64,000 nucleotides of DNA from Mesorhizobium sp. M1E.F.Ca.ET.045.02.1.1 (lineage in GTDB: Bacteria > Pseudomonadota > Alphaproteobacteria > Rhizobiales > Rhizobiaceae), in assembly GCF_003952485.1 (NCBI RefSeq), contig NZ_CP034447.1:4974501-5038500 (forward strand), given 5' to 3'. The position numbers and the translations under genes are program-made. How positions within the stretch are numbered: position 1 is the first letter of the stretch; the number at the start of each line of letters is the position of its first letter. Positions 1-64,000 of this stretch are shown in pieces. Below the pieces are notes generated by a model. That model saw nothing but the letters and a program-made list of their open reading frames with translations. It was not told where the DNA came from and did no database searches.

Positions 1-2150
<2,150 letters not shown>

Positions 2151-2181
2151 AATCTTCTAACATTGCGACGCACAATGAGAG

Positions 2182-2206
2182 AGCCGGGCTTCAAGCCCGG
2201 CTTTTT
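2182..2206 (+). terminator. Rho-independent terminator of lon
   Basis: A perfect 10-bp stem, AGCCGGGCTT pairing with AAGCCCGGCT around a one-base centre (a few central pairs open to make the loop), followed directly by TTTT. It lies 31 bases after the lon stop and separates lon from HU. Confidence 0.85.
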
Positions 2207-2261
2207 CATGTGAAAAAAGCTCCGAAAAACGGAAAAAAGCCCGGAATTCCGCGGTTTTCGG

Positions 2262-2290
2262 CTTGGGTTCCGGAACGCTTCTTTCTAAAG
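2262..2290 (+). promoter_or_regulatory. Possible promoter for HU
   Basis: CTTGGG at 2262-2267 and CTAAAG at 2285-2290 are 17 bases apart, resembling the rhizobial CTTGAC-N17-CTATAT consensus. It sits between the lon terminator and the HU start. This is a motif match only. Confidence 0.4.
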
Positions 2291-2346
2291 TCCGTTTCCT
2301 GCCGGATGAGTCGTAAGTTCCGGTTTTCTCATGGAAGGGAATTTTG

Positions 2347-2619
2347 ATGAACAAGAACGAACTGGTGTCCGCCGTCGCCGACTCCGCAAGCATTTCGAAG
2401 GCTGATGCGCAGTCGGCCGTCGATGCGGTGTTCTCCGTGATCACTGGCGAACTGAAGAAGGGCGGCGATGTCCGGCTTGTCGGCTTCGGAAATTTCACCG
2501 TGTCAAAACGCGCTGCTTCGACCGGCCGTAACCCGCAGACCGGCGCGGAAGTGAAGATTCCGGCGCGCACCGTGCCGAAGTTTTCGGCTGGCAAGGGCCT
2601 CAAGGACGCGGTCAACTAA
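2347..2619 (+). CDS. hupB: Histone-like DNA-binding protein HU
   Basis: Small basic nucleoid protein that bends and compacts DNA as a dimer. The 90-residue product starts MNKNELV and carries the family signature GFGNFTV followed by the DNA-binding arm with RNPQTG. The ATG at 2347 is preferred over the TTG one codon earlier; a purine-rich GGAAGGGA lies just upstream. Length and sequence are typical of the whole family. It has its own promoter-like motif and its own terminator, so it is probably a single-gene unit. Confidence 0.97.
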   Translation: MNKNELVSAVADSASISKADAQSAVDAVFSVITGELKKGGDVRLVGFGNFTVSKRAASTGRNPQTGAEVKIPARTVPKFSAGKGLKDAVN

Positions 2620-2640
2620 GACCTTTCTCTTTAAGCTCAT

Positions 2641-2671
2641 AAGAGCCGGGCTTGCCCGGCTCTTCTTTTTT
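2641..2671 (+). terminator. Rho-independent terminator of HU
   Basis: An 11-bp stem from AAGAGCCGGGC to GCCCGGCTCTT with a TT-centred loop, then C and TTTTTT. It lies 21 bases after the HU stop, in the gap to the convergent aldo/keto reductase. Confidence 0.85.
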
Positions 2672-2690
2672 GACCCGCCTGATTGCGGGT

Positions 2691-3713
2691 TCAGCCGGTC
2701 GGCGCGTCGGCGCGCATCAGCCCTTCCCGCTTTAGATCCGCCCAAAGGGCCGCCGGAATCCTGACGTCAAGCAGCGCGCGGTTGCTTTCGACCTCGGCGG
2801 GCCGCTGGCCGCCGGGGATCACCGACATCACGGAAGGATGCCGCAGCGGGAACTGGAGTGCGGCCTCGATCAGGCGCACGCCATGGCGCTGGCAGACAGC
2901 CTCGATGCGCGCCACGCGCTCGAGCACGTCCTTTGGCGCTTCGGTGTAGTTGTAGAAGGCGCCGGGCTTCGGCCCCGTCGCCAGGATGCCGGAATTGTAG
3001 GGGCCGCCAAGAATGATGCCGATGCCGCGCTCCTCGCAGAGCGGCAGGAAGGTAGCCAGCGCTTCCTGCTCGAGCAGCGTATAGCGGCCGGCGAGTAGGA
3101 ACAGGTCAAAATCGCCGCGTTCGGCGAGTGTCTGGCAGACCTGCCATTCGTTGATGCCGCCGCCGAAGGCCTTGATCACGCCTTGGTCGCGCAGCGAAAG
3201 CAGCCCGTAGTAGCCGGACGACATGAATTCCGCGATGCGCACGTCCGACGCCTCCTTGCTGCCATGGGTGAAGATGTCGACGTCGTGCACATAGAGGATG
3301 TCGATGCGGTCGACGCCGAGACGCCCCAGCGAGGCCTCGAAGGAGCGCATCACGCCGTCATAGCTGTAGTCGTAGACTTCCTTGCGCGAGGGCGTGTCGA
3401 AGAACTTGCCGATGCCCGTGCGCTGGTCGGGCGGGCAGACGCGCATGAGGCGGCCGACCTTGCTCGACAACACATAGTCGTCCCGCTTCTTGCCGCGCAG
3501 GAACGGGTTGAGCCGGGTTTCCGACAGGCCGAGGCCGTAGAGGGGAGCGGTATCGAAGTAGCGGCAGCCGGCCGCCCACGCCGCCTCCAGCGTGGCATTG
3601 GCATCCTCATCGGAGACGGCGCGGTATAGATTGCCGAGCGGCGCGGTGCCGAAGCCAAGCTCAGTGAAGGTGAGGCCGCCATTGCCGATGCGGTCGAAGT
3701 GCCGTGTCTTCAT
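2691..3713 (-). CDS. Aldo/keto reductase, fucose/threo-aldose dehydrogenase-like
   Basis: A 340-residue aldo/keto reductase of the TIM-barrel family, probably NAD(P)-dependent oxidation of a free aldose. The N-terminal stretch with ELGFGTAPLGNLY, the FDTAPLYG segment holding the catalytic Asp and Tyr, and the SSKVGR lysine region are the family hallmarks. The frame is open 50 codons further upstream, but MKTRHF at 3713 has a GAGG ribosome site and the upstream part reads as non-coding. L-fucose and D-threo-aldose dehydrogenases have this layout, and a FucU-type mutarotase lies in the same locus, which fits sugar oxidation. The exact substrate is unknown. It diverges from the SIS gene across a 184-base region. 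Confidence 0.85.
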   Translation of the reverse strand: MKTRHFDRIGNGGLTFTELGFGTAPLGNLYRAVSDEDANATLEAAWAAGCRYFDTAPLYGLGLSETRLNPFLRGKKRDDYVLSSKVGRLMRVCPPDQRTGIGKFFDTPSRKEVYDYSYDGVMRSFEASLGRLGVDRIDILYVHDVDIFTHGSKEASDVRIAEFMSSGYYGLLSLRDQGVIKAFGGGINEWQVCQTLAERGDFDLFLLAGRYTLLEQEALATFLPLCEERGIGIILGGPYNSGILATGPKPGAFYNYTEAPKDVLERVARIEAVCQRHGVRLIEAALQFPLRHPSVMSVIPGGQRPAEVESNRALLDVRIPAALWADLKREGLMRADAPTG

Positions 3714-3811
3714 ATCCTCAAATGTCCCGGATCGATTTGTCTGACATGACACTATCACGCCGGTGGCACAGCAAAAGCGCCGTGGCTCGTTGGACACGAA
3801 TTTTCGCGGTG

Positions 3812-3841
3812 TTAGCATGAACAAAAACAAGTGTTTCGCGG
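3812..3841. promoter_or_regulatory. Direct repeat TTTCGCGG x2 in the divergent control region
   Basis: TTTCGCGG occurs at 3812-3819 and 3834-3841, 22 bases apart, about two helical turns. Both lie in the 184-base gap between the divergent aldo/keto reductase and SIS genes. Spaced direct repeats of this kind are used by DeoR-type sugar regulators, but no regulator gene is adjacent, so the role is a guess. Confidence 0.35.
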
Positions 3842-3897
3842 CAAACGAACCGCAACACCACATATCTATTCAGCTTCGGCGGACAGGACGAATTGCC

Positions 3898-4464
3898 ATG
3901 ACGCAAGCCGGATCCGAGATGTTCGCGACAGCGCTCGACGAGCTTGGCGCCGTGGTGAGGCGCATCGACGACGGCCGGGTTGACAGCGCCTGCGAGATGC
4001 TTGCCGGCGCCGGCAAGATCGTCGTCTATGGATGCGGCCGCGAAGCGCTGCAGGTCAAAGGCTTCGCCATGCGGCTCTTCCATCTCGGCCTGCCTGTCGC
4101 GGTGGTCGGCGACATGACCACGCCGCCGCTGGGCAAGGGCGATGTCTTCCTCGCAAGCTCAGGACCGGGCGAGACCAGCACGGTGCTGACCCTGATGCGT
4201 GTCGCGCGCGACGCCGGCGCCAATGTGCTGCTGCTTACGGCCGAACCGGCGGGCAGCGCGGCCAAGCTTGCCGACTTCACGCTGCTTGTTCCGGCCCAGA
4301 CCATGGCCAGCGACCAGGGCGCCGCCAGAACGTCCGTGCTGCCGATGGGCTCGCTGTTCGAGGGCGCGCTTTTCCTGCTGTTCGAAGTGATGGTGCTGAA
4401 GCTCAAGGCGCTTACCGGCGCGACGCCGGAGGCGATGCGCGCCCGGCACACCAATATGGAGTAG
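3898..4464 (+). CDS. SIS-domain protein, sugar-phosphate isomerase-like
   Basis: A 188-residue single SIS domain. The pattern KIVVYGCGREALQVKGFAMRL near residue 40 and the LASSGPGETSTVL loop, which in SIS proteins holds the phosphate of a phosphosugar, are both clear. Length and layout resemble 6-phospho-3-hexuloisomerase (HxlB) and related proteins. The ATG at 3898 follows GGACAGGA; an open frame extends 45 codons upstream without coding character. The stop is only four bases before the creatininase-family gene, so the two are co-transcribed. An isomerase acting on a phosphorylated ketose in this sugar locus is likely; the actual substrate cannot be read from the sequence. Confidence 0.8.
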   Translation: MTQAGSEMFATALDELGAVVRRIDDGRVDSACEMLAGAGKIVVYGCGREALQVKGFAMRLFHLGLPVAVVGDMTTPPLGKGDVFLASSGPGETSTVLTLMRVARDAGANVLLLTAEPAGSAAKLADFTLLVPAQTMASDQGAARTSVLPMGSLFEGALFLLFEVMVLKLKALTGATPEAMRARHTNME

Positions 4465-4468
4465 GGAG

Positions 4469-5212
4469 ATGCGCTACGAATTGATGCTGCCGCACCAGAT
4501 CCGCAAGGCGATCGAGGAGAACTGGCCGGTCGTGCTGCCGCTCGGCGTGCTCGAATACCATGGCGAGCACATGGCGGTCGGCATGGACACGCTCGCCGTC
4601 ATCAAGACGCTGGAACTCTTCGAGAAGGAAAGGAACATCGTCATCCTGCCGCCCTTCTACTATGGCGCGGCAAGCTATGCGGTGGCGCCGCCGGGCGGCA
4701 GCGGCTCGGTGCAGGTCGGCGGTCCGGTGCTGGCGCCTTTTGCCGAGGAGCTGTTCTACGGCCTGCTGCGCATCGGCTTCCGCAACATCCACGCCATCAT
4801 CCATCACCAGACCGAGAATTTCGTCGCCGGCATGCCGACCGATCTCGCCTTCAAGGCCGCCGGCCGGCAGGCGATCTTCCGCTTCCTGGAAAAGGAGCGC
4901 GGCGAGGGCTGGTGGGGCTCCGACAAGATGGCCGACTATTATGCCGGCCATGCCCAGGGCGAAAACGTCTTCAACTGGGTGCAGGTGCATCCGCTGATGC
5001 CGGCCACGATGAACGGCAGGTACCCGTTCGACCATGCAGGTGTCGGGGAGACATCGCTGATGCTGGCGCTGTGCCCCGAGGCGGTGGACGCAGCCCATTT
5101 CGCGGACAATACCGGCTGGTACACGAAGAGCGCGCCGGAGGCCTCGGCCGATCTCGGGCAAAAGGGCGTCGCGATGATCCTGGAGCATTTGCGAGCGATA
5201 TTGGTGTGCTGA
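4469..5212 (+). CDS. Creatininase-family amidohydrolase
   Basis: A 247-residue member of the creatininase fold. The N-terminal PLGVLEYHGEHMAVGMDT supplies the metal-binding Glu, His and Asp residues, and HAGVGETSLML near residue 190 is the variant of the usual HAGEVETS signature. The family includes creatinine amidohydrolase, formamide hydrolases of riboflavin/F420 synthesis and mycofactocin maturation protein, so the name says little about substrate. Pairing with a SIS protein and a sugar importer suggests hydrolysis of a sugar-linked amide or an isomerisation, but that is inference. The ribosome site is GGGAG directly after the upstream stop. Confidence 0.8.
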   Translation: MRYELMLPHQIRKAIEENWPVVLPLGVLEYHGEHMAVGMDTLAVIKTLELFEKERNIVILPPFYYGAASYAVAPPGGSGSVQVGGPVLAPFAEELFYGLLRIGFRNIHAIIHHQTENFVAGMPTDLAFKAAGRQAIFRFLEKERGEGWWGSDKMADYYAGHAQGENVFNWVQVHPLMPATMNGRYPFDHAGVGETSLMLALCPEAVDAAHFADNTGWYTKSAPEASADLGQKGVAMILEHLRAILVC

Positions 5213-5299
5213 TCTCCAAGTCCCGGAAGTTGCTCCTATATTAGATATTCATAATATGCTACTGTGCACGGAAATGCCGAGGGCGTTTGGAGCCGGCCG

Positions 5300-5671
5300 A
5301 TGCACACGGTCGCAAAGCGACGCATGGCGAGCGTTGCAGGCATGATCGTCATGGCTGCGATGCTCGAGCATTTGTCCGTGTCGGCCTCTGCGCACAAAGC
5401 TGACAGCGGCTGGACTTATCCGCCGGCCTGCTGTCACGGTGATCCAATGACAGGCGAATGCAGTAGCATCCCGGGCACAACTGTTACGCCGACGCCGGAT
5501 GGCTACGTGATCATCTTGCGGCCGGGAGATCATCGGAGGGTCACTCACCAAGACCGCTATTTTGTCCCCTACGACAGTGTCATTCCGTCCGGCGACGATG
5601 ATTTTCACATTTGCCTGCATCCGACCGAGGAGCACGAAAACTGCTTCTTTGCGCCAGCGGAGACGATGTAG
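5300..5671 (+). CDS. Small secreted protein of unknown function
   Basis: A 123-residue protein. The ATG at 5300 has GGAG eight bases upstream; the longer frame begins with GTG at 5264. The N-terminus has two basic residue clusters, a hydrophobic core and SASA before HKAD, a plausible signal-peptidase I site, so export to the periplasm is likely. The mature part contains several cysteines (CCHGDP, GECSS, ICLHP, NCFF) that could form disulfides and a DDDFHICLHP segment typical of uncharacterised rhizobial secreted proteins. No function is recognised. It is followed by the convergent sugar permease gene. Confidence 0.7.
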   Translation: MHTVAKRRMASVAGMIVMAAMLEHLSVSASAHKADSGWTYPPACCHGDPMTGECSSIPGTTVTPTPDGYVIILRPGDHRRVTHQDRYFVPYDSVIPSGDDDFHICLHPTEEHENCFFAPAETM

Positions 5672-5721
5672 TGACAGCCTAGGGCAAGCGATCCAGACGT
5701 TGCGTGCGGTATTGACCGCAG

Positions 5722-6639
5722 TTACTTCACCGAACCCGCCGTCATGCCCATGATCAGGTAGCGTTCGAGCGCGATGCCGATGATCGCCAGCGGTGCGATC
5801 GCCGCCGTGGCAAGGGCTGCCATCGACCACCAGTTGATGCCCTGCGAGCCGGTCTGGCTCGCGACCATGACGGGGATCGTCTTGGCGTCCGTCGATGTCA
5901 GGAGGGCCGCGAAGAAATACTCGTTCCAGCAGAGCACCATCGCCAGGATGAAGGCGGCGACCATGCCGGGGAGCGCGATCGGCATGACGATGCGGAAGAA
6001 GGCGCCCCAGATCGTCAGGCCGTCGACCAGTGCTGCCTCCTCCAACTCGACGGGAATGGAGTTGAACTGGTCGCGCATGATCCAGATGACGATCGGCAGC
6101 ACCATCAGCGTGTAGAGCAGGACGAGGCCGATGCGTGTGTCGAGCAGCGCCACTTCGCGGTAGAGCACCAGGAAGGGCAGCGCCAGCACGACCGGCGGCA
6201 GGATGAGCTGCGACAGGAAGAAGAAGGAAATGTCCTCGTTCTTGAACCAGGCGAAGTGATAGCGATAGCGGGTCAGGCCGTAAGCGGCGAGGCTGCCGAT
6301 GACGATGGCAAGGCTCGATGCGCCGACGGAGGTGATGACCGAGTTCATGAAGCGCTTGAGGAACTCGTCGCGCACGGTCGAGGTCTGGAAGATCGAATCC
6401 GGCGACAGGCCGAGCGAGCGCCAGCCCTTCCAGTCGGGCTGGAAGTCGACGAAGGGGATGAGGTGGCCTTGCGTGACGTCGACCGCCGATTTGAAGGAGG
6501 TGGTAATCGTCCAGTAGATCGGGAACAGGCAGACGAAGGACCAGAACACCAGCGCGCCATAGATGAAGGCGCGGCTGGCGATGAAGGCCGCCGGCGAGCG
6601 GATCTCGGAAACGGTGTAGTCGGTGGTCTGGACGCTCAT
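5722..6639 (-). CDS. Sugar ABC transporter permease, MalG type
   Basis: A 305-residue inner-membrane permease of the CUT1 family. Six hydrophobic segments are visible, and the EAA loop reads EEAALVDGLTIWGAFFRIVMPIALPG near residue 215, where the ATPase docks. The start MSVQTTDY at 6639 is chosen because the longer frame upstream is antisense to, and out of frame with, the neighbouring permease. Only eight bases separate it from the MalF-type gene, so the two permeases form one unit with the binding protein upstream. Substrate is unknown; a mono- or disaccharide is expected from the neighbours. Confidence 0.92.
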   Translation of the reverse strand: MSVQTTDYTVSEIRSPAAFIASRAFIYGALVFWSFVCLFPIYWTITTSFKSAVDVTQGHLIPFVDFQPDWKGWRSLGLSPDSIFQTSTVRDEFLKRFMNSVITSVGASSLAIVIGSLAAYGLTRYRYHFAWFKNEDISFFFLSQLILPPVVLALPFLVLYREVALLDTRIGLVLLYTLMVLPIVIWIMRDQFNSIPVELEEAALVDGLTIWGAFFRIVMPIALPGMVAAFILAMVLCWNEYFFAALLTSTDAKTIPVMVASQTGSQGINWWSMAALATAAIAPLAIIGIALERYLIMGMTAGSVK

Positions 6640-6647
6640 GATGCCGC

Positions 6648-7769
6648 TCAGTTGACGTTGCGCACGAAACGGCTGGCGAATTTCAGCAGCCAGGTGACGA
6701 ACACGACGATGATGATCAGGTAGACCATGGCGAGCATGGTGCCGTAGCCGACATTCGAGCGGTCGCGATATTCGCGGTAGATGAAGCTCGAAACCGAATC
6801 CGTGGCGCCGCCGGGACCTCCGGACGTCACCGTGATGATGATGTCGGCAAGCTTGAGCTTGAAGATGATGCGCAGGATCACCGCCGTCACCGACACCGGC
6901 AGCATCAGCGGGAAGGTGACCTGCCAGAAGGTCTGCCAAGCGTTCGCGCCGTCGACGCGAGCCGCCTCGATCACCTCGCGCGACATGGCCTGCAGGCCGG
7001 CGAGCAGCATGATCATCATGAACGGGATGAAGGTCCAGGCGTCGAGCACCATGATCGAGATGCGCGCGATGACCGGGTCGGAGAAGAAAGCGGGATTGTC
7101 CCAGCCGAGATGCCGCGCCAGCGTCGCCGCCGGTCCGAACCGGTATTCCATCAGCGACTTGCCGATCATCCAGGAAACCGCGACCGGCGACAGCATCAGC
7201 GGCAGCAGGAAGACCACGCGGAAGAGTTTTCTGGCGCGGATCTGCGCGTTGAGCAGCAGCGCCAGTCCGAATGCGATGACATATTCGACCAGAACCGCCA
7301 GCACATAGAGCACCATGTTGAACAGCGCATTGCGGTAGTAGGGGTCGCCCAGCATCTGCCAGAAATTGTCGAGCCCGTTGAACCTGCGGCCGGAAAAGGA
7401 GCTGAGATTCCAGTCGGTCAGCGCGATATAGAAGCCGAACAGCGTCGGGAAGATCACCATGGCAATCGTGAAGAGCAGCGCCGGCAGCAGGAACAGCGCG
7501 CGCTGGCCGTCCTCGCCGCGTGTCAGCACCTGCCAGGCGCCAAGTGCTGCGCCCCACAGCACATAGGCGTAGATCACGGGGCGCCAAGTATAGAAGCCGA
7601 CCGTGTCGACTTCGGTCTTGTAGAGGATCTGCATCACAATCGCCGCCAGCAGCACGAGCGTCGCGGCAATCAGCAGGGCCCAGCCGAGGCGCTTGCGGCC
7701 GGGCGGGATCAGATCGGCCGCTGTGGAATTTGCCGGCCACGCATTGGCGGTCGAAGTCTGGTCAGCCAC
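6648..7769 (-). CDS. Sugar ABC transporter permease, MalF type
   Basis: A 373-residue permease partner of the MalG-type protein. The EAA loop EVIEAARVDGANAWQTFWQVTFPLMLP is clear near residue 270, with several membrane spans before and after it. I prefer the GTG at 7769 because AGAGG lies about nine bases before it; the ATG at 7814 has no ribosome site and sits directly at the foot of a strong hairpin. The protein has a long cytoplasmic N-terminus before the first span, as is common in MalF relatives. It belongs to the operon beginning with the binding protein. Confidence 0.9.
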   Translation of the reverse strand: MADQTSTANAWPANSTAADLIPPGRKRLGWALLIAATLVLLAAIVMQILYKTEVDTVGFYTWRPVIYAYVLWGAALGAWQVLTRGEDGQRALFLLPALLFTIAMVIFPTLFGFYIALTDWNLSSFSGRRFNGLDNFWQMLGDPYYRNALFNMVLYVLAVLVEYVIAFGLALLLNAQIRARKLFRVVFLLPLMLSPVAVSWMIGKSLMEYRFGPAATLARHLGWDNPAFFSDPVIARISIMVLDAWTFIPFMMIMLLAGLQAMSREVIEAARVDGANAWQTFWQVTFPLMLPVSVTAVILRIIFKLKLADIIITVTSGGPGGATDSVSSFIYREYRDRSNVGYGTMLAMVYLIIIVVFVTWLLKFASRFVRNVN

Positions 7770-7815
7770 GCCTGTCGCCTCTTGCTCAAGCCACCGGCCA
7801 GAGCCGGTCAACATA

Positions 7816-7844
7816 CGGCCCGGCGACGAGGTGTCGCCGGGCCG
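7816..7844 (-). other. Intra-operon stem-loop between binding-protein and permease genes
   Basis: A perfect 12-bp inverted repeat (CGGCCCGGCGAC against GTCGCCGGGCCG) with a five-base loop, 20 bases after the binding-protein stop and without a T-run. Such hairpins downstream of binding-protein genes are known to protect the upstream message from 3' decay, giving more binding protein than permease. That role is inferred here. Confidence 0.6.
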
Positions 7845-7863
7845 CGACTTCTCCTGAGACAGC

Positions 7864-9540
7864 CTACATGCCGAGGGAGGCTTTGTAGAGCTTGATCTGG
7901 TTCTCGCGGCCGATCTGGTCGGTCAGTTTCTCCCAGGCGGCGGCGATGGCATCCGCACCTTCTTGCGCCTTCATCTTGCCGGCGAAGGTGTTGGCCAGGA
8001 TGTCCTCGGCGGCGCTGTAGTATTGGAAGATGCCGGGGATGCGCGGCTCGATCGCCGCGTTCGGATGATTGTAGGAGTCGCCCTCCGACTTCAGATACGA
8101 GCTGATGAAGGCCTCGTCGTAGCCTGCCGTCACCCATTCCGGAATGTTGAAATGGGAGTTGCGGTAGGGCTGGAAGCCCGATGGATAGGCCGCGCACCAC
8201 AGCGACAAATCCTTGCCGCCGAGATGGGCTGCCGCCGACCAGGCTGCCTTCTTCTTCTTCTCGTCGCTGTCGACCCGGGCCATGACATAGACGCCCCACC
8301 CGAGATAGGCGCAGTTCGGCGCATAGTTCGGTCCGCTGGCGAGCTTGTCCCACTTGCCAGTCTTCGAATTGTAGACGTCGTCCGATCCCGGCAGGATCGA
8401 GAAACCGGTGACGTCGCCAACGACAGAGGAGTCGTTGGTCTTGACATTGGAACCGACGTCGCCCCACCAGGCCACCATCGAACCAGTGCCGCCGAGAAAC
8501 TGGCTGAACGCGGTTTGGTTCGGGTCGGCGTTGATCTGATCTTGCGGCTCGGAAGGCAGGGCATCAATCACATCCTGGATCGCTCGCACCCAGGCCGGAT
8601 TGTTGATGCGCGGTTTCATCGTATCCGGATCGAACAGCCAAGCCTTGTCGTCGGGATGCTTGGCGTAGGCGCTGGCGCGGCTGCCGAGGAAGTAGAAGCC
8701 GAAGCCGCCCCAGGGCTTGGGCGCGTCGAGGTAGCCATAGACGTCCTGGCCTTTCACCTGCTTGCCCTTGAGGAACTTGGTCACGGCCTGGACCTGCTGC
8801 CAGGTCTTCGGCACGCCCCATTCCGCCAGGCCTGCCTTGTCGCCGGTGTCGGCTTTCCAGGCTGCCGCCAGATCGGCGTCAGAGAACACGTCGGTGCGGT
8901 AGTTGAAATTATGAGTATCGCCGTCGACGGTCACGCGATACTGCTTGCCGTTCCAGGTGCCGACCGGCGGCTTGAGATACGCCACCAGGTCATCCATATC
9001 GATCTGCTTCTTGACCCAGTCCGGCATTTCGGAAGTGAGACCCTTGCCGCAGACATCGCCTTCGAAGGGCGCACCCATCTCAACGATGTCAAAATCGATT
9101 GTATTCGTGGCAATCGCCTGCTGCAGGCGCGGATTGTAATCGGCCTGTGCCAGATCGATCCAGTTGATCTTGGCGCCGGTATAAGCTTCCCACGGCTTCA
9201 GGAAACCGCGGAACAGCACGTTATGCAGGTTCTGGTTGTTGAGGCCCATGAAGGTGAGCTCGACACCGGCGAATTCACCTTCCTTGACGTTGGCCTTGGT
9301 CGCTTCCAGGCAAAGCTCGCCGACTTTCTGGAAGTCGGCATCCGTCGGCTGGCCCTTGCCGACGCCCGGTATCTGCAGAAGTTTCGCGCGCAGATCATCC
9401 GCGGCCGCCGCGGGCCTCGTCAGCGCACCGAGACCGGCGCCGGACGCCGCCGCAAGTGCGGCCATGCTGGCCGCGCCTTTCAGCAAATCGCGGCGGGTCG
9501 CCCCGGCGCGCACCAGTTTTTCGTAAAGATCGACTCTCAT
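7864..9540 (-). CDS. ABC transporter sugar-binding protein, long Tat-exported form
   Basis: A 558-residue periplasmic solute-binding protein. The start at 9540 follows GGGAGGAACC, a strong ribosome site; a 46-codon upstream extension is discarded. The N-terminus has ATRRDLLKGA followed by a hydrophobic Ala-rich stretch and AAAADD, which fits a twin-arginine signal. The protein is over 100 residues longer than most CUT1 binding proteins (about 420-440), with an extra N-terminal segment before the FAGVELTFMGLNNQNLHN region that starts the usual fold. It leads the operon with the two permeases; the ATPase is divergent. Confidence 0.88.
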   Translation of the reverse strand: MRVDLYEKLVRAGATRRDLLKGAASMAALAAASGAGLGALTRPAAAADDLRAKLLQIPGVGKGQPTDADFQKVGELCLEATKANVKEGEFAGVELTFMGLNNQNLHNVLFRGFLKPWEAYTGAKINWIDLAQADYNPRLQQAIATNTIDFDIVEMGAPFEGDVCGKGLTSEMPDWVKKQIDMDDLVAYLKPPVGTWNGKQYRVTVDGDTHNFNYRTDVFSDADLAAAWKADTGDKAGLAEWGVPKTWQQVQAVTKFLKGKQVKGQDVYGYLDAPKPWGGFGFYFLGSRASAYAKHPDDKAWLFDPDTMKPRINNPAWVRAIQDVIDALPSEPQDQINADPNQTAFSQFLGGTGSMVAWWGDVGSNVKTNDSSVVGDVTGFSILPGSDDVYNSKTGKWDKLASGPNYAPNCAYLGWGVYVMARVDSDEKKKKAAWSAAAHLGGKDLSLWCAAYPSGFQPYRNSHFNIPEWVTAGYDEAFISSYLKSEGDSYNHPNAAIEPRIPGIFQYYSAAEDILANTFAGKMKAQEGADAIAAAWEKLTDQIGRENQIKLYKASLGM

Positions 9541-9714
9541 CTCAAGGTTCCTCCCAGAACTTCCAGTCGTGAATTGAATTGCCAATCTCGGACGCCGAAA
9601 CGTCTGTGGTTCTCCTATACCATAGGGGGACGTGGGACCCCACCCTGCGTCGCCTGGAACTCCGATTTTCCGGGACAAGGACCGGCTGTCGGATTGGCAC
9701 TCGCAACTATTCGC

Positions 9715-9726
9715 GTAATCGATTAC
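9715..9726. promoter_or_regulatory. Candidate LacI-type operator, perfect 12-bp palindrome
   Basis: GTAATCGATTAC is a perfect palindrome with the central CG typical of LacI-family operators. It lies in the 278-base gap between the divergent importer operon and the ATPase-fucU-kinase operon, where one repressor could control both. No LacI-family gene is in the neighbouring locus, so the regulator would be encoded elsewhere. Confidence 0.55.
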
Positions 9727-9818
9727 CTTGTCAACAAGAATGGCTTTTTATCTATAAGATACCGACTTGCCCTTGCCGTTGGCAATGGCTAGCTTCACCG
9801 AAAAAGATAGGGGAGAGG

Positions 9819-10877
<1,059 letters not shown>

Positions 10878-10904
10878 CCGCAAACAGACTTCCAAGAGGA
10901 AACC

Positions 10905-11357
10905 ATGCTCAAAGGGATCAATCCGCTGCTCAATGCCGACGTGCTCCAGGCGCTGCGGGCGATGGGCCACGGCGACGACCTGATCATCGCCGACACCAAT
11001 TTCCCATCCGATTCCGTCGCGAAGCAGACCGTGCTCGGCAAGCTGCTGCGCATCGATGCGCCGGCGGCCGACGTGGCGAAGGCGGTGCTGTCGCTCTATC
11101 CGCTGGACAGCTTCGTCGACGACGCCGCCGCACGCATGGAGATCGTCGGCAAGCCGAACGAGATCCCGCCGGTGCAGCAGGAGGTGCAGAAGGAGATCGA
11201 CGCGGCCGAAGGCAAGTCCTGGCCGATGATCTCGATCGAGCGCTACGCCTTCTACGAGCGCGCCAAGAAGGCATACTGCGTCATCCAGACCGGCGAGCGC
11301 CGCTTCTATGGCTGCTTCGCCTTCCGCAAGGGCGTCATTCCGCCGGATGCGGAGTAA
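10905..11357 (+). CDS. RbsD/FucU-family sugar mutarotase
   Basis: A 150-residue mutarotase that interconverts sugar anomers so that imported sugar can be phosphorylated or oxidised. The N-terminus LKGINPLLNADVLQALRAMGHGDDLIIADTNFP is the clear family signature: the conserved His follows MG, and the Asp lies in IADTNFP. Length matches FucU rather than the somewhat shorter RbsD in some bacteria. It sits between the ATPase and the ribokinase, five bases before the latter, so it is part of the same operon. Together with the fucose-dehydrogenase-like enzyme it suggests an L-fucose- or ribose-like substrate. Confidence 0.9.
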   Translation: MLKGINPLLNADVLQALRAMGHGDDLIIADTNFPSDSVAKQTVLGKLLRIDAPAADVAKAVLSLYPLDSFVDDAAARMEIVGKPNEIPPVQQEVQKEIDAAEGKSWPMISIERYAFYERAKKAYCVIQTGERRFYGCFAFRKGVIPPDAE

Positions 11358-11361
11358 GGAG

Positions 11362-12306
11362 ATGGCCGCCGGCAAGCCTGTTGTCATGAAGCCTGTTGTG
11401 ATCTTGGGGGTCTTCGTCGCCGACACGGCCTATCGCGCCGACCGCCAGCCGCGCATGGGCGAGACGATCCTGGGCAATTCGTTCAAGCTCGGACCGGGCG
11501 GCAAAGGTTCGAACCAGGCGGTGGCGGCCGGCAAGCTCGGCGCCGACATCACGTTTCTGACGCGGCTCGGCGTCGATGCCTTTGCCGACATGGCCAAGCA
11601 GACCTGGAAAGGCGCCGGCGTGAAAAGCGCGGTGATCGACACGCCCGACAGCTACACGGGGGCGGCCTACATCTTCGTCGAGGAGGGCAGCGGCAACAAC
11701 GCCATCATCGTCAGCCCGGGTGCGGCGATGCTGATCTCGCCCGCCGACATCGAGGCGCATGCCGATCTGATCCGCTCGGCCGGCGTCTTCGTCACCCAAC
11801 TCGAACAGCCGATCGATGCCGCGCTGAAGGCGCTCGAGATCGCGCGCGGAGCAGGGGTGACGACCATCCTCAACCCGGCGCCGGCCGCCACGCTGCCGGA
11901 CAGCATCTACGCGCTCTGCGACTATGTCACGCCCAACGAGTCCGAGGCCGAAGGGTTGACCGGCATCAAGGTTTCGTCGATCGAGGATGCCCGCCGCGCC
12001 GCCGACGCGTTGCTGGCGAAGGGTGTCGGCACCGTCATCGTGACGCTTGGCGAGAAGGGTGCGCTGCTGCACAGCAAGGACTGTTCCGAACATGTAGGCG
12101 CGGTCAATGCCGGCGCGGTGATCGAAACCACGGGGGCGGGCGACGCCTTCAATGGCGGCCTGGCGGCAGCACTTGCCAAGGGTGTCGAGCCGCTGGAGGC
12201 GGTGCACTTTGCCTGCGCCGTCGCCGGCATTTCGGTGACCCGTCCGGGCACGGCTCCGTCGATGCCGACGCTTGAGGAAGTCGAGGCGCTGCTGGCGAAG
12301 GCTTGA
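11362..12306 (+). CDS. rbsK: Ribokinase, PfkB family
   Basis: A 314-residue sugar kinase that phosphorylates ribose or a related pentose with ATP. The GPGGKGSNQAVAAGKLGAD segment near residue 45 is the ribokinase substrate-binding signature, NPAPAA lies mid-protein, and ETTGAGDAFNGGLAAAL near residue 255 supplies the catalytic Asp and the anion hole. The start at 11362 has AAGGAG directly before it; a longer frame overlaps the mutarotase gene. Adjacent FucU/RbsD mutarotase plus importer is the classic ribose-uptake arrangement, although the importer is CUT1 rather than the usual RbsABC type. Confidence 0.9.
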   Translation: MAAGKPVVMKPVVILGVFVADTAYRADRQPRMGETILGNSFKLGPGGKGSNQAVAAGKLGADITFLTRLGVDAFADMAKQTWKGAGVKSAVIDTPDSYTGAAYIFVEEGSGNNAIIVSPGAAMLISPADIEAHADLIRSAGVFVTQLEQPIDAALKALEIARGAGVTTILNPAPAATLPDSIYALCDYVTPNESEAEGLTGIKVSSIEDARRAADALLAKGVGTVIVTLGEKGALLHSKDCSEHVGAVNAGAVIETTGAGDAFNGGLAAALAKGVEPLEAVHFACAVAGISVTRPGTAPSMPTLEEVEALLAKA

Positions 12307-12439
12307 AGCAGTCGCCAGCCTCGTGCGCAGCCTCACGGGCGCTCCCAGCACCGCGCCCGACCGGTGCCTGCCGCAATCCTCACAATCCGGTCTCTTGCGG
12401 CGATACGGTGACATATTAGCCACGGTTAATGTTATTTGG

Positions 12440-12599
12440 CGCCGACGCCTTGCGTCGACCGCATAGGTGTCCCGTAATGGGTCATCGTGTCTGGCACCGC
12501 AATTGCACTGTCAGCAATGCCGGGGTCGACCGTGCCCCGGTAGCCGGGGGGCAAATTTGGGGGGCCCGCCGCTCCGCAAATGGGGCGGCGGGCTTTTTT
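12440..12599 (+). ncRNA. Candidate small RNA or 5' leader
   Basis: About 150 non-coding bases contain a CCGGGG/CCCCGG hairpin (12520-12525 with 12535-12540), then a single-stranded AT-containing stretch, and end in a nine-bp GC stem with a six-T tail. That is the usual build of a trans-acting small RNA. The 5' end is approximate because no convincing promoter was found. It could instead be an attenuator leader for the ExoX-like gene 50 bases downstream. No known RNA family was recognised. Confidence 0.4.
12564..12599 (+). terminator. Rho-independent terminator
   Basis: GCCCGCCGC at 12564-12572 pairs perfectly with GCGGCGGGC at 12585-12593 around a 12-base loop, followed by TTTTTT. It is 257 bases after the ribokinase stop, so it more likely ends a separate short transcript than the kinase operon. 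Confidence 0.8.
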
Positions 12600-12651
12600 C
12601 ACGGTGAGTTGAGAGTCGCCTGGAAACGCCAAAGCCTTGGGTGCCGTGCCG

Positions 12652-13041
12652 ATGCAATTTCCTCAATTTCTAGTGGGCATGTTCGCGACGTCGTTCATTA
12701 CGGCGATCTGGGCTGAACTGGAGACAGGCTCGGCTTGGAGGGCGCTCGGCTGGGCCATTGTTGCGATGATCATTCTTCAGGTCGGATACGTCGGACTGGC
12801 GGTCCGGCTGATCTACAAACTGAAATCGCAGGGCACTGAGGCAGATTTGGTATCGGCAAATTCCACGCCACCAGTCCATCGAGCGCGTCCGCGCAAGTCG
12901 GTTCGAGCGCAGTCGGGGCACGCGTGCGCCCACGACTGGCCGAATTCAGCCACAACCCGTCCTTCGGAACGCAACGAGTGCGCGCGCGTTCACTGTCTTG
13001 ACCAAACACAAGGCAGCGCCGGTTCCGGAACGGTGAGATGA
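12652..13041 (+). CDS. ExoX-like exopolysaccharide-repressor family membrane protein
   Basis: A 129-residue product. Residues 1-60 begin MQFPQFLVGMF, hold two hydrophobic segments (LVGMFATSFITAIWA and ALGWAIVAMIILQVGYVGLAV) and end in a short basic stretch, the layout of rhizobial ExoX/PsiA proteins that inhibit exopolysaccharide synthesis at the membrane. The remaining ~70 residues are hydrophilic, rich in Arg, Ser, Thr and Cys, and have no counterpart I recognise; family members are usually nearer 90 residues. The stop TGA overlaps the ATG of the next small frame (ATGA). The ATG at 12652 is chosen over a TTG at 12637. Family assignment rests on memory of the fold pattern. Confidence 0.55.
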   Translation: MQFPQFLVGMFATSFITAIWAELETGSAWRALGWAIVAMIILQVGYVGLAVRLIYKLKSQGTEADLVSANSTPPVHRARPRKSVRAQSGHACAHDWPNSATTRPSERNECARVHCLDQTQGSAGSGTVR

Positions 13042-13136
13042 AGAAGCCCTATGAAAAGCCTACGCTTGTAAAGCGCGAGAAGCTCACCGAGCGAACCGCC
13101 CAGATTGTCTCCTCCGGTGTCGTGTTGGGCGAGTGA
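13038..13136 (+). CDS. 32-residue peptide with lasso-type leader signature (putative RiPP precursor)
   Basis: A short frame whose ATG overlaps the upstream stop (ATGA). The peptide begins MKKPYEKPTLVKRE and carries Tyr5, Pro8, Leu10 and Thr20, matching the lasso-peptide leader pattern YxxPxL...T; Glu14 stands where a Gly is common. If Thr20 is the penultimate leader residue, the remaining core starts at Gln22 and has no Asp or Glu at core positions 7-9, so it could not form a standard lasso ring. Similar orphan peptides are annotated as putative RiPP precursors in Mesorhizobium. No asparagine-synthetase-like cyclase, leader protease or RRE protein is in the window. A GTTCCGGAAC palindrome (13022-13031) lies just before the start. 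Confidence 0.6.
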   Translation: MKKPYEKPTLVKREKLTERTAQIVSSGVVLGE

Positions 13137-13152
13137 AACAGGGGAAAAGCCG

Positions 13153-13356
13153 CTAGAGAATCTTGCTGGTCAGTTCCAGCATCGTCGCGGCGCCTTGCTC
13201 GCTGCCGGGCATATGCACGACGCGCAGAACGCGAAGGTCCATATTCGATCCGTCGACCGGCATGGATACGCTTTCACCCACCCGCGGCAATTCCTGGAAA
13301 GCGAGCTCGTCCACATCCCTGGCGTCGTCAATCGAAACGCGACATCTCACAGTCAT
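13153..13356 (-). CDS. Small conserved-looking protein of unknown function
   Basis: A 67-residue frame starting MTVRCRVSIDD with GGGAG a few bases before the ATG. The composition, alternating hydrophobic and charged residues (LRVLRVVHMP, ATMLELTSKIL), suggests a small beta-rich domain. It has no signal peptide or membrane span. It ends 16 bases from the stop of the convergent RiPP-like peptide. I do not recognise the family; the good ribosome site and protein-like composition are the only support. Confidence 0.5.
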   Translation of the reverse strand: MTVRCRVSIDDARDVDELAFQELPRVGESVSMPVDGSNMDLRVLRVVHMPGSEQGAATMLELTSKIL

Positions 13357-13421
13357 CTCAATCTCCCGATTTCGACTTCTGGGTGGAACGGAACAATAAG
13401 CGATTAGTTCCTGCCGCGGCT

Positions 13422-14768
13422 CTAGAGAGAGGGGCCTAACCGAATGGCGCTTCCGTCAGAAAAGCGTGACAGGCGAAAGCGGGTGAGATCGTGGCCGATC
13501 TCGTTTCCCTGGATCATGTCGGAGACGACCCGACCGATTCCCGGCCCGATGCCGAAGCCGTGACCGCTCATGCCCGTTGCGACGACAAGGCCGATGATCG
13601 CCTGCACGCGATCGACTATGGGGACGACGTCCGGCATGGCGTCTATCATGCCTGCCCAGCTTGCCTTCAGGCGGACCGACTCGAGCTGTGGGAACAGGCG
13701 CCTGAAATTGCGTTCGATCGAACGGAGACCGGAACGTTCCGGAGCCGGATTGAGCACCCGCATTCTTTCGAAAGGACTTTGAGAATCCGGTGTCCAATGA
13801 CGCGGCGTCGACCAACTGTCCGGGTAGCCATCCGGTGCGGCCGGCGAATAGCGTGAGCCGAAAGGATTGGCCATGAGGGCGGGAAGGTATTTCGTCGCGT
13901 GCCGGAATGCGTCAGGCCCCAGGTGGAGCAAATGGCTGCCTCCCGGAGCGAGCGTGTATCCGCCATCCTGTCTGCGTCTGAAGGCGATATGTTCTCCCGA
14001 CGCGGCGCCTGCATGGATTTCAGGCATTGGCTCCGTCGCAGCCGCGGTCGACCTTACACTGAGCTGGGGAATGGAGACGCCATGTCTTCTCAGGAAAAGG
14101 GAAGACCACGCACCACCCGCGACCAGAACGCTGGACGTCTCGATGTGACCCGCCTCGGTCCACACGCCGCTGACCCTGCCGGCCGAGATTTCCAAGGTTC
14201 GCGCCGCGCAATTCTCCACGATCCTGACGCCTTTGCGGGCCGCAAGCCGGGCGAGTGCGGGCACGGCCACCCAAGGCTCGGCCCGCATGTCGGAAGGTGT
14301 TGTCATCGCGCCCTTGAAACTGCGTGACATCCCTTTGATGAGACCCGCGGTTTCCCGCGCGTTCAGAAGGCGGGTATCGATCTTGTGGACGGCGGCGATC
14401 TTCAGGAATTCTTCGAAGCCGGCCATTTGGCGGTCCGAGCTGGCAAGATAAGTCACGCCTGTCTGGTTGAGGCCGATGTCTTCGCCGCATTCCTCGGCCA
14501 GCTGCCGCCAGTGGCGGGATGCCTCGATCACGATCGGCAGCTCATCCGCATCGCGTCCCTGCTTGCGGATCCATCCCCAATTGCGGGAGGACTGCTCGGC
14601 CGCGATCCGCCCCTTTTCCACCAGCGTCACGGAGATGTTCCGCCGCGCAAGAAAAAGAGCTGTCGTCACGCCGATAATGCCGCCGCCGACAATCACCACG
14701 TCCGAACTTTTCGGAGGAGGGCCGGGATATTGAATGGGATTCGCTTCGGAGAAGGGGAAAGTAAGCAA
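13422..14768 (-). CDS. FAD-dependent oxidoreductase, D-amino acid dehydrogenase-like
   Basis: A 448-residue flavoprotein of the DAO superfamily that would oxidise a glycine- or D-amino-acid-like amine. The dinucleotide-binding motif VVIVGGGIIGVTTALFLARR is at about residues 24-43, followed by VEKGRIAAEQSSRNWGWIRKQGRD, where the Ser/Arg region contacts FAD and substrate in DadA relatives. The C-terminal VVATGMSGHGFGIGPGIGRVVSDMI is the second FAD-binding stretch. It stands alone between unrelated small genes, so the substrate is not indicated by context. Length and motifs look intact. Confidence 0.88.
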   Translation of the reverse strand: MLTFPFSEANPIQYPGPPPKSSDVVIVGGGIIGVTTALFLARRNISVTLVEKGRIAAEQSSRNWGWIRKQGRDADELPIVIEASRHWRQLAEECGEDIGLNQTGVTYLASSDRQMAGFEEFLKIAAVHKIDTRLLNARETAGLIKGMSRSFKGAMTTPSDMRAEPWVAVPALARLAARKGVRIVENCAARTLEISAGRVSGVWTEAGHIETSSVLVAGGAWSSLFLRRHGVSIPQLSVRSTAAATEPMPEIHAGAASGEHIAFRRRQDGGYTLAPGGSHLLHLGPDAFRHATKYLPALMANPFGSRYSPAAPDGYPDSWSTPRHWTPDSQSPFERMRVLNPAPERSGLRSIERNFRRLFPQLESVRLKASWAGMIDAMPDVVPIVDRVQAIIGLVVATGMSGHGFGIGPGIGRVVSDMIQGNEIGHDLTRFRLSRFSDGSAIRLGPSL

Positions 14769-15108
14769 GGGCGCATCCTGAAAAGACGACGACAGCTATG
14801 GCCCACCGGCAGCCATCTTTTCTTGAGGCAGTTCAAGGGGAACGTGGAGCACAGGCCTGACGAGCGGCGCCGGTATATTCGCCCGAAACAGACAGGTAGC
14901 CAGCATATGTGCAGCCACCATTCAACGCTCGATCACATCGGATAACGTTTGCGTGCCACCTGCGTTTCAACTCCGGGGTGGCCTCTATATCTCGTCCCCG
15001 GGCCGAGAACCGCCGGCGGTGAGTGGCTGCATCGCGACACGACGCGACCAGACGGCCCGTTTTGGGGAAGCGGCTTTACCGCTCCCTCCATCATAGGGAG
15101 ATGCCGTC
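14769..15108. other. Gap of 340 bases between divergent genes
   Basis: Control region for the divergent flavoprotein and small secreted-protein genes. Possible frames through it read as low-complexity Arg-rich shadows. A CTCCCT...AGGGAG inverted repeat just before 15109 includes the ribosome site of the secreted-protein gene. No other structure was seen. Confidence 0.5.
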
Positions 15109-15498
15109 ATGCGCTATTTCATGCCAAAAATCATCGCGGTCGCATCGGTCTTCGCGGCCATACCGCTTTCGAGCGCCTATGCGGTGCACCGTCACCACAG
15201 GGTCGACACCATGACCACGGCATCGGTGCCGGCGGATCCGAAAGCGAAAGCGGCGTTGGATCAGTTGCTGAACGTGAGGCAGGGTATCCGGGAAGCAAGG
15301 CAAGCCGGCAAGATCACGCAGGATCAGGCCCGTGATCTGATGCAGCAGGCGGATACCATCCAGCGTACCGCGCTGACTTCCGGAGACCGTTCGGCGCTGG
15401 GGGAGATCAATGCCCTGGATCAGCGGCTTCAGAATGCCACCGGGCAAGGCACCTATGTGGGTGACGGTGCCGACGGCGGCTACTATCCGAACGGCTGA
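15109..15498 (+). CDS. Small secreted protein, unknown function
   Basis: A 129-residue protein with a clear export signal: MRYFMPK, a hydrophobic stretch to about residue 20, and AYA before VHRHH. The mature region is predicted helical and charged (residues 45-105, with repeated Gln, Arg and Asp), ending in a Gly/Tyr-rich tail GDGADGGYYPNG. GGGAG lies eight bases before the ATG. It resembles small periplasmic or surface proteins of rhizobia, but no named family is recognised. Confidence 0.65.
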   Translation: MRYFMPKIIAVASVFAAIPLSSAYAVHRHHRVDTMTTASVPADPKAKAALDQLLNVRQGIREARQAGKITQDQARDLMQQADTIQRTALTSGDRSALGEINALDQRLQNATGQGTYVGDGADGGYYPNG

Positions 15499-15706
15499 CG
15501 AAGACACGCGCTTCATAAATGGCCGCCGGCGTGAGCAGTGCCTTCCTTCAGGTGGCTGCCGGTGAGAAGCGCTTGACGATCCAGCCTTTCTCAACCTCAT
15601 GCCGGCGCCGCCGCCGTTCTCTGAGATGAACTCGACGCCGGCCATTTCAAGGGCGCCCCGGCGCTTATGAGTTTACGGCCTGGACGGCACCTTGTAGCCT
15701 GAACAC

Positions 15707-16144
15707 ATGGCACTCAAACGGATGGACAACGTAGGAATCGTCGTCGATGACCTCGAAGGGACGATTGATTTCTTTCGCGAGCTCGGCCTTGAGCTCGAAG
15801 GGCGGGCCACGATCGAAGGAGAATGGGCCGGACGTGTCACTGGATTGGGCGATCAGCGCGTCGAGATTGCCATGATGCGCACGCCGGACGGCCACGGCCG
15901 GCTCGAGCTATCCCGCTTCCTCACGCCGCCTGTAGTCGCGGATCACCGCAACGCCTCGGTGAACGCTCTAGGCTACCTGCGCGTCATGTTCGCCGTGGAC
16001 GACATCGACGAGACGCTTGAAAAGCTCCGCCATCGCGGCGCGCAGCTCGTAGGCGAAGTAGTCCAGTATAAAGACGCGTACCGGCTCTGCTACATCCGCG
16101 GGCCTGAAGGGCTTCTCATCGGGCTCGCCCAAGAACTCGGCTGA
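15707..16144 (+). CDS. VOC/glyoxalase-superfamily protein
   Basis: A 145-residue metalloenzyme-fold protein made of two beta-alpha-beta-beta-beta modules. The opening MDNVGIVVDDLEGTIDFFRELGLELEGR is the typical first module with a potential metal site, and the second begins near residue 90 (LRVMFAVDDIDETLEKLRHRGAQ), ending YIRGPEGLLIGLAQELG with the conserved glutamate-type ligand position changed around GLLIGL. Such proteins include lyases, dioxygenases and antibiotic-binding proteins; the specific job cannot be told. The start could also be the Met five codons later. Confidence 0.82.
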   Translation: MALKRMDNVGIVVDDLEGTIDFFRELGLELEGRATIEGEWAGRVTGLGDQRVEIAMMRTPDGHGRLELSRFLTPPVVADHRNASVNALGYLRVMFAVDDIDETLEKLRHRGAQLVGEVVQYKDAYRLCYIRGPEGLLIGLAQELG

Positions 16145-16320
16145 GCGCAATACGACGACAATGGCGAAGGCTCTTGGCCTCTCGATCGTGCGGTGTGGAC
16201 CAGACGGGCCTCAGGCATACGCGATCGCGGCGGAGCGGAACGAGCGCTGCCAGAGCTTGCGCATCCAGGGTCGGCAGTTGAAACTTCTTTGGAGCGTAGA
16301 GCCTAAACCCTTGAAAAGAC

Positions 16321-16397
16321 TGGCGCGAGTGACGGGGCTCGAACCCGCGACCTCCGGCGTGACAGGCCGGCACTCTAACCGACTGAGCTACACCCGC
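16321..16397 (-). tRNA. tRNA-Asp (GTC)
   Basis: A full 77-base cloverleaf on the minus strand with encoded CCA. The acceptor stem is GCGGGTG with CACTCGC, the anticodon stem CCGGC/GCCGG surrounds loop CTGTCAC with anticodon GTC, the T loop is GTTCGAG, and the discriminator base is G as expected for Asp. Confidence 0.95.
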
Positions 16398-16440
16398 GCA
16401 CTGACGAGCACGTATAAGGCGTGTTCGTCGTTGGGGCGCT

Positions 16441-16468
16441 GGATAAGGGGTTCGTTTGCGGGTGTCAA
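16441..16468 (-). promoter_or_regulatory. Promoter for tRNA-Asp
   Basis: Reading the minus strand, TTGACA (16468-16463) and TTATCC (16446-16441) are 16 bases apart, ending about 44 bases before the tRNA. The -35 box is a perfect match and is preceded by C, as in rhizobial CTTGAC promoters. Confidence 0.6.
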
Positions 16469-16615
16469 GCGCGGCATGTGAGCATATCAGCAATCAGCGG
16501 AAGGTTTTTTGACAAGTGCGCCGGCATTGGGGAAATCCGCCTGACAGCGGGTGCGCCGGCTGTTCATTGGGCCTTGCGAATAGAGCCCTAACTGCTTAAA
16601 GGTCCGGCCCGGAGC

Positions 16616-16691
<76 letters not shown>

Positions 16692-16760
16692 TATAACCTG
16701 CTGAATTTTTTGTTCCCGTCATTGGTTGGCCACGCTGTCTAAAGCGGGCAGCGGTTCACA

Positions 16761-17003
16761 TCAGGGGCTTGTCGAAGGGGTGGCGGATTTTGCACGAAGG
16801 AGCGCCAAGACCGTAGCGTCTACCTCGAATCTATCCCGAACGCGCTTGGCAAAGAAGAAAACCTGCAACACGTTGCACAGCGCCGCTGCCGAAGCCAGCA
16901 AGAAAGGTCCTCCGACCAAAATCCCGATACAGCATAACGCAACAGTTGCCACTGCCCACGCCACCTGCTGTCTGACGATCCGCCAGCGGTAGGTGACGTT
17001 CAT
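16761..17003 (-). CDS. Small membrane protein coupled to the nucleotide-sugar dehydratase
   Basis: An 80-residue frame whose ATG overlaps the stop of the upstream dehydratase gene (ATGA on the minus strand), so it is probably translated by coupling. A basic N-terminus (TYRWRIVRQ) is followed by a hydrophobic region of about 40 residues that can make two membrane spans, then a charged tail. There is no strong separate ribosome site. No family is recognised. The overlap and clear membrane pattern support a real gene; a membrane partner for polysaccharide synthesis is a reasonable but unproven role. Confidence 0.55.
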   Translation of the reverse strand: MNVTYRWRIVRQQVAWAVATVALCCIGILVGGPFLLASAAALCNVLQVFFFAKRVRDRFEVDATVLALLRAKSATPSTSP

Positions 17004-19000
17004 TGCCGTAGCGAGCGCGCTCTGCTCATTGTCAGGTGGATATCAGGTCCCGCGGTGAACTCCGGTACGGTCGATTGGAGAAGTCGTAGCGCGCCCTCCA
17101 CATCCAGATCGTCTACCATGCGCTGCATCTCATCGAAGATACGCACGATCACCGCCCGCTCAATCGATCGTGCGGACGCTGCCAGGATTCCCGGCGAGCC
17201 AGTCTCGCTCAGTGTTTCGCTACGGTCGAACAATTCCTCGTAGAGTTTCTCTCCGGGGCGCAGCCCGGTGTAAGCGATTTCAATGTCAGTGTCCGGCCGG
17301 CGTCCTGAGAGACGAATGAGGTTCCTCGCGAGATCGGCGATCTTCACGGGTGACCCCATATTGAGGACAAAGATCCGGCCTCGCTCATCAATCTTGTCCG
17401 GCTCATGAGCCGCCGCCTGCAGGACCAAAAGACATGCTTCCGGGATCGTCATGAAAAAGCGAACGATCTCCGGATGGGTCACTGTTACGGGCCCGCCGGC
17501 CTTTATCTGCTGTTCAAAGAGGGGAACTACCGATCCGGCTGATCCCAATACGTTGCCGAAGCGAACGGTCATGAAGCGCGTGGTGCACGTCTTCTGGTCG
17601 AGATCCATTGCCTGGCAATACATTTCCGCCATTCGTTTCGTGGCACCCATGACGTTTGCCGGGTTCACAGCCTTGTCAGTCGACACCATGATCATCTTGG
17701 AGACTTTCCAGCGGAGCGCGGCGTCGGCAACATTCCGGGTACCGATGGCATTTGTGAAAATGCCTTCGATCGGCTGCGCTTCGACCATCGGCACGTGCTT
17801 CAAAGCAGCTGCATGGAAGATCAGATGTGGCGCATGGGTTTCAACGATATTGCTAATCGCATCCCTCTCACGCACGTTGCAAAGCACGGCGTCGATCCGC
17901 GTGTCAGGGCGTTTTTGGGTCAGCTCGGATTTGATGCAGTAGAGCGCATACTCGTTGGCGTCCACCAGAACGAGGCTTAGAGGGCTCAGCTCCGCCACCT
18001 GCCGCGCCAACTCGGACCCGATCGAACCGCCCGCTCCAGTGATCATTACGTTTTTGCCGCCAATCATGGCGGCAATCTTGCGCGTGTCCAACTTGACGGG
18101 CGCGCGCTGCAGAAGATCCTCCAACTTTATCGGGGTAAGTTCGATCTCCGCATCGATGCTCTTCATGTCGAGCAGGTTTGGGAGCATCAGCAACTCGAGC
18201 TTTTGCTGTGCCGCGATCTCCACCAGCTCCTCGAGACTGGCGTACTGCTGAAATTCATCGCGCGATCGAGTGAGGATTATTGCCTCGGCCCGGCGCCCCC
18301 GCGCCTCGAACCGGTCCAATATCTGAGGGAGTTTGTCCAGCGGACCCACGACTGGTATGCCCCGGATGGCTCGCCCGGTTCTGCGGCCGCGCTCGTCGAC
18401 GATCGCAAGCACGTTGACAGAGGCACTTTGCCTCTCCTTGATCGTTCTTATGAAGGCCTCGGCATTGTCGGCGGCGCCGATCAGCAGAACGTTCCTGCCA
18501 GCTCCTCGGGCTGCTTTTCCCCTGCTCACATCGTGTCGGTTGCGATAAACCCGGTATGCGGCGCGCGGCCCGGCCAAAAGCACGATCGTGAAGGCCCAAG
18601 CGATGAGGATCGAGGAACGCGGAATTGAGTTCAGTCGATTGATCAGAAACTCGGCAACCGTGAAAATTGCGAGAGATGCAGTAGCGACACCCGCAATCGC
18701 CAGAAAATCGGATAGCGACGCATAGCGCCATATGCCGCGGTTGAGCCCAAGGAAGAAACCCGTGATGCTCACTATAATTCCGAAGAATGTCGCGGCGGCG
18801 AGGTATCCCCACGAGTTCTGAGAGAAGCCGATGACATCCAGCCGCAATGCGAAAGAAAGCAACAGTGCGATGGCGCCCATAAGGCCATCGTGCACCAGAG
18901 CCAAGCCCCGCAATGTTATCAGCCGGGAGATGACTCGGGGCCCCTTGCGGCTGATGTCCGAATGAACGACTTCTGAACGTTCTCGTCCGGCGGATGGCAC
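17000..19000 (-). CDS. Membrane-bound nucleotide-sugar 4,6-dehydratase, CapD/WbpM/PglF type
   Basis: A 666-residue enzyme that converts a UDP-HexNAc to its 4-keto-6-deoxy form for surface glycan synthesis. About four membrane spans lie between residues 35 and 145, then a first Rossmann-like domain (VLLIGAADNAE, ~171) and the catalytic SDR domain with GAGGSIGSE at 322-330. In VSTDKAVNPANVMGATKR (439-456) the usual catalytic Tyr is Met451 with Lys455, as in WbpM-type 4,6-dehydratases. The start is a GTG at 19000 with a weak ribosome site, so the true start may be downstream. It lies beside tRNA-Val with few other glycan genes nearby. Confidence 0.88.
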   Translation of the reverse strand: MPSAGRERSEVVHSDISRKGPRVISRLITLRGLALVHDGLMGAIALLLSFALRLDVIGFSQNSWGYLAAATFFGIIVSITGFFLGLNRGIWRYASLSDFLAIAGVATASLAIFTVAEFLINRLNSIPRSSILIAWAFTIVLLAGPRAAYRVYRNRHDVSRGKAARGAGRNVLLIGAADNAEAFIRTIKERQSASVNVLAIVDERGRRTGRAIRGIPVVGPLDKLPQILDRFEARGRRAEAIILTRSRDEFQQYASLEELVEIAAQQKLELLMLPNLLDMKSIDAEIELTPIKLEDLLQRAPVKLDTRKIAAMIGGKNVMITGAGGSIGSELARQVAELSPLSLVLVDANEYALYCIKSELTQKRPDTRIDAVLCNVRERDAISNIVETHAPHLIFHAAALKHVPMVEAQPIEGIFTNAIGTRNVADAALRWKVSKMIMVSTDKAVNPANVMGATKRMAEMYCQAMDLDQKTCTTRFMTVRFGNVLGSAGSVVPLFEQQIKAGGPVTVTHPEIVRFFMTIPEACLLVLQAAAHEPDKIDERGRIFVLNMGSPVKIADLARNLIRLSGRRPDTDIEIAYTGLRPGEKLYEELFDRSETLSETGSPGILAASARSIERAVIVRIFDEMQRMVDDLDVEGALRLLQSTVPEFTAGPDIHLTMSRARSLRQ

Positions 19001-19509
19001 TAGGCTAAACCTTGAAGATTTGACGGTTCGGTTCCTTCTGGAGCGATAGCCGGGAGGTCGAAGCTTTTTGCCTGATGTGATTCGGTGGCCTCAACGATTG
19101 GATCGCCAATAGCCCGCAGGTCGGTTCCATTTTGAACCAAATTGCCCTGAGGTTCTTGTTACCCAAATCATAGGCCGCCGCTGCTGAAATCAGCACATCG
19201 AAGTCTGTATCGCAGATGGCTTGATTGTCCAATACTTCTTTCTGGAAGTGCACTGCGGGGATGATCGGGTTGTCCGGGGTGCATTTCAACTGTGTCGGGT
19301 AGTCGGCGAATCGGCTGCATATTAGAAGTATATGATCTAATCGGATTGCGCCCAACCGTTGGTGCAACGAAGGCCTGCAGGATCCGCTGCGCAAGGTATC
19401 TGGCGAGCGGAGCGTTTCCCATCGGGGCGGCCCAGGTATCCCGTCGTCGCCTGCGGCGCCGCGCGCGGCCGCACAGACGTGCTGGAAGTCAGTTGGCGGC
19501 CGCGGCACC
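19001..19509. other. Gap of 509 bases, no supported gene
   Basis: A minus-strand frame of 167 codons fills most of it (19005-19508), but it lacks a ribosome site, its N-terminal third is antisense-like low-complexity sequence, and no family is recognised. The central part (about 19020-19350) is visibly richer in A/T than the flanks. It may be a decayed gene or imported sequence beside the glycan gene. Confidence 0.4.
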
Positions 19510-20280
19510 TCACGGCGGCGTCAACCGGAAATCCTGACCCTCGGGCAGAAGCTGGCCGCCGTCGACGACGATGGTCGTGCCGGTGATGTAGCTGGCGTCG
19601 TCCGAGGCCAGGAACAGGAAGGCGTTGGCGACGTCACGCGGCGTGCCGAGGCGTCCGAGCGGCACAGCGTTCTCCATGCTCTTGATGAAGGCGGCATCGC
19701 GATGAAGCTTCATGCCTTCGGTCAGGATGTTGCCGGGTTCGACGCCGTTGACGGTGATGCCGTAGGCGGAAAACTCGAGAGCGGCGGCGCGGATGAGGCC
19801 GTTGATGCCGGCCTTGCTCGCCGAATAGTGACCGTGGCCGGGGCTGCTTACCTGCGGGCCGGTGATGGAAGAGGTGAAGAGCATGCGGCCGCTGCGCTGC
19901 GCCTTCATCGGCGTAAGTGCTGCGCGGGCAGCGTTGAAGCTGCCGCGCAGGTTCACCGCCATGACGCGGTCCCAGTCCTCCGGGCTGGTGTTCTCGATGA
20001 GCTGCCAGGGATAGATGCCGGCGTTCTGGACGATGATGTCTAGGCGGCCGTGGCGTTTGAGCGCCAATGCGACGACGGCTTCCGCATCGGCCATCTTCGA
20101 AATGTCGGTGTGGATGAAGGCGGCGTCCAACTCGTCGGCGCTCGCCTTACCGGCTTCGGCCTCGCTGTCGGCAAGCACCAGCTTGGCGCCTTCTTCAGCG
20201 AAGCGCTGGGCTATGCCCTTGCCGATGCCGCGCGCGGCGCCGACGATCGCCGCCACCTTGCCTTCGATGCGTCCTGTCAT
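19510..20280 (-). CDS. Short-chain dehydrogenase/reductase
   Basis: A 256-residue classical SDR, probably an NAD(P)-dependent sugar or polyol dehydrogenase. The cofactor motif AIVGAARGIGKGIA is at residues 10-23, NAG at about 83-85, and the catalytic Ser-Tyr-Lys appears as SSITG and YSASK (about residues 137 and 152). The start at 20280 has AGGACGG upstream and lies 13 bases after the permease stop, making it the last gene of the ROK-led sugar operon. Oxidation of the imported sugar is the likely role, the substrate being unknown. Confidence 0.9.
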   Translation of the reverse strand: MTGRIEGKVAAIVGAARGIGKGIAQRFAEEGAKLVLADSEAEAGKASADELDAAFIHTDISKMADAEAVVALALKRHGRLDIIVQNAGIYPWQLIENTSPEDWDRVMAVNLRGSFNAARAALTPMKAQRSGRMLFTSSITGPQVSSPGHGHYSASKAGINGLIRAAALEFSAYGITVNGVEPGNILTEGMKLHRDAAFIKSMENAVPLGRLGTPRDVANAFLFLASDDASYITGTTIVVDGGQLLPEGQDFRLTPP

Positions 20281-20293
20281 GCGAGCCGTCCTG

Positions 20294-21289
20294 TCATGCG
20301 AGTCTTTGACGAATGGTTTGCTTGAAAGCGTCGAGCAGCACGGCCGCCAGCACCAGGAGGCCATGGATGACCTGGGTGAAATTGGCCGGCAGGCCCATCA
20401 GGTTGATGGCGGTGTTGATGGCCGACAGAAGCAGCACGCCGGCATAGACGCCGGGCAGAGTGCCGACGCCACCCTTCAGGCTTACGCCGCCGATGACGAC
20501 GGCGGCGAAGGCATTGAAGAGCAGGCCGACGCCGAGATTGGCAGTGGCGCCGGAGGTGCGGATGGCAAGCAGCCAGCCGGCCAGCCCGGCGATGGCGCCG
20601 GCAAGCACAAAGGCGACGATCAGGTTGCGGTTGACGCGGATGCCGGCGCGGAAGGTCGCGGTCTCGTTGCCGCCGATCATCACCAGATGCCGGCCGAACG
20701 GCGTCTTGGCCAGGATCAGCGAGAAGACCACGAAGCAGCCGACCGCGATCCAGGCGGTCAGCGGCAGGCCGGCGAGCCGCTGGATGCCGAACCATCGGAT
20801 GGCGGGCGCCAGATCCTGCGCCGAGCGTCCGCCTGAGATCACCAGCACGAGACCGCGCACCCAGATGTAGGAGGCCAGTGTGATGATGAAGGCGCTCATC
20901 TTCAGCCTGACGATGAGGAAGCCGTTGATGACGCCGATGATGGCGCCGACGGCAAGCGCGATGGCGAGCGACACCGGCACCATCAGCCAGTCCGGATGCA
21001 ACTGCACGCCCTGGCCGATGCCTGACGAGCAGAACATGATGCCGACCGCCATGGCGCTGAGCGCGGCGACCGATTCGACCGACAGGTCCATGTGGCCGGC
21101 AATGATCACCAGCGCCAGGCCGATCGACATGACGCCGAGCACGCTCGAAGCCTCGATGATGTTGGCGAAAATGCCGAGCTGGAAGTAGTTCGGAACGAGG
21201 ACGGAAAAGACCGCCAGCACGAAGACCAGCATGAACCAGACGAGATTGTCGAGAACGAGCTCGAGACTATAGCGGGTGTGCGGACTCAT
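20294..21289 (-). CDS. CUT2 sugar ABC transporter permease, RbsC/FrcC type
   Basis: A 331-residue integral membrane protein with eight to ten hydrophobic segments. It begins MSPHTRYSLELVLDNLVWFMLVFVLAVFSV and has LALVIIAGHMDLSVESVAALSAM, the conserved glycine-Asp-Ser segment of RbsC-type permeases. The 32-codon longer frame is rejected because it reads as intergenic sequence. It would pair as a homodimer with the single-domain ATPase and the binding protein in the same operon. Confidence 0.92.
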   Translation of the reverse strand: MSPHTRYSLELVLDNLVWFMLVFVLAVFSVLVPNYFQLGIFANIIEASSVLGVMSIGLALVIIAGHMDLSVESVAALSAMAVGIMFCSSGIGQGVQLHPDWLMVPVSLAIALAVGAIIGVINGFLIVRLKMSAFIITLASYIWVRGLVLVISGGRSAQDLAPAIRWFGIQRLAGLPLTAWIAVGCFVVFSLILAKTPFGRHLVMIGGNETATFRAGIRVNRNLIVAFVLAGAIAGLAGWLLAIRTSGATANLGVGLLFNAFAAVVIGGVSLKGGVGTLPGVYAGVLLLSAINTAINLMGLPANFTQVIHGLLVLAAVLLDAFKQTIRQRLA

Positions 21290-21388
21290 GGGCCGATCCG
21301 GTTGACGTCGGGACGGGGTGCGCTGCCACTTCGGGCGGACGCGCCGCGAGGCTCCGGGCCGGCAGCCCGGAGCTCGATGCGACAAAGT

Positions 21389-22429
21389 CTATTCGACCGG
21401 TTTCACGGTTTCCGTCGGCGGCTTCTGGTTGCCCCAGAAGGCGGGATTGTCGACGTTGTCCTTGGTGATCGCCGCGCCCGGGATCTTGATGTTCGGGCCC
21501 CAAGCTTCCTTGGTCACGATCGACTTCAGGCCAAGCACGTCATAGTCGCCGGGCTTGATCTCCTGCTTGTTGGCGACCTTGTCCATGAACATGGCGACCG
21601 CGGCGGCCTGCGCGTAGAGCGGCTGCTCGACCTCGACGTTGAGCCAGCCCTTGCGGATCAGGTCGAGGCCGACCGGCGCGCCGTTCGAGCTCATCAGCAT
21701 GACGTCTCCCGGCTTCTTGCCGGCGGCTTCCAGCGAAGCGACTGCCGCAACCGAAAGATGGGCGGCGTGGCTGAAGATCAGGTCGATGTCCGGATTGGCC
21801 AGCATCTGGTCGGCGACGATCGTGCCGGCGTTGCTCGCTTCCCATTGCATGGCCGGCAGCGAGATGATCTTGACGTCCGGAAACGCCTTCACTTTCTCCT
21901 CGAAGCCCTTCTGGATGTCGAGGGTGTAGGGATCGCCGGGATCGCCGAGCACCTGCAGAACCTTGCCCTTCACCGAGCCGTTCTTGGCCTTCAGCAGCGC
22001 TTCGGCCTGGTCGGCCGCGATGTGGCCGATCTCGACTGTTCCCGCCACCGAGGTGAAGTCGGACGGAGTGGCGGTGATCTGGCGGTCGAATTCGACCACC
22101 GGAATGCCGGCGGCGCGGGCCGCTTCGACGGACGGCTTCAGCGCGTTGAAATCGACCGCCGCAAGAACGATCGCCGCAGGCTTCAGTGCGATGACGTCGT
22201 TCATCTGCGATTGCTGGGCGTCGGTCTTGTTATCGGCGTTCAGCGATTTGAAGTCATAGCCGACCTGCTTCAGGAACAGTTCCAGCGCGGTCACCGAGCC
22301 GGTTTGGAATTCGTCGAGCAGTGTCGGCACCAGGTAGTAGACGGTACCCTTGGACTGGGCGAATGCCGGCGTGAGCGTGGCAACGGCCAGGGCCAGGATA
22401 CCGAAGACAGAAAGTAGCACTCGCTTCAT
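21389..22429 (-). CDS. CUT2 sugar-binding protein, RbsB/FrcB type
   Basis: A 346-residue periplasmic binding protein with a Sec signal ([24 protein letters not shown] before QSKG). The mature protein has two Rossmann-like lobes with the typical openings [17 protein letters not shown] and [20 protein letters not shown], and [13 protein letters not shown] between them. AGGAG stands before the ATG. The operon resembles the rhizobial fructose/mannose/ribose importer FrcBCA in order and in having a short ATPase, but the ligand cannot be told from sequence alone. Confidence 0.92.
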
Positions 22430-22469
22430 GTCGTTCGCTCCTCTTCTCGCCGGACCCCTCATTTGTCCC

Positions 22470-23234
22470 TCAGCCCGCCGGTCCGGCACCGGCGAGCGTC
22501 TCTCCGGTGATCATGTTGATCACCGCATCGGGACTTGTCTTGTTGCGCGCAACGTCGCCTGCCACGACGCCTTGGCGGATCACCACGATCCGGTCGGCGA
22601 CCTGGAAGGCCTGCTGCATGATGTGGGTGATGATGACGACACCGATGCCCTGGCTTGCCACCTGGCGGATCATGTCGAGGCCGCGGCGCGTCTGCTCGAC
22701 GCCGAGCGCGGCGAAGGGCTCGTCGAGCAGCACCAGCTTGCCGCCCCAATGGACGAAGCGGTTGAGCTCGATCGCCTGCCGCTGGCCGCCCGAGAGATGC
22801 TCGACCTTGGTGCGCAGCGAGGGAATGCGCGTGCCGGCATTGGCCAATGCCTTCGCCACCACCGCTTCCATGGCGCGCTCGTCGAGTACCGGAACGCCAA
22901 GCACCTTGCGCGTGATCTCGCGGCCCATGAAGAAGTTGGCCACCACATCGACGTTGGTGCAGAGCGAGAGATCCTGGTAGACCGTCTCGATGCCGGCGGC
23001 CTTGGCCTCGGCGGGGGATTTGGCAAGGAACTCCTTGCCTTCGAACAGCATGCGGCCGGAAGTCGGCTCGAGCCCGCCGGCGATGATCTTGACCAGCGTC
23101 GACTTGCCGGCGCCGTTGTCGCCGAGCAGCGCCACGACCTCGCCGCGTCCGATCGAAAAGCTGATGCCTCGCAGCGCCTGGATGGCGCCGTAGTTCTTGG
23201 CGACGTTGTCGAGGACCAGCAGGGGCTCACTCAT
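22470..23234 (-). CDS. CUT2 sugar ABC ATPase, single-domain FrcA type
   Basis: A 254-residue ATPase with one nucleotide-binding domain, unlike the two-domain RbsA/XylG proteins (~500 residues). Walker A is GDNGAGKST at about residues 39-47, the signature is [13 protein letters not shown], and Walker B is [13 protein letters not shown]. FrcA of Sinorhizobium has the same single-domain build. The ATG overlaps the stop of the ROK gene (ATGA), so repressor and transporter are translationally coupled. Confidence 0.93.
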
Positions 23235-24397
23235 GCCGCGATGTCTCCGCCTTTCAGAGGGTGGTCCTCGCGTTGCCGCTTGGCGGTGAAGATCTGGCCG
23301 AAGCGCGGCGAAAGCACGCCGGAAACGGCAAGCGCCGCCGCGCCCCGCAGCACCGCGTGCTGGCCGCCCCGAGCGACCAGGATGCGCGACGTCATGCGAT
23401 CCTTGCGGGCAGAGACCGAGTTGTGCAGCGGTTCCGCTGACGCCGCCAGCCGTTCGAGCAGGGCAGGGGAAGCCAGTCCGCCGAGGACGATCGTTTCGGG
23501 GTCGAAGAGGTTCTCGATGATGGCGATCGCGTTGCGGAAGATCGGCGCTACCTCGGCCACCCACTCGGCATCATCGCCGCTCCACCGGCCTCGTGCTTCC
23601 AGCGAGATGTAGCGTTCGAGGCAGCCGCGATTGCCGCACGGACAGAACTCGCCGCCCGGGACGACCGGGATATGGCCGATCTCGCCGGCATTGCCCCAGG
23701 CGCCGCGCAGCGCGCTGCCGTCATGCAGCATGGTGCCGCCGAGCCCGACGCCGAAGTAGATATAGTAATATTCGGCATGCTTCGCGCCGAGGCCGTAAAG
23801 GCGCTCGCCCATGGCGGCGGCGGCCATGTCGTTCTCGAAGAAGGCCGGCAGGCCGGTGACGGCGGTCAGCCGCTCACGCAGCGGAACGTCCTGCCAGCCG
23901 GCCATGGTGGTCGGGCCGACGAAGCTCATCGGCTCGACGCCGAACGGTCCCGGAAGCGCCATGCCGATGCCGATGACCCGGCCACCCGAGCGGCGGCCGG
24001 TCAGTTCGGCAACCATGGCGCCGATCGCATCGAAGGCAGCGTCGGGCGTGGCGTTGGGCGCCTCGCGATGCGCGCTCTCGATCACGTCGCCGCTGAGGTT
24101 GATCAGCGCCGCGTCGATGCCGAGCGGGGTGAGGTGGATGCCGACGGCATAGCCGCCTTCCGGATTTATGCGCAGGGTTGCCGGCGGCAGGCCGCGGCCC
24201 TTCGGCTCCTCGCGGACCGACAGGATGTAACCCTGCTCCTCCAGTTCGCGAACGATGGTCGATACGGTCTGGACGGTGAGGCCGACATGCCGGGCGATGT
24301 CGCCGCGGGCGATGGGGCCGAAGCGACGGATGGATTCGAGCACGATGCGCCGGTTGTACGGCCGCCCGAACTCCTGATTGGTCCCTCGCAACGCCAT
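23231..24397 (-). CDS. ROK-family transcriptional regulator, NagC/XylR type
   Basis: A 388-residue repressor with an N-terminal winged helix (RRFGPIARGDIARHVGLTVQTVSTIVRELEEQG) and a C-terminal ROK sugar-kinase-like domain. The zinc motif CPCGNRGCLERY is at about residues 248-259 and the ATPase-like YFGVGLGGTMLHDG precedes it. The ATG at 24397 is chosen because GGGAG lies nine bases upstream; the longest frame starts at a TTG at 24421. First gene of the sugar operon; it probably senses the imported sugar or its phosphate and represses its own promoter. Confidence 0.9.
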   Translation of the reverse strand: MALRGTNQEFGRPYNRRIVLESIRRFGPIARGDIARHVGLTVQTVSTIVRELEEQGYILSVREEPKGRGLPPATLRINPEGGYAVGIHLTPLGIDAALINLSGDVIESAHREAPNATPDAAFDAIGAMVAELTGRRSGGRVIGIGMALPGPFGVEPMSFVGPTTMAGWQDVPLRERLTAVTGLPAFFENDMAAAAMGERLYGLGAKHAEYYYIYFGVGLGGTMLHDGSALRGAWGNAGEIGHIPVVPGGEFCPCGNRGCLERYISLEARGRWSGDDAEWVAEVAPIFRNAIAIIENLFDPETIVLGGLASPALLERLAASAEPLHNSVSARKDRMTSRILVARGGQHAVLRGAAALAVSGVLSPRFGQIFTAKRQREDHPLKGGDIAA

Positions 24398-24434
24398 GCC
24401 TTGCGCTCCCATCTGACGCAAGGTTCGCAGAGAA

Positions 24435-24469
24435 GATTTATTCAGTCAAATGGAATTCAAAAATAAATC
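24435..24469. promoter_or_regulatory. Candidate ROK operator
   Basis: GATTTATT (24435-24442) and AATAAATC (24462-24469) form a perfect 8-bp inverted repeat spaced by 19 bases that contain GAATTC. NagC and Mlc operators have just this layout of TTATTT and AAATAA arms about one and a half turns apart. The site is 38 bases upstream of the ROK start, in the gap to the divergent M24 gene. Confidence 0.55.
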
Positions 24470-24612
24470 GACGATGGAATCCTGAGGCGCGGGAAAGGGC
24501 AGGACCGGTTTAGGACCTGTGCACGTGCCGTCCTGGCTGATTGCCTCCATATTGAAGCCGCCTCAATGGTGAGGAACCAGCAATCGTTTGATCCGACAGG
24601 CATGGAGCAGAA

Positions 24613-25791
24613 ATGATCGAATTGCCGTTTGCCCGCGACGAATACCAGCAGCGGCTTCGCAAGATTCGGACCGAGATGTCGAAGCGTGGCCTCGAACTCC
24701 TGATCGTCAACGACGTTGCCAACCAACATTACATCACCGGCTATGATGGCTGGTCATTCTACACGCCCCAGATGGTGCTGGTTCCGATCGAAGAGGCCGA
24801 GCCGGTCTGGATCGGCCGCGCCATGGATGCGGCGGGCGGGCTTCTGACCGCCTGGATGAAGCCCGAGAACGTGGTCGGTTTTCCGGAAGACCATGTTCAG
24901 CGGGCCGACCGCCATCCGATGGACTGGATCGCGAGCTGGATCGCCGCCAAAGGCTGGGGAAACAGGCACATCGGCATCGAACTCGAAGCCTATTATTTCT
25001 CTCCCAAAGGGCATGCGCGGCTTGTCGCTGGGCTTCCCAACGCAAAATGGCATGACGCTGATCTCCTGGTGAACTGGATCCGCGTGGTCAAATCCGCTCC
25101 CGAGATCGCCTACCTGCGCAAGGCCTCGACGCTCGCCGAAGCTGCCGTCGCGCGAGCTTTTGAAGTCATTGCGCCAGGCATTCGCGAATGCGATGCCATT
25201 GCCTCCATCCAGGCGGCGCAGATAGCCGGCAGCCCGGACTTCGCTGGCGATATCACCGCCCTTCCGCCAACGATCCTCGGCGGCGAGAATGCCTCGGCCC
25301 CACACATCATGTGGAGCGACAGGCGGTTCGGTGACAACGAGACGATTGCGCTGGAACTCGCTGGCGTCTGCCGCCGCTACGCGGCCGGGCTGGCGAGAAC
25401 GGTGCAATTGGGCAAGACACCAACCCGTGTCGCGGACACCGCCAAGGCAGTGATCGAGGGCATGGCCGCGGTGCTCGACGCGGTCAGGCCGGGAACATCG
25501 GCCGAGGCAGTCGAGGCTGTGTGGCGCAAGGTTATACAACGCTACGGGCTGAAGAAGGAATCGCGCATCGGCTATTCCATCGGCGTCGCCTATCCGCCGG
25601 ATTGGGGCGAACACACGATCAGCCTCAGGCCGGGCGACAAGACCGTGCTTACGCCCGGCAACGTCGTTCATTCCATCCTCGGAATGTGGATGGATGGTTG
25701 GGGCATCGAGATCAGTGAGACCATCCTGGTGACCGAAACCGGCCATGAGACCTTGACCAAGTTCCCGCGAGAGATTCATGTCAAATCCTGA
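24613..25791 (+). CDS. M24-family hydrolase, ectoine hydrolase (DoeA)-like
   Basis: A 392-residue protein of the creatinase/aminopeptidase P fold: an N-terminal domain with HYITGYDGWSFYTPQ and a C-terminal pita-bread domain ending in GWGIEISETILVTETG. The two Asp metal ligands of M24 peptidases are absent: the matching segment LELAGVCRRYAAGLARTVQ has Leu and Gly instead. Ectoine hydrolases (DoeA/EutD) share the YDGWSFY motif, length and this altered site, so I favour that family over a peptidase. No doeB partner or ectoine importer is adjacent, so the substrate is uncertain. It diverges from the ROK gene. Confidence 0.7.
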   Translation: MIELPFARDEYQQRLRKIRTEMSKRGLELLIVNDVANQHYITGYDGWSFYTPQMVLVPIEEAEPVWIGRAMDAAGGLLTAWMKPENVVGFPEDHVQRADRHPMDWIASWIAAKGWGNRHIGIELEAYYFSPKGHARLVAGLPNAKWHDADLLVNWIRVVKSAPEIAYLRKASTLAEAAVARAFEVIAPGIRECDAIASIQAAQIAGSPDFAGDITALPPTILGGENASAPHIMWSDRRFGDNETIALELAGVCRRYAAGLARTVQLGKTPTRVADTAKAVIEGMAAVLDAVRPGTSAEAVEAVWRKVIQRYGLKKESRIGYSIGVAYPPDWGEHTISLRPGDKTVLTPGNVVHSILGMWMDGWGIEISETILVTETGHETLTKFPREIHVKS

Positions 25792-25922
25792 GAGGGAGGC
25801 CACGGCAGATCCGGCCGGGAGCGCCACGACCCTGGCTGCGGCGGCGATCCGGTTTCTGTTCGTGCAATCGGACTGACCAACACCGGCTCGTGCAGGGTTC
25901 GCACGGACCGACGTGCGTCCGT

Positions 25923-26678
25923 TCAGTATCTGACAGCCCGGCGCTCGATCAGCACAACGATGCAGAACAGCGCGATCGACAACGACGACGACAGCACGAT
26001 TGCCGCGTAGAGGCGGTCGGACTGGTAGTTGAAGGTCGCCTGGATGATCAGCGCGCCGAGGCCTTTGTCCGAGCCGATCCATTCGCCGACGATGGCGCCG
26101 ATGACGGCCGTCGCGGAGGCGATGCGGAGCGAGGAGAACAGCATCGGCAGGGCGCGCGGCAGCCGCAGGCCCCAGAAAATCTCCGGGCGTGTCGCCGACA
26201 GCACCCGGAACAGCTCGTGCTCGTTGTCGCTTGCCGAATCCAGCCCGCGGATCATGTTCACCAGCGTCGGGAAGAAGCAGATCACCGCGGCGATGACGAT
26301 CTTGGGTGTCATGCCGAGGCCGAAGATCAGGATGATGATCGGCGACAGCGCCAGGATCGGAATGGTGTTGAAGAACAGGACGATCGGGAAATAGGCGGCC
26401 TGCAGGATGCGGCTGTGCACGAACAGCACGGCAAGCAGCACGGCGGCCAGATTGCCGATGATGAAACCCGCCAACGCCTCGATCAGCGTCGGCCTCAGAT
26501 TGTCGATGAGAAGCGGAAAATTCTTCTGGAAGACGCCGAAGATCGCGGTTGGCGTCGGCACGATATAGGCGGGAACGCCGAGCAGCGGCAGAAGGTACTG
26601 CCAGGCAAGCAGGATCGACGCGGCGCCCAGCACGGGCAGCGCAAAGGTCATCTGCGGGGAGAGCGGCGCCGGTCTCAC
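25923..26678 (-). CDS. ABC transporter permease, SsuC/TauC type
   Basis: A 251-residue inner-membrane permease with six spans, of the nitrate/sulfonate/taurine group. The loop ELFRVLSATRPEIFWGLRLPRALPMLFSSLRIA near residue 160 is the ATPase-docking EAA segment. Its start overlaps the ATPase stop by four bases, so it is the last gene of the operon led by the FAD oxidase. The substrate is an unknown small organic molecule. Confidence 0.92.
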   Translation of the reverse strand: MRPAPLSPQMTFALPVLGAASILLAWQYLLPLLGVPAYIVPTPTAIFGVFQKNFPLLIDNLRPTLIEALAGFIIGNLAAVLLAVLFVHSRILQAAYFPIVLFFNTIPILALSPIIILIFGLGMTPKIVIAAVICFFPTLVNMIRGLDSASDNEHELFRVLSATRPEIFWGLRLPRALPMLFSSLRIASATAVIGAIVGEWIGSDKGLGALIIQATFNYQSDRLYAAIVLSSSLSIALFCIVVLIERRAVRY

Positions 26679-27448
26679 GACGCGCGCTCCAGCGCCGTGC
26701 GCAGCTCCGCCATGGCGGCGACGATCGCCGGATCCTCGCGCGAGCAGCGGTTGCCTTCCTGCTTGAAGGGCCGCATGTCCAAGTCTTTCACCACACGCCC
26801 CGGATTGGCGGCAAGCACGATGACGCGCTCGCCGAGATAGGCGGCCTCGGCGATAGAATGGGTGACGAAGAGGATCGTCGTGCCGGTGCGCCGCCAGAGC
26901 GAAAGCAACTCGTCGTTGAGCCGGTCGCGGTTGATCTCGTCCAGCGCCCCGAAGGGCTCGTCCATCAACAGCAGCTTTGGCTCGCCAAGCAGAGCGCGGG
27001 CGATCGCGACGCGCTGGCGCTGGCCTCCGGAAAGCTGATGCGGCAGGCGCTCACTGAGACCGCCAAGCCCCATCAGTTCGAGCAGCTCGGCGCTGCGGTC
27101 TTCGATCCTGCGTGTCAGGCTGCGTTGGCCGACGCCAAGCGGAAGGCGCACATTGTCGCGCACTGTGCGCCAGGGAAGCAGCGTGGAATCCTGGAAGACG
27201 AAGCCGACATCGCGGCGCGAGCGCACCGCGTGCGGTGTGGCGCCTAGCACGCTGATCGTGCCGCCGAGCGGATCGAGCAGATCGGCCACCACCCGCAGCA
27301 AGGTCGACTTGCCGCAGCCGGATGGTCCGAGGATCGACAGGAAGGAGCCGGCCGCGACCGCGAGGTCGAGGCCGGCGAGCACTTTGACGCCCGTCTGCCG
27401 GTCGCCATAGCCGACATCGAGCTTCTGGGCTTCGATCGCGTTCGCCAT
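26675..27448 (-). CDS. ABC transporter ATPase, SsuB/TauB type
   Basis: A 257-residue ATPase. Walker A is GPSGCGKST at about residues 39-47, the signature [16 protein letters not shown] is near 137, Walker B is LLLMDEPFGALDE, and the switch histidine is in VTHSIAEAAYLG. The ATG shares one base with the stop of the binding-protein gene (TGATG), and its stop overlaps the permease start, so all three importer genes are tightly coupled. Confidence 0.94.
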   Translation of the reverse strand: MANAIEAQKLDVGYGDRQTGVKVLAGLDLAVAAGSFLSILGPSGCGKSTLLRVVADLLDPLGGTISVLGATPHAVRSRRDVGFVFQDSTLLPWRTVRDNVRLPLGVGQRSLTRRIEDRSAELLELMGLGGLSERLPHQLSGGQRQRVAIARALLGEPKLLLMDEPFGALDEINRDRLNDELLSLWRRTGTTILFVTHSIAEAAYLGERVIVLAANPGRVVKDLDMRPFKQEGNRCSREDPAIVAAMAELRTALERAS

Positions 27449-28500
27449 CAGGCCGCAGGGGCATCGAGCTTGGGCCGGTCGGCGGCAGAGAGCTCCAGGA
27501 TCTTGGTGGTGTAGACATCCTTGGCGGCCGGGCGCCCGTTCGGATACTGGCCGACCTTGTCGAGCAGCGTCAGTTGCTCCTCGATCGAAGTGGGATCGAA
27601 CGTGCCCCAGCCGTCCTTGGCGGTCGCGCCGTCGAAGGAAAGTTTCAACACCAGGTTGACGGTCTTCTGCTCCCAGCCAAGATCCATTTCCGGGTAGGCG
27701 GCGACCATCTTCTTCACCGCTTCCTGCGGGTTGGCGTGCACCCAGCCCCAGCCCTTGCCGACGGCGCCGATGAATTTTGCCAGCGTGTCCGCATTTTCCT
27801 CGATCGCCTTGTCGGTGGCGAAATAGACGTCGGCGTAGGAGCTAAGCCCGAGGTCGCGCACCAGGAGGTCGATACGATCGTCGCCGACCACGCTTAAAGC
27901 CTGTGTGTTGGTGATCCAGCCGCCGATGGCGTCGACATCGCCGCGCACCAGCGGACCTTTGTCGAAGCCGACATTGACGATGGTGACCTCGGACGGGTCG
28001 ATGCCGTTCTTGGCCAGGATCTCGTCGATGACGAAGCGCGCGGTCGGCTGGATGCCGATCTTCTTGCCCTTGAGGTCGGCGACATTGCGGATCGGCTTGG
28101 CCGGCTTCGAGGTCAGTGCGTAGGGGCCGGTGCGGAAGCCGCAGGCGACGATCTTGACCGGCACGCCGCTGGCGCGCGCGGCATAGAGCTGCGGCGTTTC
28201 GGAGAACTGGCCGAGCTGCGCGGCGCCAGAGATGACCGGCGGCACGGTCGAGGCGTTGGGGCCGCCGGGGCTGAATTCGATCTCCAGCCCGGCATCCTTG
28301 AAATAGCCGTTGGCGACGGCGGCGATGTCGCCGATCTGGCCGTTGGACATCAGCCAGTCATACTGGATGACGACCTTGCCGGCGGCCCTGGCGCCCGGCG
28401 TCAGCACCAGTTGCAGGCCGGCCGATACGGCCGCGACCGCTGCGAGGCCGCTCTTCACGAAAGTGCGGCGGTTCAATCGATTGTCTCGGTTCCCACTCAT
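27448..28500 (-). CDS. ABC transporter binding protein, NMT1/SsuA type, Tat-exported
   Basis: A 350-residue periplasmic binding protein. NRRTFVKSGLAAVAAVSAG is a twin-arginine signal, with cleavage expected after GARAA. The mature fold begins KVVIQYDWLMSNGQIGDIAAVANGYFKDAGLEIEF, the NMT1/THI5-like opening, with PNASTVPPVISGAAQLGQ forming part of the binding cleft. The ATG at 28500 has AGGAG upstream. Such proteins bind thiamine precursors, sulfonates, nitriles or aromatic acids. Genomic coupling to a hydroxyacid oxidase-like enzyme points to an organic acid, which is inference. Confidence 0.9.
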   Translation of the reverse strand: MSGNRDNRLNRRTFVKSGLAAVAAVSAGLQLVLTPGARAAGKVVIQYDWLMSNGQIGDIAAVANGYFKDAGLEIEFSPGGPNASTVPPVISGAAQLGQFSETPQLYAARASGVPVKIVACGFRTGPYALTSKPAKPIRNVADLKGKKIGIQPTARFVIDEILAKNGIDPSEVTIVNVGFDKGPLVRGDVDAIGGWITNTQALSVVGDDRIDLLVRDLGLSSYADVYFATDKAIEENADTLAKFIGAVGKGWGWVHANPQEAVKKMVAAYPEMDLGWEQKTVNLVLKLSFDGATAKDGWGTFDPTSIEEQLTLLDKVGQYPNGRPAAKDVYTTKILELSAADRPKLDAPAA

Positions 28501-28566
28501 TTTTCGCTCCTGTTGCAGACTTCTTGTCTCTTCTTGCAAGCGCCGTTCCCTCCGGCGCGGCGTCGT

Positions 28567-29001
28567 CTACGGCTGTTCGTCGTGGTAGTCGCCAGGGCCG
28601 CCGTCGAGCCAGGCGTAGAGCTCCCAGAGCGTGTCGTCCGGGTCGGTGAAATAGACGCAGCGCGCATTCCAGACGTAGTTTTCGGGCGGGCCGTAGAATG
28701 GCACGCCCTTGGCGCTGAGTTCGCCATGCAGCCGATCGATATCGGCAGGTGTGTCGAGCTGGACGGCGACGCAGACCTTGTGCGCATGACGCGGCGATCT
28801 GAGATTCGAGACGCCGGTGTGCCGGTTGATGTGGTCGAGCTCCCAGGCGGCGAGCGTCACGCCCTCGCCATGGAAATCGGCGAAGCCTTCGGCGCGGCGA
28901 CGCAGGCGGAAGCCGAGTTTCCCGACATAGAAGTCGACCGTGCGCTCGATATTCTCGACGAGCAGGCAGACGTCGGAGATGCGGGTGACGCTCGCCGGCA
29001 T
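28567..29001 (-). CDS. VOC/glyoxalase-superfamily protein in the FAD-oxidase operon
   Basis: A 144-residue protein with one pair of VOC modules. RISDVCLLVENIERTVDFYVGKLGFRLRR opens the first, and CVYFTDPDDTLWELYAWLDG ends the second, where the Glu in WELY is the usual metal ligand; the first His is likely in the LDHINRH stretch or near it. Its ATG directly abuts the stop of the regulator gene. It may act on the same compound as the FAD enzyme, for example as a ring-cleavage dioxygenase or isomerase. Confidence 0.85.
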   Translation of the reverse strand: MPASVTRISDVCLLVENIERTVDFYVGKLGFRLRRRAEGFADFHGEGVTLAAWELDHINRHTGVSNLRSPRHAHKVCVAVQLDTPADIDRLHGELSAKGVPFYGPPENYVWNARCVYFTDPDDTLWELYAWLDGGPGDYHDEQP

Positions 29002-29736
29002 CTATTTCGCTCCGCTTGTTTTCGAGAGCGGCAGCTTAACGCCGACGCGGTTGGCGGCGCCGATGATATGCGTGCGCATCGCCGCCGCGGCGGCCACGGG
29101 ATCGCCTGCCACCAGCGCCTCGTAGATGCGCACATGCTCGCCGACATTGACCTCGACGAGATCGTGCAGCGGGTTGGTGAGGCGGGCGTAGTGGATCGAG
29201 TGACGGATCTGCTCGCAGACGAAGGAAATGAAGGTGTGGATGTAGCTGTTGCCTGTGGCCCGCGCGATCTCGCGGTGGAAGAGCAGGTCGGCGTCGATGC
29301 TGCCTTCCTCCCATCGCTCCTCGCCGCCCATGCGGTCGAGCGCCGCCTTGATCGATTCGAGATGTTCTTGACCGCGCCGCACCGCGGCGAGAGCCGCCGA
29401 CTCGGACTCGAGGATGCAGCGCAGCTCGAACAGCCGCTCCATATTGTGCGTGTCCTTGAGCGCCTCGCGGTCGATGCGGATCGCGGCCCGCTGCTCGGGC
29501 GCCAGCACGAAAGCCCCGATGCCTTGCCGGGCCTCAATCATGCCGTCCGCACGGAGCTGCGCGATCGCCTCGCGCACGACGTTGCGGCTGACGCCGAATT
29601 TCTCCGACAGCTCCTGCTCGGTCGGCAGCCGCGCGCCGGGGTTCAACTCGCCGGATTCGATCTCGCGGCTGAGGAAGGTAGCGACCCGGTGGGGCAGCGT
29701 CTCGACAGTGCCGATAGCGGCCAGTCTTTGCTTCAT
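29002..29736 (-). CDS. GntR-family regulator, FadR subfamily
   Basis: A 244-residue repressor. The winged helix spans about residues 12-80, with EIESGELNPGARLPTEQELSEKFGVSRNVVREAIAQLRADGMIEARQGIGAFV matching the GntR consensus. The all-helical FCD effector domain follows, with the metal-site pattern DLLFHREIARATGN and later EHVRIYEALVAGD and MRTHI. The start at 29736 overlaps the stop of the FAD-oxidase gene. It most likely binds the palindrome before that gene and responds to the operon's substrate. Confidence 0.93.
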   Translation of the reverse strand: MKQRLAAIGTVETLPHRVATFLSREIESGELNPGARLPTEQELSEKFGVSRNVVREAIAQLRADGMIEARQGIGAFVLAPEQRAAIRIDREALKDTHNMERLFELRCILESESAALAAVRRGQEHLESIKAALDRMGGEERWEEGSIDADLLFHREIARATGNSYIHTFISFVCEQIRHSIHYARLTNPLHDLVEVNVGEHVRIYEALVAGDPVAAAAAMRTHIIGAANRVGVKLPLSKTSGAK

Positions 29737-31187
29737 GGGGAAGTCTCCGTCGAGGGCAATAGGCAGCCCGGGTTCATCTGCCCCTTTGGGTCGAGGGCGG
29801 TTTTCAGCGCCGCGATCATGCGACGATGTGTGGGCGTGAGTCCGGACCAGAATTCGCGCCGGCGGCTGCGGCCGATGCCGTGCTCGGCGCTGATCGACCC
29901 GCCGAGGTCGACGGCAATGTCGTAGAGCCCCGCCGTGATCTCCGCGCCGCGCGCGCGGGCTTCCGCCGTGCCGAGATCGAGCGGCGGCAGCACATTGAAA
30001 TGGATGTTGCCGTCGCCGGCATGGCCGTAGGCCAGCGGGATCCAATTGGGATGCTCGAGTGCGACGAAGCGGCGCGCGCGCTCGATCAAGGCAGGGATGT
30101 CCGAGATGCGCACCGAGAGATCGGTGCGGACATGATAGCCACGCTTCGCCTGGCCTTCGACCAGCCCTTCGCGGATCGCCCAGAAGGCATTCGCCTGCGC
30201 GTTGCTGGTCGCGAGAACCGCGTCGGTCACCAGGCCTCGCTCCATGGCATCGGCAAGGAAGCCGGCCAGCAAGCCGTTGAGATCGATGGTCGGCCCGGAG
30301 GACAATTCGATCAGCACCTGCACGGGGGCCGCGACCGGCGCGGTCATTCCAGGGTCGATCAGCCGGGCAAGCTCGATGCATTCCGAGCCGATGATTTCGA
30401 AGGCCGAGATGAGGTCGCAACAGTCGCGGCGCGCCCTGTTGAACAGCGCGACGGCCGCCTCGAACGAGGCGAGACCGAGATAGGCCGTTTCGGTCCGCGC
30501 GGGCTTCGGGAACAGCTTGACCTCGACGCCGGTGATGATGCCGAGCGTGCCCTCCGAGCCGATGAAAAGCTGCTTCAGGTCATAGCCGCTGTTGTTCTTG
30601 CGCAGCCCGGAGAACCCGTTCCACAACTCGCCATCCGCAAGCACGACTTCCAGTCCGAGGATCAGGTCGCGCGCCATGCCGTAGCGCAGCACGTTGACGC
30701 CGCCGGCATTGGTCGCGGCATTGCCGCCGATCTGGCAACTGCCTTGCGCGCCGAGCGCCAGCGGAAACAGGCAGTCCTGTGCCTCGCTCGCGTCCTTGAT
30801 CGTCTGCAGCACGCAGCCTGCGTCGGCTTGCAGTGTGAAGTTCTCAGGATCGATCCGGCGGATGGTGTTCAGTCGCTCCAGGCTGATGACGACCCGGCCG
30901 GCGTCCTTCGTATCGATCGCACCCGAGACCAGCCCGGTGTTGCCGCCTTGCGGAATGACGCCGAGGCCGAGCTCGCTGCAAAGGCGCATCAATGCCTGCA
31001 CCTCGGCGACCGAGCCGGGTCGCAGGACCGCAAGGGCGCCGCCATGATGGTCGCCCGCCCAATCGCCAAGATACTTCGCCATTCCCGCGGGCTCGGCGGT
31101 CAGGCCGTTCCGTCCGACGGCGCCTTCGAGGGCGTCGATAATCTCCGGCGACAGGCTGTGAATGGTCATCGGCGGTGCAATCGGCAT
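29733..31187 (-). CDS. FAD-linked oxidase, GlcD/D-2-hydroxyglutarate dehydrogenase-like
   Basis: A 484-residue flavoprotein that would oxidise a D-2-hydroxyacid. The N-terminal PCMH FAD-binding domain contains VIPQGGNTGLVSGA and GAQGSCQIGGNAATNAGG. The C-terminal cap domain ends with YGHAGDGNIHFNVLPP and EHGIGRSRR, the conserved His/Glu metal and substrate residues of this family. First gene of an operon that continues with the regulator, VOC protein and ABC importer. The start may be 31187 or the Met six codons later; neither has a clear ribosome site. Confidence 0.9.
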   Translation of the reverse strand: MPIAPPMTIHSLSPEIIDALEGAVGRNGLTAEPAGMAKYLGDWAGDHHGGALAVLRPGSVAEVQALMRLCSELGLGVIPQGGNTGLVSGAIDTKDAGRVVISLERLNTIRRIDPENFTLQADAGCVLQTIKDASEAQDCLFPLALGAQGSCQIGGNAATNAGGVNVLRYGMARDLILGLEVVLADGELWNGFSGLRKNNSGYDLKQLFIGSEGTLGIITGVEVKLFPKPARTETAYLGLASFEAAVALFNRARRDCCDLISAFEIIGSECIELARLIDPGMTAPVAAPVQVLIELSSGPTIDLNGLLAGFLADAMERGLVTDAVLATSNAQANAFWAIREGLVEGQAKRGYHVRTDLSVRISDIPALIERARRFVALEHPNWIPLAYGHAGDGNIHFNVLPPLDLGTAEARARGAEITAGLYDIAVDLGGSISAEHGIGRSRRREFWSGLTPTHRRMIAALKTALDPKGQMNPGCLLPSTETSP

Positions 31188-31193
31188 CAGGCG

Positions 31194-31217
31194 GTAGGGT
31201 GATACATATCATCCTAC
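31194..31217. promoter_or_regulatory. Candidate GntR operator, near-perfect palindrome
   Basis: The arms GTAGGGTGATA (31194-31204) and TATCATCCTAC (31207-31217) match at 10 of 11 positions around a CA centre. It sits seven bases before the FAD-oxidase start and fits the short TNGTA..TACNA-like, AT-centred sites of FadR-type GntR repressors. The operon encodes such a repressor, so autoregulation is likely. Confidence 0.65.
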
Positions 31218-31304
31218 AACTTGGGCCGAGTCAATCGCGACGCGTTCATGCAATCAAATTGCGGGTAGATTCGAGGGGTCTCCGGCGCGCGGCGGACGGA
31301 CGCG

Positions 31305-32585
31305 CTAAAGGTATTGCGCGACCTTCTTGCCGACGGCGAGGAACCGCAGCGGGTCGACCGCCTCGCCGTTGTGGCGCACTTCATAGTGGAGATGCGGGCC
31401 GGTCGAGCGGCCGCTGCTGCCCGTCTTGCCGATCACGTCGCCGGCGGCGAGCTTTTGGCCGACGGTGACATCGATTTCACTCAAATGCCCGTAGCGCGTG
31501 GAAAAACCGTTGCCGTGGTCGACCTCGACCATGCGTCCGTAGCCGCCGTTCCAGCCGGCCTTGGTCACGACGCCGGCGGCCGTGACCTTGGCCGGCATGC
31601 CGATCGGCGCCCTGAAATCCATCCCCGTGTGCAAGGCGGCCGTGCCGAGGATCGGGTCGGTGCGCACGCCGAACGGACTGGTGACGGCGCGACCTGGAGC
31701 GGGATTGGTGAGCGGCAGCTTGCGCGCTTCCTTCTTGACTTGATCAAGCGCATCAAGAGCCTCATCCAACTCCTTGACTTTGCCGTCGAAGATCATCGAG
31801 GAATCGAGCAGGACCAAGGGGCCGCCGACATCGTTCTTGTCGAGCTCGGTATCGACCGGGAGGCCGGCTGCTTCTAGCGCCTGCGAAATCGCATCGGCGT
31901 TCTTGTAGGCATTGTCGGCAAGCGTGGTGATGCGGGTGAGCTGCTGGTTCTCGATGGCTTTCAGCGATGCGTTGATCGATACGAACAGCTTGTCGGCGCG
32001 ATCGGCGGCGGTTTCGTTGTCAAGCGGGTCGGACCGTGTCGACCACAGCGAGAAGGGCCTGGTGTCGCCGGCGCTCAGGCTAGCGACGGAGTAGGTCGGG
32101 GCCTGCGAAAGGCTGCCGGTGATTTCGTCATGCTCGTCGGGCTTCGCCGGAGCGTCGGCCGCCGCGGGTATGTCGCCGACCTCGCTTTCAGCCCGTTCCA
32201 GGATCGGTCCGAGCCGGCCGTGGCGCTGGCTGAGCTGGGTCTGCCTGGCCAGCAACTCGCTCACTTTGGTTTCCATGAGCTGCTGGTCGAGAAGCTGGCG
32301 GCTGGTGATCCTGTCCACCTGGGCGCGAAGCGCGGAGATGCGGTCCTCATAGGCCTGCTGCATACGCGCCTGCCTTGCCGTCGTGGCGCCGATCAGGTCG
32401 TCGCGCAGCACCAGATAGGAAGTTGCGAGCAGGTAACCGATGGCGATCGCCGCAAGCGCCGACCCGATGAATGCGGCAAGCCAGGGGCGAATGGTGAAAT
32501 GCCTGATCTCGTTGCCCCTGGCGATAATGACCGTATGGGGCTCTTTGCGCCTGCCGAAGACCGCTGACTGACCGGTTGGTTTCAC
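31305..32585 (-). CDS. M23-family cell-wall endopeptidase-like protein
   Basis: A 426-residue inner-membrane-anchored LytM protein. One membrane span lies at about residues 35-57, then a long coiled-coil region (70-270) and the C-terminal LytM domain, with HTGMDF at 319-324 and HLHYEV at 398-403; these supply the His, Asp and second His of the zinc site, so it looks catalytically intact. The layout resembles rhizobial DipM/EnvC-type or MepM-type hydrolases that cut peptidoglycan cross-links during growth or division. Confidence 0.92.
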   Translation of the reverse strand: MKPTGQSAVFGRRKEPHTVIIARGNEIRHFTIRPWLAAFIGSALAAIAIGYLLATSYLVLRDDLIGATTARQARMQQAYEDRISALRAQVDRITSRQLLDQQLMETKVSELLARQTQLSQRHGRLGPILERAESEVGDIPAAADAPAKPDEHDEITGSLSQAPTYSVASLSAGDTRPFSLWSTRSDPLDNETAADRADKLFVSINASLKAIENQQLTRITTLADNAYKNADAISQALEAAGLPVDTELDKNDVGGPLVLLDSSMIFDGKVKELDEALDALDQVKKEARKLPLTNPAPGRAVTSPFGVRTDPILGTAALHTGMDFRAPIGMPAKVTAAGVVTKAGWNGGYGRMVEVDHGNGFSTRYGHLSEIDVTVGQKLAAGDVIGKTGSSGRSTGPHLHYEVRHNGEAVDPLRFLAVGKKVAQYL

Positions 32586-32759
32586 GGGACCAAAGCTTTC
32601 GTTACGACTCCAACGACCGCCCGGGATTACACATTATTAGGGTTAACAAAGCTTTGCTGGCCGCGATGCTCGCGTAACCAATTCACGCATTGCGCGTCGC
32701 AGGTTGCAGTGGGGAAAGGAAGCGGCCGGCAGATGCGGTGGGTGGTGCTTTCGGCTGGC

Positions 32760-33227
32760 TCAAAGAGCGCGCGCCGCTTCCAGCACCTCTTCGGCATGGC
32801 CCTTGACCCGCACCTGTCGCCAGATGCGGGCGATGCGGCCGTCCTTGCCGATCAGGAAGGTGGCGCGCTCGACGCCCATATATTTGCGGCCATACATGGT
32901 CTTCTCGACCCACAGATGGTAGGCCTCGATCACCTTGCGCTCCTCGTCGGCGACGAGGTCGACGGTGAGATCGTACTTCGCCTTGAATTTGTCGTGTTTC
33001 TTGACGCTATCGGGGGACAGCCCGATGACCACGGCGCCGGCCCTCTCGAATTCAGGCTTCAGCTGCGAGAAGCCGATCGCCTCATTGGTGCAGCTTGTGG
33101 TGTCGTCCTGCGGATAGAAGTAGAGTACGACCGGCTTTCCCCGCAACGCGGCGAGGCTGAGGGAGCCGCCGCCGTCGCGCGGAAGATCGAATTGCGGCGC
33201 AACGTCGCCCACTGCGAGATCAGCCAT
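32760..33227 (-). CDS. bcp: Peroxiredoxin of the BCP/PrxQ group, one-cysteine variant
   Basis: A 155-residue thiol peroxidase that reduces hydroperoxides. VVLYFYPQDDTTSCTNEAIGF holds the peroxidatic Cys, but the resolving Cys five residues later in E. coli BCP is Ile here, and no other Cys is in the protein. It therefore needs an external thiol partner. The rest, including the conserved Arg in the C-terminal half (GVERATFLIGKDGRI), is typical. I choose MADLAV at 33227; a 13-codon extension to 33266 is possible. Confidence 0.9.
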   Translation of the reverse strand: MADLAVGDVAPQFDLPRDGGGSLSLAALRGKPVVLYFYPQDDTTSCTNEAIGFSQLKPEFERAGAVVIGLSPDSVKKHDKFKAKYDLTVDLVADEERKVIEAYHLWVEKTMYGRKYMGVERATFLIGKDGRIARIWRQVRVKGHAEEVLEAARAL

Positions 33228-33324
33228 GTCGATGCCTTTGTCTGAGGTTACGCGCGGATCGAGCATCGGTATAACCTAAGGTGGGGATTCGTCCACGACG
33301 AGTTCGTTCACAACGGAATATTGC

Positions 33325-36300
33325 GTGGATCAGGAGCACCCGCAGCACGAGAAGATCAGGTTCAGGCGTGACGAGATCACAGACCTGGGGACGTTTCCGT
33401 CCGCGTGCCGCGTGCCACCACTCGGCCGCGCTTCGGTGCGCCGCCGCTTCCGCATCGTTGGCCGGGTGTTTGCCGGGCTCTGCGCGCTGGTGTTCCTGGC
33501 GGCAGCAGGCATCTATGTGCTCGGCACGTCGGGCATCGGCACGGAGCGGCTTCGCGCCGAAGCCGAGACAGCCATCGAGAAGCTGGCCGGCGTCGATGTC
33601 AACGTTACCGTCGGGCCGGCGCGGCTGACGCTCGACGGGTCGAGCTTCGTCGCCCTGCAGGTGAGCGACGTCAGCCTGAAGACCGCTGATGGCAAGCCGA
33701 TGGCCGACGTCGGGCGTGTGCGCTTCGGCATGCGCCTGCTGCCGCTGCTGTCCGGCGAGGTCCGGCTGACCAGCGCCAGGTTTTCCGACGCCCACATCAT
33801 GGTCGCCGCAATGCCGTCCGGCGGCGGCGACTGGACGGCGGCGCTGCGCAACGAGGATGGTCTCGTCGATCCCGAGAAAGTGTCGGCGGCGGTGTTTTCC
33901 GGCGTCAACGACGCACTGGATGCGGTGCGCGAGGATTCGATGCGCCAGGTCGAACTCAGCAACGTCGAATTCGAACTGCCGGACGGCGGACCGGTCAAGC
34001 GCGTGACGGTCGCCGACGCGAACGTTGCCCAGACCGGCACCGGCAGCATCGAGCTTTCTTACGATGCCGATGTCGATGGCCGGCGCGCGATCCTGAAGGC
34101 GTCCGCTGTTCGCGACGCGACGGCGCGGCGGATCGCGTCGCTTGATGGCAGCCTCGAGGTAGCGGAGTCCGGCCGAAACCTGGCCGAGGCAAGCTCTAGC
34201 GATGGGAACTCCGCCCCCCAGGGCGGCAAGCTTGGTTCGATTGCGCTGAAGCTCTCGGGCGTTGAAGCGTCAAGCGAAACGCCGTCGCGGTTGACGGCTT
34301 CGCTGTCGCTCGGCGGCTCGGTGCTCGATCTCGGCTCGCGCGGGCTGCTGCCGGCCGACGTCGACGCCAATGTCGCGCTGGTGGCGGGATCGAACAAGAT
34401 TTCGGTCGACAGGCTGGTGATCAAGACGGGCCGCTCGACCTTCGACTTCGCCGGATCGATCGGGCCGAAGCCGGCAGCCGCGGGCGAAGAGCCGTCCTAT
34501 CGCTATGATCTCATCAGCGACGGCTCGACGCTCGCGCCGTCGGAATCGCCGGAGCCGGCGCTTCAGTTCCTCGCCCGCATCGCCGGCGTCTACCAGACCA
34601 AGAGCCGCAAGCTCGTCGCCGAGCAGATCGGCGTCCGCTCCGGCGGTTCGAGCGAGGTGCTGGGCAGGGCGTCGCTTGCCTTCATCGACAACGGCCCGCC
34701 GGGCGTGTCGCTTTCGCTCAATGTCCACGACATGCCGGTCTCGCATGTGAAGCAGTTGTGGCCATGGTTCTCCGCTCGCAATGCCAGGCTTTGGGTGCTC
34801 GACAATCTGTTCGGCGGCCGCGTGGTCGACGCCAACCTGCAGTTCCAGGTCGTGCCGGGGCGGCTCGGCAACGGCGTTCCGCTTTCCGGCGACGAGGTGT
34901 TCGGCCGCTTCCAGGTCGAGGGCTCGCGCTTCGACACGGCGGGCCGCATTCCGCCGATCCGCGACGCCGTCGGCGTCGTCGCCTTCCATGGCAACGACGT
35001 CGATATCACGCTGTCCTCCGGCAACGTCTATATGCCGAGCGGCCGCACCGTGGCGGCAAGCGGCGGCACGCTCACCGTGAAGCAGGCGAACCGTTCGCCG
35101 GTCATCGGCGCGCTCGATATCGATGTCGCAGGCGAAGCGTCGGCGATCGCCGAACTCGCCTCCTATGAGCCGATCAACGCCATGCGCCATGTCGGCCTCG
35201 CGCCGGAGGATTTGAGCGGCGACGTCACCGGCCATGTGCGGGCCGACATCCCGCTGACCTCCGGCGTCGACACCTCGACGCTCGATTGGCTGGTGGCGCT
35301 GGACTACCAGGATCTTTCTTTAGCCAAGCCGTTCGAGGACCAGACGGTGACCGAGGCCGACGGCTCGATCACCGTCAGCCCGGACCGCGCGGTGATATCG
35401 GCCAAGGCGAAGCTCAACGGCATTCCGGCGGAGCTCGATCTCGTCGAACCGCTCGAGGACGACGGTCCGCCGCGCAGCCGCAAGGTCGCGCTCGTCCTCG
35501 ACGACAAGACGCGCGAGGCGACGATGCCCGGCCTGTCGCCGCTGCTTGCCGGAACCATCATGGTGGCGATCGACAAGAGCGGCGAGGGTGGTCAAGACGT
35601 TTCGGCCGACCTGACCAACGCCAGGCTCGACATTCCCTGGGTCGGATGGAGCAAGGGGGCGGGCATTCCGGCCAAAGCCACCTTCACGATGGCCAAGTCG
35701 GGCAACACCACCACGCTGTCCGATTTCAATCTCGACGGGAAGAGCTTTTCGGTCGAAGGCGACGTGACGCTGGTCAATGGGGCGCTGTCCTCGGCCCGCT
35801 TCAGCAGGGTCGCGCTCAACAGGGGCGACGATGTCGCCGTCTCGGTGAAACGGTCGGGCAAGAGCTATGCGGTCGACGTGAGCGGCGATTCACTCGATGC
35901 CCGCTCGCTGATCAAGCAGTTCACCACCGACGTCGACACGGCCACGAAAGGCGCCGGCGCCGACGCGATCTCGGTGAGCGCCGACGTGAAGTCGCTTACC
36001 GGCTTCCACGACGAAGTGCTGTCGAACCTGAAACTGGACTACAGCGGCGCCGGCTCCCGGGTGAATGGTCTCGATGTCAGCGCGACGGCGAGTTCGGGTG
36101 CCGCGATCACCGTCAAGAACAGCACCGGCGACGCCGGCCGAGCGCTCAGGATGAAGTCGGCCGATGCCGGGGCCATCCTGCGTTTCCTCAACATATACGA
36201 ACACATGGAGGGCGGGGCGATCACGCTGTCGCTCGCGGGCGCCGCCGACGGGCCGATGAAGGGCCAGGTCGACGCCAGCAATTTCTACGTCGTCAACGAG

Positions 36301-36735
36301 CCGAAGCTCGCTTCGATCGTGTCGACCAAGCCGGCCGGCGACACGCGCAGCCTGAACCAGGCGGTGAAGGCCGATATCGACACGTCAAGGGTGCAATTCG
36401 AGCGCGGCTTCGCCGAGATCGACAAGGGCTCGGGCTATCTCAGACTGGCAAACGGCGTGCTGCGGGGGCCGCGCATCGGCACCACCTTCCAGGGCATGCT
36501 CTACGACAAGGACAACAACATGGACATGACCGGCACCTTCATGCCGGTCTATGGGCTGAACCGCATCTTCGGCGAGTTGCCGCTGTTCGGCCCGCTGCTC
36601 GGCAACGGCCGCGACCGCGGCCTGATCGGCGTCACCTACCGCCTGCGCGGCAACGCAAACAAGCCGAGCCTCGACATCAACCCGCTCTCGGTGATCGCGC
36701 CCGGAATATTCCGATCGATCTTCGAGTATCGGTAG
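33325..36735 (+). CDS. Large AsmA/YhdP-like inner-membrane protein
   Basis: A 1136-residue protein with one N-terminal membrane span (FRIVGRVFAGLCALVFLAAAGIYVL, about residues 41-65) and a long periplasmic part rich in beta-strands. The C-terminal ~200 residues (KGSGYLRLANGVLRGPRIGTTFQG and MTGTFMPVYGLNRIFGELPLFGPLLG) are the AsmA-like C-terminal region shared with YhdP and TamB, proteins now linked to phospholipid transport to the outer membrane. The start is a GTG at 33325 with no strong ribosome site; later starts are possible. It ends 13 bases from the convergent tyrS. Confidence 0.87.
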   Translation: MDQEHPQHEKIRFRRDEITDLGTFPSACRVPPLGRASVRRRFRIVGRVFAGLCALVFLAAAGIYVLGTSGIGTERLRAEAETAIEKLAGVDVNVTVGPARLTLDGSSFVALQVSDVSLKTADGKPMADVGRVRFGMRLLPLLSGEVRLTSARFSDAHIMVAAMPSGGGDWTAALRNEDGLVDPEKVSAAVFSGVNDALDAVREDSMRQVELSNVEFELPDGGPVKRVTVADANVAQTGTGSIELSYDADVDGRRAILKASAVRDATARRIASLDGSLEVAESGRNLAEASSSDGNSAPQGGKLGSIALKLSGVEASSETPSRLTASLSLGGSVLDLGSRGLLPADVDANVALVAGSNKISVDRLVIKTGRSTFDFAGSIGPKPAAAGEEPSYRYDLISDGSTLAPSESPEPALQFLARIAGVYQTKSRKLVAEQIGVRSGGSSEVLGRASLAFIDNGPPGVSLSLNVHDMPVSHVKQLWPWFSARNARLWVLDNLFGGRVVDANLQFQVVPGRLGNGVPLSGDEVFGRFQVEGSRFDTAGRIPPIRDAVGVVAFHGNDVDITLSSGNVYMPSGRTVAASGGTLTVKQANRSPVIGALDIDVAGEASAIAELASYEPINAMRHVGLAPEDLSGDVTGHVRADIPLTSGVDTSTLDWLVALDYQDLSLAKPFEDQTVTEADGSITVSPDRAVISAKAKLNGIPAELDLVEPLEDDGPPRSRKVALVLDDKTREATMPGLSPLLAGTIMVAIDKSGEGGQDVSADLTNARLDIPWVGWSKGAGIPAKATFTMAKSGNTTTLSDFNLDGKSFSVEGDVTLVNGALSSARFSRVALNRGDDVAVSVKRSGKSYAVDVSGDSLDARSLIKQFTTDVDTATKGAGADAISVSADVKSLTGFHDEVLSNLKLDYSGAGSRVNGLDVSATASSGAAITVKNSTGDAGRALRMKSADAGAILRFLNIYEHMEGGAITLSLAGAADGPMKGQVDASNFYVVNEPKLASIVSTKPAGDTRSLNQAVKADIDTSRVQFERGFAEIDKGSGYLRLANGVLRGPRIGTTFQGMLYDKDNNMDMTGTFMPVYGLNRIFGELPLFGPLLGNGRDRGLIGVTYRLRGNANKPSLDINPLSVIAPGIFRSIFEYR

Positions 36736-36748
36736 GACGACCGGCCGA

Positions 36749-38002
36749 TCAGACCGGCCGCACCAGAACGTGCTTCTTCTTGCCGAGCGAGAGTTTTACG
36801 ACACCCTCCGCGCCCAGATCCTGAAGCGTCACAACGCTGCGGTCGTCCGTTACGGGCTGGTCGTTGAGGCGGACGGCGCCACCCTGGATATGCCGGCGCG
36901 CTTCGCCATTGGAGCCGGCGAGCCCTGCCGTCACGAACAGCGACAGGATGCCGATACCGGCCTCGAGATCGGCCTTGGCCACTTCGACGCTCGGCAGCGT
37001 GTCGGCGAGCGCGCCTTCCTCGAAAGTCTTGCGCGCGGTCTCGCTTGCCGTCTCGGCCGCCTCGCGGCCATGCAGCATGGCGGTGATCTCGGTGGCGAGG
37101 ATCTTCTTCGCCTCGTTGATTTCCGAGCCGCCGAGCTTTTCGAGACGCGCGATCTCATCCAGCGGCAGCGTCGTGTAGAGCTTCAGGAAGCGGCCGACAT
37201 CGGCGTCCTCGGTGTTGCGCCAGTACTGCCAGAACTCGTAAGGTGACAGCATGTCGCCATCGAGCCAGACCGCGCCCGAGGCCGACTTGCCCATCTTGGC
37301 GCCGGACGAGGTGGTGAGCAGCGGCGTGGTCATCGCAAACAGCTGCACGCCTTCCATGCGATGGCCGAGGTCGATGCCGTTGACGATGTTGCCCCACTGG
37401 TCGGAGCCGCCCATCTGTAGCCTGCAGCCGACGCGCTTGTAGAGCTCGACGAAATCGTAGGCCTGCAGGATCATGTAGTTGAATTCGAGGAAGGACAGCG
37501 ACTGCTCGCGGTCGAGCCTGAGCTTCACGGAATCGAAGGCGAGCATGCGGTTGACGGAGAAATGCCGGCCGACATCGCGCAGGAAATTGACGTAGTTGAT
37601 CTCCATCAGCCAGTCGGCGTTGTTGATCATGATCGCGTCGCCGGCGCCGCTGCCGAATTTGAGGTAGGGCGCGAAATTGCGGCGGATGCCGACCAGGTTG
37701 TCCTCGATGTCCTGCGGCGTCAGCAGCTTGCGCGCCTCGTCCTTGAAGGATGGGTCGCCGATCATCGAGGTACCGCCACCCATCAGCGCGATCGGCCGGT
37801 GGCCGGTCTGCTGCAGCCAGTGGAGCATCATGATCTGGATCAGCGATCCGGCATGCAGGCTCTTGGCGGTCGCGTCGAAGCCGATATAGGCGCTCACCGT
37901 TTCCTTGGCGAAAAGCTGGTCGAGGGCGGATTCATCCGAAATCTGGTGGATGAAGCCGCGCTCGCTCATGATGCGCAGGAAATCGGATTTGAAGCCGGAC
38001 AT
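36749..38002 (-). CDS. tyrS: Tyrosyl-tRNA synthetase
   Basis: Cytoplasmic enzyme of 417 residues that charges tRNA-Tyr. The class I HIGH motif appears as HAGS at 50-53, KMSKS as KMGKS at 236-240, and the tyrosine-binding [11 protein letters not shown] region at about 196-206. The C-terminal S4-like RNA-binding domain begins near residue 350 ([19 protein letters not shown]). The ATG at 38002 has AGGAAG upstream; the longer frame through the repeat region is rejected. Confidence 0.97.
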
Positions 38003-38071
38003 TTTTTCTTCCTGGAGATCGCCCAGCACTCGGCCGAGCCTGACTTGAAGGGGCGCGTTTAGCATCAGCGG

Positions 38072-38103
38072 GCGATCAGCAAAAGTGGTTTCCGGTTTTG
38101 CGT
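38072..38103. repeat. Palindromic intergenic repeat, copy 1
   Basis: A 32-base unit with imperfect dyad symmetry (GCAAAAGTGG...CCGGTTTTGC). It is identical to copy 2 at 38128-38159. The AAAAGTGG..CCGGTTTT core is a repeat type scattered through Hyphomicrobiales genomes. Confidence 0.75.
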
Positions 38104-38127
38104 CCGATCGCCCGCCACTCAAATTGC

Positions 38128-38159
38128 GCGATCAGCAAAAGTGGTTTCCGGTTTTGCGT
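38128..38159. repeat. Palindromic intergenic repeat, copy 2
   Basis: Exact second copy of the 32-base unit at 38072, 56 bases further on, in the gap between tyrS and the divergent ArnT-like gene. Confidence 0.75.
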
Positions 38160-38291
38160 TCCGCTCAGACCGCGCTCGCGCATCCTTGCTTCGCCCCTTT
38201 TGCTGGCGTAATGAGGCGCCCGCGCAAGGGCAGCGCGCCCCAAGCGCCGCGACGGGGCCATCCCGCAGATCAGATCGGACAAGCTCCCGCG

Positions 38292-39935
38292 ATGAACAGG
38301 AACTCCCTCATCCTCTTTCTGTTCAGCATTCTTATGACCGTCAGCGGGCTGGCAAGCCTGCCGCCGGTCGACCGCGATGAATCCCGCTTCGTCCAGTCGA
38401 CCAAGCAGATGGTCGAAACCGGCGACTATATCGACATCCGTCTGCAGGATGTCTCCCGCTACAAAAAGCCGATCGGTATCTACTGGCTGCAATCGGCAGC
38501 GGTGGCGCTGAGCGGCGAGGGGGCTGAAGCGCCGATCTGGGTCTATCGGCTGGTTTCCATGCTGGGCATTGCGCTCGCCGTCGTCGGGATCGGCTGGACC
38601 GGCACGAAACTCTTCGGCGCCAATGCCGGTCTGGCCGCCGGCTTGATGATGGCGGCGATCTTCGCCACTGCCTTCGAGGGCCGGGACGCCAAGACCGACG
38701 CCATGCTGCTCGCCTGCTGCGTGGCCGCGCAAGGCGCGCTGGCGCAGGTTTATCTGGCCACGCGCCGCAAAGAGCCGGTTGCCGGCCATCTGCCCTGGAT
38801 CTTCTGGATCGCGCAGGGGTTGGGCATTCTCATCAAGGGGCCGGTGACGCCGCTCCTGTCGCTGCTGACGGCCGTGGCGTTGTTCGCCTTCGAGCGCGAC
38901 TGGCGCTGGCTTTTGAAGCTGAAGCTGGTGCGCGGCGTCCTCATCGTGCTCGTCATCGTGCTGCCCTGGATCATTCTCATCAGTTGGAAGAGCGGCGGCG
39001 CCTTCTTCCAGGAAGCGGTCGGCAAGGACATGCTGAACAAGGTGGCGCAGGGCGAGGAATCGCATGGCCTGCCGCCGGGCTTCTACATGCTCACCTATTC
39101 GCTGTTCATGTGGCCGTTCGGCCTGATCGCGGTCAGCGCCGGGCTGCAGGCCATCAACCGCTTCTGGGACGATCCGCGCCTGCGCTTCTGCCTCGCCTGG
39201 TATATCCCGTTCTGGCTGGTGTTCGAGGCGATCCCGACCAAGCTGCCGCATTATGTGATGCCCGCTTATCCAGGCATGGCGCTGCTGATCGGCTGGCTGC
39301 TCACCTTGCCGGCGGACCAGGCGAACGCGCCGCTGAAGCGCTGGCAGAGCTGGCTTTGGTGGGCGACGGCCTTTGGCGTCGTCGTCGTGTCGATCGGGCT
39401 GGCCGCGGTGTGCATCGGGACGCCGATCTATCTCGCGAAGGCCTTTTCCTGGTGGAGTATCCCGGCGGCAATCGCCGCTTTGGCCACCGGCTATCTGGCT
39501 TTCCCACGCCAATTGCAGGTGCCGCTGGGCCGCATCGCGGCGATCGCGGTCGGCGCGGGCATCACCTTCAGCCTGTTGTTCGGTGTCATCGCGCCGTCTC
39601 TGAAGCCGATCTGGCTGAGCCCGGCCATCAAGGCGGCCGTCGATGCCAACCGTCTCTGCGATACCACCGTGCTCGCCTCGTCGCCCTATCACGAGCCGAG
39701 CCTGGTGTTCCTGGTCGGCACTAGCACGGTGCTGACCGACGTCGACGGCGTCGCAAAACACCTGCTCGCCGATCCGGCCTGCGCGCTGGGACTAGCCCCC
39801 GTCAAGGACGAACAGAAGCTCAACGAATTGCTTGGCGGGCAGGGCAAGTCGGCAAAGCGTCTTACCGAGATCGATGGGCTCAACTATTCGTCAGGAGACA
39901 AGTTGGCGCTTGGCCTTTATCGGGTGGCCCCGTGA
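38292..39935 (+). CDS. ArnT-like membrane glycosyltransferase
   Basis: A 547-residue GT-C fold protein with about 11-12 membrane spans. The first periplasmic loop, PPVDRDESRFVQSTKQMVETGDYIDIRLQDVSRYKKPIGIYWLQ, contains the acidic residues and KKP motif of ArnT/PMT-family transferases, which move a sugar from an undecaprenyl-phosphate carrier to lipid A or protein. The ATG at 38292 is used because the upstream extension reads through the repeats and has no membrane character. The PAP2 gene starts 41 bases downstream, suggesting joint lipid A or glycolipid modification. Confidence 0.88.
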   Translation: MNRNSLILFLFSILMTVSGLASLPPVDRDESRFVQSTKQMVETGDYIDIRLQDVSRYKKPIGIYWLQSAAVALSGEGAEAPIWVYRLVSMLGIALAVVGIGWTGTKLFGANAGLAAGLMMAAIFATAFEGRDAKTDAMLLACCVAAQGALAQVYLATRRKEPVAGHLPWIFWIAQGLGILIKGPVTPLLSLLTAVALFAFERDWRWLLKLKLVRGVLIVLVIVLPWIILISWKSGGAFFQEAVGKDMLNKVAQGEESHGLPPGFYMLTYSLFMWPFGLIAVSAGLQAINRFWDDPRLRFCLAWYIPFWLVFEAIPTKLPHYVMPAYPGMALLIGWLLTLPADQANAPLKRWQSWLWWATAFGVVVVSIGLAAVCIGTPIYLAKAFSWWSIPAAIAALATGYLAFPRQLQVPLGRIAAIAVGAGITFSLLFGVIAPSLKPIWLSPAIKAAVDANRLCDTTVLASSPYHEPSLVFLVGTSTVLTDVDGVAKHLLADPACALGLAPVKDEQKLNELLGGQGKSAKRLTEIDGLNYSSGDKLALGLYRVAP

Positions 39936-39975
39936 GGAATAGTGTCGGGCCCCAAACACCCCTGTAGACCCAGTC

Positions 39976-40824
39976 ATGTCCGTCGTAGCCCTTTACCGCC
40001 GCTCACTCGGCAACTTCCTCGACACGATTGCCATCGTGAGGCGGCGCTTTGCCGTCCGCCCGGCACGCTACCCGGAAATCGCGTGGCCGGTCTGGGCACT
40101 CGCTTGGGTGCTGCTGGCGGCGGCCGCTTTCCTCAGCCTCGACAGCGCCGCTGGCAGGATGCGCGGAGCGTGGACGCCGGGCTTCGTCCATTTCACCGAT
40201 TTCTTCACGGATTTCGGCCTCGGCGGCTGGTATCTCATCCCGGCGGCGCTCTGTCTCGTCGCCGCCAATCTGACCGACTGGCGCAGCCTTTCACGGCAGG
40301 CGCGAATAATGGTCTACAACTGGACGTGTTTCGCCTTCCTGGTGCTCTGCGCCGTCGGGCTTTCCGGGCTGGCAGTCAATTTGCTGAAATACGGCATCGG
40401 CCGGGCGCGGCCGCTCTATTTCAACGATTTCGGCGTCCTGTCGCTGCATCCCTTCGCCATGGATGCGCGCTTCGCCGGCTTTCCGTCGGGCCATGCCACG
40501 ACGATGGGCGCGGTGTTCGGCATCCTGCTGCTGTTGTTTCCAAAACGCTGGCACATCGCGCTGGCGGTCACGGTCTGCATCGCATCGACGCGCGTCTTCG
40601 TCGGCGCGCATTATCCAAGCGACACGGTCGCAGGCTTCGGGCTTGGCCTGGCTTTCGCGATCGTCTCGGGACTGGTCTTCGCGCGGCTCGGCTTCATCTT
40701 CCAGCGGCCGTCGTCGACCCGACCGGTGCCCAAGCGCACGTTCCGGCTGGGATGGTCGAGCGGGTCGAAGGACAAAATAGCGTCGGCGAGGCGGAGCCGC
40801 GAGCTATCGGCTGACCGCCGTTAG
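39976..40824 (+). CDS. PAP2-family lipid phosphatase
   Basis: A 282-residue membrane phosphatase with about six spans. The three catalytic motifs are intact: K138 to RP at 145-146 (KYGIGRARP), PSGH at 170-173, and STRVFVGAHYPSD at 204-216 with the nucleophilic His. Proteins of this kind include undecaprenyl-diphosphate phosphatase and the rhizobial lipid A 1-phosphatase LpxE. Being just downstream of an ArnT-like transferase, it may remove a phosphate from lipid A or recycle the carrier lipid. Its C-terminal tail is basic and cytoplasmic. Confidence 0.9.
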   Translation: MSVVALYRRSLGNFLDTIAIVRRRFAVRPARYPEIAWPVWALAWVLLAAAAFLSLDSAAGRMRGAWTPGFVHFTDFFTDFGLGGWYLIPAALCLVAANLTDWRSLSRQARIMVYNWTCFAFLVLCAVGLSGLAVNLLKYGIGRARPLYFNDFGVLSLHPFAMDARFAGFPSGHATTMGAVFGILLLLFPKRWHIALAVTVCIASTRVFVGAHYPSDTVAGFGLGLAFAIVSGLVFARLGFIFQRPSSTRPVPKRTFRLGWSSGSKDKIASARRSRELSADRR

Positions 40825-40848
40825 GTTGCTCCCAGGACCGCCTTAGGA

Positions 40849-41523
40849 CTAGCGCAGCCGCTTCGGTCGCGGATCGGCGAGCTCGCCCGCCAGCCGGCGG
40901 TCGAGATAGTCGGCGCACTCTTCGATCAGCAGTTCTGCGTGGTTGGCGAAGAAATGGTTCGCGCCGGGCAGCGTCTTCTGCGTGATTGTGATGCCCTTTT
41001 GCGTGTGCAGCTTGTCGACCAGCGTCTGCACATCCTTGGGCGGCGCCACCTTGTCGGCATCGCCGTGGATGATGAGGCCGGACGACGGGCAGGGGGCAAG
41101 GAAGGAGAAGTCGTAGGTGTTGGGCTGCGGCGCGACCGAGATGAAGCCCTCGATCTCCGGCCGGCGCATGAGCAACTGCATGCCGATCCAGGAACCGAAG
41201 GAATAGCCGGCGACCCAGCAGCTCTTGGAATCGGGGTGCAGCGACTGCACCCAGTCGAGCGCGGCGGCCGCGTCCGACAATTCGCCGGTGCCGTGGTCGA
41301 ATTCGCCCTGGCTGCGGCCGATGCCGCGGAAATTGAAGCGAAGCGTGGTGAAATCGCGCTTCTGGAACATGTAGAAGAGGTCGTAGACGATCTTGTTGTT
41401 CATCGTGCCGCCGAACTGCGGGTGCGGGTGCAGCACAATGGCGATCGGCGCGCTCTTTTCCTTGGAGGGCTGGTAGCGACCCTCCAGGCGACCAGCCGGA
41501 CCGGCGAAAATGACCTCAGGCAT
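40849..41523 (-). CDS. Alpha/beta hydrolase, DUF-type YsgA/dienelactone-like
   Basis: A 224-residue serine hydrolase-like protein. HPHPQFGGTMNNKIV holds the oxyanion-hole HP motif, the nucleophile elbow is GYSFGSWIG near residue 108, the acid is Asp in IHGDADKVAPP, and the His lies in LPGANHFFANH near residue 200. It is similar to the small alpha/beta hydrolases seen in most proteobacteria with unknown ester substrates. The start at 41523 has GGAG upstream; the much longer frame on this strand is antisense to nothing real and is not used. Confidence 0.87.
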   Translation of the reverse strand: MPEVIFAGPAGRLEGRYQPSKEKSAPIAIVLHPHPQFGGTMNNKIVYDLFYMFQKRDFTTLRFNFRGIGRSQGEFDHGTGELSDAAAALDWVQSLHPDSKSCWVAGYSFGSWIGMQLLMRRPEIEGFISVAPQPNTYDFSFLAPCPSSGLIIHGDADKVAPPKDVQTLVDKLHTQKGITITQKTLPGANHFFANHAELLIEECADYLDRRLAGELADPRPKRLR

Positions 41524-41790
41524 AAAATACTCCACGTGGCATACGAAGGCGCTTGTCAGGAACTTCCCTGGCCCGGAACTCTTGCTTCGGCCCCATCTTC
41601 TGTGGCCTTGACGCCGGGCGAGCGTCTTCCTAGAAGCTAGTTTAGAATTGTTCAAAACTGGGTGGCTGAAACGCAATGGTCCGGCCGCCCGCGCCGCAAG
41701 CCGGGTAAATAGGACGGCTTGCCTTGCAATTTCAAGGAAATAACGCGCTATCCTCGCGGAATGGCTGCTGACGGGATCGACTGAAGGAAA

Positions 41791-42951
41791 ATGGCCGCAA
41801 CTCGCGCCTATCTCGACTACAACGCCAGCGCGCCTCTGCTTCCAGAGGCACGCGCTGCGGTGGTCGCTGCGCTCGATGCCGTCAATCCGTCGTCGGTCCA
41901 CGCCGAGGGTCGCGCGGCGCGCCGCCTGGTCGAGGATGCCAGGCGCGATGTTGCGAGGCTGGTCAATGCCAAGCCGGAGCACGTCGTCTTCACTTCCGGC
42001 GCGACCGAGGCCGCTTCGACGCTGCTTACCCCCGACTGGCAGATGGGGCGCGGCGCTATCCGCATGAGCCACCTTTACGTCTCGGCGGCCGACCATCCTT
42101 GCCTGCTGAGCGGCGGGCGTTTTGCGGCGGGCCAGGTGACGCGGATCGGCGTCGATGGGAACGGCATCGCCGATATCGAGGCGCTGACGAAGGCGCTGGC
42201 CGCGCATGACATGGCCGATGGCCTACCGCTGGTGGCGATCCATGCCGCCAACAACGAGACGGGCGTGATCCAGCCGGTCGGCCGCATCGCCGAGATCGTC
42301 AAGGCCGCGGGTGGTGTGCTCGTCGTCGACGCCGTGCAGGCGGCCGGACGGATTCCGATCGATATGTCAGCCGGTTACGCCGACTATTTGATCCTGTCCT
42401 CGCACAAGATCGGCGGTCCGAAGGGCGTCGGCGCCATCGTCGCTGCGGCCGACCTGATGATGCCGAAGCCGTTGATCAATGGCGGCGGCCAGGAAAAGGG
42501 CCATCGCGCCGGCACCGAGAATCTCCCCGGCATTGCCGGTTTCGGCGCCGCGGCGCGGGCCGCACTCGCCGGCCTGGGCGAGATCGACGCCGTTGCGCGT
42601 CGGCGCGGCGAGGTCGAGGCGATTGTCCGGGAAATCGTCCCGGACGCGGAAATCTTTGGAGCGGCGGCGCCAAGGCTTGCCAACACGACATTCTTCGCTA
42701 TTGCGGGCATCAAGGCCGAGACGGCGCAGATCGCCTTCGATCTCGCCGGTGTGGCGTTGTCGGCGGGTTCGGCCTGCTCGTCGGGAAAAGTCGGGCCAAG
42801 CCATGTGCTGAAGGCGATGGGGCACGGCGACAGCGTTGGCGCCTTGCGCGTCTCGATCGGACGCGCGACGGGCGCTGAGGAGATCGAGGCGTTCCGGACG
42901 GCGCTCGCGGGCATTGTCGCGCGCCGGGCCGATAAGGAAAGGGCCGCCTAG
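41791..42951 (+). CDS. Cysteine desulfurase, IscS/NifS type
   Basis: A 386-residue PLP enzyme that takes sulfur from cysteine for iron-sulfur cluster assembly. Lys206 in SSHKIGGPKG binds PLP and Cys329 in SAGSACSSGKVG is the persulfide residue on the flexible loop of class I desulfurases. AAGGA precedes the ATG. Placed 193 bases upstream of sufB, as is usual in rhizobial SUF loci, so it probably feeds the same pathway as SufS. A CAGGCC-TTCG-GGCCTG hairpin at 42972-42987 follows the stop and may end or stabilise the message. Confidence 0.93.
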   Translation: MAATRAYLDYNASAPLLPEARAAVVAALDAVNPSSVHAEGRAARRLVEDARRDVARLVNAKPEHVVFTSGATEAASTLLTPDWQMGRGAIRMSHLYVSAADHPCLLSGGRFAAGQVTRIGVDGNGIADIEALTKALAAHDMADGLPLVAIHAANNETGVIQPVGRIAEIVKAAGGVLVVDAVQAAGRIPIDMSAGYADYLILSSHKIGGPKGVGAIVAAADLMMPKPLINGGGQEKGHRAGTENLPGIAGFGAAARAALAGLGEIDAVARRRGEVEAIVREIVPDAEIFGAAAPRLANTTFFAIAGIKAETAQIAFDLAGVALSAGSACSSGKVGPSHVLKAMGHGDSVGALRVSIGRATGAEEIEAFRTALAGIVARRADKERAA

Positions 42952-43143
42952 CGGCCAAAAAAGGAAAGTTTCAGGCCTTCGGGCCTGGTAGAGCCGTGCG
43001 TTTCGTTTTGGCCGGGTGAATTCCCGGTCGGAATGCACTATATGGAGCTTACTCCGCTGCAGGTCTCCTCCGGGACCGGGTTTCGGCGGTGCCATAGTTT
43101 GAAAACTGCCGGGCCTTGACCCCGGCGTGGATGGAGAACGCTT

Positions 43144-44661
<1,518 letters not shown>

Positions 44662-44685
44662 CCGCAAACGATATTCAGGAAAAAA

Positions 44686-45444
44686 ATGATGCTTGAAATC
44701 AAGAATTTGCATGCCCGCATCGTCGATGACGGCACCGAGATCATCCGGGGACTGAACCTGACGGTCAAAGCCGGCGAGGTCGCCGCCATCATGGGGCCGA
44801 ACGGCTCGGGCAAGTCGACGCTGTCCTATATCCTGGCCGGCCGCGAGGATTATGAGGTGACGGAAGGCGACATCCTCTACAACGGCCAGTCGATCCTCGA
44901 AATGGATCCCGCCGAGCGCGCCACCGCCGGCATCTTTCTCGCCTTCCAGTATCCGATGGAGATTCCAGGCGTGGCGACCATGGAGTTCCTCAAGGTGGCG
45001 ATGAACGAGCAGCGCAAGGCGCGCGGCGAGGAGCCGTTGAAGGTTCCGGAGTTCCTCAAGCGCGTGAAGGAAGCCGCCGCCTCGCTCAGCATGGACATGA
45101 ACATGCTGAAGCGGCCGCTCAATGTCGGCTTCTCCGGCGGCGAGAAGAAGCGCGCCGAGATCCTGCAGATGAAGCTCTTGGAGCCGAAGCTTTGCGTGCT
45201 GGACGAGACCGATTCCGGCCTGGATATCGACGCGCTCAAGATCGTCGCCGACGGCGTCAATGCGCTGCGCTCGCCGGAGCGGGCGATCGTCGTCATCACC
45301 CACTACCAGCGCCTGCTCGAGCACATCGTGCCGGACAGCGTGCACGTGCTCTACAAGGGGCAGGTCATCAAGTCGGGCGACAAGTCGCTGGCGCTCGATC
45401 TCGAAACCAACGGCTATGCCGGTGTGATCGGTGAAGCCGCGTGA
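44686..45444 (+). CDS. sufC: Fe-S cluster assembly ATPase SufC
   Basis: A 252-residue ABC-type ATPase that drives the SufBCD scaffold. Walker A is GPNGSGKST (about residues 37-45), the signature is the SufC-specific LSGGEKKRAEILQM, here with FSGGEKKR, and Walker B is LCVLDETDSGLD. The switch is VITHYQRLL. Starts with two Met codons; the ribosome site is AGGA. Its stop overlaps the longest sufD frame but not the chosen sufD start. Confidence 0.96.
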   Translation: MMLEIKNLHARIVDDGTEIIRGLNLTVKAGEVAAIMGPNGSGKSTLSYILAGREDYEVTEGDILYNGQSILEMDPAERATAGIFLAFQYPMEIPGVATMEFLKVAMNEQRKARGEEPLKVPEFLKRVKEAAASLSMDMNMLKRPLNVGFSGGEKKRAEILQMKLLEPKLCVLDETDSGLDIDALKIVADGVNALRSPERAIVVITHYQRLLEHIVPDSVHVLYKGQVIKSGDKSLALDLETNGYAGVIGEAA

Positions 45445-45469
45445 GATGGGGCCGAGTGAGGCGAGAGCA

Positions 45470-46741
45470 ATGAACATGCACGCACAGCCCCAGCGGACAC
45501 TGGCCGAGACGGCGCTGATCGATGCCTTCGGCGAGCGGCTTTCGCTGCTGCCCGGCGACGGCGCAGTGATGACGAAGCGCGACGACGCGATCGAGGCCAT
45601 CAAGCACGGCCTGCCGACGCGGCGCATCGAATCCTGGCACTATACGGATCTGCGCCGGCTGCTGACCTCGGTGCCGGCCTTCGAGGCCGAGGCGGTCGCG
45701 AAGGCGCTCGAGCCCGTTCTCGACGGTTCCGCCGTGCTGCCGGTGCTGGGCGGTGTTTCGCAGACGAAGCTGCCTGTGATCGAGGGCGTCATGGTGCAGC
45801 GCCTGTTGGAAAAGCTCACCGACGGCAGTGTCGCGCCCGGGCTTGATCCTTATGGAGCCGATGACGCGATCGGCGCGCTGAACACCGCCTTCGTCGCCGA
45901 CGGCTATTTCGTCGATATCGCCGCCGGCACGAAACTGGAAAAGCCGATCGAACTGCAAAATCTGCAGTCCGGCGGCCAGGCGCATGTGCGGCTGCTGACG
46001 CGTGTCGGCGCCGGCGCCAAGGCGAACATCGTCGAGCGCCAGGCGGGCGAAGGCGGCGATGCCCTCGTCAGCTCAGTGAGCCAGCTCGTTCTCGACGAGG
46101 GCGCCGAGGTGACCTGGCTGATCGTGCAGGAGCAGCCGGACACGGCCACGCATCTCGCCCAGTTCAAGGCGCATATCGGCAGGGACGCGAAGCTGACGCT
46201 GTTCATCATGAATGCCGGCGGCAGACTGGTGCGCCAGGAGGTCGTCGTCAGGACGACAGGCGAGGGCGCCGACTTCAAGTTGCGCGGTATCAACCTTCTG
46301 GCCGGCGACACGCACACCGACACCACGATGGTGCTCGACCATACGGTGCCGCACACGGCCTCGACGGAAGTGATGCGCAATGTGGTGACCGGCAAGGCGC
46401 GCGGCGTCTTCCAGGGGCGCATCAACGTGCATCAATACGCCCAGAAGACCAACGCCAAGATGGCCTGCAACACGCTGCTTCTGTCGGACGACGGCGAGTT
46501 CTCGACCAAGCCCGAGCTGGAGATCTTCGCCGATGACGTCGTCTGCGGCCATGGCGCCACCGTCACAGAGATCGACCACAACCATCTGTTCTACCTGATG
46601 GCGCGCGGCATCGACGAGAAGACGGCGCGGGGCCTTCTGGTGAAGGCCTTCGTGGCTGAAGTGATCGAGGAACTGGACGACGAGGCGCTGGTCGACGCGC
46701 TGGAGGCGCGGCTAGACGGCTGGTTTTTGACGCACGGGTGA
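45470..46741 (+). CDS. sufD: Fe-S cluster scaffold subunit SufD
   Basis: A 423-residue partner of SufB. The hallmark C-terminal region reads MACNTLLLSDDGEFSTKPELEIFADDVVCGHGATVTEID, including the conserved His/Cys of CGHG, and ends with helical ARGLLVKAFVAEVIEEL. The Met at 45470 (or 45476) is preferred: the frame opens at 45431, inside sufC, but GAGGCGAG precedes 45470. A palindromic repeat follows before sufS. Confidence 0.94.
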   Translation: MNMHAQPQRTLAETALIDAFGERLSLLPGDGAVMTKRDDAIEAIKHGLPTRRIESWHYTDLRRLLTSVPAFEAEAVAKALEPVLDGSAVLPVLGGVSQTKLPVIEGVMVQRLLEKLTDGSVAPGLDPYGADDAIGALNTAFVADGYFVDIAAGTKLEKPIELQNLQSGGQAHVRLLTRVGAGAKANIVERQAGEGGDALVSSVSQLVLDEGAEVTWLIVQEQPDTATHLAQFKAHIGRDAKLTLFIMNAGGRLVRQEVVVRTTGEGADFKLRGINLLAGDTHTDTTMVLDHTVPHTASTEVMRNVVTGKARGVFQGRINVHQYAQKTNAKMACNTLLLSDDGEFSTKPELEIFADDVVCGHGATVTEIDHNHLFYLMARGIDEKTARGLLVKAFVAEVIEELDDEALVDALEARLDGWFLTHG

Positions 46742-46768
46742 AAAGCGGTCGAGGCTTGGCCTCGACCG

Positions 46769-46894
46769 CACCCCTCATCCGTCTTGGCGCTACGCGCCAA
46801 TCCACCTTCTCCCACAAGGGGAGAAGGTAAGGCGCTAGACCTTCTCCCCTTGTGGGAGAAGGTGGCCGAGCGAAGCTCGGTCGGATGAGGGGTG
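46769..46894. repeat. RIME-like palindromic mosaic element inside the suf operon
   Basis: A 126-base element bounded by CACCCCTCATCCG and its reverse complement CGGATGAGGGGTG. Inside, a perfect 26-bp inverted repeat (46802-46827 against 46840-46865, with CCTTCTCCC cores) surrounds a 12-base spacer, and each flank carries its own small hairpin (TTGGCGC/GCGCCAA and CCGAGC/GCTCGG). This is the build of Rhizobium intergenic mosaic elements. Confidence 0.85.
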
Positions 46895-46932
46895 TTGGAA
46901 GGATCGCGGCCACGGCCGGCAAGGACTTCGAA

Positions 46933-48174
46933 ATGGACCAGAAGATCGAAACCACTCCCTACGACGTCGAGGCGATCCGCCGCGACTTCCCGATCCTGTC
47001 GCGGCAGGTCTACGGCAAGCCGCTGGTCTATCTCGACAACGGCGCCTCGGCGCAGAAGCCGCAGGTGGTGCTCGACACGATCCAGCATGCCTATTCCCAG
47101 GAATATGCCAACGTCCATCGCGGCCTGCATTTCCTGTCGAATGCCGCCACGGATGCCTATGAGAAGGCGCGGGAGACGGTGCGCCACTTCCTCAATGCGC
47201 CGAGCACCGACAACATCGTCTTCACCTCCAACACCACCTCGGCGATCAACACGGTCGCCTATGGCTGGGGCATGCCGAGGATCGGCGAGGGCGACGAGAT
47301 CGTGCTCTCCATCATGGAGCACCACTCCAACATCGTGCCCTGGCATTTCATCCGCGAGCGGCAGGGCGCGAAGCTCGTCTGGGTGCCGGTCGACGATCTC
47401 GGCGCCTTCCACATCGAGGAATTCGAGAAGCGGCTGACCAACCGCACCAAGCTCGTCGCCATCACCCACATGTCCAACGCGCTGGGCACGGTGACGCCGA
47501 TCAAGGAGATCGTGCGCATCGCCCACGCGCGTGGAATTCCCGTACTCGTCGACGGCAGCCAGAGCGCCGTGCACATGCCGATCGACGTGCAGGATCTCGA
47601 CTGCGATTTCTTCGTCTTTACCGGCCACAAGGTCTACGGCCCGTCGGGCATCGGCGTGCTCTACGGCAAGAAGCATATGCTGGAAGAGATGCGCCCCTTC
47701 ATGGGCGGCGGCGAGATGATCGAGGAGGTGACGCAGGACATCGTCACCTACAACGAGCCGCCGCACCGTTTCGAGGCCGGCACGCCGCCGATCGTGCAGG
47801 CGATAGGGCTGGGCGCGGCGCTCGAGTACATGGAGAAGGTCGGCCGCGAACGCATCGCCGCGCATGAGGCGGACCTCAAGAATTACGCGCATGAGCGGCT
47901 GCGCGCGATCAACTCGCTGCGCATCTTCGGCGACGCGCCGGGCAAGGGCGCCATCATCTCGTTCGAATTGCAGGGCATCCATGCCCATGACGTGTCGATG
48001 GTGATCGACAGGCAGGGCGTGGCAGTGCGGGCGGGCACCCATTGCGCCCAGCCGCTGTTGAAACGCTTCGGCGTGACCTCCACATGCAGGGCATCGTTCG
48101 GCATGTATAACACCAGGGCCGAAGTCGACGCTTTGGCCGATGCGCTGGAAAAGGCGCGAAAGTTCTTCGGGTGA
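46933..48174 (+). CDS. sufS: Cysteine desulfurase SufS
   Basis: A 413-residue class II cysteine desulfurase that supplies persulfide sulfur to SufB. PLP binds Lys233 in FTGHKVYGPSGIG, and Cys371 in RAGTHCAQP is the persulfide residue. Class II enzymes usually need SufE; no sufE is in the window. The Met at 46933 is chosen because the frame upstream runs into the palindromic repeat. It follows sufD by 191 bases, mostly repeat sequence. Confidence 0.95.
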   Translation: MDQKIETTPYDVEAIRRDFPILSRQVYGKPLVYLDNGASAQKPQVVLDTIQHAYSQEYANVHRGLHFLSNAATDAYEKARETVRHFLNAPSTDNIVFTSNTTSAINTVAYGWGMPRIGEGDEIVLSIMEHHSNIVPWHFIRERQGAKLVWVPVDDLGAFHIEEFEKRLTNRTKLVAITHMSNALGTVTPIKEIVRIAHARGIPVLVDGSQSAVHMPIDVQDLDCDFFVFTGHKVYGPSGIGVLYGKKHMLEEMRPFMGGGEMIEEVTQDIVTYNEPPHRFEAGTPPIVQAIGLGAALEYMEKVGRERIAAHEADLKNYAHERLRAINSLRIFGDAPGKGAIISFELQGIHAHDVSMVIDRQGVAVRAGTHCAQPLLKRFGVTSTCRASFGMYNTRAEVDALADALEKARKFFG

Positions 48175-48179
48175 CGACC

Positions 48180-48572
48180 ATGGACGATGTGAGCACCACC
48201 GCAGAGACCGCAGCGGAAACCGCCGGGAACGGCGTCGTCTCGGCCTCGGCGATCCCCGCCGACGAGCTGGCGCGGTTGACCGACGACATCGTGTCGGCGC
48301 TGAAGACGGTCTACGATCCGGAAATCCCCGCCGACATCTATGAGCTCGGCCTCGTCTACAAAATCGACATCGAGGACGACCGCTCGGTCAAGATCGACAT
48401 GACGCTGACCGCGCCGGGCTGCCCGGTGGCCGGCGAAATGCCGGGCTGGGTCGAGAACGCCGTCGGCGCCGTCGAGGGCGTTTCAGGCGTCGAAGTCAAC
48501 ATGGTGTTCGACCCGCCGTGGACGCCGGACCGCATGTCGGAAGAAGCGCAGGTCGCGGTCGGGTGGTATTAA
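48180..48572 (+). CDS. sufT: SUF-associated maturation factor SufT (MIP18/DUF59)
   Basis: A 130-residue protein with an N-terminal Ala/Thr-rich tail followed by the MIP18 domain: VYDPEIPADIYELGLVYKIDIED and MTLTAPGCPVAGEMP, with the Asp-Pro-Glu and the exposed Cys of the family, ending VFDPPWTPDRMSEEA. SufT helps deliver clusters to target proteins. An alternative GTG at 48171 would overlap the sufS stop (GTGA); the ATG is nine bases further. Confidence 0.92.
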   Translation: MDDVSTTAETAAETAGNGVVSASAIPADELARLTDDIVSALKTVYDPEIPADIYELGLVYKIDIEDDRSVKIDMTLTAPGCPVAGEMPGWVENAVGAVEGVSGVEVNMVFDPPWTPDRMSEEAQVAVGWY

Positions 48573-48680
48573 GCGACAACCCGACAAGGACTGGTTGGCT
48601 TGCAGCAGAGGTGAAATTTCACCATCTTAAGGACAGACTCATTCCGCGGGCCTTGAACCCGCGCGAACGTGGAGAATGAC

Positions 48681-49061
48681 ATGGGACGCTTCGCCGTCAT
48701 CACGATGACCGACAAGGCCGCCGACCGCGTGCGCGAGATCGTCGCCACGCGCGAGAATGCGCATGGCATTCGCCTCGGCATCAAGAAAGGCGGCTGCGCC
48801 GGCATGGAATACACGATCGACCTGGTCACCGAGCCGAGCGCCAAGGATGACCATGTCGAGCGCGACGGCGCGCATGTCTATGTTGCGCCTGAGGCCGCTC
48901 TCTTCCTGCTCGGCACCGAGATGGATTTCGAGCAGACGACGCTGCGCACCGGCTTCACCTTCAAGAACCCGAACCAGAGCTCGGCTTGCGGCTGCGGCGA
49001 GTCCGTCGAACTGAAGCCGGCCGATCTCAAGGCGCTTGCCGAGGCGCGTGCCTCGGCCTGA
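48681..49061 (+). CDS. sufA: A-type Fe-S carrier protein SufA/IscA
   Basis: A 126-residue cluster carrier with the three conserved cysteines: one in KKGGCAGMEY and two in SACGCGES. These bind a cluster or iron between subunits. GGAG stands eight bases before the ATG; the longer frame begins with a GTG at 48669. Last gene of the suf operon, 108 bases after sufT. Confidence 0.95.
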   Translation: MGRFAVITMTDKAADRVREIVATRENAHGIRLGIKKGGCAGMEYTIDLVTEPSAKDDHVERDGAHVYVAPEAALFLLGTEMDFEQTTLRTGFTFKNPNQSSACGCGESVELKPADLKALAEARASA

Positions 49062-49100
49062 GCGGCCAATCGCGACCATTTTCTTCGAGACAGTGACCGG

Positions 49101-49601
49101 ATGGCAGTCGAGTGCGAAACCGTGACGGCTCCACTTGCAGTGCGGCCACATGTCGTCGCCGACAATGCGGGGTTGGCACAGCTTTTCGTGGAGATGCAGC
49201 GGCACTATCATGTGCCGTGCCCATCGTTCGAAACAATCCTTGCCGATCTCGCTGGCCTGCCGGCAGGCGTGGAGATCCTTGTCGCGGAAACGGACAGGAT
49301 CGTCGGTTTCGCAATCTTCTCGACGATTTATCCGGGGCCGGGCCTGCGAGGCGGCTTCTTTCTCAAGGAGCTGTTCGTTTCGAAAGCCAGTCGAGGCAGC
49401 GGCGCTGGACGCCTACTGATGCAGGCTCTGGCGCGCACCGCCCTTGAGCGCGGCCATGGCCGCGTCGACTGGACGGCGGATCGCGAGAACCAGCGGCTGC
49501 TCACCTTCTACGACAGCCTTGGCGGCATAAGGCAGTCGGAGAAGCAGTTCTTCCGGCTGACCGGAGAGGCGCTGGCGGATCTGGCAAAGGCCGGCGACTA
49601 A
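49101..49601 (+). CDS. GNAT-family N-acetyltransferase
   Basis: A 166-residue acetyltransferase. The core has LKELFVSKASRGSGAGRLLMQALARTAL, where RGSGAGR is the acetyl-CoA pyrophosphate loop, and the later strand and helix VDWTADRENQRLLTFYDSLGG is typical of the GNAT fold. The substrate is unknown. It begins 39 bases after sufA and may be read from the same transcript. Confidence 0.88.
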   Translation: MAVECETVTAPLAVRPHVVADNAGLAQLFVEMQRHYHVPCPSFETILADLAGLPAGVEILVAETDRIVGFAIFSTIYPGPGLRGGFFLKELFVSKASRGSGAGRLLMQALARTALERGHGRVDWTADRENQRLLTFYDSLGGIRQSEKQFFRLTGEALADLAKAGD

Positions 49602-49620
49602 GATTGGCCGGCGGCCGGCC

Positions 49621-50118
49621 TCAATCCACCCACATCCCTGTCCGCTTGTGCCAGTCGGCGATCGATTCTTCCGGATAGACGTCGAACACCTTGTCGTTCT
49701 TGCCGATCACAGGCTCGACCCAGTTCGCCTTGTATTTCAGCATCAGATGCACCTTTTCCGGCGGCTTCGGCAGGTCGCTGTCGATTGCCGAGGCGAAGGG
49801 ATGGACCAGGTCCGGCCAGGTCGGGTCGTAGAGCCATAGCGCGGCGCCGCATTTCTTGCAGAAATTGCGCTCGCCGGTCGAGACTTCGCAGCGCGGATGC
49901 TCGTCGTCCTCGATCTCGGCGCGGTAGACGCCGAGGCCGCGCTTGCCTCGGATTTTCATCGTGTCGTAGTCGGCGCCGAGGTTGATCGCAAACCCGCCGC
50001 CGCCCTGCTGCTTGCGGCAGATCGAACAGTAGCAGAGCATGAACGGCACCGGCGTGTGGCTTTCCACCTCGAAGCGGACGGCGCCGCAGCGGCAGGAGCC
50101 TTTGAGCAGGACAGGCAT
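49621..50118 (-). CDS. GFA/CENP-V-family zinc protein
   Basis: A 165-residue protein of the glutathione-dependent formaldehyde-activating fold. Zinc-binding cysteines are seen in GSCRCGAVRF, in YCSICRKQQ and in NFCKKCGAALW. The family name comes from Gfa, but most members have no proven activity, so a formaldehyde role should not be assumed. GGAG lies before the ATG. Convergent with the acetyltransferase gene. Confidence 0.88.
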   Translation of the reverse strand: MPVLLKGSCRCGAVRFEVESHTPVPFMLCYCSICRKQQGGGGFAINLGADYDTMKIRGKRGLGVYRAEIEDDEHPRCEVSTGERNFCKKCGAALWLYDPTWPDLVHPFASAIDSDLPKPPEKVHLMLKYKANWVEPVIGKNDKVFDVYPEESIADWHKRTGMWVD

Positions 50119-50208
50119 GGCGGGAACTCCGTTTTCAGGTTCTCAACCTGTCAGCATGCTTTTGGTTGCGGCGATGACAAGGCCCATGCCGGATGAGATG
50201 ATTGCGGC

Positions 50209-50532
50209 ATGGACAATGACCGCCTTGAAGACCTGTTCGAGAGCCTCGGACCGATCAGCATTCGAAAACTGTTCGGCGGCAAGGGTATCTATTGCCACGG
50301 CGTCATCGTCGCGGTCGTCGTGCGCGGCGAACTGCTGCTGAAGGCGGACGAGGAAACCATCCCCGATTTCGAAGCTGCCGGCTGCAGCCAGTGGACCTAT
50401 ACCGGTTCGCGGCACGGCAAGCAGGTGGCGATGCCCTATTGGAGCGTTCCGGACAGCGCCTTCGACGATCCCGACGAGATGGCGGTCTGGGCGCGCCGGG
50501 CTTATGAGGCTGGGCGAAGGGCGGGGAAGTGA
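50209..50532 (+). CDS. TfoX/Sxy N-terminal domain protein
   Basis: A 107-residue protein consisting of the TfoX N-terminal domain only: DRLEDLFESLGPISIRKLFGGKGIYCHGVIVAVV with the MFGG-like turn, then ELLLKADEETIPDFEAAG and MPYWSVPDSAFDDPDEMAVWARRAYE. Full TfoX/Sxy, a competence regulator of gammaproteobacteria, has a second domain that is missing here. Alphaproteobacterial single-domain forms are of unknown role. Confidence 0.87.
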   Translation: MDNDRLEDLFESLGPISIRKLFGGKGIYCHGVIVAVVVRGELLLKADEETIPDFEAAGCSQWTYTGSRHGKQVAMPYWSVPDSAFDDPDEMAVWARRAYEAGRRAGK

Positions 50533-50592
50533 AGCGGCAACTTTCGAGCGTCGCGGCTTGTGTCGGACTACTGGAAACGCCGAGTTCCCGCC

Positions 50593-50749
50593 CACCCCCT
50601 CTGTCCTGCCGGACATCTCCCCCGCAAGGGGGGAGATCAGCAGCTTTACCGCCGACGCTCTTCTTGCAGCGTTGGCGATTGGCGAAATCGGCGTTGACGT
50701 CCAATCTCCCCCCTTGCGGGGGAGATGGCCGGCAGGCCAGAGGAGGGTG
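50593..50749. repeat. RIME-like palindromic mosaic element
   Basis: Long arms at 50606-50637 and 50704-50735 are near-perfect inverse copies built on ATCTCCCCC and GGGGGAGAT around GCAAGG/CCTTGC. They enclose a 66-base spacer with its own CGCCGACGCT/AGCGTTGGCG hairpin, and the outer ends CCTCTGTCC and GGCCAGAGG continue the symmetry. Located between tfoX-like and psuG. Confidence 0.8.
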
Positions 50750-50802
50750 CGAAGGAACTCGGCTGTCGCGATTAGCCGGGCTGCTGGACGTTCGAGTAGC
50801 TT

Positions 50803-51720
50803 TTACAGTGCCTTCGCGATCTCCGCCGCCAGCCGCGCATTGTTCTCGACCAGCGCGATGTTGGTCTTGAGGCTGCGGCCGCCGGTGAATTCCAGGATTT
50901 TCGACAGCAGGAAGGGCGTCACCGCCTTGCCGGTGACGCTTTGCGCCTCGGCGGCCTTCTGCGCGGCCTGGATGTAGCCATCCATCTCGGCGGCCGGGAT
51001 CTCGTCATTCTGCGGCACCGGATTGGCGACGAGAATGCCGCCGCCAAGGCCGAGTGCCTGGCGCGTCCGGTAGAAATGCGCGATGTCTTCCGGCGCGTGC
51101 AGCGTCAGCGGCGCGCGGAAGGGCGACTGCCTAGACCAGAAGGCCGGCATGGTCTCGCTGCCATGGCCGATGACCGGGACGCCACGCGTTTCCAGCACTT
51201 CCAGCGTCTTTTCGATGTCGAGGATCGCTTTGGCACCGGCCGAGACGACGATGACCGGCGTGCGCGCCAGCTCGTCGAGGTCGGCCGAGATATCGAAACT
51301 CTTCTCGGCGCCCTTGTGGACGCCGCCGATGCCGCCGGTGGCGAAAACCTTTATGCCCGCCATATGCGCGGCAATCATGGTGGCGGCAACGGTGGTGCCG
51401 CCGGTGCGCCCTTGCGCGACGGCAAAACCGATATCGGCGCGCGACAGCTTCATGGCGTCGCCGGTCATGGCGAGCGATTCGCGCTCGCCATCGGACAGCC
51501 CGATCTTGATGCGGCCGTTGACCACCGCGATCGTCGCCGGCACCGCGCCGCCATCGACGATGATCTGCTCGACCTTGGCCGCCATGGCGCCATTGTCGGG
51601 GTAGGGCATGCCATGGGTGATGATGGTGCTTTCCAACGCCACCACTGGCCTGCCGGCGGCGAGCGCCTCAGCCACCGGCGGATGGATGTCGATGAAGGGG
51701 CGGGCGGTCTCAGGCGTCAT
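50803..51720 (-). CDS. psuG: Pseudouridine-5'-phosphate glycosidase
   Basis: A 305-residue enzyme that splits pseudouridine 5'-phosphate into uracil and ribose 5-phosphate (reversibly). The signature VVALESTIITHGMPYPDN near residue 27 and the stretch TGGIGGVHKGAEKSFDISADLDEL, with the catalytic Lys in VHKG, are intact, and VSAGAKAILDIEKTLEVLETRGVPV is family-typical. Only 53 bases follow the kinase stop, so psuK and psuG form one unit for salvaging modified RNA bases. Confidence 0.95.
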   Translation of the reverse strand: MTPETARPFIDIHPPVAEALAAGRPVVALESTIITHGMPYPDNGAMAAKVEQIIVDGGAVPATIAVVNGRIKIGLSDGERESLAMTGDAMKLSRADIGFAVAQGRTGGTTVAATMIAAHMAGIKVFATGGIGGVHKGAEKSFDISADLDELARTPVIVVSAGAKAILDIEKTLEVLETRGVPVIGHGSETMPAFWSRQSPFRAPLTLHAPEDIAHFYRTRQALGLGGGILVANPVPQNDEIPAAEMDGYIQAAQKAAEAQSVTGKAVTPFLLSKILEFTGGRSLKTNIALVENNARLAAEIAKAL

Positions 51721-51773
51721 GTCTGTCTCCGATCGAAGCGAAAAAAATGCTCCGGCAAGATGATCTGGTGGCC

Positions 51774-52712
51774 CTATGCCACCTCCCGTGCCTCCGGCAC
51801 AAGGGCCAGCGCCTGCGCGAAACTGGAGGCGGTGAAGGCTGGCACTGCCTCGGCGCTCTCGATGGCGAGCGTCGCCGCGGCAACGCCTTCGCGCAGCGCC
51901 GCCCGCAGAGGCTGGCCGCGCAGCAGCGCCGCGACTGTAGCGCCCGTCAGCGCATCGCCGGCGCCAGTGACGTCGGCGACCCGTCGCGGGGCGGGCGGGT
52001 CGATGGCAAAGACGCCGGACTCGTCGAAGCCCAGCACTGGGGCGCCGCCGGCAGTGACCACGCCCGCCGTCAGCCCCACCCGCCTGAGCGCGTTGACAAG
52101 CTCCAGCCCCGACATGTCAGCGCCGGCGAGCGCCGCCGCCTCGCGGCGGTTCATGAACAGCAGCGAGAGGTTGCCGAGCAGCGGCGCCAGCCGTACGACC
52201 TTGGCCGGCGAGATGGCGATGGCGAAGATCGGCCTGTCGCCAGCCTGCGCCACCAGTCGTTCCAGCGCCGCCGTCGGCAGGTTCGCGTCGCAAAGGATCG
52301 CGTCGGCCTCAGCGATCGCCTCGCGGACCTTGGCGCGGCGGATCTGCTTGGGGAAGGCGAGGTCGTAGAGGCCCATATCGGCAAAGCCGACGATCAGTTC
52401 GCCCTCGCTGTCGATCAACGCCGTGTAGCTCGGCGTCGTGCGGTCGAGGAATACCACCGACAGGTCAGCGATACCGGCCCCGGCGATCGCCGAGGCGACC
52501 GTCTCAGCCGCCGCATCGCCGCCGCGCACCGAAAGCAGCGAGGCCGACACGCCGCGCTTCACCACGCTGCGCAGCGCGTTGAAGACGCCGCCGCCGACAT
52601 CCTCGCGCATGACGCCGGGGTTGGAGGCGGCGGGCACGTAAGCACCCGACACCTGGCCGCGCCGGTCGATATGGGCGCCGCCCAGCGCCAGGATTCTTGG
52701 AGATGTCGGCAT
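51774..52712 (-). CDS. psuK: Pseudouridine kinase, PfkB family
   Basis: A 312-residue kinase expected to phosphorylate pseudouridine before cleavage by PsuG. The N-terminal ILALGGAHIDRRGQV and NPGVMREDVGGGVFNALRSVVKRG are the nucleoside-binding region, and DVTGAGDALTGATVAALL holds the catalytic Asp. The assignment to pseudouridine rests on the adjacency to psuG. First gene of the pair, divergent from recA across 281 bases. Confidence 0.9.
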   Translation of the reverse strand: MPTSPRILALGGAHIDRRGQVSGAYVPAASNPGVMREDVGGGVFNALRSVVKRGVSASLLSVRGGDAAAETVASAIAGAGIADLSVVFLDRTTPSYTALIDSEGELIVGFADMGLYDLAFPKQIRRAKVREAIAEADAILCDANLPTAALERLVAQAGDRPIFAIAISPAKVVRLAPLLGNLSLLFMNRREAAALAGADMSGLELVNALRRVGLTAGVVTAGGAPVLGFDESGVFAIDPPAPRRVADVTGAGDALTGATVAALLRGQPLRAALREGVAAATLAIESAEAVPAFTASSFAQALALVPEAREVA

Positions 52713-52909
52713 GCAGGCGTCATACCTTCGTTGATTGTTCGCGTGCGCACACTAGGTTTCCACGCATCGCCCCGCAATCGGGCCCGCGATTCGAGTCGGC
52801 TGGATATCGAAGTCTCTTTTGGGCCAGCGGCGCCGGCGCGCTCCAGGTTTAGTGAGACAAAATTAGAACAAATCCAGATATTGATTGTTTTTCAGTCAGT
52901 TGCTGCCTC

Positions 52910-52938
52910 TTGCCAAGCGAGAACAAAAAAGGTACAAA
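52910..52938 (+). promoter_or_regulatory. recA promoter with overlapping SOS (LexA) box
   Basis: TTG (52910-52912) and CAA (52924-52926) are 11 bases apart, matching the TTG-N11-CAA operator known for Rhizobium etli recA. The same stretch contains GAAC-N7-GTAC (52921-52935), one base off the alphaproteobacterial GAAC-N7-GAAC box. TTGCCA and TACAAA, 17 bases apart, form the likely -35 and -10, so LexA binding would block transcription. Confidence 0.7.
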
Positions 52939-52993
52939 ACGGCAGGGATCACGGATTGTCCGGCCTTCATTGACGACCAAGGGGTGATGTATC

Positions 52994-54091
52994 ATGGCTC
53001 AGAACACTTTGCGGCTTGTAGAGGATAAGGCAGTGGACAAATCAAAGGCTCTGGATGCGGCGCTGTCGCAAATCGAGCGCGCGTTCGGCAAGGGCTCGAT
53101 CATGCGGCTCGGCGCCAACGAGCAGGTGGTCGAGATCGAAACCGTGCCGACGGGATCGCTGGGCCTCGACATCGCGCTCGGCGTCGGCGGCCTGCCGCGC
53201 GGCCGCATCATCGAAATCTACGGACCGGAAAGCTCGGGCAAGACGACGCTGGCGTTGCACACGGTCGCGGAAGCCCAGAAGAAGGGCGGCATCTGCGCCT
53301 TCGTCGACGCCGAGCATGCGCTCGATCCGGTCTATGCCCGCAAGCTCGGCGTCGACCTCGAGAACCTGCTGATCTCGCAGCCCGACACCGGCGAGCAGGC
53401 GCTGGAGATCTGCGACACGCTGGTGCGCTCGGGCGCCATCGACGTGCTGGTGGTCGATTCGGTCGCGGCGCTGACGCCGCGCGCCGAAATCGAGGGTGAG
53501 ATGGGCGACGCGCTGCCCGGTCTGCAGGCCCGCCTTATGAGCCAGGCGCTGCGCAAGCTGACCGCCTCGATCTCGCGCTCCAACACCATGGTCATTTTCA
53601 TCAACCAGATCCGCATGAAGATCGGCGTCATGTTCGGCTCGCCGGAGACGACCACCGGCGGCAACGCGCTGAAATTCTACGCCTCGGTGCGGCTCGACAT
53701 CCGCCGCATCGGCTCGGTCAAGGACCGCGACGAGGTGGTCGGCAACCAGACCCGCGTCAAGGTGGTGAAGAACAAGCTGGCCCCGCCCTTCAAGGTGGTC
53801 GAGTTCGACATCATGTATGGCGAGGGCGTGTCGAAAACCGGCGAGCTCGTCGATCTCGGCGTCAAGGCCGGCGTGGTCGAGAAGTCGGGCGCCTGGTTCT
53901 CCTACAATTCGCAGCGTCTCGGCCAGGGCCGCGAGAACGCCAAGCTGTTCCTGCGCGACAATCCGGACACGGCGCGCGAGATCGAGCTGGCGCTGAGGCA
54001 GAATGCCGGGCTGATCGCGGAAAAATTCCTCGAGAATGGCGGCTCCGAAGGCGGCGACGACGGCTTCGAGGACGAAGCCGGTGCCGTGTAG
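52994..54091 (+). CDS. recA: Recombinase RecA
   Basis: A 365-residue DNA strand-exchange protein and co-protease for LexA. Walker A is GPESSGKT at 77-84, the Walker B region is [10 protein letters not shown], and the L1/L2 DNA-binding loops (EIEGEMGD and [26 protein letters not shown]) are complete. The tail is acidic, as usual. A strong AAGGGG ribosome site precedes the ATG, and the SOS box lies 56-84 bases upstream. Confidence 0.99.
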
Positions 54092-54412
54092 GCGGGAGCA
54101 ATTCCAGGAAAGTGCGTCGCGGTTTTCCGTCCGGAATTGCGCGAGGCAATCGGCCGGAGTTTGGCCATAATCTTATTATATCTGAATATGCTTATGTAAT
54201 TGAGTTCCTGGTACTGCGTTCCGAACCGCCGGCCTTCGTGTCGGCGGTTTGCGTTTGCGGGCAGCGCAGGGCCGCCGGCGACGTCTGATTTGGCCCAATT
54301 CCGTGTTTCTGGACAGGGTCAAGAGCTACGGCTAAAAGGCCAATCTATCTTCGGAACCGAAAGCCCATTTGCCGCCGGCTAAGCCGGCGGTTCTCGCGAA
54401 AAGGCAGTACTC
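54092..54412. other. Gap of 321 bases between recA and alaS
   Basis: Holds a palindromic repeat (54098-54140), an AT-rich stretch near 54168-54205 that may carry the alaS promoter, a hairpin AACCGCCG/CGGCGGTT (54224-54249) without a clean T-run, and a second hairpin (54371-54391) 21 bases before the alaS start. No coding frame is supported. Confidence 0.55.
54098..54140. repeat. Palindromic intergenic repeat
   Basis: A 43-base unit with ends GCAATTCC and GGAATTGC and an internal AAAGTG...CGGTTTTCC core. It resembles the repeats at 38072 and 38128 in the core but has different ends. It starts six bases after the recA stop codon, so it may also act at the 3' end of the recA message. Confidence 0.7.
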
Positions 54413-57082
54413 ATGAGTGGCGTGAACGACATCCGGTCGACATTCCTCGACTACTTCCGCAAGGAGGGTCACGAGATCGTCGCCTCCAGCCCGCTTGTGC
54501 CGCGCAACGACCCGACGCTGATGTTCACCAACGCCGGCATGGTGCAGTTTAAGAACGTCTTCACCGGGCTGGAGAAGCGGCCTTATTCGCGCGCTTCGAC
54601 CGCGCAGAAGAGCGTGCGCGCCGGCGGCAAGCACAATGACCTCGACAATGTCGGCTATACCGCGCGCCATCTCACCTTTTTCGAGATGCTCGGCAATTTC
54701 TCGTTCGGCGACTATTTCAAGGAGCGCGCGATCGAGCTTGCCTGGAACCTGATCACCAGGGAATTCGGCCTGCCGAAGGACAAGCTCCTGGTCACCGTCT
54801 ATCACACCGACGACGAGGCGGCCGGCTACTGGAAGAAGATCGCCGGCTTCTCCGACGATCGCATCATCCGCATCCCGACCTCGGACAATTTCTGGGCGAT
54901 GGGCGACACCGGACCGTGCGGCCCTTGTTCGGAGATATTCATCGACCGCGGCGAGCACATCTGGGGCGGACCGCCCGGCAGCCCGGAGGAGGACGGCGAC
55001 CGGTTCCTCGAATTCTGGAACCTGGTGTTCATGCAGTATGAGCAGGTGACGAAGGAAGAGCGCATCGACCTGCCGCGTCCATCGATCGACACCGGCATGG
55101 GCCTGGAGCGCATGGCATCCATCCTGCAGGGGGTGGAGAGCGTTTTCGAGACCGACCTGTTCAAGCACCTGATCGATGCCGCGTCCTCGGCGCTCGGCCA
55201 CGGTCCCAATGAGGAGAACGTTGCGTCCTTCCGCGTGATCGCGGATCACCTGCGCTCGACCTCCTTCCTGGTGGCCGACGGCGTGCTACCGTCCAACGAA
55301 GGCCGCGGCTATGTGCTGCGCCGCATCATGCGCCGCGCCATGCGCCATGCGCAGCTCTTGGGCGCCAAGGAGCCGCTGATGTGGAAGCTGGTTCCGGCGC
55401 TGGTGCGCGAAATGGGCCAGGCCTATCCCGAACTGAGCCGCGGCGAAGCGCTGATCACCGAGACGCTGAAGCTCGAGGAGACGCGCTTCCGCAAGACCCT
55501 GGTGCGCGGACTCGGGCTGCTGGCGGATGCGACGGAGACGCTCGGCGCCGGCGACATGCTGGACGGCGAGACGGCCTTCAAGCTCTATGACACCTACGGC
55601 TTCCCGCTCGACCTGACGCAGGATGCGCTGCGCCAGCGCAGCATCTCCGTCGATTTGGCCGGCTTCACCAATGCGATGGAGCGGCAGAGAGCAGAGGCGC
55701 GCGCGCATTGGGCGGGCTCGGGCGAAGCGGCGACCGAGACGGTCTGGTTTCCGGTGCGCGAGAAGGTGGGCGCGACCGATTTTCTCGGCTACGAGACGGA
55801 AGAGGCGGAAGGTCTGATCCAGGCGCTGGTCAAGGACGGCAAGACTGTCGACAGCGCCGGTCAAGGCGACGCCGTTGCCGTGATCGTCAACCAGACGCCG
55901 TTCTATGGCGAATCCGGCGGCCAGATGGGCGATACCGGCATAATCTTAGGCGACGGCTTCTCGATCGAGGTTTCCGATACGCAGAAGAAAGCCGACGGCC
56001 TGTTCGTGCATTTGGGCAAGGTGACGCGCGGCACGGTCAAAACCGGCGCTGCCGTCGAGCTCAAGGTCGACCATGCGCGCCGTTCGAAGCTGCGCGCCAA
56101 CCATTCCGCGACGCATCTCATCCACGAGGCGCTGCGCGAGGTGCTGGGCACCCATGTCGCCCAGAAGGGCTCGCTGGTCGCGCCCGAACGGCTGCGCTTC
56201 GACATTTCGCACAACAAGCCGATCTCACCGGAAGAGCTCGAGGATGTCGAGCGCATGGCGAACGAGATCGTCGTGCAGAACAGCCCAGTGACGACGCGCC
56301 TGATGTCGGTCGACGATGCGATCGCCGAGGGCGCCATGGCGCTGTTCGGCGAGAAATACGGCGACGAAGTGCGCGTGGTGTCGATGGGAACTGGGTTGCA
56401 TGGCGCCAGGGCCAACCGGCCTTATTCGGTCGAGCTCTGCGGCGGCACGCATGTCCGTTCGACCGGCGATATCGGCCTGGTGCGCATCCTGTCGGACAGC
56501 GCAGTCGCGGCCGGCGTGCGCCGCATCGAGGCGCTGACCGGCGAGGCGGCGCGCAGGCACCTCGACGAACAGGACAGACGCCTGAAGGCGGCTGCCGCGA
56601 CCCTGAAGATCTCGCCGGCCGATGTGCCGGCCCGCGTCGAGACGCTGCTCGAGGAGCGCAAGAAGCTCGAGAAGGATCTCTCCGAGGCGCGCAAGAAGCT
56701 GGCGCTTGGCGCCGGCACGGCCGTGTCCGATGCCCCGGCCGCAAACGAGACGGTCGCCGGCGTCGGCTTCCTCGGCAAGGCCGTCAGCGGCGTTGCGCCG
56801 AAGGACCTGAAGCCGCTTGCCGATGCCGGCAAGAAGACGGTTGGCTCCGGTGTCGTGGTCTTCGTCGGCGCCGGCGAGGACAACAAGGCGAGCGTGGTGG
56901 TCGCCGTCACCGAGGACCTCACAGGCCGTTTCAGCGCCATCGATCTCGTCCGCGTCGCCTCTGCCGCGCTAGGCGGGCAGGGCGGCGGCGGGCGTCCCGA
57001 CATGGCGCAGGCCGGCGGCCCCGACGCGTCCAAAGCGGACGACGCTATCGCGGCGGTAAGGGCGGCGCTCGAAGCCGCGTGA
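54413..57082 (+). CDS. alaS: Alanyl-tRNA synthetase
   Basis: An 889-residue class II synthetase that charges tRNA-Ala and edits mischarged Ser and Gly. The N-terminal catalytic domain begins with [35 protein letters not shown] (motif 1 region), and the editing domain has the zinc motif HSATH and later [13 protein letters not shown]. The C-terminal oligomerisation and C-Ala region ends with [12 protein letters not shown]. All parts are present at normal length. Confidence 0.98.
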
Positions 57083-57089
57083 CGGCCCG

Positions 57090-58385
57090 ATGAAGGTCCT
57101 CGTTCTTGGCGGCTACGGCCTGATCGGAGAAGCCGTCCTTGAACGATTGATTGAAGACGGCCACGACCTGGTCGGGCTTGGCCGTGACGTCGTGCAGGCG
57201 CGGCGGCGCAAGCCTCGTGCCCAATGGATCGCAGCGGACATGTCGCGATTGCTCGCGGCGGCGGACTGGATTCCCTTGCTGGCCGGCGTGGAGGCGGTTG
57301 TGAACGCCGCCGGTGCTTTGCAGGACGGCTCGCGCGATCATCTGGACGCCATCCATCGGCGGTCGGTCGCTGCTCTCGTTACTGCTTGCGAACAGGCCGG
57401 TGTACGCCGACTGGTGCAGATTTCGGCGATCGGCGCCGATCTCGATTCCGACAACGCATTCTTTCGGACCAAGGCCGAAGGTGATCGCGCTGTCGCGTCA
57501 TCCTCCTTGGAATGGACGATCCTGCGGCCAGGCCTGGTCATCGCGCAGGGCGCTTATGGCGGAACGGCTTTGTTGCGTGCGCTGGCTGCGTTTCCATGGT
57601 TCGTGCCAGCCGTGCTTGCGGATCGACCGATCCAGACGGTGTCTGTCGCGGATGTCGCCGAGGCGGTATCGCGCGCCGTTGGCGGGTCCCTGGCGCGCGG
57701 GCAGATCATCGATCTCGTCGAGGAACGGGCCAGACCTCTTGGCGCCGTCCTCCTTGAATTCCGAGCCTGGCTCGGCCTGCCCAAGGCGCCGGTCGTGGCA
57801 GTGCCGGCGATTGTCGGCCGGCTCGCTGGCATAGTCGCGGATCGACTCGGCCTTCTCGGGTGGCGATCTCCCTTGCGCAGCGCGGCGCTTGCCGCGCTCG
57901 AGAAGGGCGTGACCGGTAACCCGAAACCCTGGGCCGAAATCACGGGCCGCCCTCCGCAGCCTTTGGAAGCAACGCTGGCGGTAATGCCGGCGCATGTTCA
58001 GGAGCGGTGGTTCGCGCGTCTTTGGCTGCTGAAGCCGATCGTGTTTGCCATCCTGTCGACGTTCTGGCTGGCTTCAGGCGTTGTCGGGCTCGCCCGGCAC
58101 GATGCGGCCGCCGACATTCTCGTCTCGCGCGGCCTGCCGCCCGCCGCTGCGCTTGGAATGGTTCTTGCGGGAAGCGTAGCGGACATCGTTGTCGGCGCCG
58201 CGGTTGTCGTGCGACCCCTCGCACGATTGGTGCTGCTGGCGATGGTCGCCATCACTTTGCTCTATCTTGCGGCTGCGACCATGCTTGCCCCCGATCTGTG
58301 GCTCGATCCTCTCGGGGCCATCGTCAAGGCCGTACCCATGCTTTGCCTCGTCCTGGTGGCCTTGGCGATTTTGGAAGAGCGATGA
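57090..58385 (+). CDS. NAD(P)-binding SDR protein fused to a DoxX-like membrane domain
   Basis: A 431-residue two-part protein. Residues 1-290 form an atypical SDR (NmrA/complex-I-NDUFA9-like) with VLVLGGYGLIGEAVLERL and VNAAGALQDG, and with no clear YxxxK. Residues 310-431 hold four membrane spans (LLKPIVFAILSTFWLASGVVGL and following) like the DoxX family. It starts seven bases after alaS and its stop overlaps the next gene (ATGA). Role unknown; a membrane redox or stress function is plausible. Confidence 0.82.
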   Translation: MKVLVLGGYGLIGEAVLERLIEDGHDLVGLGRDVVQARRRKPRAQWIAADMSRLLAAADWIPLLAGVEAVVNAAGALQDGSRDHLDAIHRRSVAALVTACEQAGVRRLVQISAIGADLDSDNAFFRTKAEGDRAVASSSLEWTILRPGLVIAQGAYGGTALLRALAAFPWFVPAVLADRPIQTVSVADVAEAVSRAVGGSLARGQIIDLVEERARPLGAVLLEFRAWLGLPKAPVVAVPAIVGRLAGIVADRLGLLGWRSPLRSAALAALEKGVTGNPKPWAEITGRPPQPLEATLAVMPAHVQERWFARLWLLKPIVFAILSTFWLASGVVGLARHDAAADILVSRGLPPAAALGMVLAGSVADIVVGAAVVVRPLARLVLLAMVAITLLYLAAATMLAPDLWLDPLGAIVKAVPMLCLVLVALAILEER

Positions 58386-58861
58386 GCCTGTGGGCCGACA
58401 TATTGCGCTGGCTGCACGTGATTGGTGCCACGGTGCTGTTCGGCACCGGTGCCGGCATAGCGTTCTTCATGCTGATGGCGCAGCGGACCGGCAAGCCCGA
58501 GATCGTCGCTCATGTCGCCGGGACAGTTGTGATTGCCGACGCCATCTTCACGGCGACGGCTGTCGTGGTCCAGCCGATCACCGGCGCGTTGCTGGCGCGC
58601 GAGATGGGATGGCCACTCAGCCAAGGCTGGATCGTGCTTTCGTTGCTGCTTTATGCCGTTGCCGGCGCATTCTGGCTGCCGGTCGTCTGGATCCAGATGC
58701 GTATACGCGATCTGGCACGGCAGGCTACGCGTGAACGGGCTCCTTTGCCGGACGAGGAAAAGCGCCTCTTCCGCATCTGGTTCGCCTTCGGCTTTCCTGC
58801 CTTTGGCGCCGTGGTTGCGATCCTCTGGCTGATGGTAACCAGGCCCGAGATCGGGTTTTAG
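58382..58861 (+). CDS. DUF2269-family integral membrane protein
   Basis: A 159-residue protein with four membrane spans. MSLWADILRWLHVIGATVLFGTGAGIAFFM and the pattern of a conserved His and Gly in the first span are typical of DUF2269, a family with possible haem-binding histidines. Overlaps the SDR-DoxX gene by four bases and is therefore translationally coupled to it. Similar pairs of these two genes suggest a joint membrane function that is not characterised. Confidence 0.8.
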   Translation: MSLWADILRWLHVIGATVLFGTGAGIAFFMLMAQRTGKPEIVAHVAGTVVIADAIFTATAVVVQPITGALLAREMGWPLSQGWIVLSLLLYAVAGAFWLPVVWIQMRIRDLARQATRERAPLPDEEKRLFRIWFAFGFPAFGAVVAILWLMVTRPEIGF

Positions 58862-58895
58862 AGCCGGCCACCCGCTGCAGGCCGAGATGCCTGCG

Positions 58896-59522
58896 TCAAC
58901 CGGCCTTCTCGGTCTTGACAAAGCTCGGGCGGGCGGCGACGCGCATGTACCACTCCTCGATATCCGCAAAGCGCGCCAGCAGATCGCGGCCTTCGGCAAC
59001 CTTGACGAAATAGGCGATGATCGGTGCTGCGTGCAGGTCGGCCAGCGTCAACTGGTCGCCAAGCAGCCATGGGCCTTTCGCCTTCAGCGACGTCAGTACC
59101 TTCAACACGGTCTCGGCCTGGCCGAGCCCGCCGGCGATCAGGCTCTCATCGGCCGGTATCTTTTCCAGCCGCTCGACCGCGACGTCCCAGACCATGGCGC
59201 GGTAGCCATAGGCATCGAGCATACCGATAATCTGGTCCACCCTCGCGCGGCCGCGCGGGTCGGCCGGTTGCAGGGGCGGACCGTCGAAGGCTTCGTCGAC
59301 ATAGCGCGCGATCGCGCTGGTCTCGAACAGCCGAAAACCGTCATGCTCGAAGGCCGGGATGCGGCCGAACGGGTGATGCTCGAGATACCAGGCCGGAATG
59401 CCGTCGGCGGCGAATATGTCGACAGGGGCGAGCTCGTAGTCGACGCCCTTTTCCTCCAGCGTCATCCGGGCGATGCGGACATAGACGCTGTAGTCGGCGC
59501 CGTAGAGGATCGGCTTTGCCAT
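58896..59522 (-). CDS. Glutathione S-transferase
   Basis: A 208-residue GST. The thioredoxin-like domain has ILYGADYSVYVRIARMTLEEKGVDYEL, with a Ser/Tyr active-site position, the cis-Pro in GRIPAFEHDGFRLFETSAIARYVDE, and a helical C-terminal domain with LLGDQLTLADLHAAPI, whose Asp is the conserved N-cap. The substrate is unknown. It starts three bases after the stop of the upstream unknown gene. Confidence 0.93.
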   Translation of the reverse strand: MAKPILYGADYSVYVRIARMTLEEKGVDYELAPVDIFAADGIPAWYLEHHPFGRIPAFEHDGFRLFETSAIARYVDEAFDGPPLQPADPRGRARVDQIIGMLDAYGYRAMVWDVAVERLEKIPADESLIAGGLGQAETVLKVLTSLKAKGPWLLGDQLTLADLHAAPIIAYFVKVAEGRDLLARFADIEEWYMRVAARPSFVKTEKAG

Positions 59523-59525
59523 TTG

Positions 59526-60263
59526 CTATTCCTCTTTGTCTTGGCTGTCCCGTACCCAGACACGCAGCGGGCCGGCGGCCTGAAAGCCGCAGGTCAGTGC
59601 TTCATCCAACCCGGCGTCGCGGTCATACGCTACCAGCGCGCGACATCCAGCAAACGCATTGGCTGCTGCCCGCACTGCATCCCGATATGTCGGACTGCCA
59701 TCCGTGGCAAAGACATTTGACAACCCAGTCACCAACTCGGATCTATTGGCTATGCAGCCGGCGGCAAAGCCGTCAGCTGTCCGTCGGCCAAGGATAGCGA
59801 TTGCGGGGTCGGCCAGGACTGCCGCTGGAAAGACACGGCCGTTGGAGGGACTTGCGCGATCCGCCCAGGCAAATTCCCACATCTCCAAGCTGGCAGCGTC
59901 CTCAACACGCTCCCAACCGGAAGGCGTCCTCGTCGGATGACTTAGGTCCGTCCAGATCCAGCTTGCTTCGAAGAGCTGACTGAACCCGAGCGGTTGGAGA
60001 TCGAGACGGCAGAACCCGTCCTTGACCGAAAAGCTGGTAGCAAGGACGGATGTCAGTCTGGCTATTTCCGCAAGTTGGACCGCTACGGCATCGGCATCCA
60101 GAGTAGCGACATTGGGGTAGTAAGGAGGTGCTTGCCGGTCGCTCGACCAGACGAAGTCGTTCCTCAGATCACTTAGCCCATGCGCCTTGAAAATAGCCTG
60201 ACAGAGATCGGCGTTATTGCCAGCGCAAAGGCGGACCCTTTCGCTGGCAACAATGCTCGGCAC
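59526..60263 (-). CDS. Protein of unknown function, possibly a GNAT-type fold
   Basis: A 245-residue protein. No strong motif is seen; the order of segments (an N-terminal helical part, a strand-rich middle with AIAILGRRTADGFAAGCIANRS, and a final RALVAYDRDAGLDEALTCGFQAAGPLRVWV) resembles a degenerate acetyltransferase fold in which GYEKDEDLAAARAAGFEPVGPL-like endings occur. A motif for acetyl-CoA (RGxG) is missing. It lies between icd and the GST gene, three bases from each neighbour or nearly so. Confidence 0.65.
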   Translation of the reverse strand: MPSIVASERVRLCAGNNADLCQAIFKAHGLSDLRNDFVWSSDRQAPPYYPNVATLDADAVAVQLAEIARLTSVLATSFSVKDGFCRLDLQPLGFSQLFEASWIWTDLSHPTRTPSGWERVEDAASLEMWEFAWADRASPSNGRVFPAAVLADPAIAILGRRTADGFAAGCIANRSELVTGLSNVFATDGSPTYRDAVRAAANAFAGCRALVAYDRDAGLDEALTCGFQAAGPLRVWVRDSQDKEE

Positions 60264-60266
60264 TTC

Positions 60267-61478
60267 TCACCCCATGGCCTTCTGCAGGTTCTCGTCGATC
60301 TTGTCGAGGAAGCCGGTGGTCGACAGCCAGGGCTGGTCGGGGCCGATCAGCAGCGACAGGTCCTTGGTCATGAAGCCGGACTCGACGGTCTGGATGCAAA
60401 CTTTTTCCAGCGTCTCGGCGAAGCGCTTCAGCTCGGCGTTGTCGTCGAGCTTGGCGCGATGGGCGAGGCCGCGCGTCCAGGCGAAGATCGAGGCGATCGA
60501 GTTGGTCGAGGTCTCCTCGCCCTTCTGGTGCTGGCGGTAGTGGCGGGTGACCGTGCCGTGCGCGGCTTCCGCTTCCACGGTCTTGCCGTCCGGCGTCATC
60601 AGCACGGAGGTCATCAGTCCGAGCGAGCCGAAACCTTGCGCCACCGTGTCCGACTGCACGTCGCCGTCATAGTTCTTGCAGGCCCAGATGTAGCCGCCCG
60701 ACCATTTCAGGCTAGAGGCCACCATGTCGTCGATCAGCCGGTGCTCGTACCAGAGTTTCTTCGCCTTGAACTCGGCCTCGAACTCCTTCTCGTAGACTTC
60801 CTGGAAGATGTCCTTGAAGCGCCCGTCATAGGCCTTGAGGATGGTGTTCTTGGTCGAGAGGTAGACCGGATAGTTGCGCAGCAGGCCGTAGTTCAGCGAG
60901 GCGCGGGCGAATTCGCGGATCGACTCGTCGAGATTGTACATGGCCATGGCGACGCCGGAGGAGGGCGCGTCGTAAACGTCATGCTCGATCACTGTGCCGT
61001 CCTCGCCGACGAACTTGATCGTCAGCTTGCCCTTGCCGGGATAGCGGAAATCGGTGGCGCGGTACTGGTCGCCGAAGGCATGACGGCCGACGACGATCGG
61101 CTTGGTCCAGCCCGGCACCAGGCGCGGCACGTTCTTCATGATGATCGGCTCGCGGAAGATGGTGCCGCCGAGGATGTTGCGGATGGTGCCGTTCGGCGAC
61201 TTCCACATCTTCTTCAGCTTGAATTCCTCGACGCGGGCCTCGTCGGGCGTGATCGTCGCGCATTTCACGCCGACGCCGTATTTCTTGATGGCGTTGGCCG
61301 AGTCGATTGTCACCTGGTCGTTGGTGTCGTCGCGGTGCTGGATGCTGAGGTCGTAATAGTCGAGCTTGATGTCGAGATAAGGGTGGATCAGCTTGTCCTT
61401 GATGAACTGCCAGATGATGCGGGTCATCTCGTCGCCGTCGAGCTCGACGACCGGGTTCGCCACCTTAATCTTCGCCAT
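60267..61478 (-). CDS. icd: NADP-dependent isocitrate dehydrogenase
   Basis: A 403-residue TCA-cycle enzyme that oxidises isocitrate to 2-oxoglutarate. It belongs to the eukaryote-like homodimeric type found in rhizobia, with [20 protein letters not shown] (the isocitrate-binding Ser/Asn/Arg stretch), the metal-site Asp in [11 protein letters not shown], and [15 protein letters not shown] near the C-terminus for NADP. Length is normal. GAGG precedes the ATG. It ends three bases before the unknown gene downstream. Confidence 0.98.
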
Positions 61479-61686
61479 GGAAAGAATGCCTCGTTGCTGG
61501 AGGATATTAACGGCCTTGCCCGCATGGTTTCGGCCGGGGTTGCGGAGCGTATATCAAAGCCTTTTTGAGCGCGCAAACCGCGATCCCTACCACTATGGAC
61601 GAGTGCCGCGCTTGTGAGTGCTTCATTTTCCGGGCCGGATATGGCAGGGGACGCCGAAACGCCGCAAACCCCGGTTACCGAAAGCC

Positions 61687-62526
61687 ATGCCAACCGCAAA
61701 AGACCCCGCCAAGACCACCGGACCGGCGATCATCCTCGTCGAGCCGCAACTCGGCGAGAACATAGGCATGGTCGCCCGCGCCATGGCGAATTTCGGCCTT
61801 TCCGAGCTGCGCCTGGTCAATCCGCGCGACGGCTGGCCGAGCGAGAAGGCGCGGGCCGCCGCCAGCCGCGCCGACCATGTCATCGATGCAACGAAGGTGT
61901 TCGACGATCTGGCCTCGGCGGTCGCCGATCTCAACTTCGTCTTCGCCACCACGGCACGCGAGCGCGACGGCTTCAAACCGGTGCGCGGTCCCGTGGAAGC
62001 GGGCAGGGCGCTGAGAGCCCGCGTCGAGGCCGGGCTGCGCACCGGAATCCTGTTCGGCCGCGAGCGCTTCGGCCTCTATAATGACGAGGTCGGCCTTGCC
62101 GACGAGGTCGTCACTTTTCCTGTCGATCCAGGCTTTTCCTCGCTCAACATCGCGCAGGCGGTGCTTTTGATGTCCTATGAGTGGATGAAGTCCGGTCTTG
62201 CCGACGAGACCGCGACCAATTTCTCCGGACCGGAGCTGGTTCCGGCGACCAAGGAACAGTTGCACAGCCTGTTCACCTATCTGGAAGGCGCGCTCGAGGC
62301 GCGCGGCTATTTCCGGCCGGAGGAGAAGAGGCCGAAGATGGTCGACAATCTGCGCGCCGTGCTGACGCGGGCAGGATTCGCCGAGCCGGAACTGAAGGTG
62401 CTGCGCGGCATCATCTCGTCGCTCGACCGGTTCTCTCCGGCAATGCCGCGCGGCGACGGCTCGCCGGGAGACGATCCGAGGCGGCTGCCGGCCGCACGGA
62501 AACGAGTGGCGGACAAAGAAAGTTAA
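61687..62526 (+). CDS. trmJ: tRNA (cytidine/uridine-2'-O-)-methyltransferase TrmJ
   Basis: A 279-residue SPOUT methyltransferase that methylates the ribose at position 32 of tRNA. PAIILVEPQLGENIGMVARAMANFGLSELRLVNPRDGWP opens the fold, and the knot includes GILFGRERFGLYNDEVGLAD and SSLNIAQAVLLMSYEW, the usual SPOUT motifs 2 and 3. The C-terminal part is the TrmJ extension. The Met at 61687 is the first with family character; the longer frame lacks it. Confidence 0.93.
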   Translation: MPTAKDPAKTTGPAIILVEPQLGENIGMVARAMANFGLSELRLVNPRDGWPSEKARAAASRADHVIDATKVFDDLASAVADLNFVFATTARERDGFKPVRGPVEAGRALRARVEAGLRTGILFGRERFGLYNDEVGLADEVVTFPVDPGFSSLNIAQAVLLMSYEWMKSGLADETATNFSGPELVPATKEQLHSLFTYLEGALEARGYFRPEEKRPKMVDNLRAVLTRAGFAEPELKVLRGIISSLDRFSPAMPRGDGSPGDDPRRLPAARKRVADKES

Positions 62527-62606
62527 AATCTGTAAGCCCTGAGCCTTCGAAGTAACCGAATATTATTCGGTTTTGATCCATCGTTATTGCAACGGTGGGG
62601 TGGCAT

Positions 62607-63206
62607 ATGTTCACGTCCAATATCGGCCGTCTGCGTTTCTTCTTCTATTCGTTCGCTCTGTTCATAGCGGAGGCGGTGGCGATCGTGCTCTGCATTGCCG
62701 CAACGATCGGCTTTGCGGGATTGATCGATTCGATGCCGGGTTCGTCGCGGCAGGGCCTGGCCGGCGCCGCGCTTATTGTGTCTCTTCTCTTCGTTGCGCT
62801 GCGCGGCAACATCGCCTGGCGCCGCAGCCGCGATGCCAACGGGGCCAAGTGGATCCTTTGGGCCTACATCGTCCTTTCCGCCATCTACGCCTTCCTGCAG
62901 GCCGGCACGCTGCTGGTGATCGATTTCGGCAATCCGGAAAGCACGCCAAGCGGCCTGAACCTGCTCGGCCTCTCCATTTTCGGCCTCTGGTGCACGATCC
63001 TGTGGGCGAAGCCTGTCGCCGGCAGCAATATCAATGAGTTGACAGAGGTTTTCGATTTCGAAGGTTCGTTGCCGGCACCAACTCGCGCCGAGCGCACGAC
63101 AACGAGCGTCGCTACCGCTGCGCCGCGCGCTGCCGCGCGTTCCGCGCCGGCGCCGCAGCCGTTTGGCCGGCCGAAGCCCGCGGGGTTCGGCAAGCGCGGG
63201 CTCTGA
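62607..63206 (+). CDS. DUF805-like membrane protein
   Basis: A 199-residue protein. It opens MFTSNIGRLRFFFYSFALF, similar to the GRIGRLRFF start of DUF805 proteins, and has four membrane spans up to residue 140 with an RRSRDANG turn that matches the family's RRLHDxG-type loop. The C-terminal 55 residues are a disordered Ala/Pro/Arg-rich tail. Function unknown. The Met at 62607 is preferred over a GTG four codons earlier. Confidence 0.75.
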   Translation: MFTSNIGRLRFFFYSFALFIAEAVAIVLCIAATIGFAGLIDSMPGSSRQGLAGAALIVSLLFVALRGNIAWRRSRDANGAKWILWAYIVLSAIYAFLQAGTLLVIDFGNPESTPSGLNLLGLSIFGLWCTILWAKPVAGSNINELTEVFDFEGSLPAPTRAERTTTSVATAAPRAAARSAPAPQPFGRPKPAGFGKRGL

Positions 63207-63322
63207 GCAATTTCAAGACTGCGCAAAAGCTGCTGGCATTTGCCACTTCAACACCATGATCGTTCAAGATAGAAGCGCCTTGGCCAAATCACGGGCCAAG
63301 GTCTGCTTTTGGTCCGATGACA

Positions 63323-64000
63323 ATGAATGATCGATCAAGCCACAGCCCGATCCTGATGTTCGATTCCGGTATCGGCGGGCTGACGGTGCTGCGCGAGGCA
63401 CGCGTCCTGATGCCGGACCGTCGCTTCATCTATGTCGCCGACGACGCGGCATTTCCTTATGGTGCTTGGGAAGAGCCGGCGCTCAAGGAACACATCCTTT
63501 CGCTGTTCGGCAAATTGCTCGACCGCCTGCAGCCGGCGATTTCGGTCATCGCCTGCAACACCGCTTCGACCCTGGTGATCGATGCGCTGCGCGAAAAATT
63601 CCCCGGCCATCCCTTCGTCGGCACCGTGCCGGCGATCAAGCCGGCCGCGGAGCGCACGCGTTCCGGCCTGGTCTCGGTGCTGGCGACGCCGGGCACGGTG
63701 AAGCGCCAATACACGCGCGACCTGATCAGCAAATGGGCGCAGAAGTGCCATGTCCGGCTGGTCGGCAGCGACAGGCTGGCGGGTTTGGCGGAGATCTACA
63801 TGCGCGAGGGCTTTGTCGATGAGGAGGCCGTGCGCGCCGAGATCGCGCCCTGCTTCATCGAGCGCGACGGCATGCGCACCGACATCGTCGTGCTCGCCTG
63901 CACGCATTATCCGTTCCTCGCCAACCGCATGCGCAAGACGGCGCCCTGGCCGGTCGACTGGATCGATCCGGCGGAAGCCATCGCGCGACGGGCCATGTCG
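63323..64000 (+). CDS. murI: Glutamate racemase, 3' end cut by the window
   Basis: Cytoplasmic enzyme making D-glutamate for peptidoglycan. 226 codons are present before the window ends, from a typical total of about 270. [14 protein letters not shown] is the N-terminal signature, and the two catalytic cysteines are Cys78 in ACNTAS and Cys193 in ACTHYPFL. The ATG at 63323 is used; another in-frame ATG lies two codons upstream. The frame has no stop inside the window. Confidence 0.96.

Follow-up and report, generated by a model that had tools for sequence, protein, structure and literature searches.

A conserved 32-residue peptide with a lasso-type leader in Mesorhizobium, a probable linear RiPP precursor for an unlinked cyclase-less enzyme module

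In Mesorhizobium sp. M1E.F.Ca.ET.045.02.1.1 an ATG frame of 32 codons at 13038-13136 overlaps with its first codon the stop of the preceding ExoX-like frame, 12652-13041 (ATGA), and specifies a peptide that resembles the precursor of a lasso peptide. The question is whether this peptide is a RiPP precursor, which enzymes could then mature it, and whether the overlap has a meaning. A first-pass annotation made from the DNA alone described the overlapping pair and took the peptide either for an orphan precursor or for a leader-like peptide with a different job. The window, the whole stretch of 64,000 nucleotides that was analysed, is G000:C1:4974501-5038500 in a genome of 7.35 Mb. The features around the small frame are:

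11386..12306, plus strand: ribokinase-like gene rbsK (PfkB family; PF00294, 213.4 bits), the usual upstream neighbour
12652..13041, plus strand: ExoX/SyrA-like small membrane protein, of which about the first 81 codons are common to relatives
12895..13041, plus strand: C-terminal extension of the ExoX-like frame by probable read-through, covering the promoter region of the peptide gene
12966..12990, plus strand: putative EcfG-type promoter of the peptide gene, GGAAC-N16-CGTT, 47 nt before the ATG
13038..13136, plus strand: gene of a RiPP-like precursor peptide of 32 aa (leader 1-21, core QIVSSGVVLGE, stop)
13038..13100, plus strand: leader, with Y5, P8, L10 and T20 at -17, -14, -12 and -2 and A21 at -1; predicted B2 cut after A21
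13101..13133, plus strand: core of 11 residues; Ser25 and Ser26 (core 4 and 5) are the predicted kinase target
13153..13356, minus strand: convergent gene of 67 aa, no family match
13387..13411, minus strand: putative EcfG-type promoter serving the 67-aa gene; 29 of the 32 loci with this gene show the consensus

Translation of 13038-13136 gives MKKPYEKPTLVKREKLTERTAQIVSSGVVLGE. In lasso leaders, as described in the literature, YxxPxL occupies positions -17 through -12, and residue -2 is Thr or, in rare cases, Ile or Val (PMC10368454). Tyr5, Pro8, Leu10 and Thr20 stand in exactly this published spacing (PMC10368454), and because the numbering of that study fixes the YxxPxL and Thr(-2) positions, Ala21 is residue -1 and QIVSSGVVLGE is the core. 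Met1, Lys2, Tyr5, Pro8, Leu16 and Ala21 are invariant in an aligned set of 26 diverse family members. The core has no Asp or Glu at positions 7-9, where a lasso peptide has its ring acceptor; residues 28-30 are Val, Val and Leu. The first-pass annotation had seen both the spacing and the missing acceptor, and its reading of the peptide as a RiPP-like precursor, of lasso type in its leader and lacking a ring acceptor, is supported.

When the genus was searched with the single peptide, 96 of 144 genomes gave a match at E <= 0.001. The proposed check for stop codons or frameshifts in relatives gave an unbroken frame in all 60 ortholog loci compared, a set in which broken copies would be under-represented because 59 of the loci were chosen from the better matches of this search (the remaining one is from G099). 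One ortholog (L124) has a longer and different C-terminus. In 60 rows of 32 codons, with the window copy included and L124 left out, pN/pS was 0.18 overall, 0.22 in the leader and 0.12 in the core. The frame is not there by chance; it is conserved and under purifying selection.

The label ExoX-like for the preceding frame stands as weak similarity but falls short of the curated models for exopolysaccharide repressors of the ExoX/SyrA type, which were not reached (NF052519, 20.6 bits against a cut-off of 140; PF11089 SyrA, 12.7 against 25). A match to exoX was present near the peptide in 10 of the 61 ortholog loci, upstream in nine, the window counted, and downstream in L081; in the stretch searched around the peptide it was absent from the other 51. 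The hydrophilic tail of about 70 residues, which had been suggested to exist for the coupling of both genes, is real but, among these 10 loci, peculiar to the window genome, where the protein has 129 aa as against 74-99 aa in the nine others. In all eight relatives compared the upstream exoX is 76-99 codons long and ends 104-287 nt short of the peptide ATG, so that the overlapping pair is found in one of the nine loci with exoX upstream, namely that of the window genome. Three loci without an upstream exoX (L081, L085 and L102) have DNA in front of the peptide that matches the translated tail. Because of these stops in relatives and the tail-like DNA without exoX, the tail is best read as read-through into the 5' region of the peptide gene, and the overlap looks like an accident of the window genome. 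The commoner arrangement, seen in 37 of 61 loci (window counted), is an msmX-like ABC ATPase gene, an RbsD/FucU-family gene, rbsK and then the peptide; in nine of these 37, again with the window, rbsK and the peptide are separated by the ExoX-like gene. For the remaining ortholog contexts, the neighbours (adhesin, phage-tail-like, gpm-like) were named by eye.

The motif in front of the peptide gene has the form of the EcfG1 motif of Rhizobium etli, GGAAC-N16-CGTT (PMC3892343). Because single matches to this pattern mean little (there are five in the 64-kb window on both strands), the argument rests on conservation. The consensus, with a spacer of 16 or 17, precedes 58 of 61 peptide orthologs, including all 37 in the rbsK context, and is present in other neighbourhoods too; its background is 1.7% of random 250-nt stretches. 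The three departures are L112 (one mismatch), L120 and L126. L112 (G019) and L120 (G118), both of the compared orthologs that come from genomes without the type-B B2 peptidase described below, are among them, and L126 comes from a genome that has it (G113). When the comparison was widened to 177 family genes, the consensus was found in 60 of 68 P0001-like (window-type) genes, 26-58 nt from the start codon in those 60, and in one of 109 others, where it lies 148 nt away. Stress control of the family as a whole was rejected, since one in 109 genes outside the window lineage is about background. For the window peptide itself the conserved motif argues that it is probably stress-induced through EcfG. 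The 67-aa gene has its own conserved EcfG-type promoter, so that two small genes, each with a promoter of the stress type, converge at this spot.

The first-pass annotation regarded the precursor as an orphan without machinery, and this part of it did not survive. The window genome has two B2 genes above the Pfam cut-off, one of type A (L136) and one of type B (L135). The type-B gene belongs to a module at G000:C1 about 1,325,070-1,328,173, 3.66 Mb from the peptide, which consists of a PqqD-type RRE, a lasso-type B2 peptidase and an HprK-like kinase in this order, facing the gene of an NTP_transf_5 nucleotidyltransferase; as described below, the B2 of this module tracks the peptide family. RRE and B2 are thus available in trans (NF033537, 69.8 bits, cut-off 33; PF05402, 43.3 bits, cut-off 23.4), and PF14907 is matched by the module with 89.4 bits (cut-off 31.2). 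By sequence, the nearest solved relatives of the RRE in the PDB are TfuB1 (E 2.4e-5) and TbiB1 (E 0.009), which we take to be lasso B1 proteins; PDB sequence searches with B2 and kinase gave no match under E 0.2. Cys and His of B2 are retained in 15 of 15 aligned rows. HprK models score far under their curated cut-offs against the kinase, which was called by its motif: His, GK(S/T) and Asp-Asp are retained in 13 of 13 aligned type-B rows. Lasso kinases that have been tested carry the same His/Lys/Asp/Asp motif (PMC9266682, PMC10368454); one of them, BsfK, phosphorylates core Ser3, helped by its RRE (PMC10368454), and PsmN adds a hexose onto the phospho-Ser of pseudomycoidin (PMC9266682). We infer that the RRE and B2 of the module act on the peptide.

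No lasso cyclase was found in the module. In the window genome none of the ten proteins adjoining it had a cyclase, transporter or signal-peptidase domain in Pfam, and the leader pattern found no precursor within 20 kb around it. All 15 module loci have RRE, B2, kinase and nucleotidyltransferase, and none shows a match to the lasso cyclase of the window genome; the one cyclase model used, NF033535, scored below its cut-off for 14 of the 16 genomes checked. The two genomes above it (G000 and G137) both have type A, and eight others gave sub-cut-off matches of up to 275 bits. The ABC transporter of cluster A was matched in one of the 15 loci, L400. This locus (in G221) has the module without a recognised precursor and a second, partial RRE match, and may use divergent precursors. 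A search of plasmids with the type-B B2 found no match.

About 27 kb from the type-B module lies a true lasso cluster, the type-A cluster L136 (G000:C1:1347000-1366900), with a precursor, RRE, B2, cyclase (755.8 bits, cut-off 525), HprK-like protein, NTP_transf_5 protein and ABC transporter. The search for RRE, B2 and C genes elsewhere in the genome that had been proposed thus found the full set here, and in the module RRE and B2 but not the cyclase. L136 is surrounded by genes for UDP-glucose dehydrogenase, a glycosyl transferase, a bacterial sugar transferase, Poly_export, an acyltransferase and Wzy_C and by a SyrA-like protein (24.2 bits, cut-off 25); a Wzz-domain protein and a sugar-nucleotidyltransferase-type protein are encoded between L135 and L136. 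With its SyrA-like neighbour and its surroundings of exopolysaccharide-type genes, L136 resembles the capsule-linked clusters of Bacilli. A looser link between peptide and polysaccharide is therefore possible, the true lasso cluster amid such genes being so near the module.

Type-B B2, searched as B2 alone, served as the genome-wide marker of the module in the genus. It was found in 95 of 144 genomes. The profiles used for the peptides, A1 and A2, derive from family members detected in the present analysis; at E <= 0.1 the family profile matched in 105 of the 144 genomes, and in 98 after removal of seven with single borderline matches (E 0.019-0.09), all without type-B B2. Both were present in 95 genomes, B2 only in none, the peptide only in three and neither in 46 (Fisher 1.7e-34). 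Each of the 95 genomes with type-B B2 has 3-29 peptide matches at this threshold; the three genomes with peptide only, G019, G118 and G134, have 4, 1 and 1. On a single-gene gyrB tree that covered 100 genomes of the genus (every one of the 49 without type-B B2 and 51 of the 95 with it), seven independent contrasts for type B gave 6.2 in the same direction, none opposite and 0.8 without difference (median p 0.031, range 0.016-0.063). With scoring by the single peptide the table became 93/2/3/46 and the median p 0.0625; when the contrasts were drawn on the peptide under this scoring, 3.8 ran the same way, none opposite and 2.2 showed no difference (p 0.125). The losses of B2 and peptides run parallel on this tree.

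Raw counts link type A with the peptides as well (92/13/4/35, p 2.6e-18), so that the two types are separable solely by the tree and by genomes with a single type. The types were split among the matches listed, with two PF13471 matches counted as both types, except in G040, where both look like type A. As a control, type-A B2 on the gyrB tree gave, in six contrasts, 1.9 in the same direction, 0.5 opposite and 3.6 without difference. Strong peptide matches were absent from 12 of the 15 type-A-only genomes, and the type-B-only genomes G033, G016, G050, G126 and G122 have 6-16 peptide matches each.

The pairing extends beyond the genus. Of 397 genomes of the order, 17 have type-B B2 (E <= 1e-8) and 20 match the peptide profile (E <= 0.01), with 16 in both groups; peptides were thus found in 16 of the 17 genomes that have type-B B2 as against 4 of the 380 that lack it. 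Each of these four peptide-only genomes gave a single match (E 0.0025-0.0095), G221 has type-B B2 without a recognised peptide, and G420, counted among the 16, has one weak match (E 0.003) about 1.8 kb from B2. Outside Mesorhizobium, peptides are present in 10 of 11 genomes with type-B B2. Twenty stretches were compared: 15 module loci, i.e. all eleven found outside the genus in the order search and four from Mesorhizobium, and five tandem arrays (L402-L406). Module and precursor share a stretch of 10-16 kb in eight of the eleven genomes from outside Mesorhizobium (L391-L395, L397-L399); the match in L390 sits in a longer frame and was left out of the precursor count. Within Mesorhizobium a precursor accompanies the module in L171, L173 and L176 of 10 short loci (L170-L179) and in two (L401, L408) of the four module loci just mentioned, which are not a fair sample because G137 (L401) was chosen for its nearby match. 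No precursor was found in module loci L396, L400, L407 and L409.

The peptides form a scattered family, with five members in the window genome. Its leader, about MKKxYxKPxLxKRxxLSxVTA, is fixed, and its cores are short and variable. Searching the compared loci for the leader pattern gave 161 distinct peptides with 121 distinct cores of 6-23 residues, of which 105 have 7-11 and 56 have 6-9. All 121 cores contain Ser, and 119 have it at core 3-6, as against a mean of 63 and a maximum of 84 after 2000 shuffles, a comparison that is a guide and not a probability because many cores are related and the loci were partly taken by full-length profiles. Asp or Glu at core 7-9 occurs in 12 of the 121. 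The core of the window lineage, with its pN/pS of 0.12, is very conserved, unlike the variable cores elsewhere in the family. Other genera of the order have tandem arrays of 3-5 precursors in L402-L406 (for example MTKRTYETPVLTKREKLDRIAA...), the cores of which all contain Ser and in several cases Cys. The precursor in L401 has Cys in place of the leader Tyr. The family members in L138 and L410 lie near a phage-integrase-family and an IS91-type transposase gene and near an IS66 transposase gene on a plasmid, which hints at mobility.

How could these observations be explained without a role of the type-B module? The peptide could be a lasso precursor processed by L136, since it has the same leader grammar, the genome holds a complete lasso cluster, and type-A B2 goes with the peptides in raw counts. 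The core, however, is without Asp or Glu at 7-9, an acceptor present in just 12 of the 121 family cores, and 56 of these cores have 6-9 residues; most type-A-only genomes lack strong matches whereas the five type-B-only genomes have many, and the cyclase model exceeds its cut-off in two of 16 genomes. A lasso product of cluster A was rejected on the missing acceptor, the single-type genomes and the cyclase, and we consider this origin very improbable. A coupling of the peptide to exopolysaccharide control by the exoX overlap would be in line with the ATGA of the window genome and with another ExoX/SyrA-like gene at cluster A amid exopolysaccharide-type genes. It is scarcely credible in view of the few loci that have exoX near the peptide at all and the earlier end of exoX in every relative compared, on which synteny it was rejected, and of the peptide's own conserved promoter motif.

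More serious, although still unlikely, is the view that the peptide is no RiPP but a small stress protein or regulatory peptide, active unmodified, with a mere resemblance to lasso leaders. The highly conserved core of the window lineage, its own EcfG promoter and the retention of peptides in three genomes without type-B B2 would suit such a role, but within the genus as well as in further families of the order the peptides go with the module B2, often adjoining it, and they keep both the RRE-binding spacing and the core Ser. Common ancestry or linked transfer could also have produced the co-occurrence of peptide and module with no functional tie: the tree shows clustered labels (7 changes each) and offers only 7 independent contrasts, and some paralogs are near transposases. 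Against this, the precursors of the window genome are unlinked to the module and yet both are jointly absent in several separate branches, no contrast runs in the opposite direction, and the pairing recurs in 10 of 11 type-B B2 genomes outside the genus, which makes this explanation quite improbable, if a shade less so than processing by L136.

The peptide is quite probably a substrate of the type-B module, and with nearly the same confidence it can be described as a linear, non-lasso RiPP precursor that is made in trans by this module and, in the case of the window member, under general stress. In the proposed pathway the window member would be produced under general stress and its YxxPxL would be bound by the module RRE. 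The HprK-like kinase would phosphorylate Ser at core 4 or 5, the nucleotidyltransferase may add a nucleotide or a sugar onto this phosphate, and B2 would cut after Ala21 to release a phosphorylated peptide of about 11 residues. Phosphorylation of the core Ser is somewhat less secure, being rather more likely than not. An orphan leader-like peptide thereby becomes part of a testable pathway, in which the enzyme module is unlinked and the cut site, the modified Ser and the regulator are all predicted.

Among known systems, the design recalls that of the prochlorosins, in which one maturation system serves many unlinked precursors with a fixed leader and a variable core. The likeness is one of design; the lanthipeptide chemistry and the unrelated enzymes differ. 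A member of the present family from a plasmid of Mesorhizobium sp. AR02, WP_258589678.1, is annotated at NCBI as 'putative RiPP precursor', an annotation that suspects a RiPP and gives no machinery, class or promoter. Among the literature matches listed (titles and beginnings of abstracts, mostly without the subscription literature) there was no description of the Mesorhizobium peptides or of a B2-type cyclase-less module. The phosphorylated lasso peptides paeninodin, Bsf of Bradymonas and pseudomycoidin have RRE, B2, kinase and YxxPxL in common with it, Bsf and pseudomycoidin also the nucleotidyltransferase, and Thr or Ile/Val stands at -2 in phosphorylated lassos (PMC9266682, PMC10368454); they possess, however, a cyclase and a core Asp/Glu as ring acceptor, of which the present system has neither.

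Closest are the linear polyphosphorylated peptides (LPPs) of Bacillota (PMC13381572; Nat Commun, May 2026), which according to the text available of that study share a discrete RRE, an HprK-like kinase, an NTP transferase and a leader of the YxxPx[V/L] type without a cyclase, are phosphorylated at a core Ser (S3) and are often encoded in capsular polysaccharide loci. The combination of RRE, HprK-like kinase and NTP transferase without a cyclase is found here too, with the kinase called by motif against models under their cut-offs. The differences lie in the LPP features of a SipW-like signal peptidase and an MsbA-like transporter, in place of which the present module has a peptidase of the B2 family, with neither a signal-peptidase domain nor a transporter of this kind in the ten neighbours in the window genome and with an ABC match in one of 15 loci; in the number of precursors, 1-3 per cluster in LPPs as against the 3-29 profile matches per genome, which in the window genome are unlinked to the module; and in distribution, LPPs being called restricted to Bacillota by their authors (PMC13381572), whereas the present system belongs to alphaproteobacteria. 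For paeninodins as for LPPs, the function is given in the LPP study as unknown (PMC13381572). If the present reading is true, linear phospho-RiPPs extend beyond Bacillota with a different peptidase, a multi-precursor design in trans has been built from lasso-type parts, and one such RiPP is stress-controlled, its conserved core suggesting a physiological role. On balance we lean, with some reserve, to an undescribed alphaproteobacterial RiPP class, in which a cyclase-less module of RRE, B2, kinase and nucleotidyltransferase would convert many scattered precursors into short linear phospho- (or phosphoglyco- or nucleotidyl-) peptides, the window member, wired to EcfG, having its part in signalling or the physiology of stress and not being an antibiotic. 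Assigned to neither lasso peptides nor LPPs, it would work like an LPP pathway with B2 and scattered precursors.
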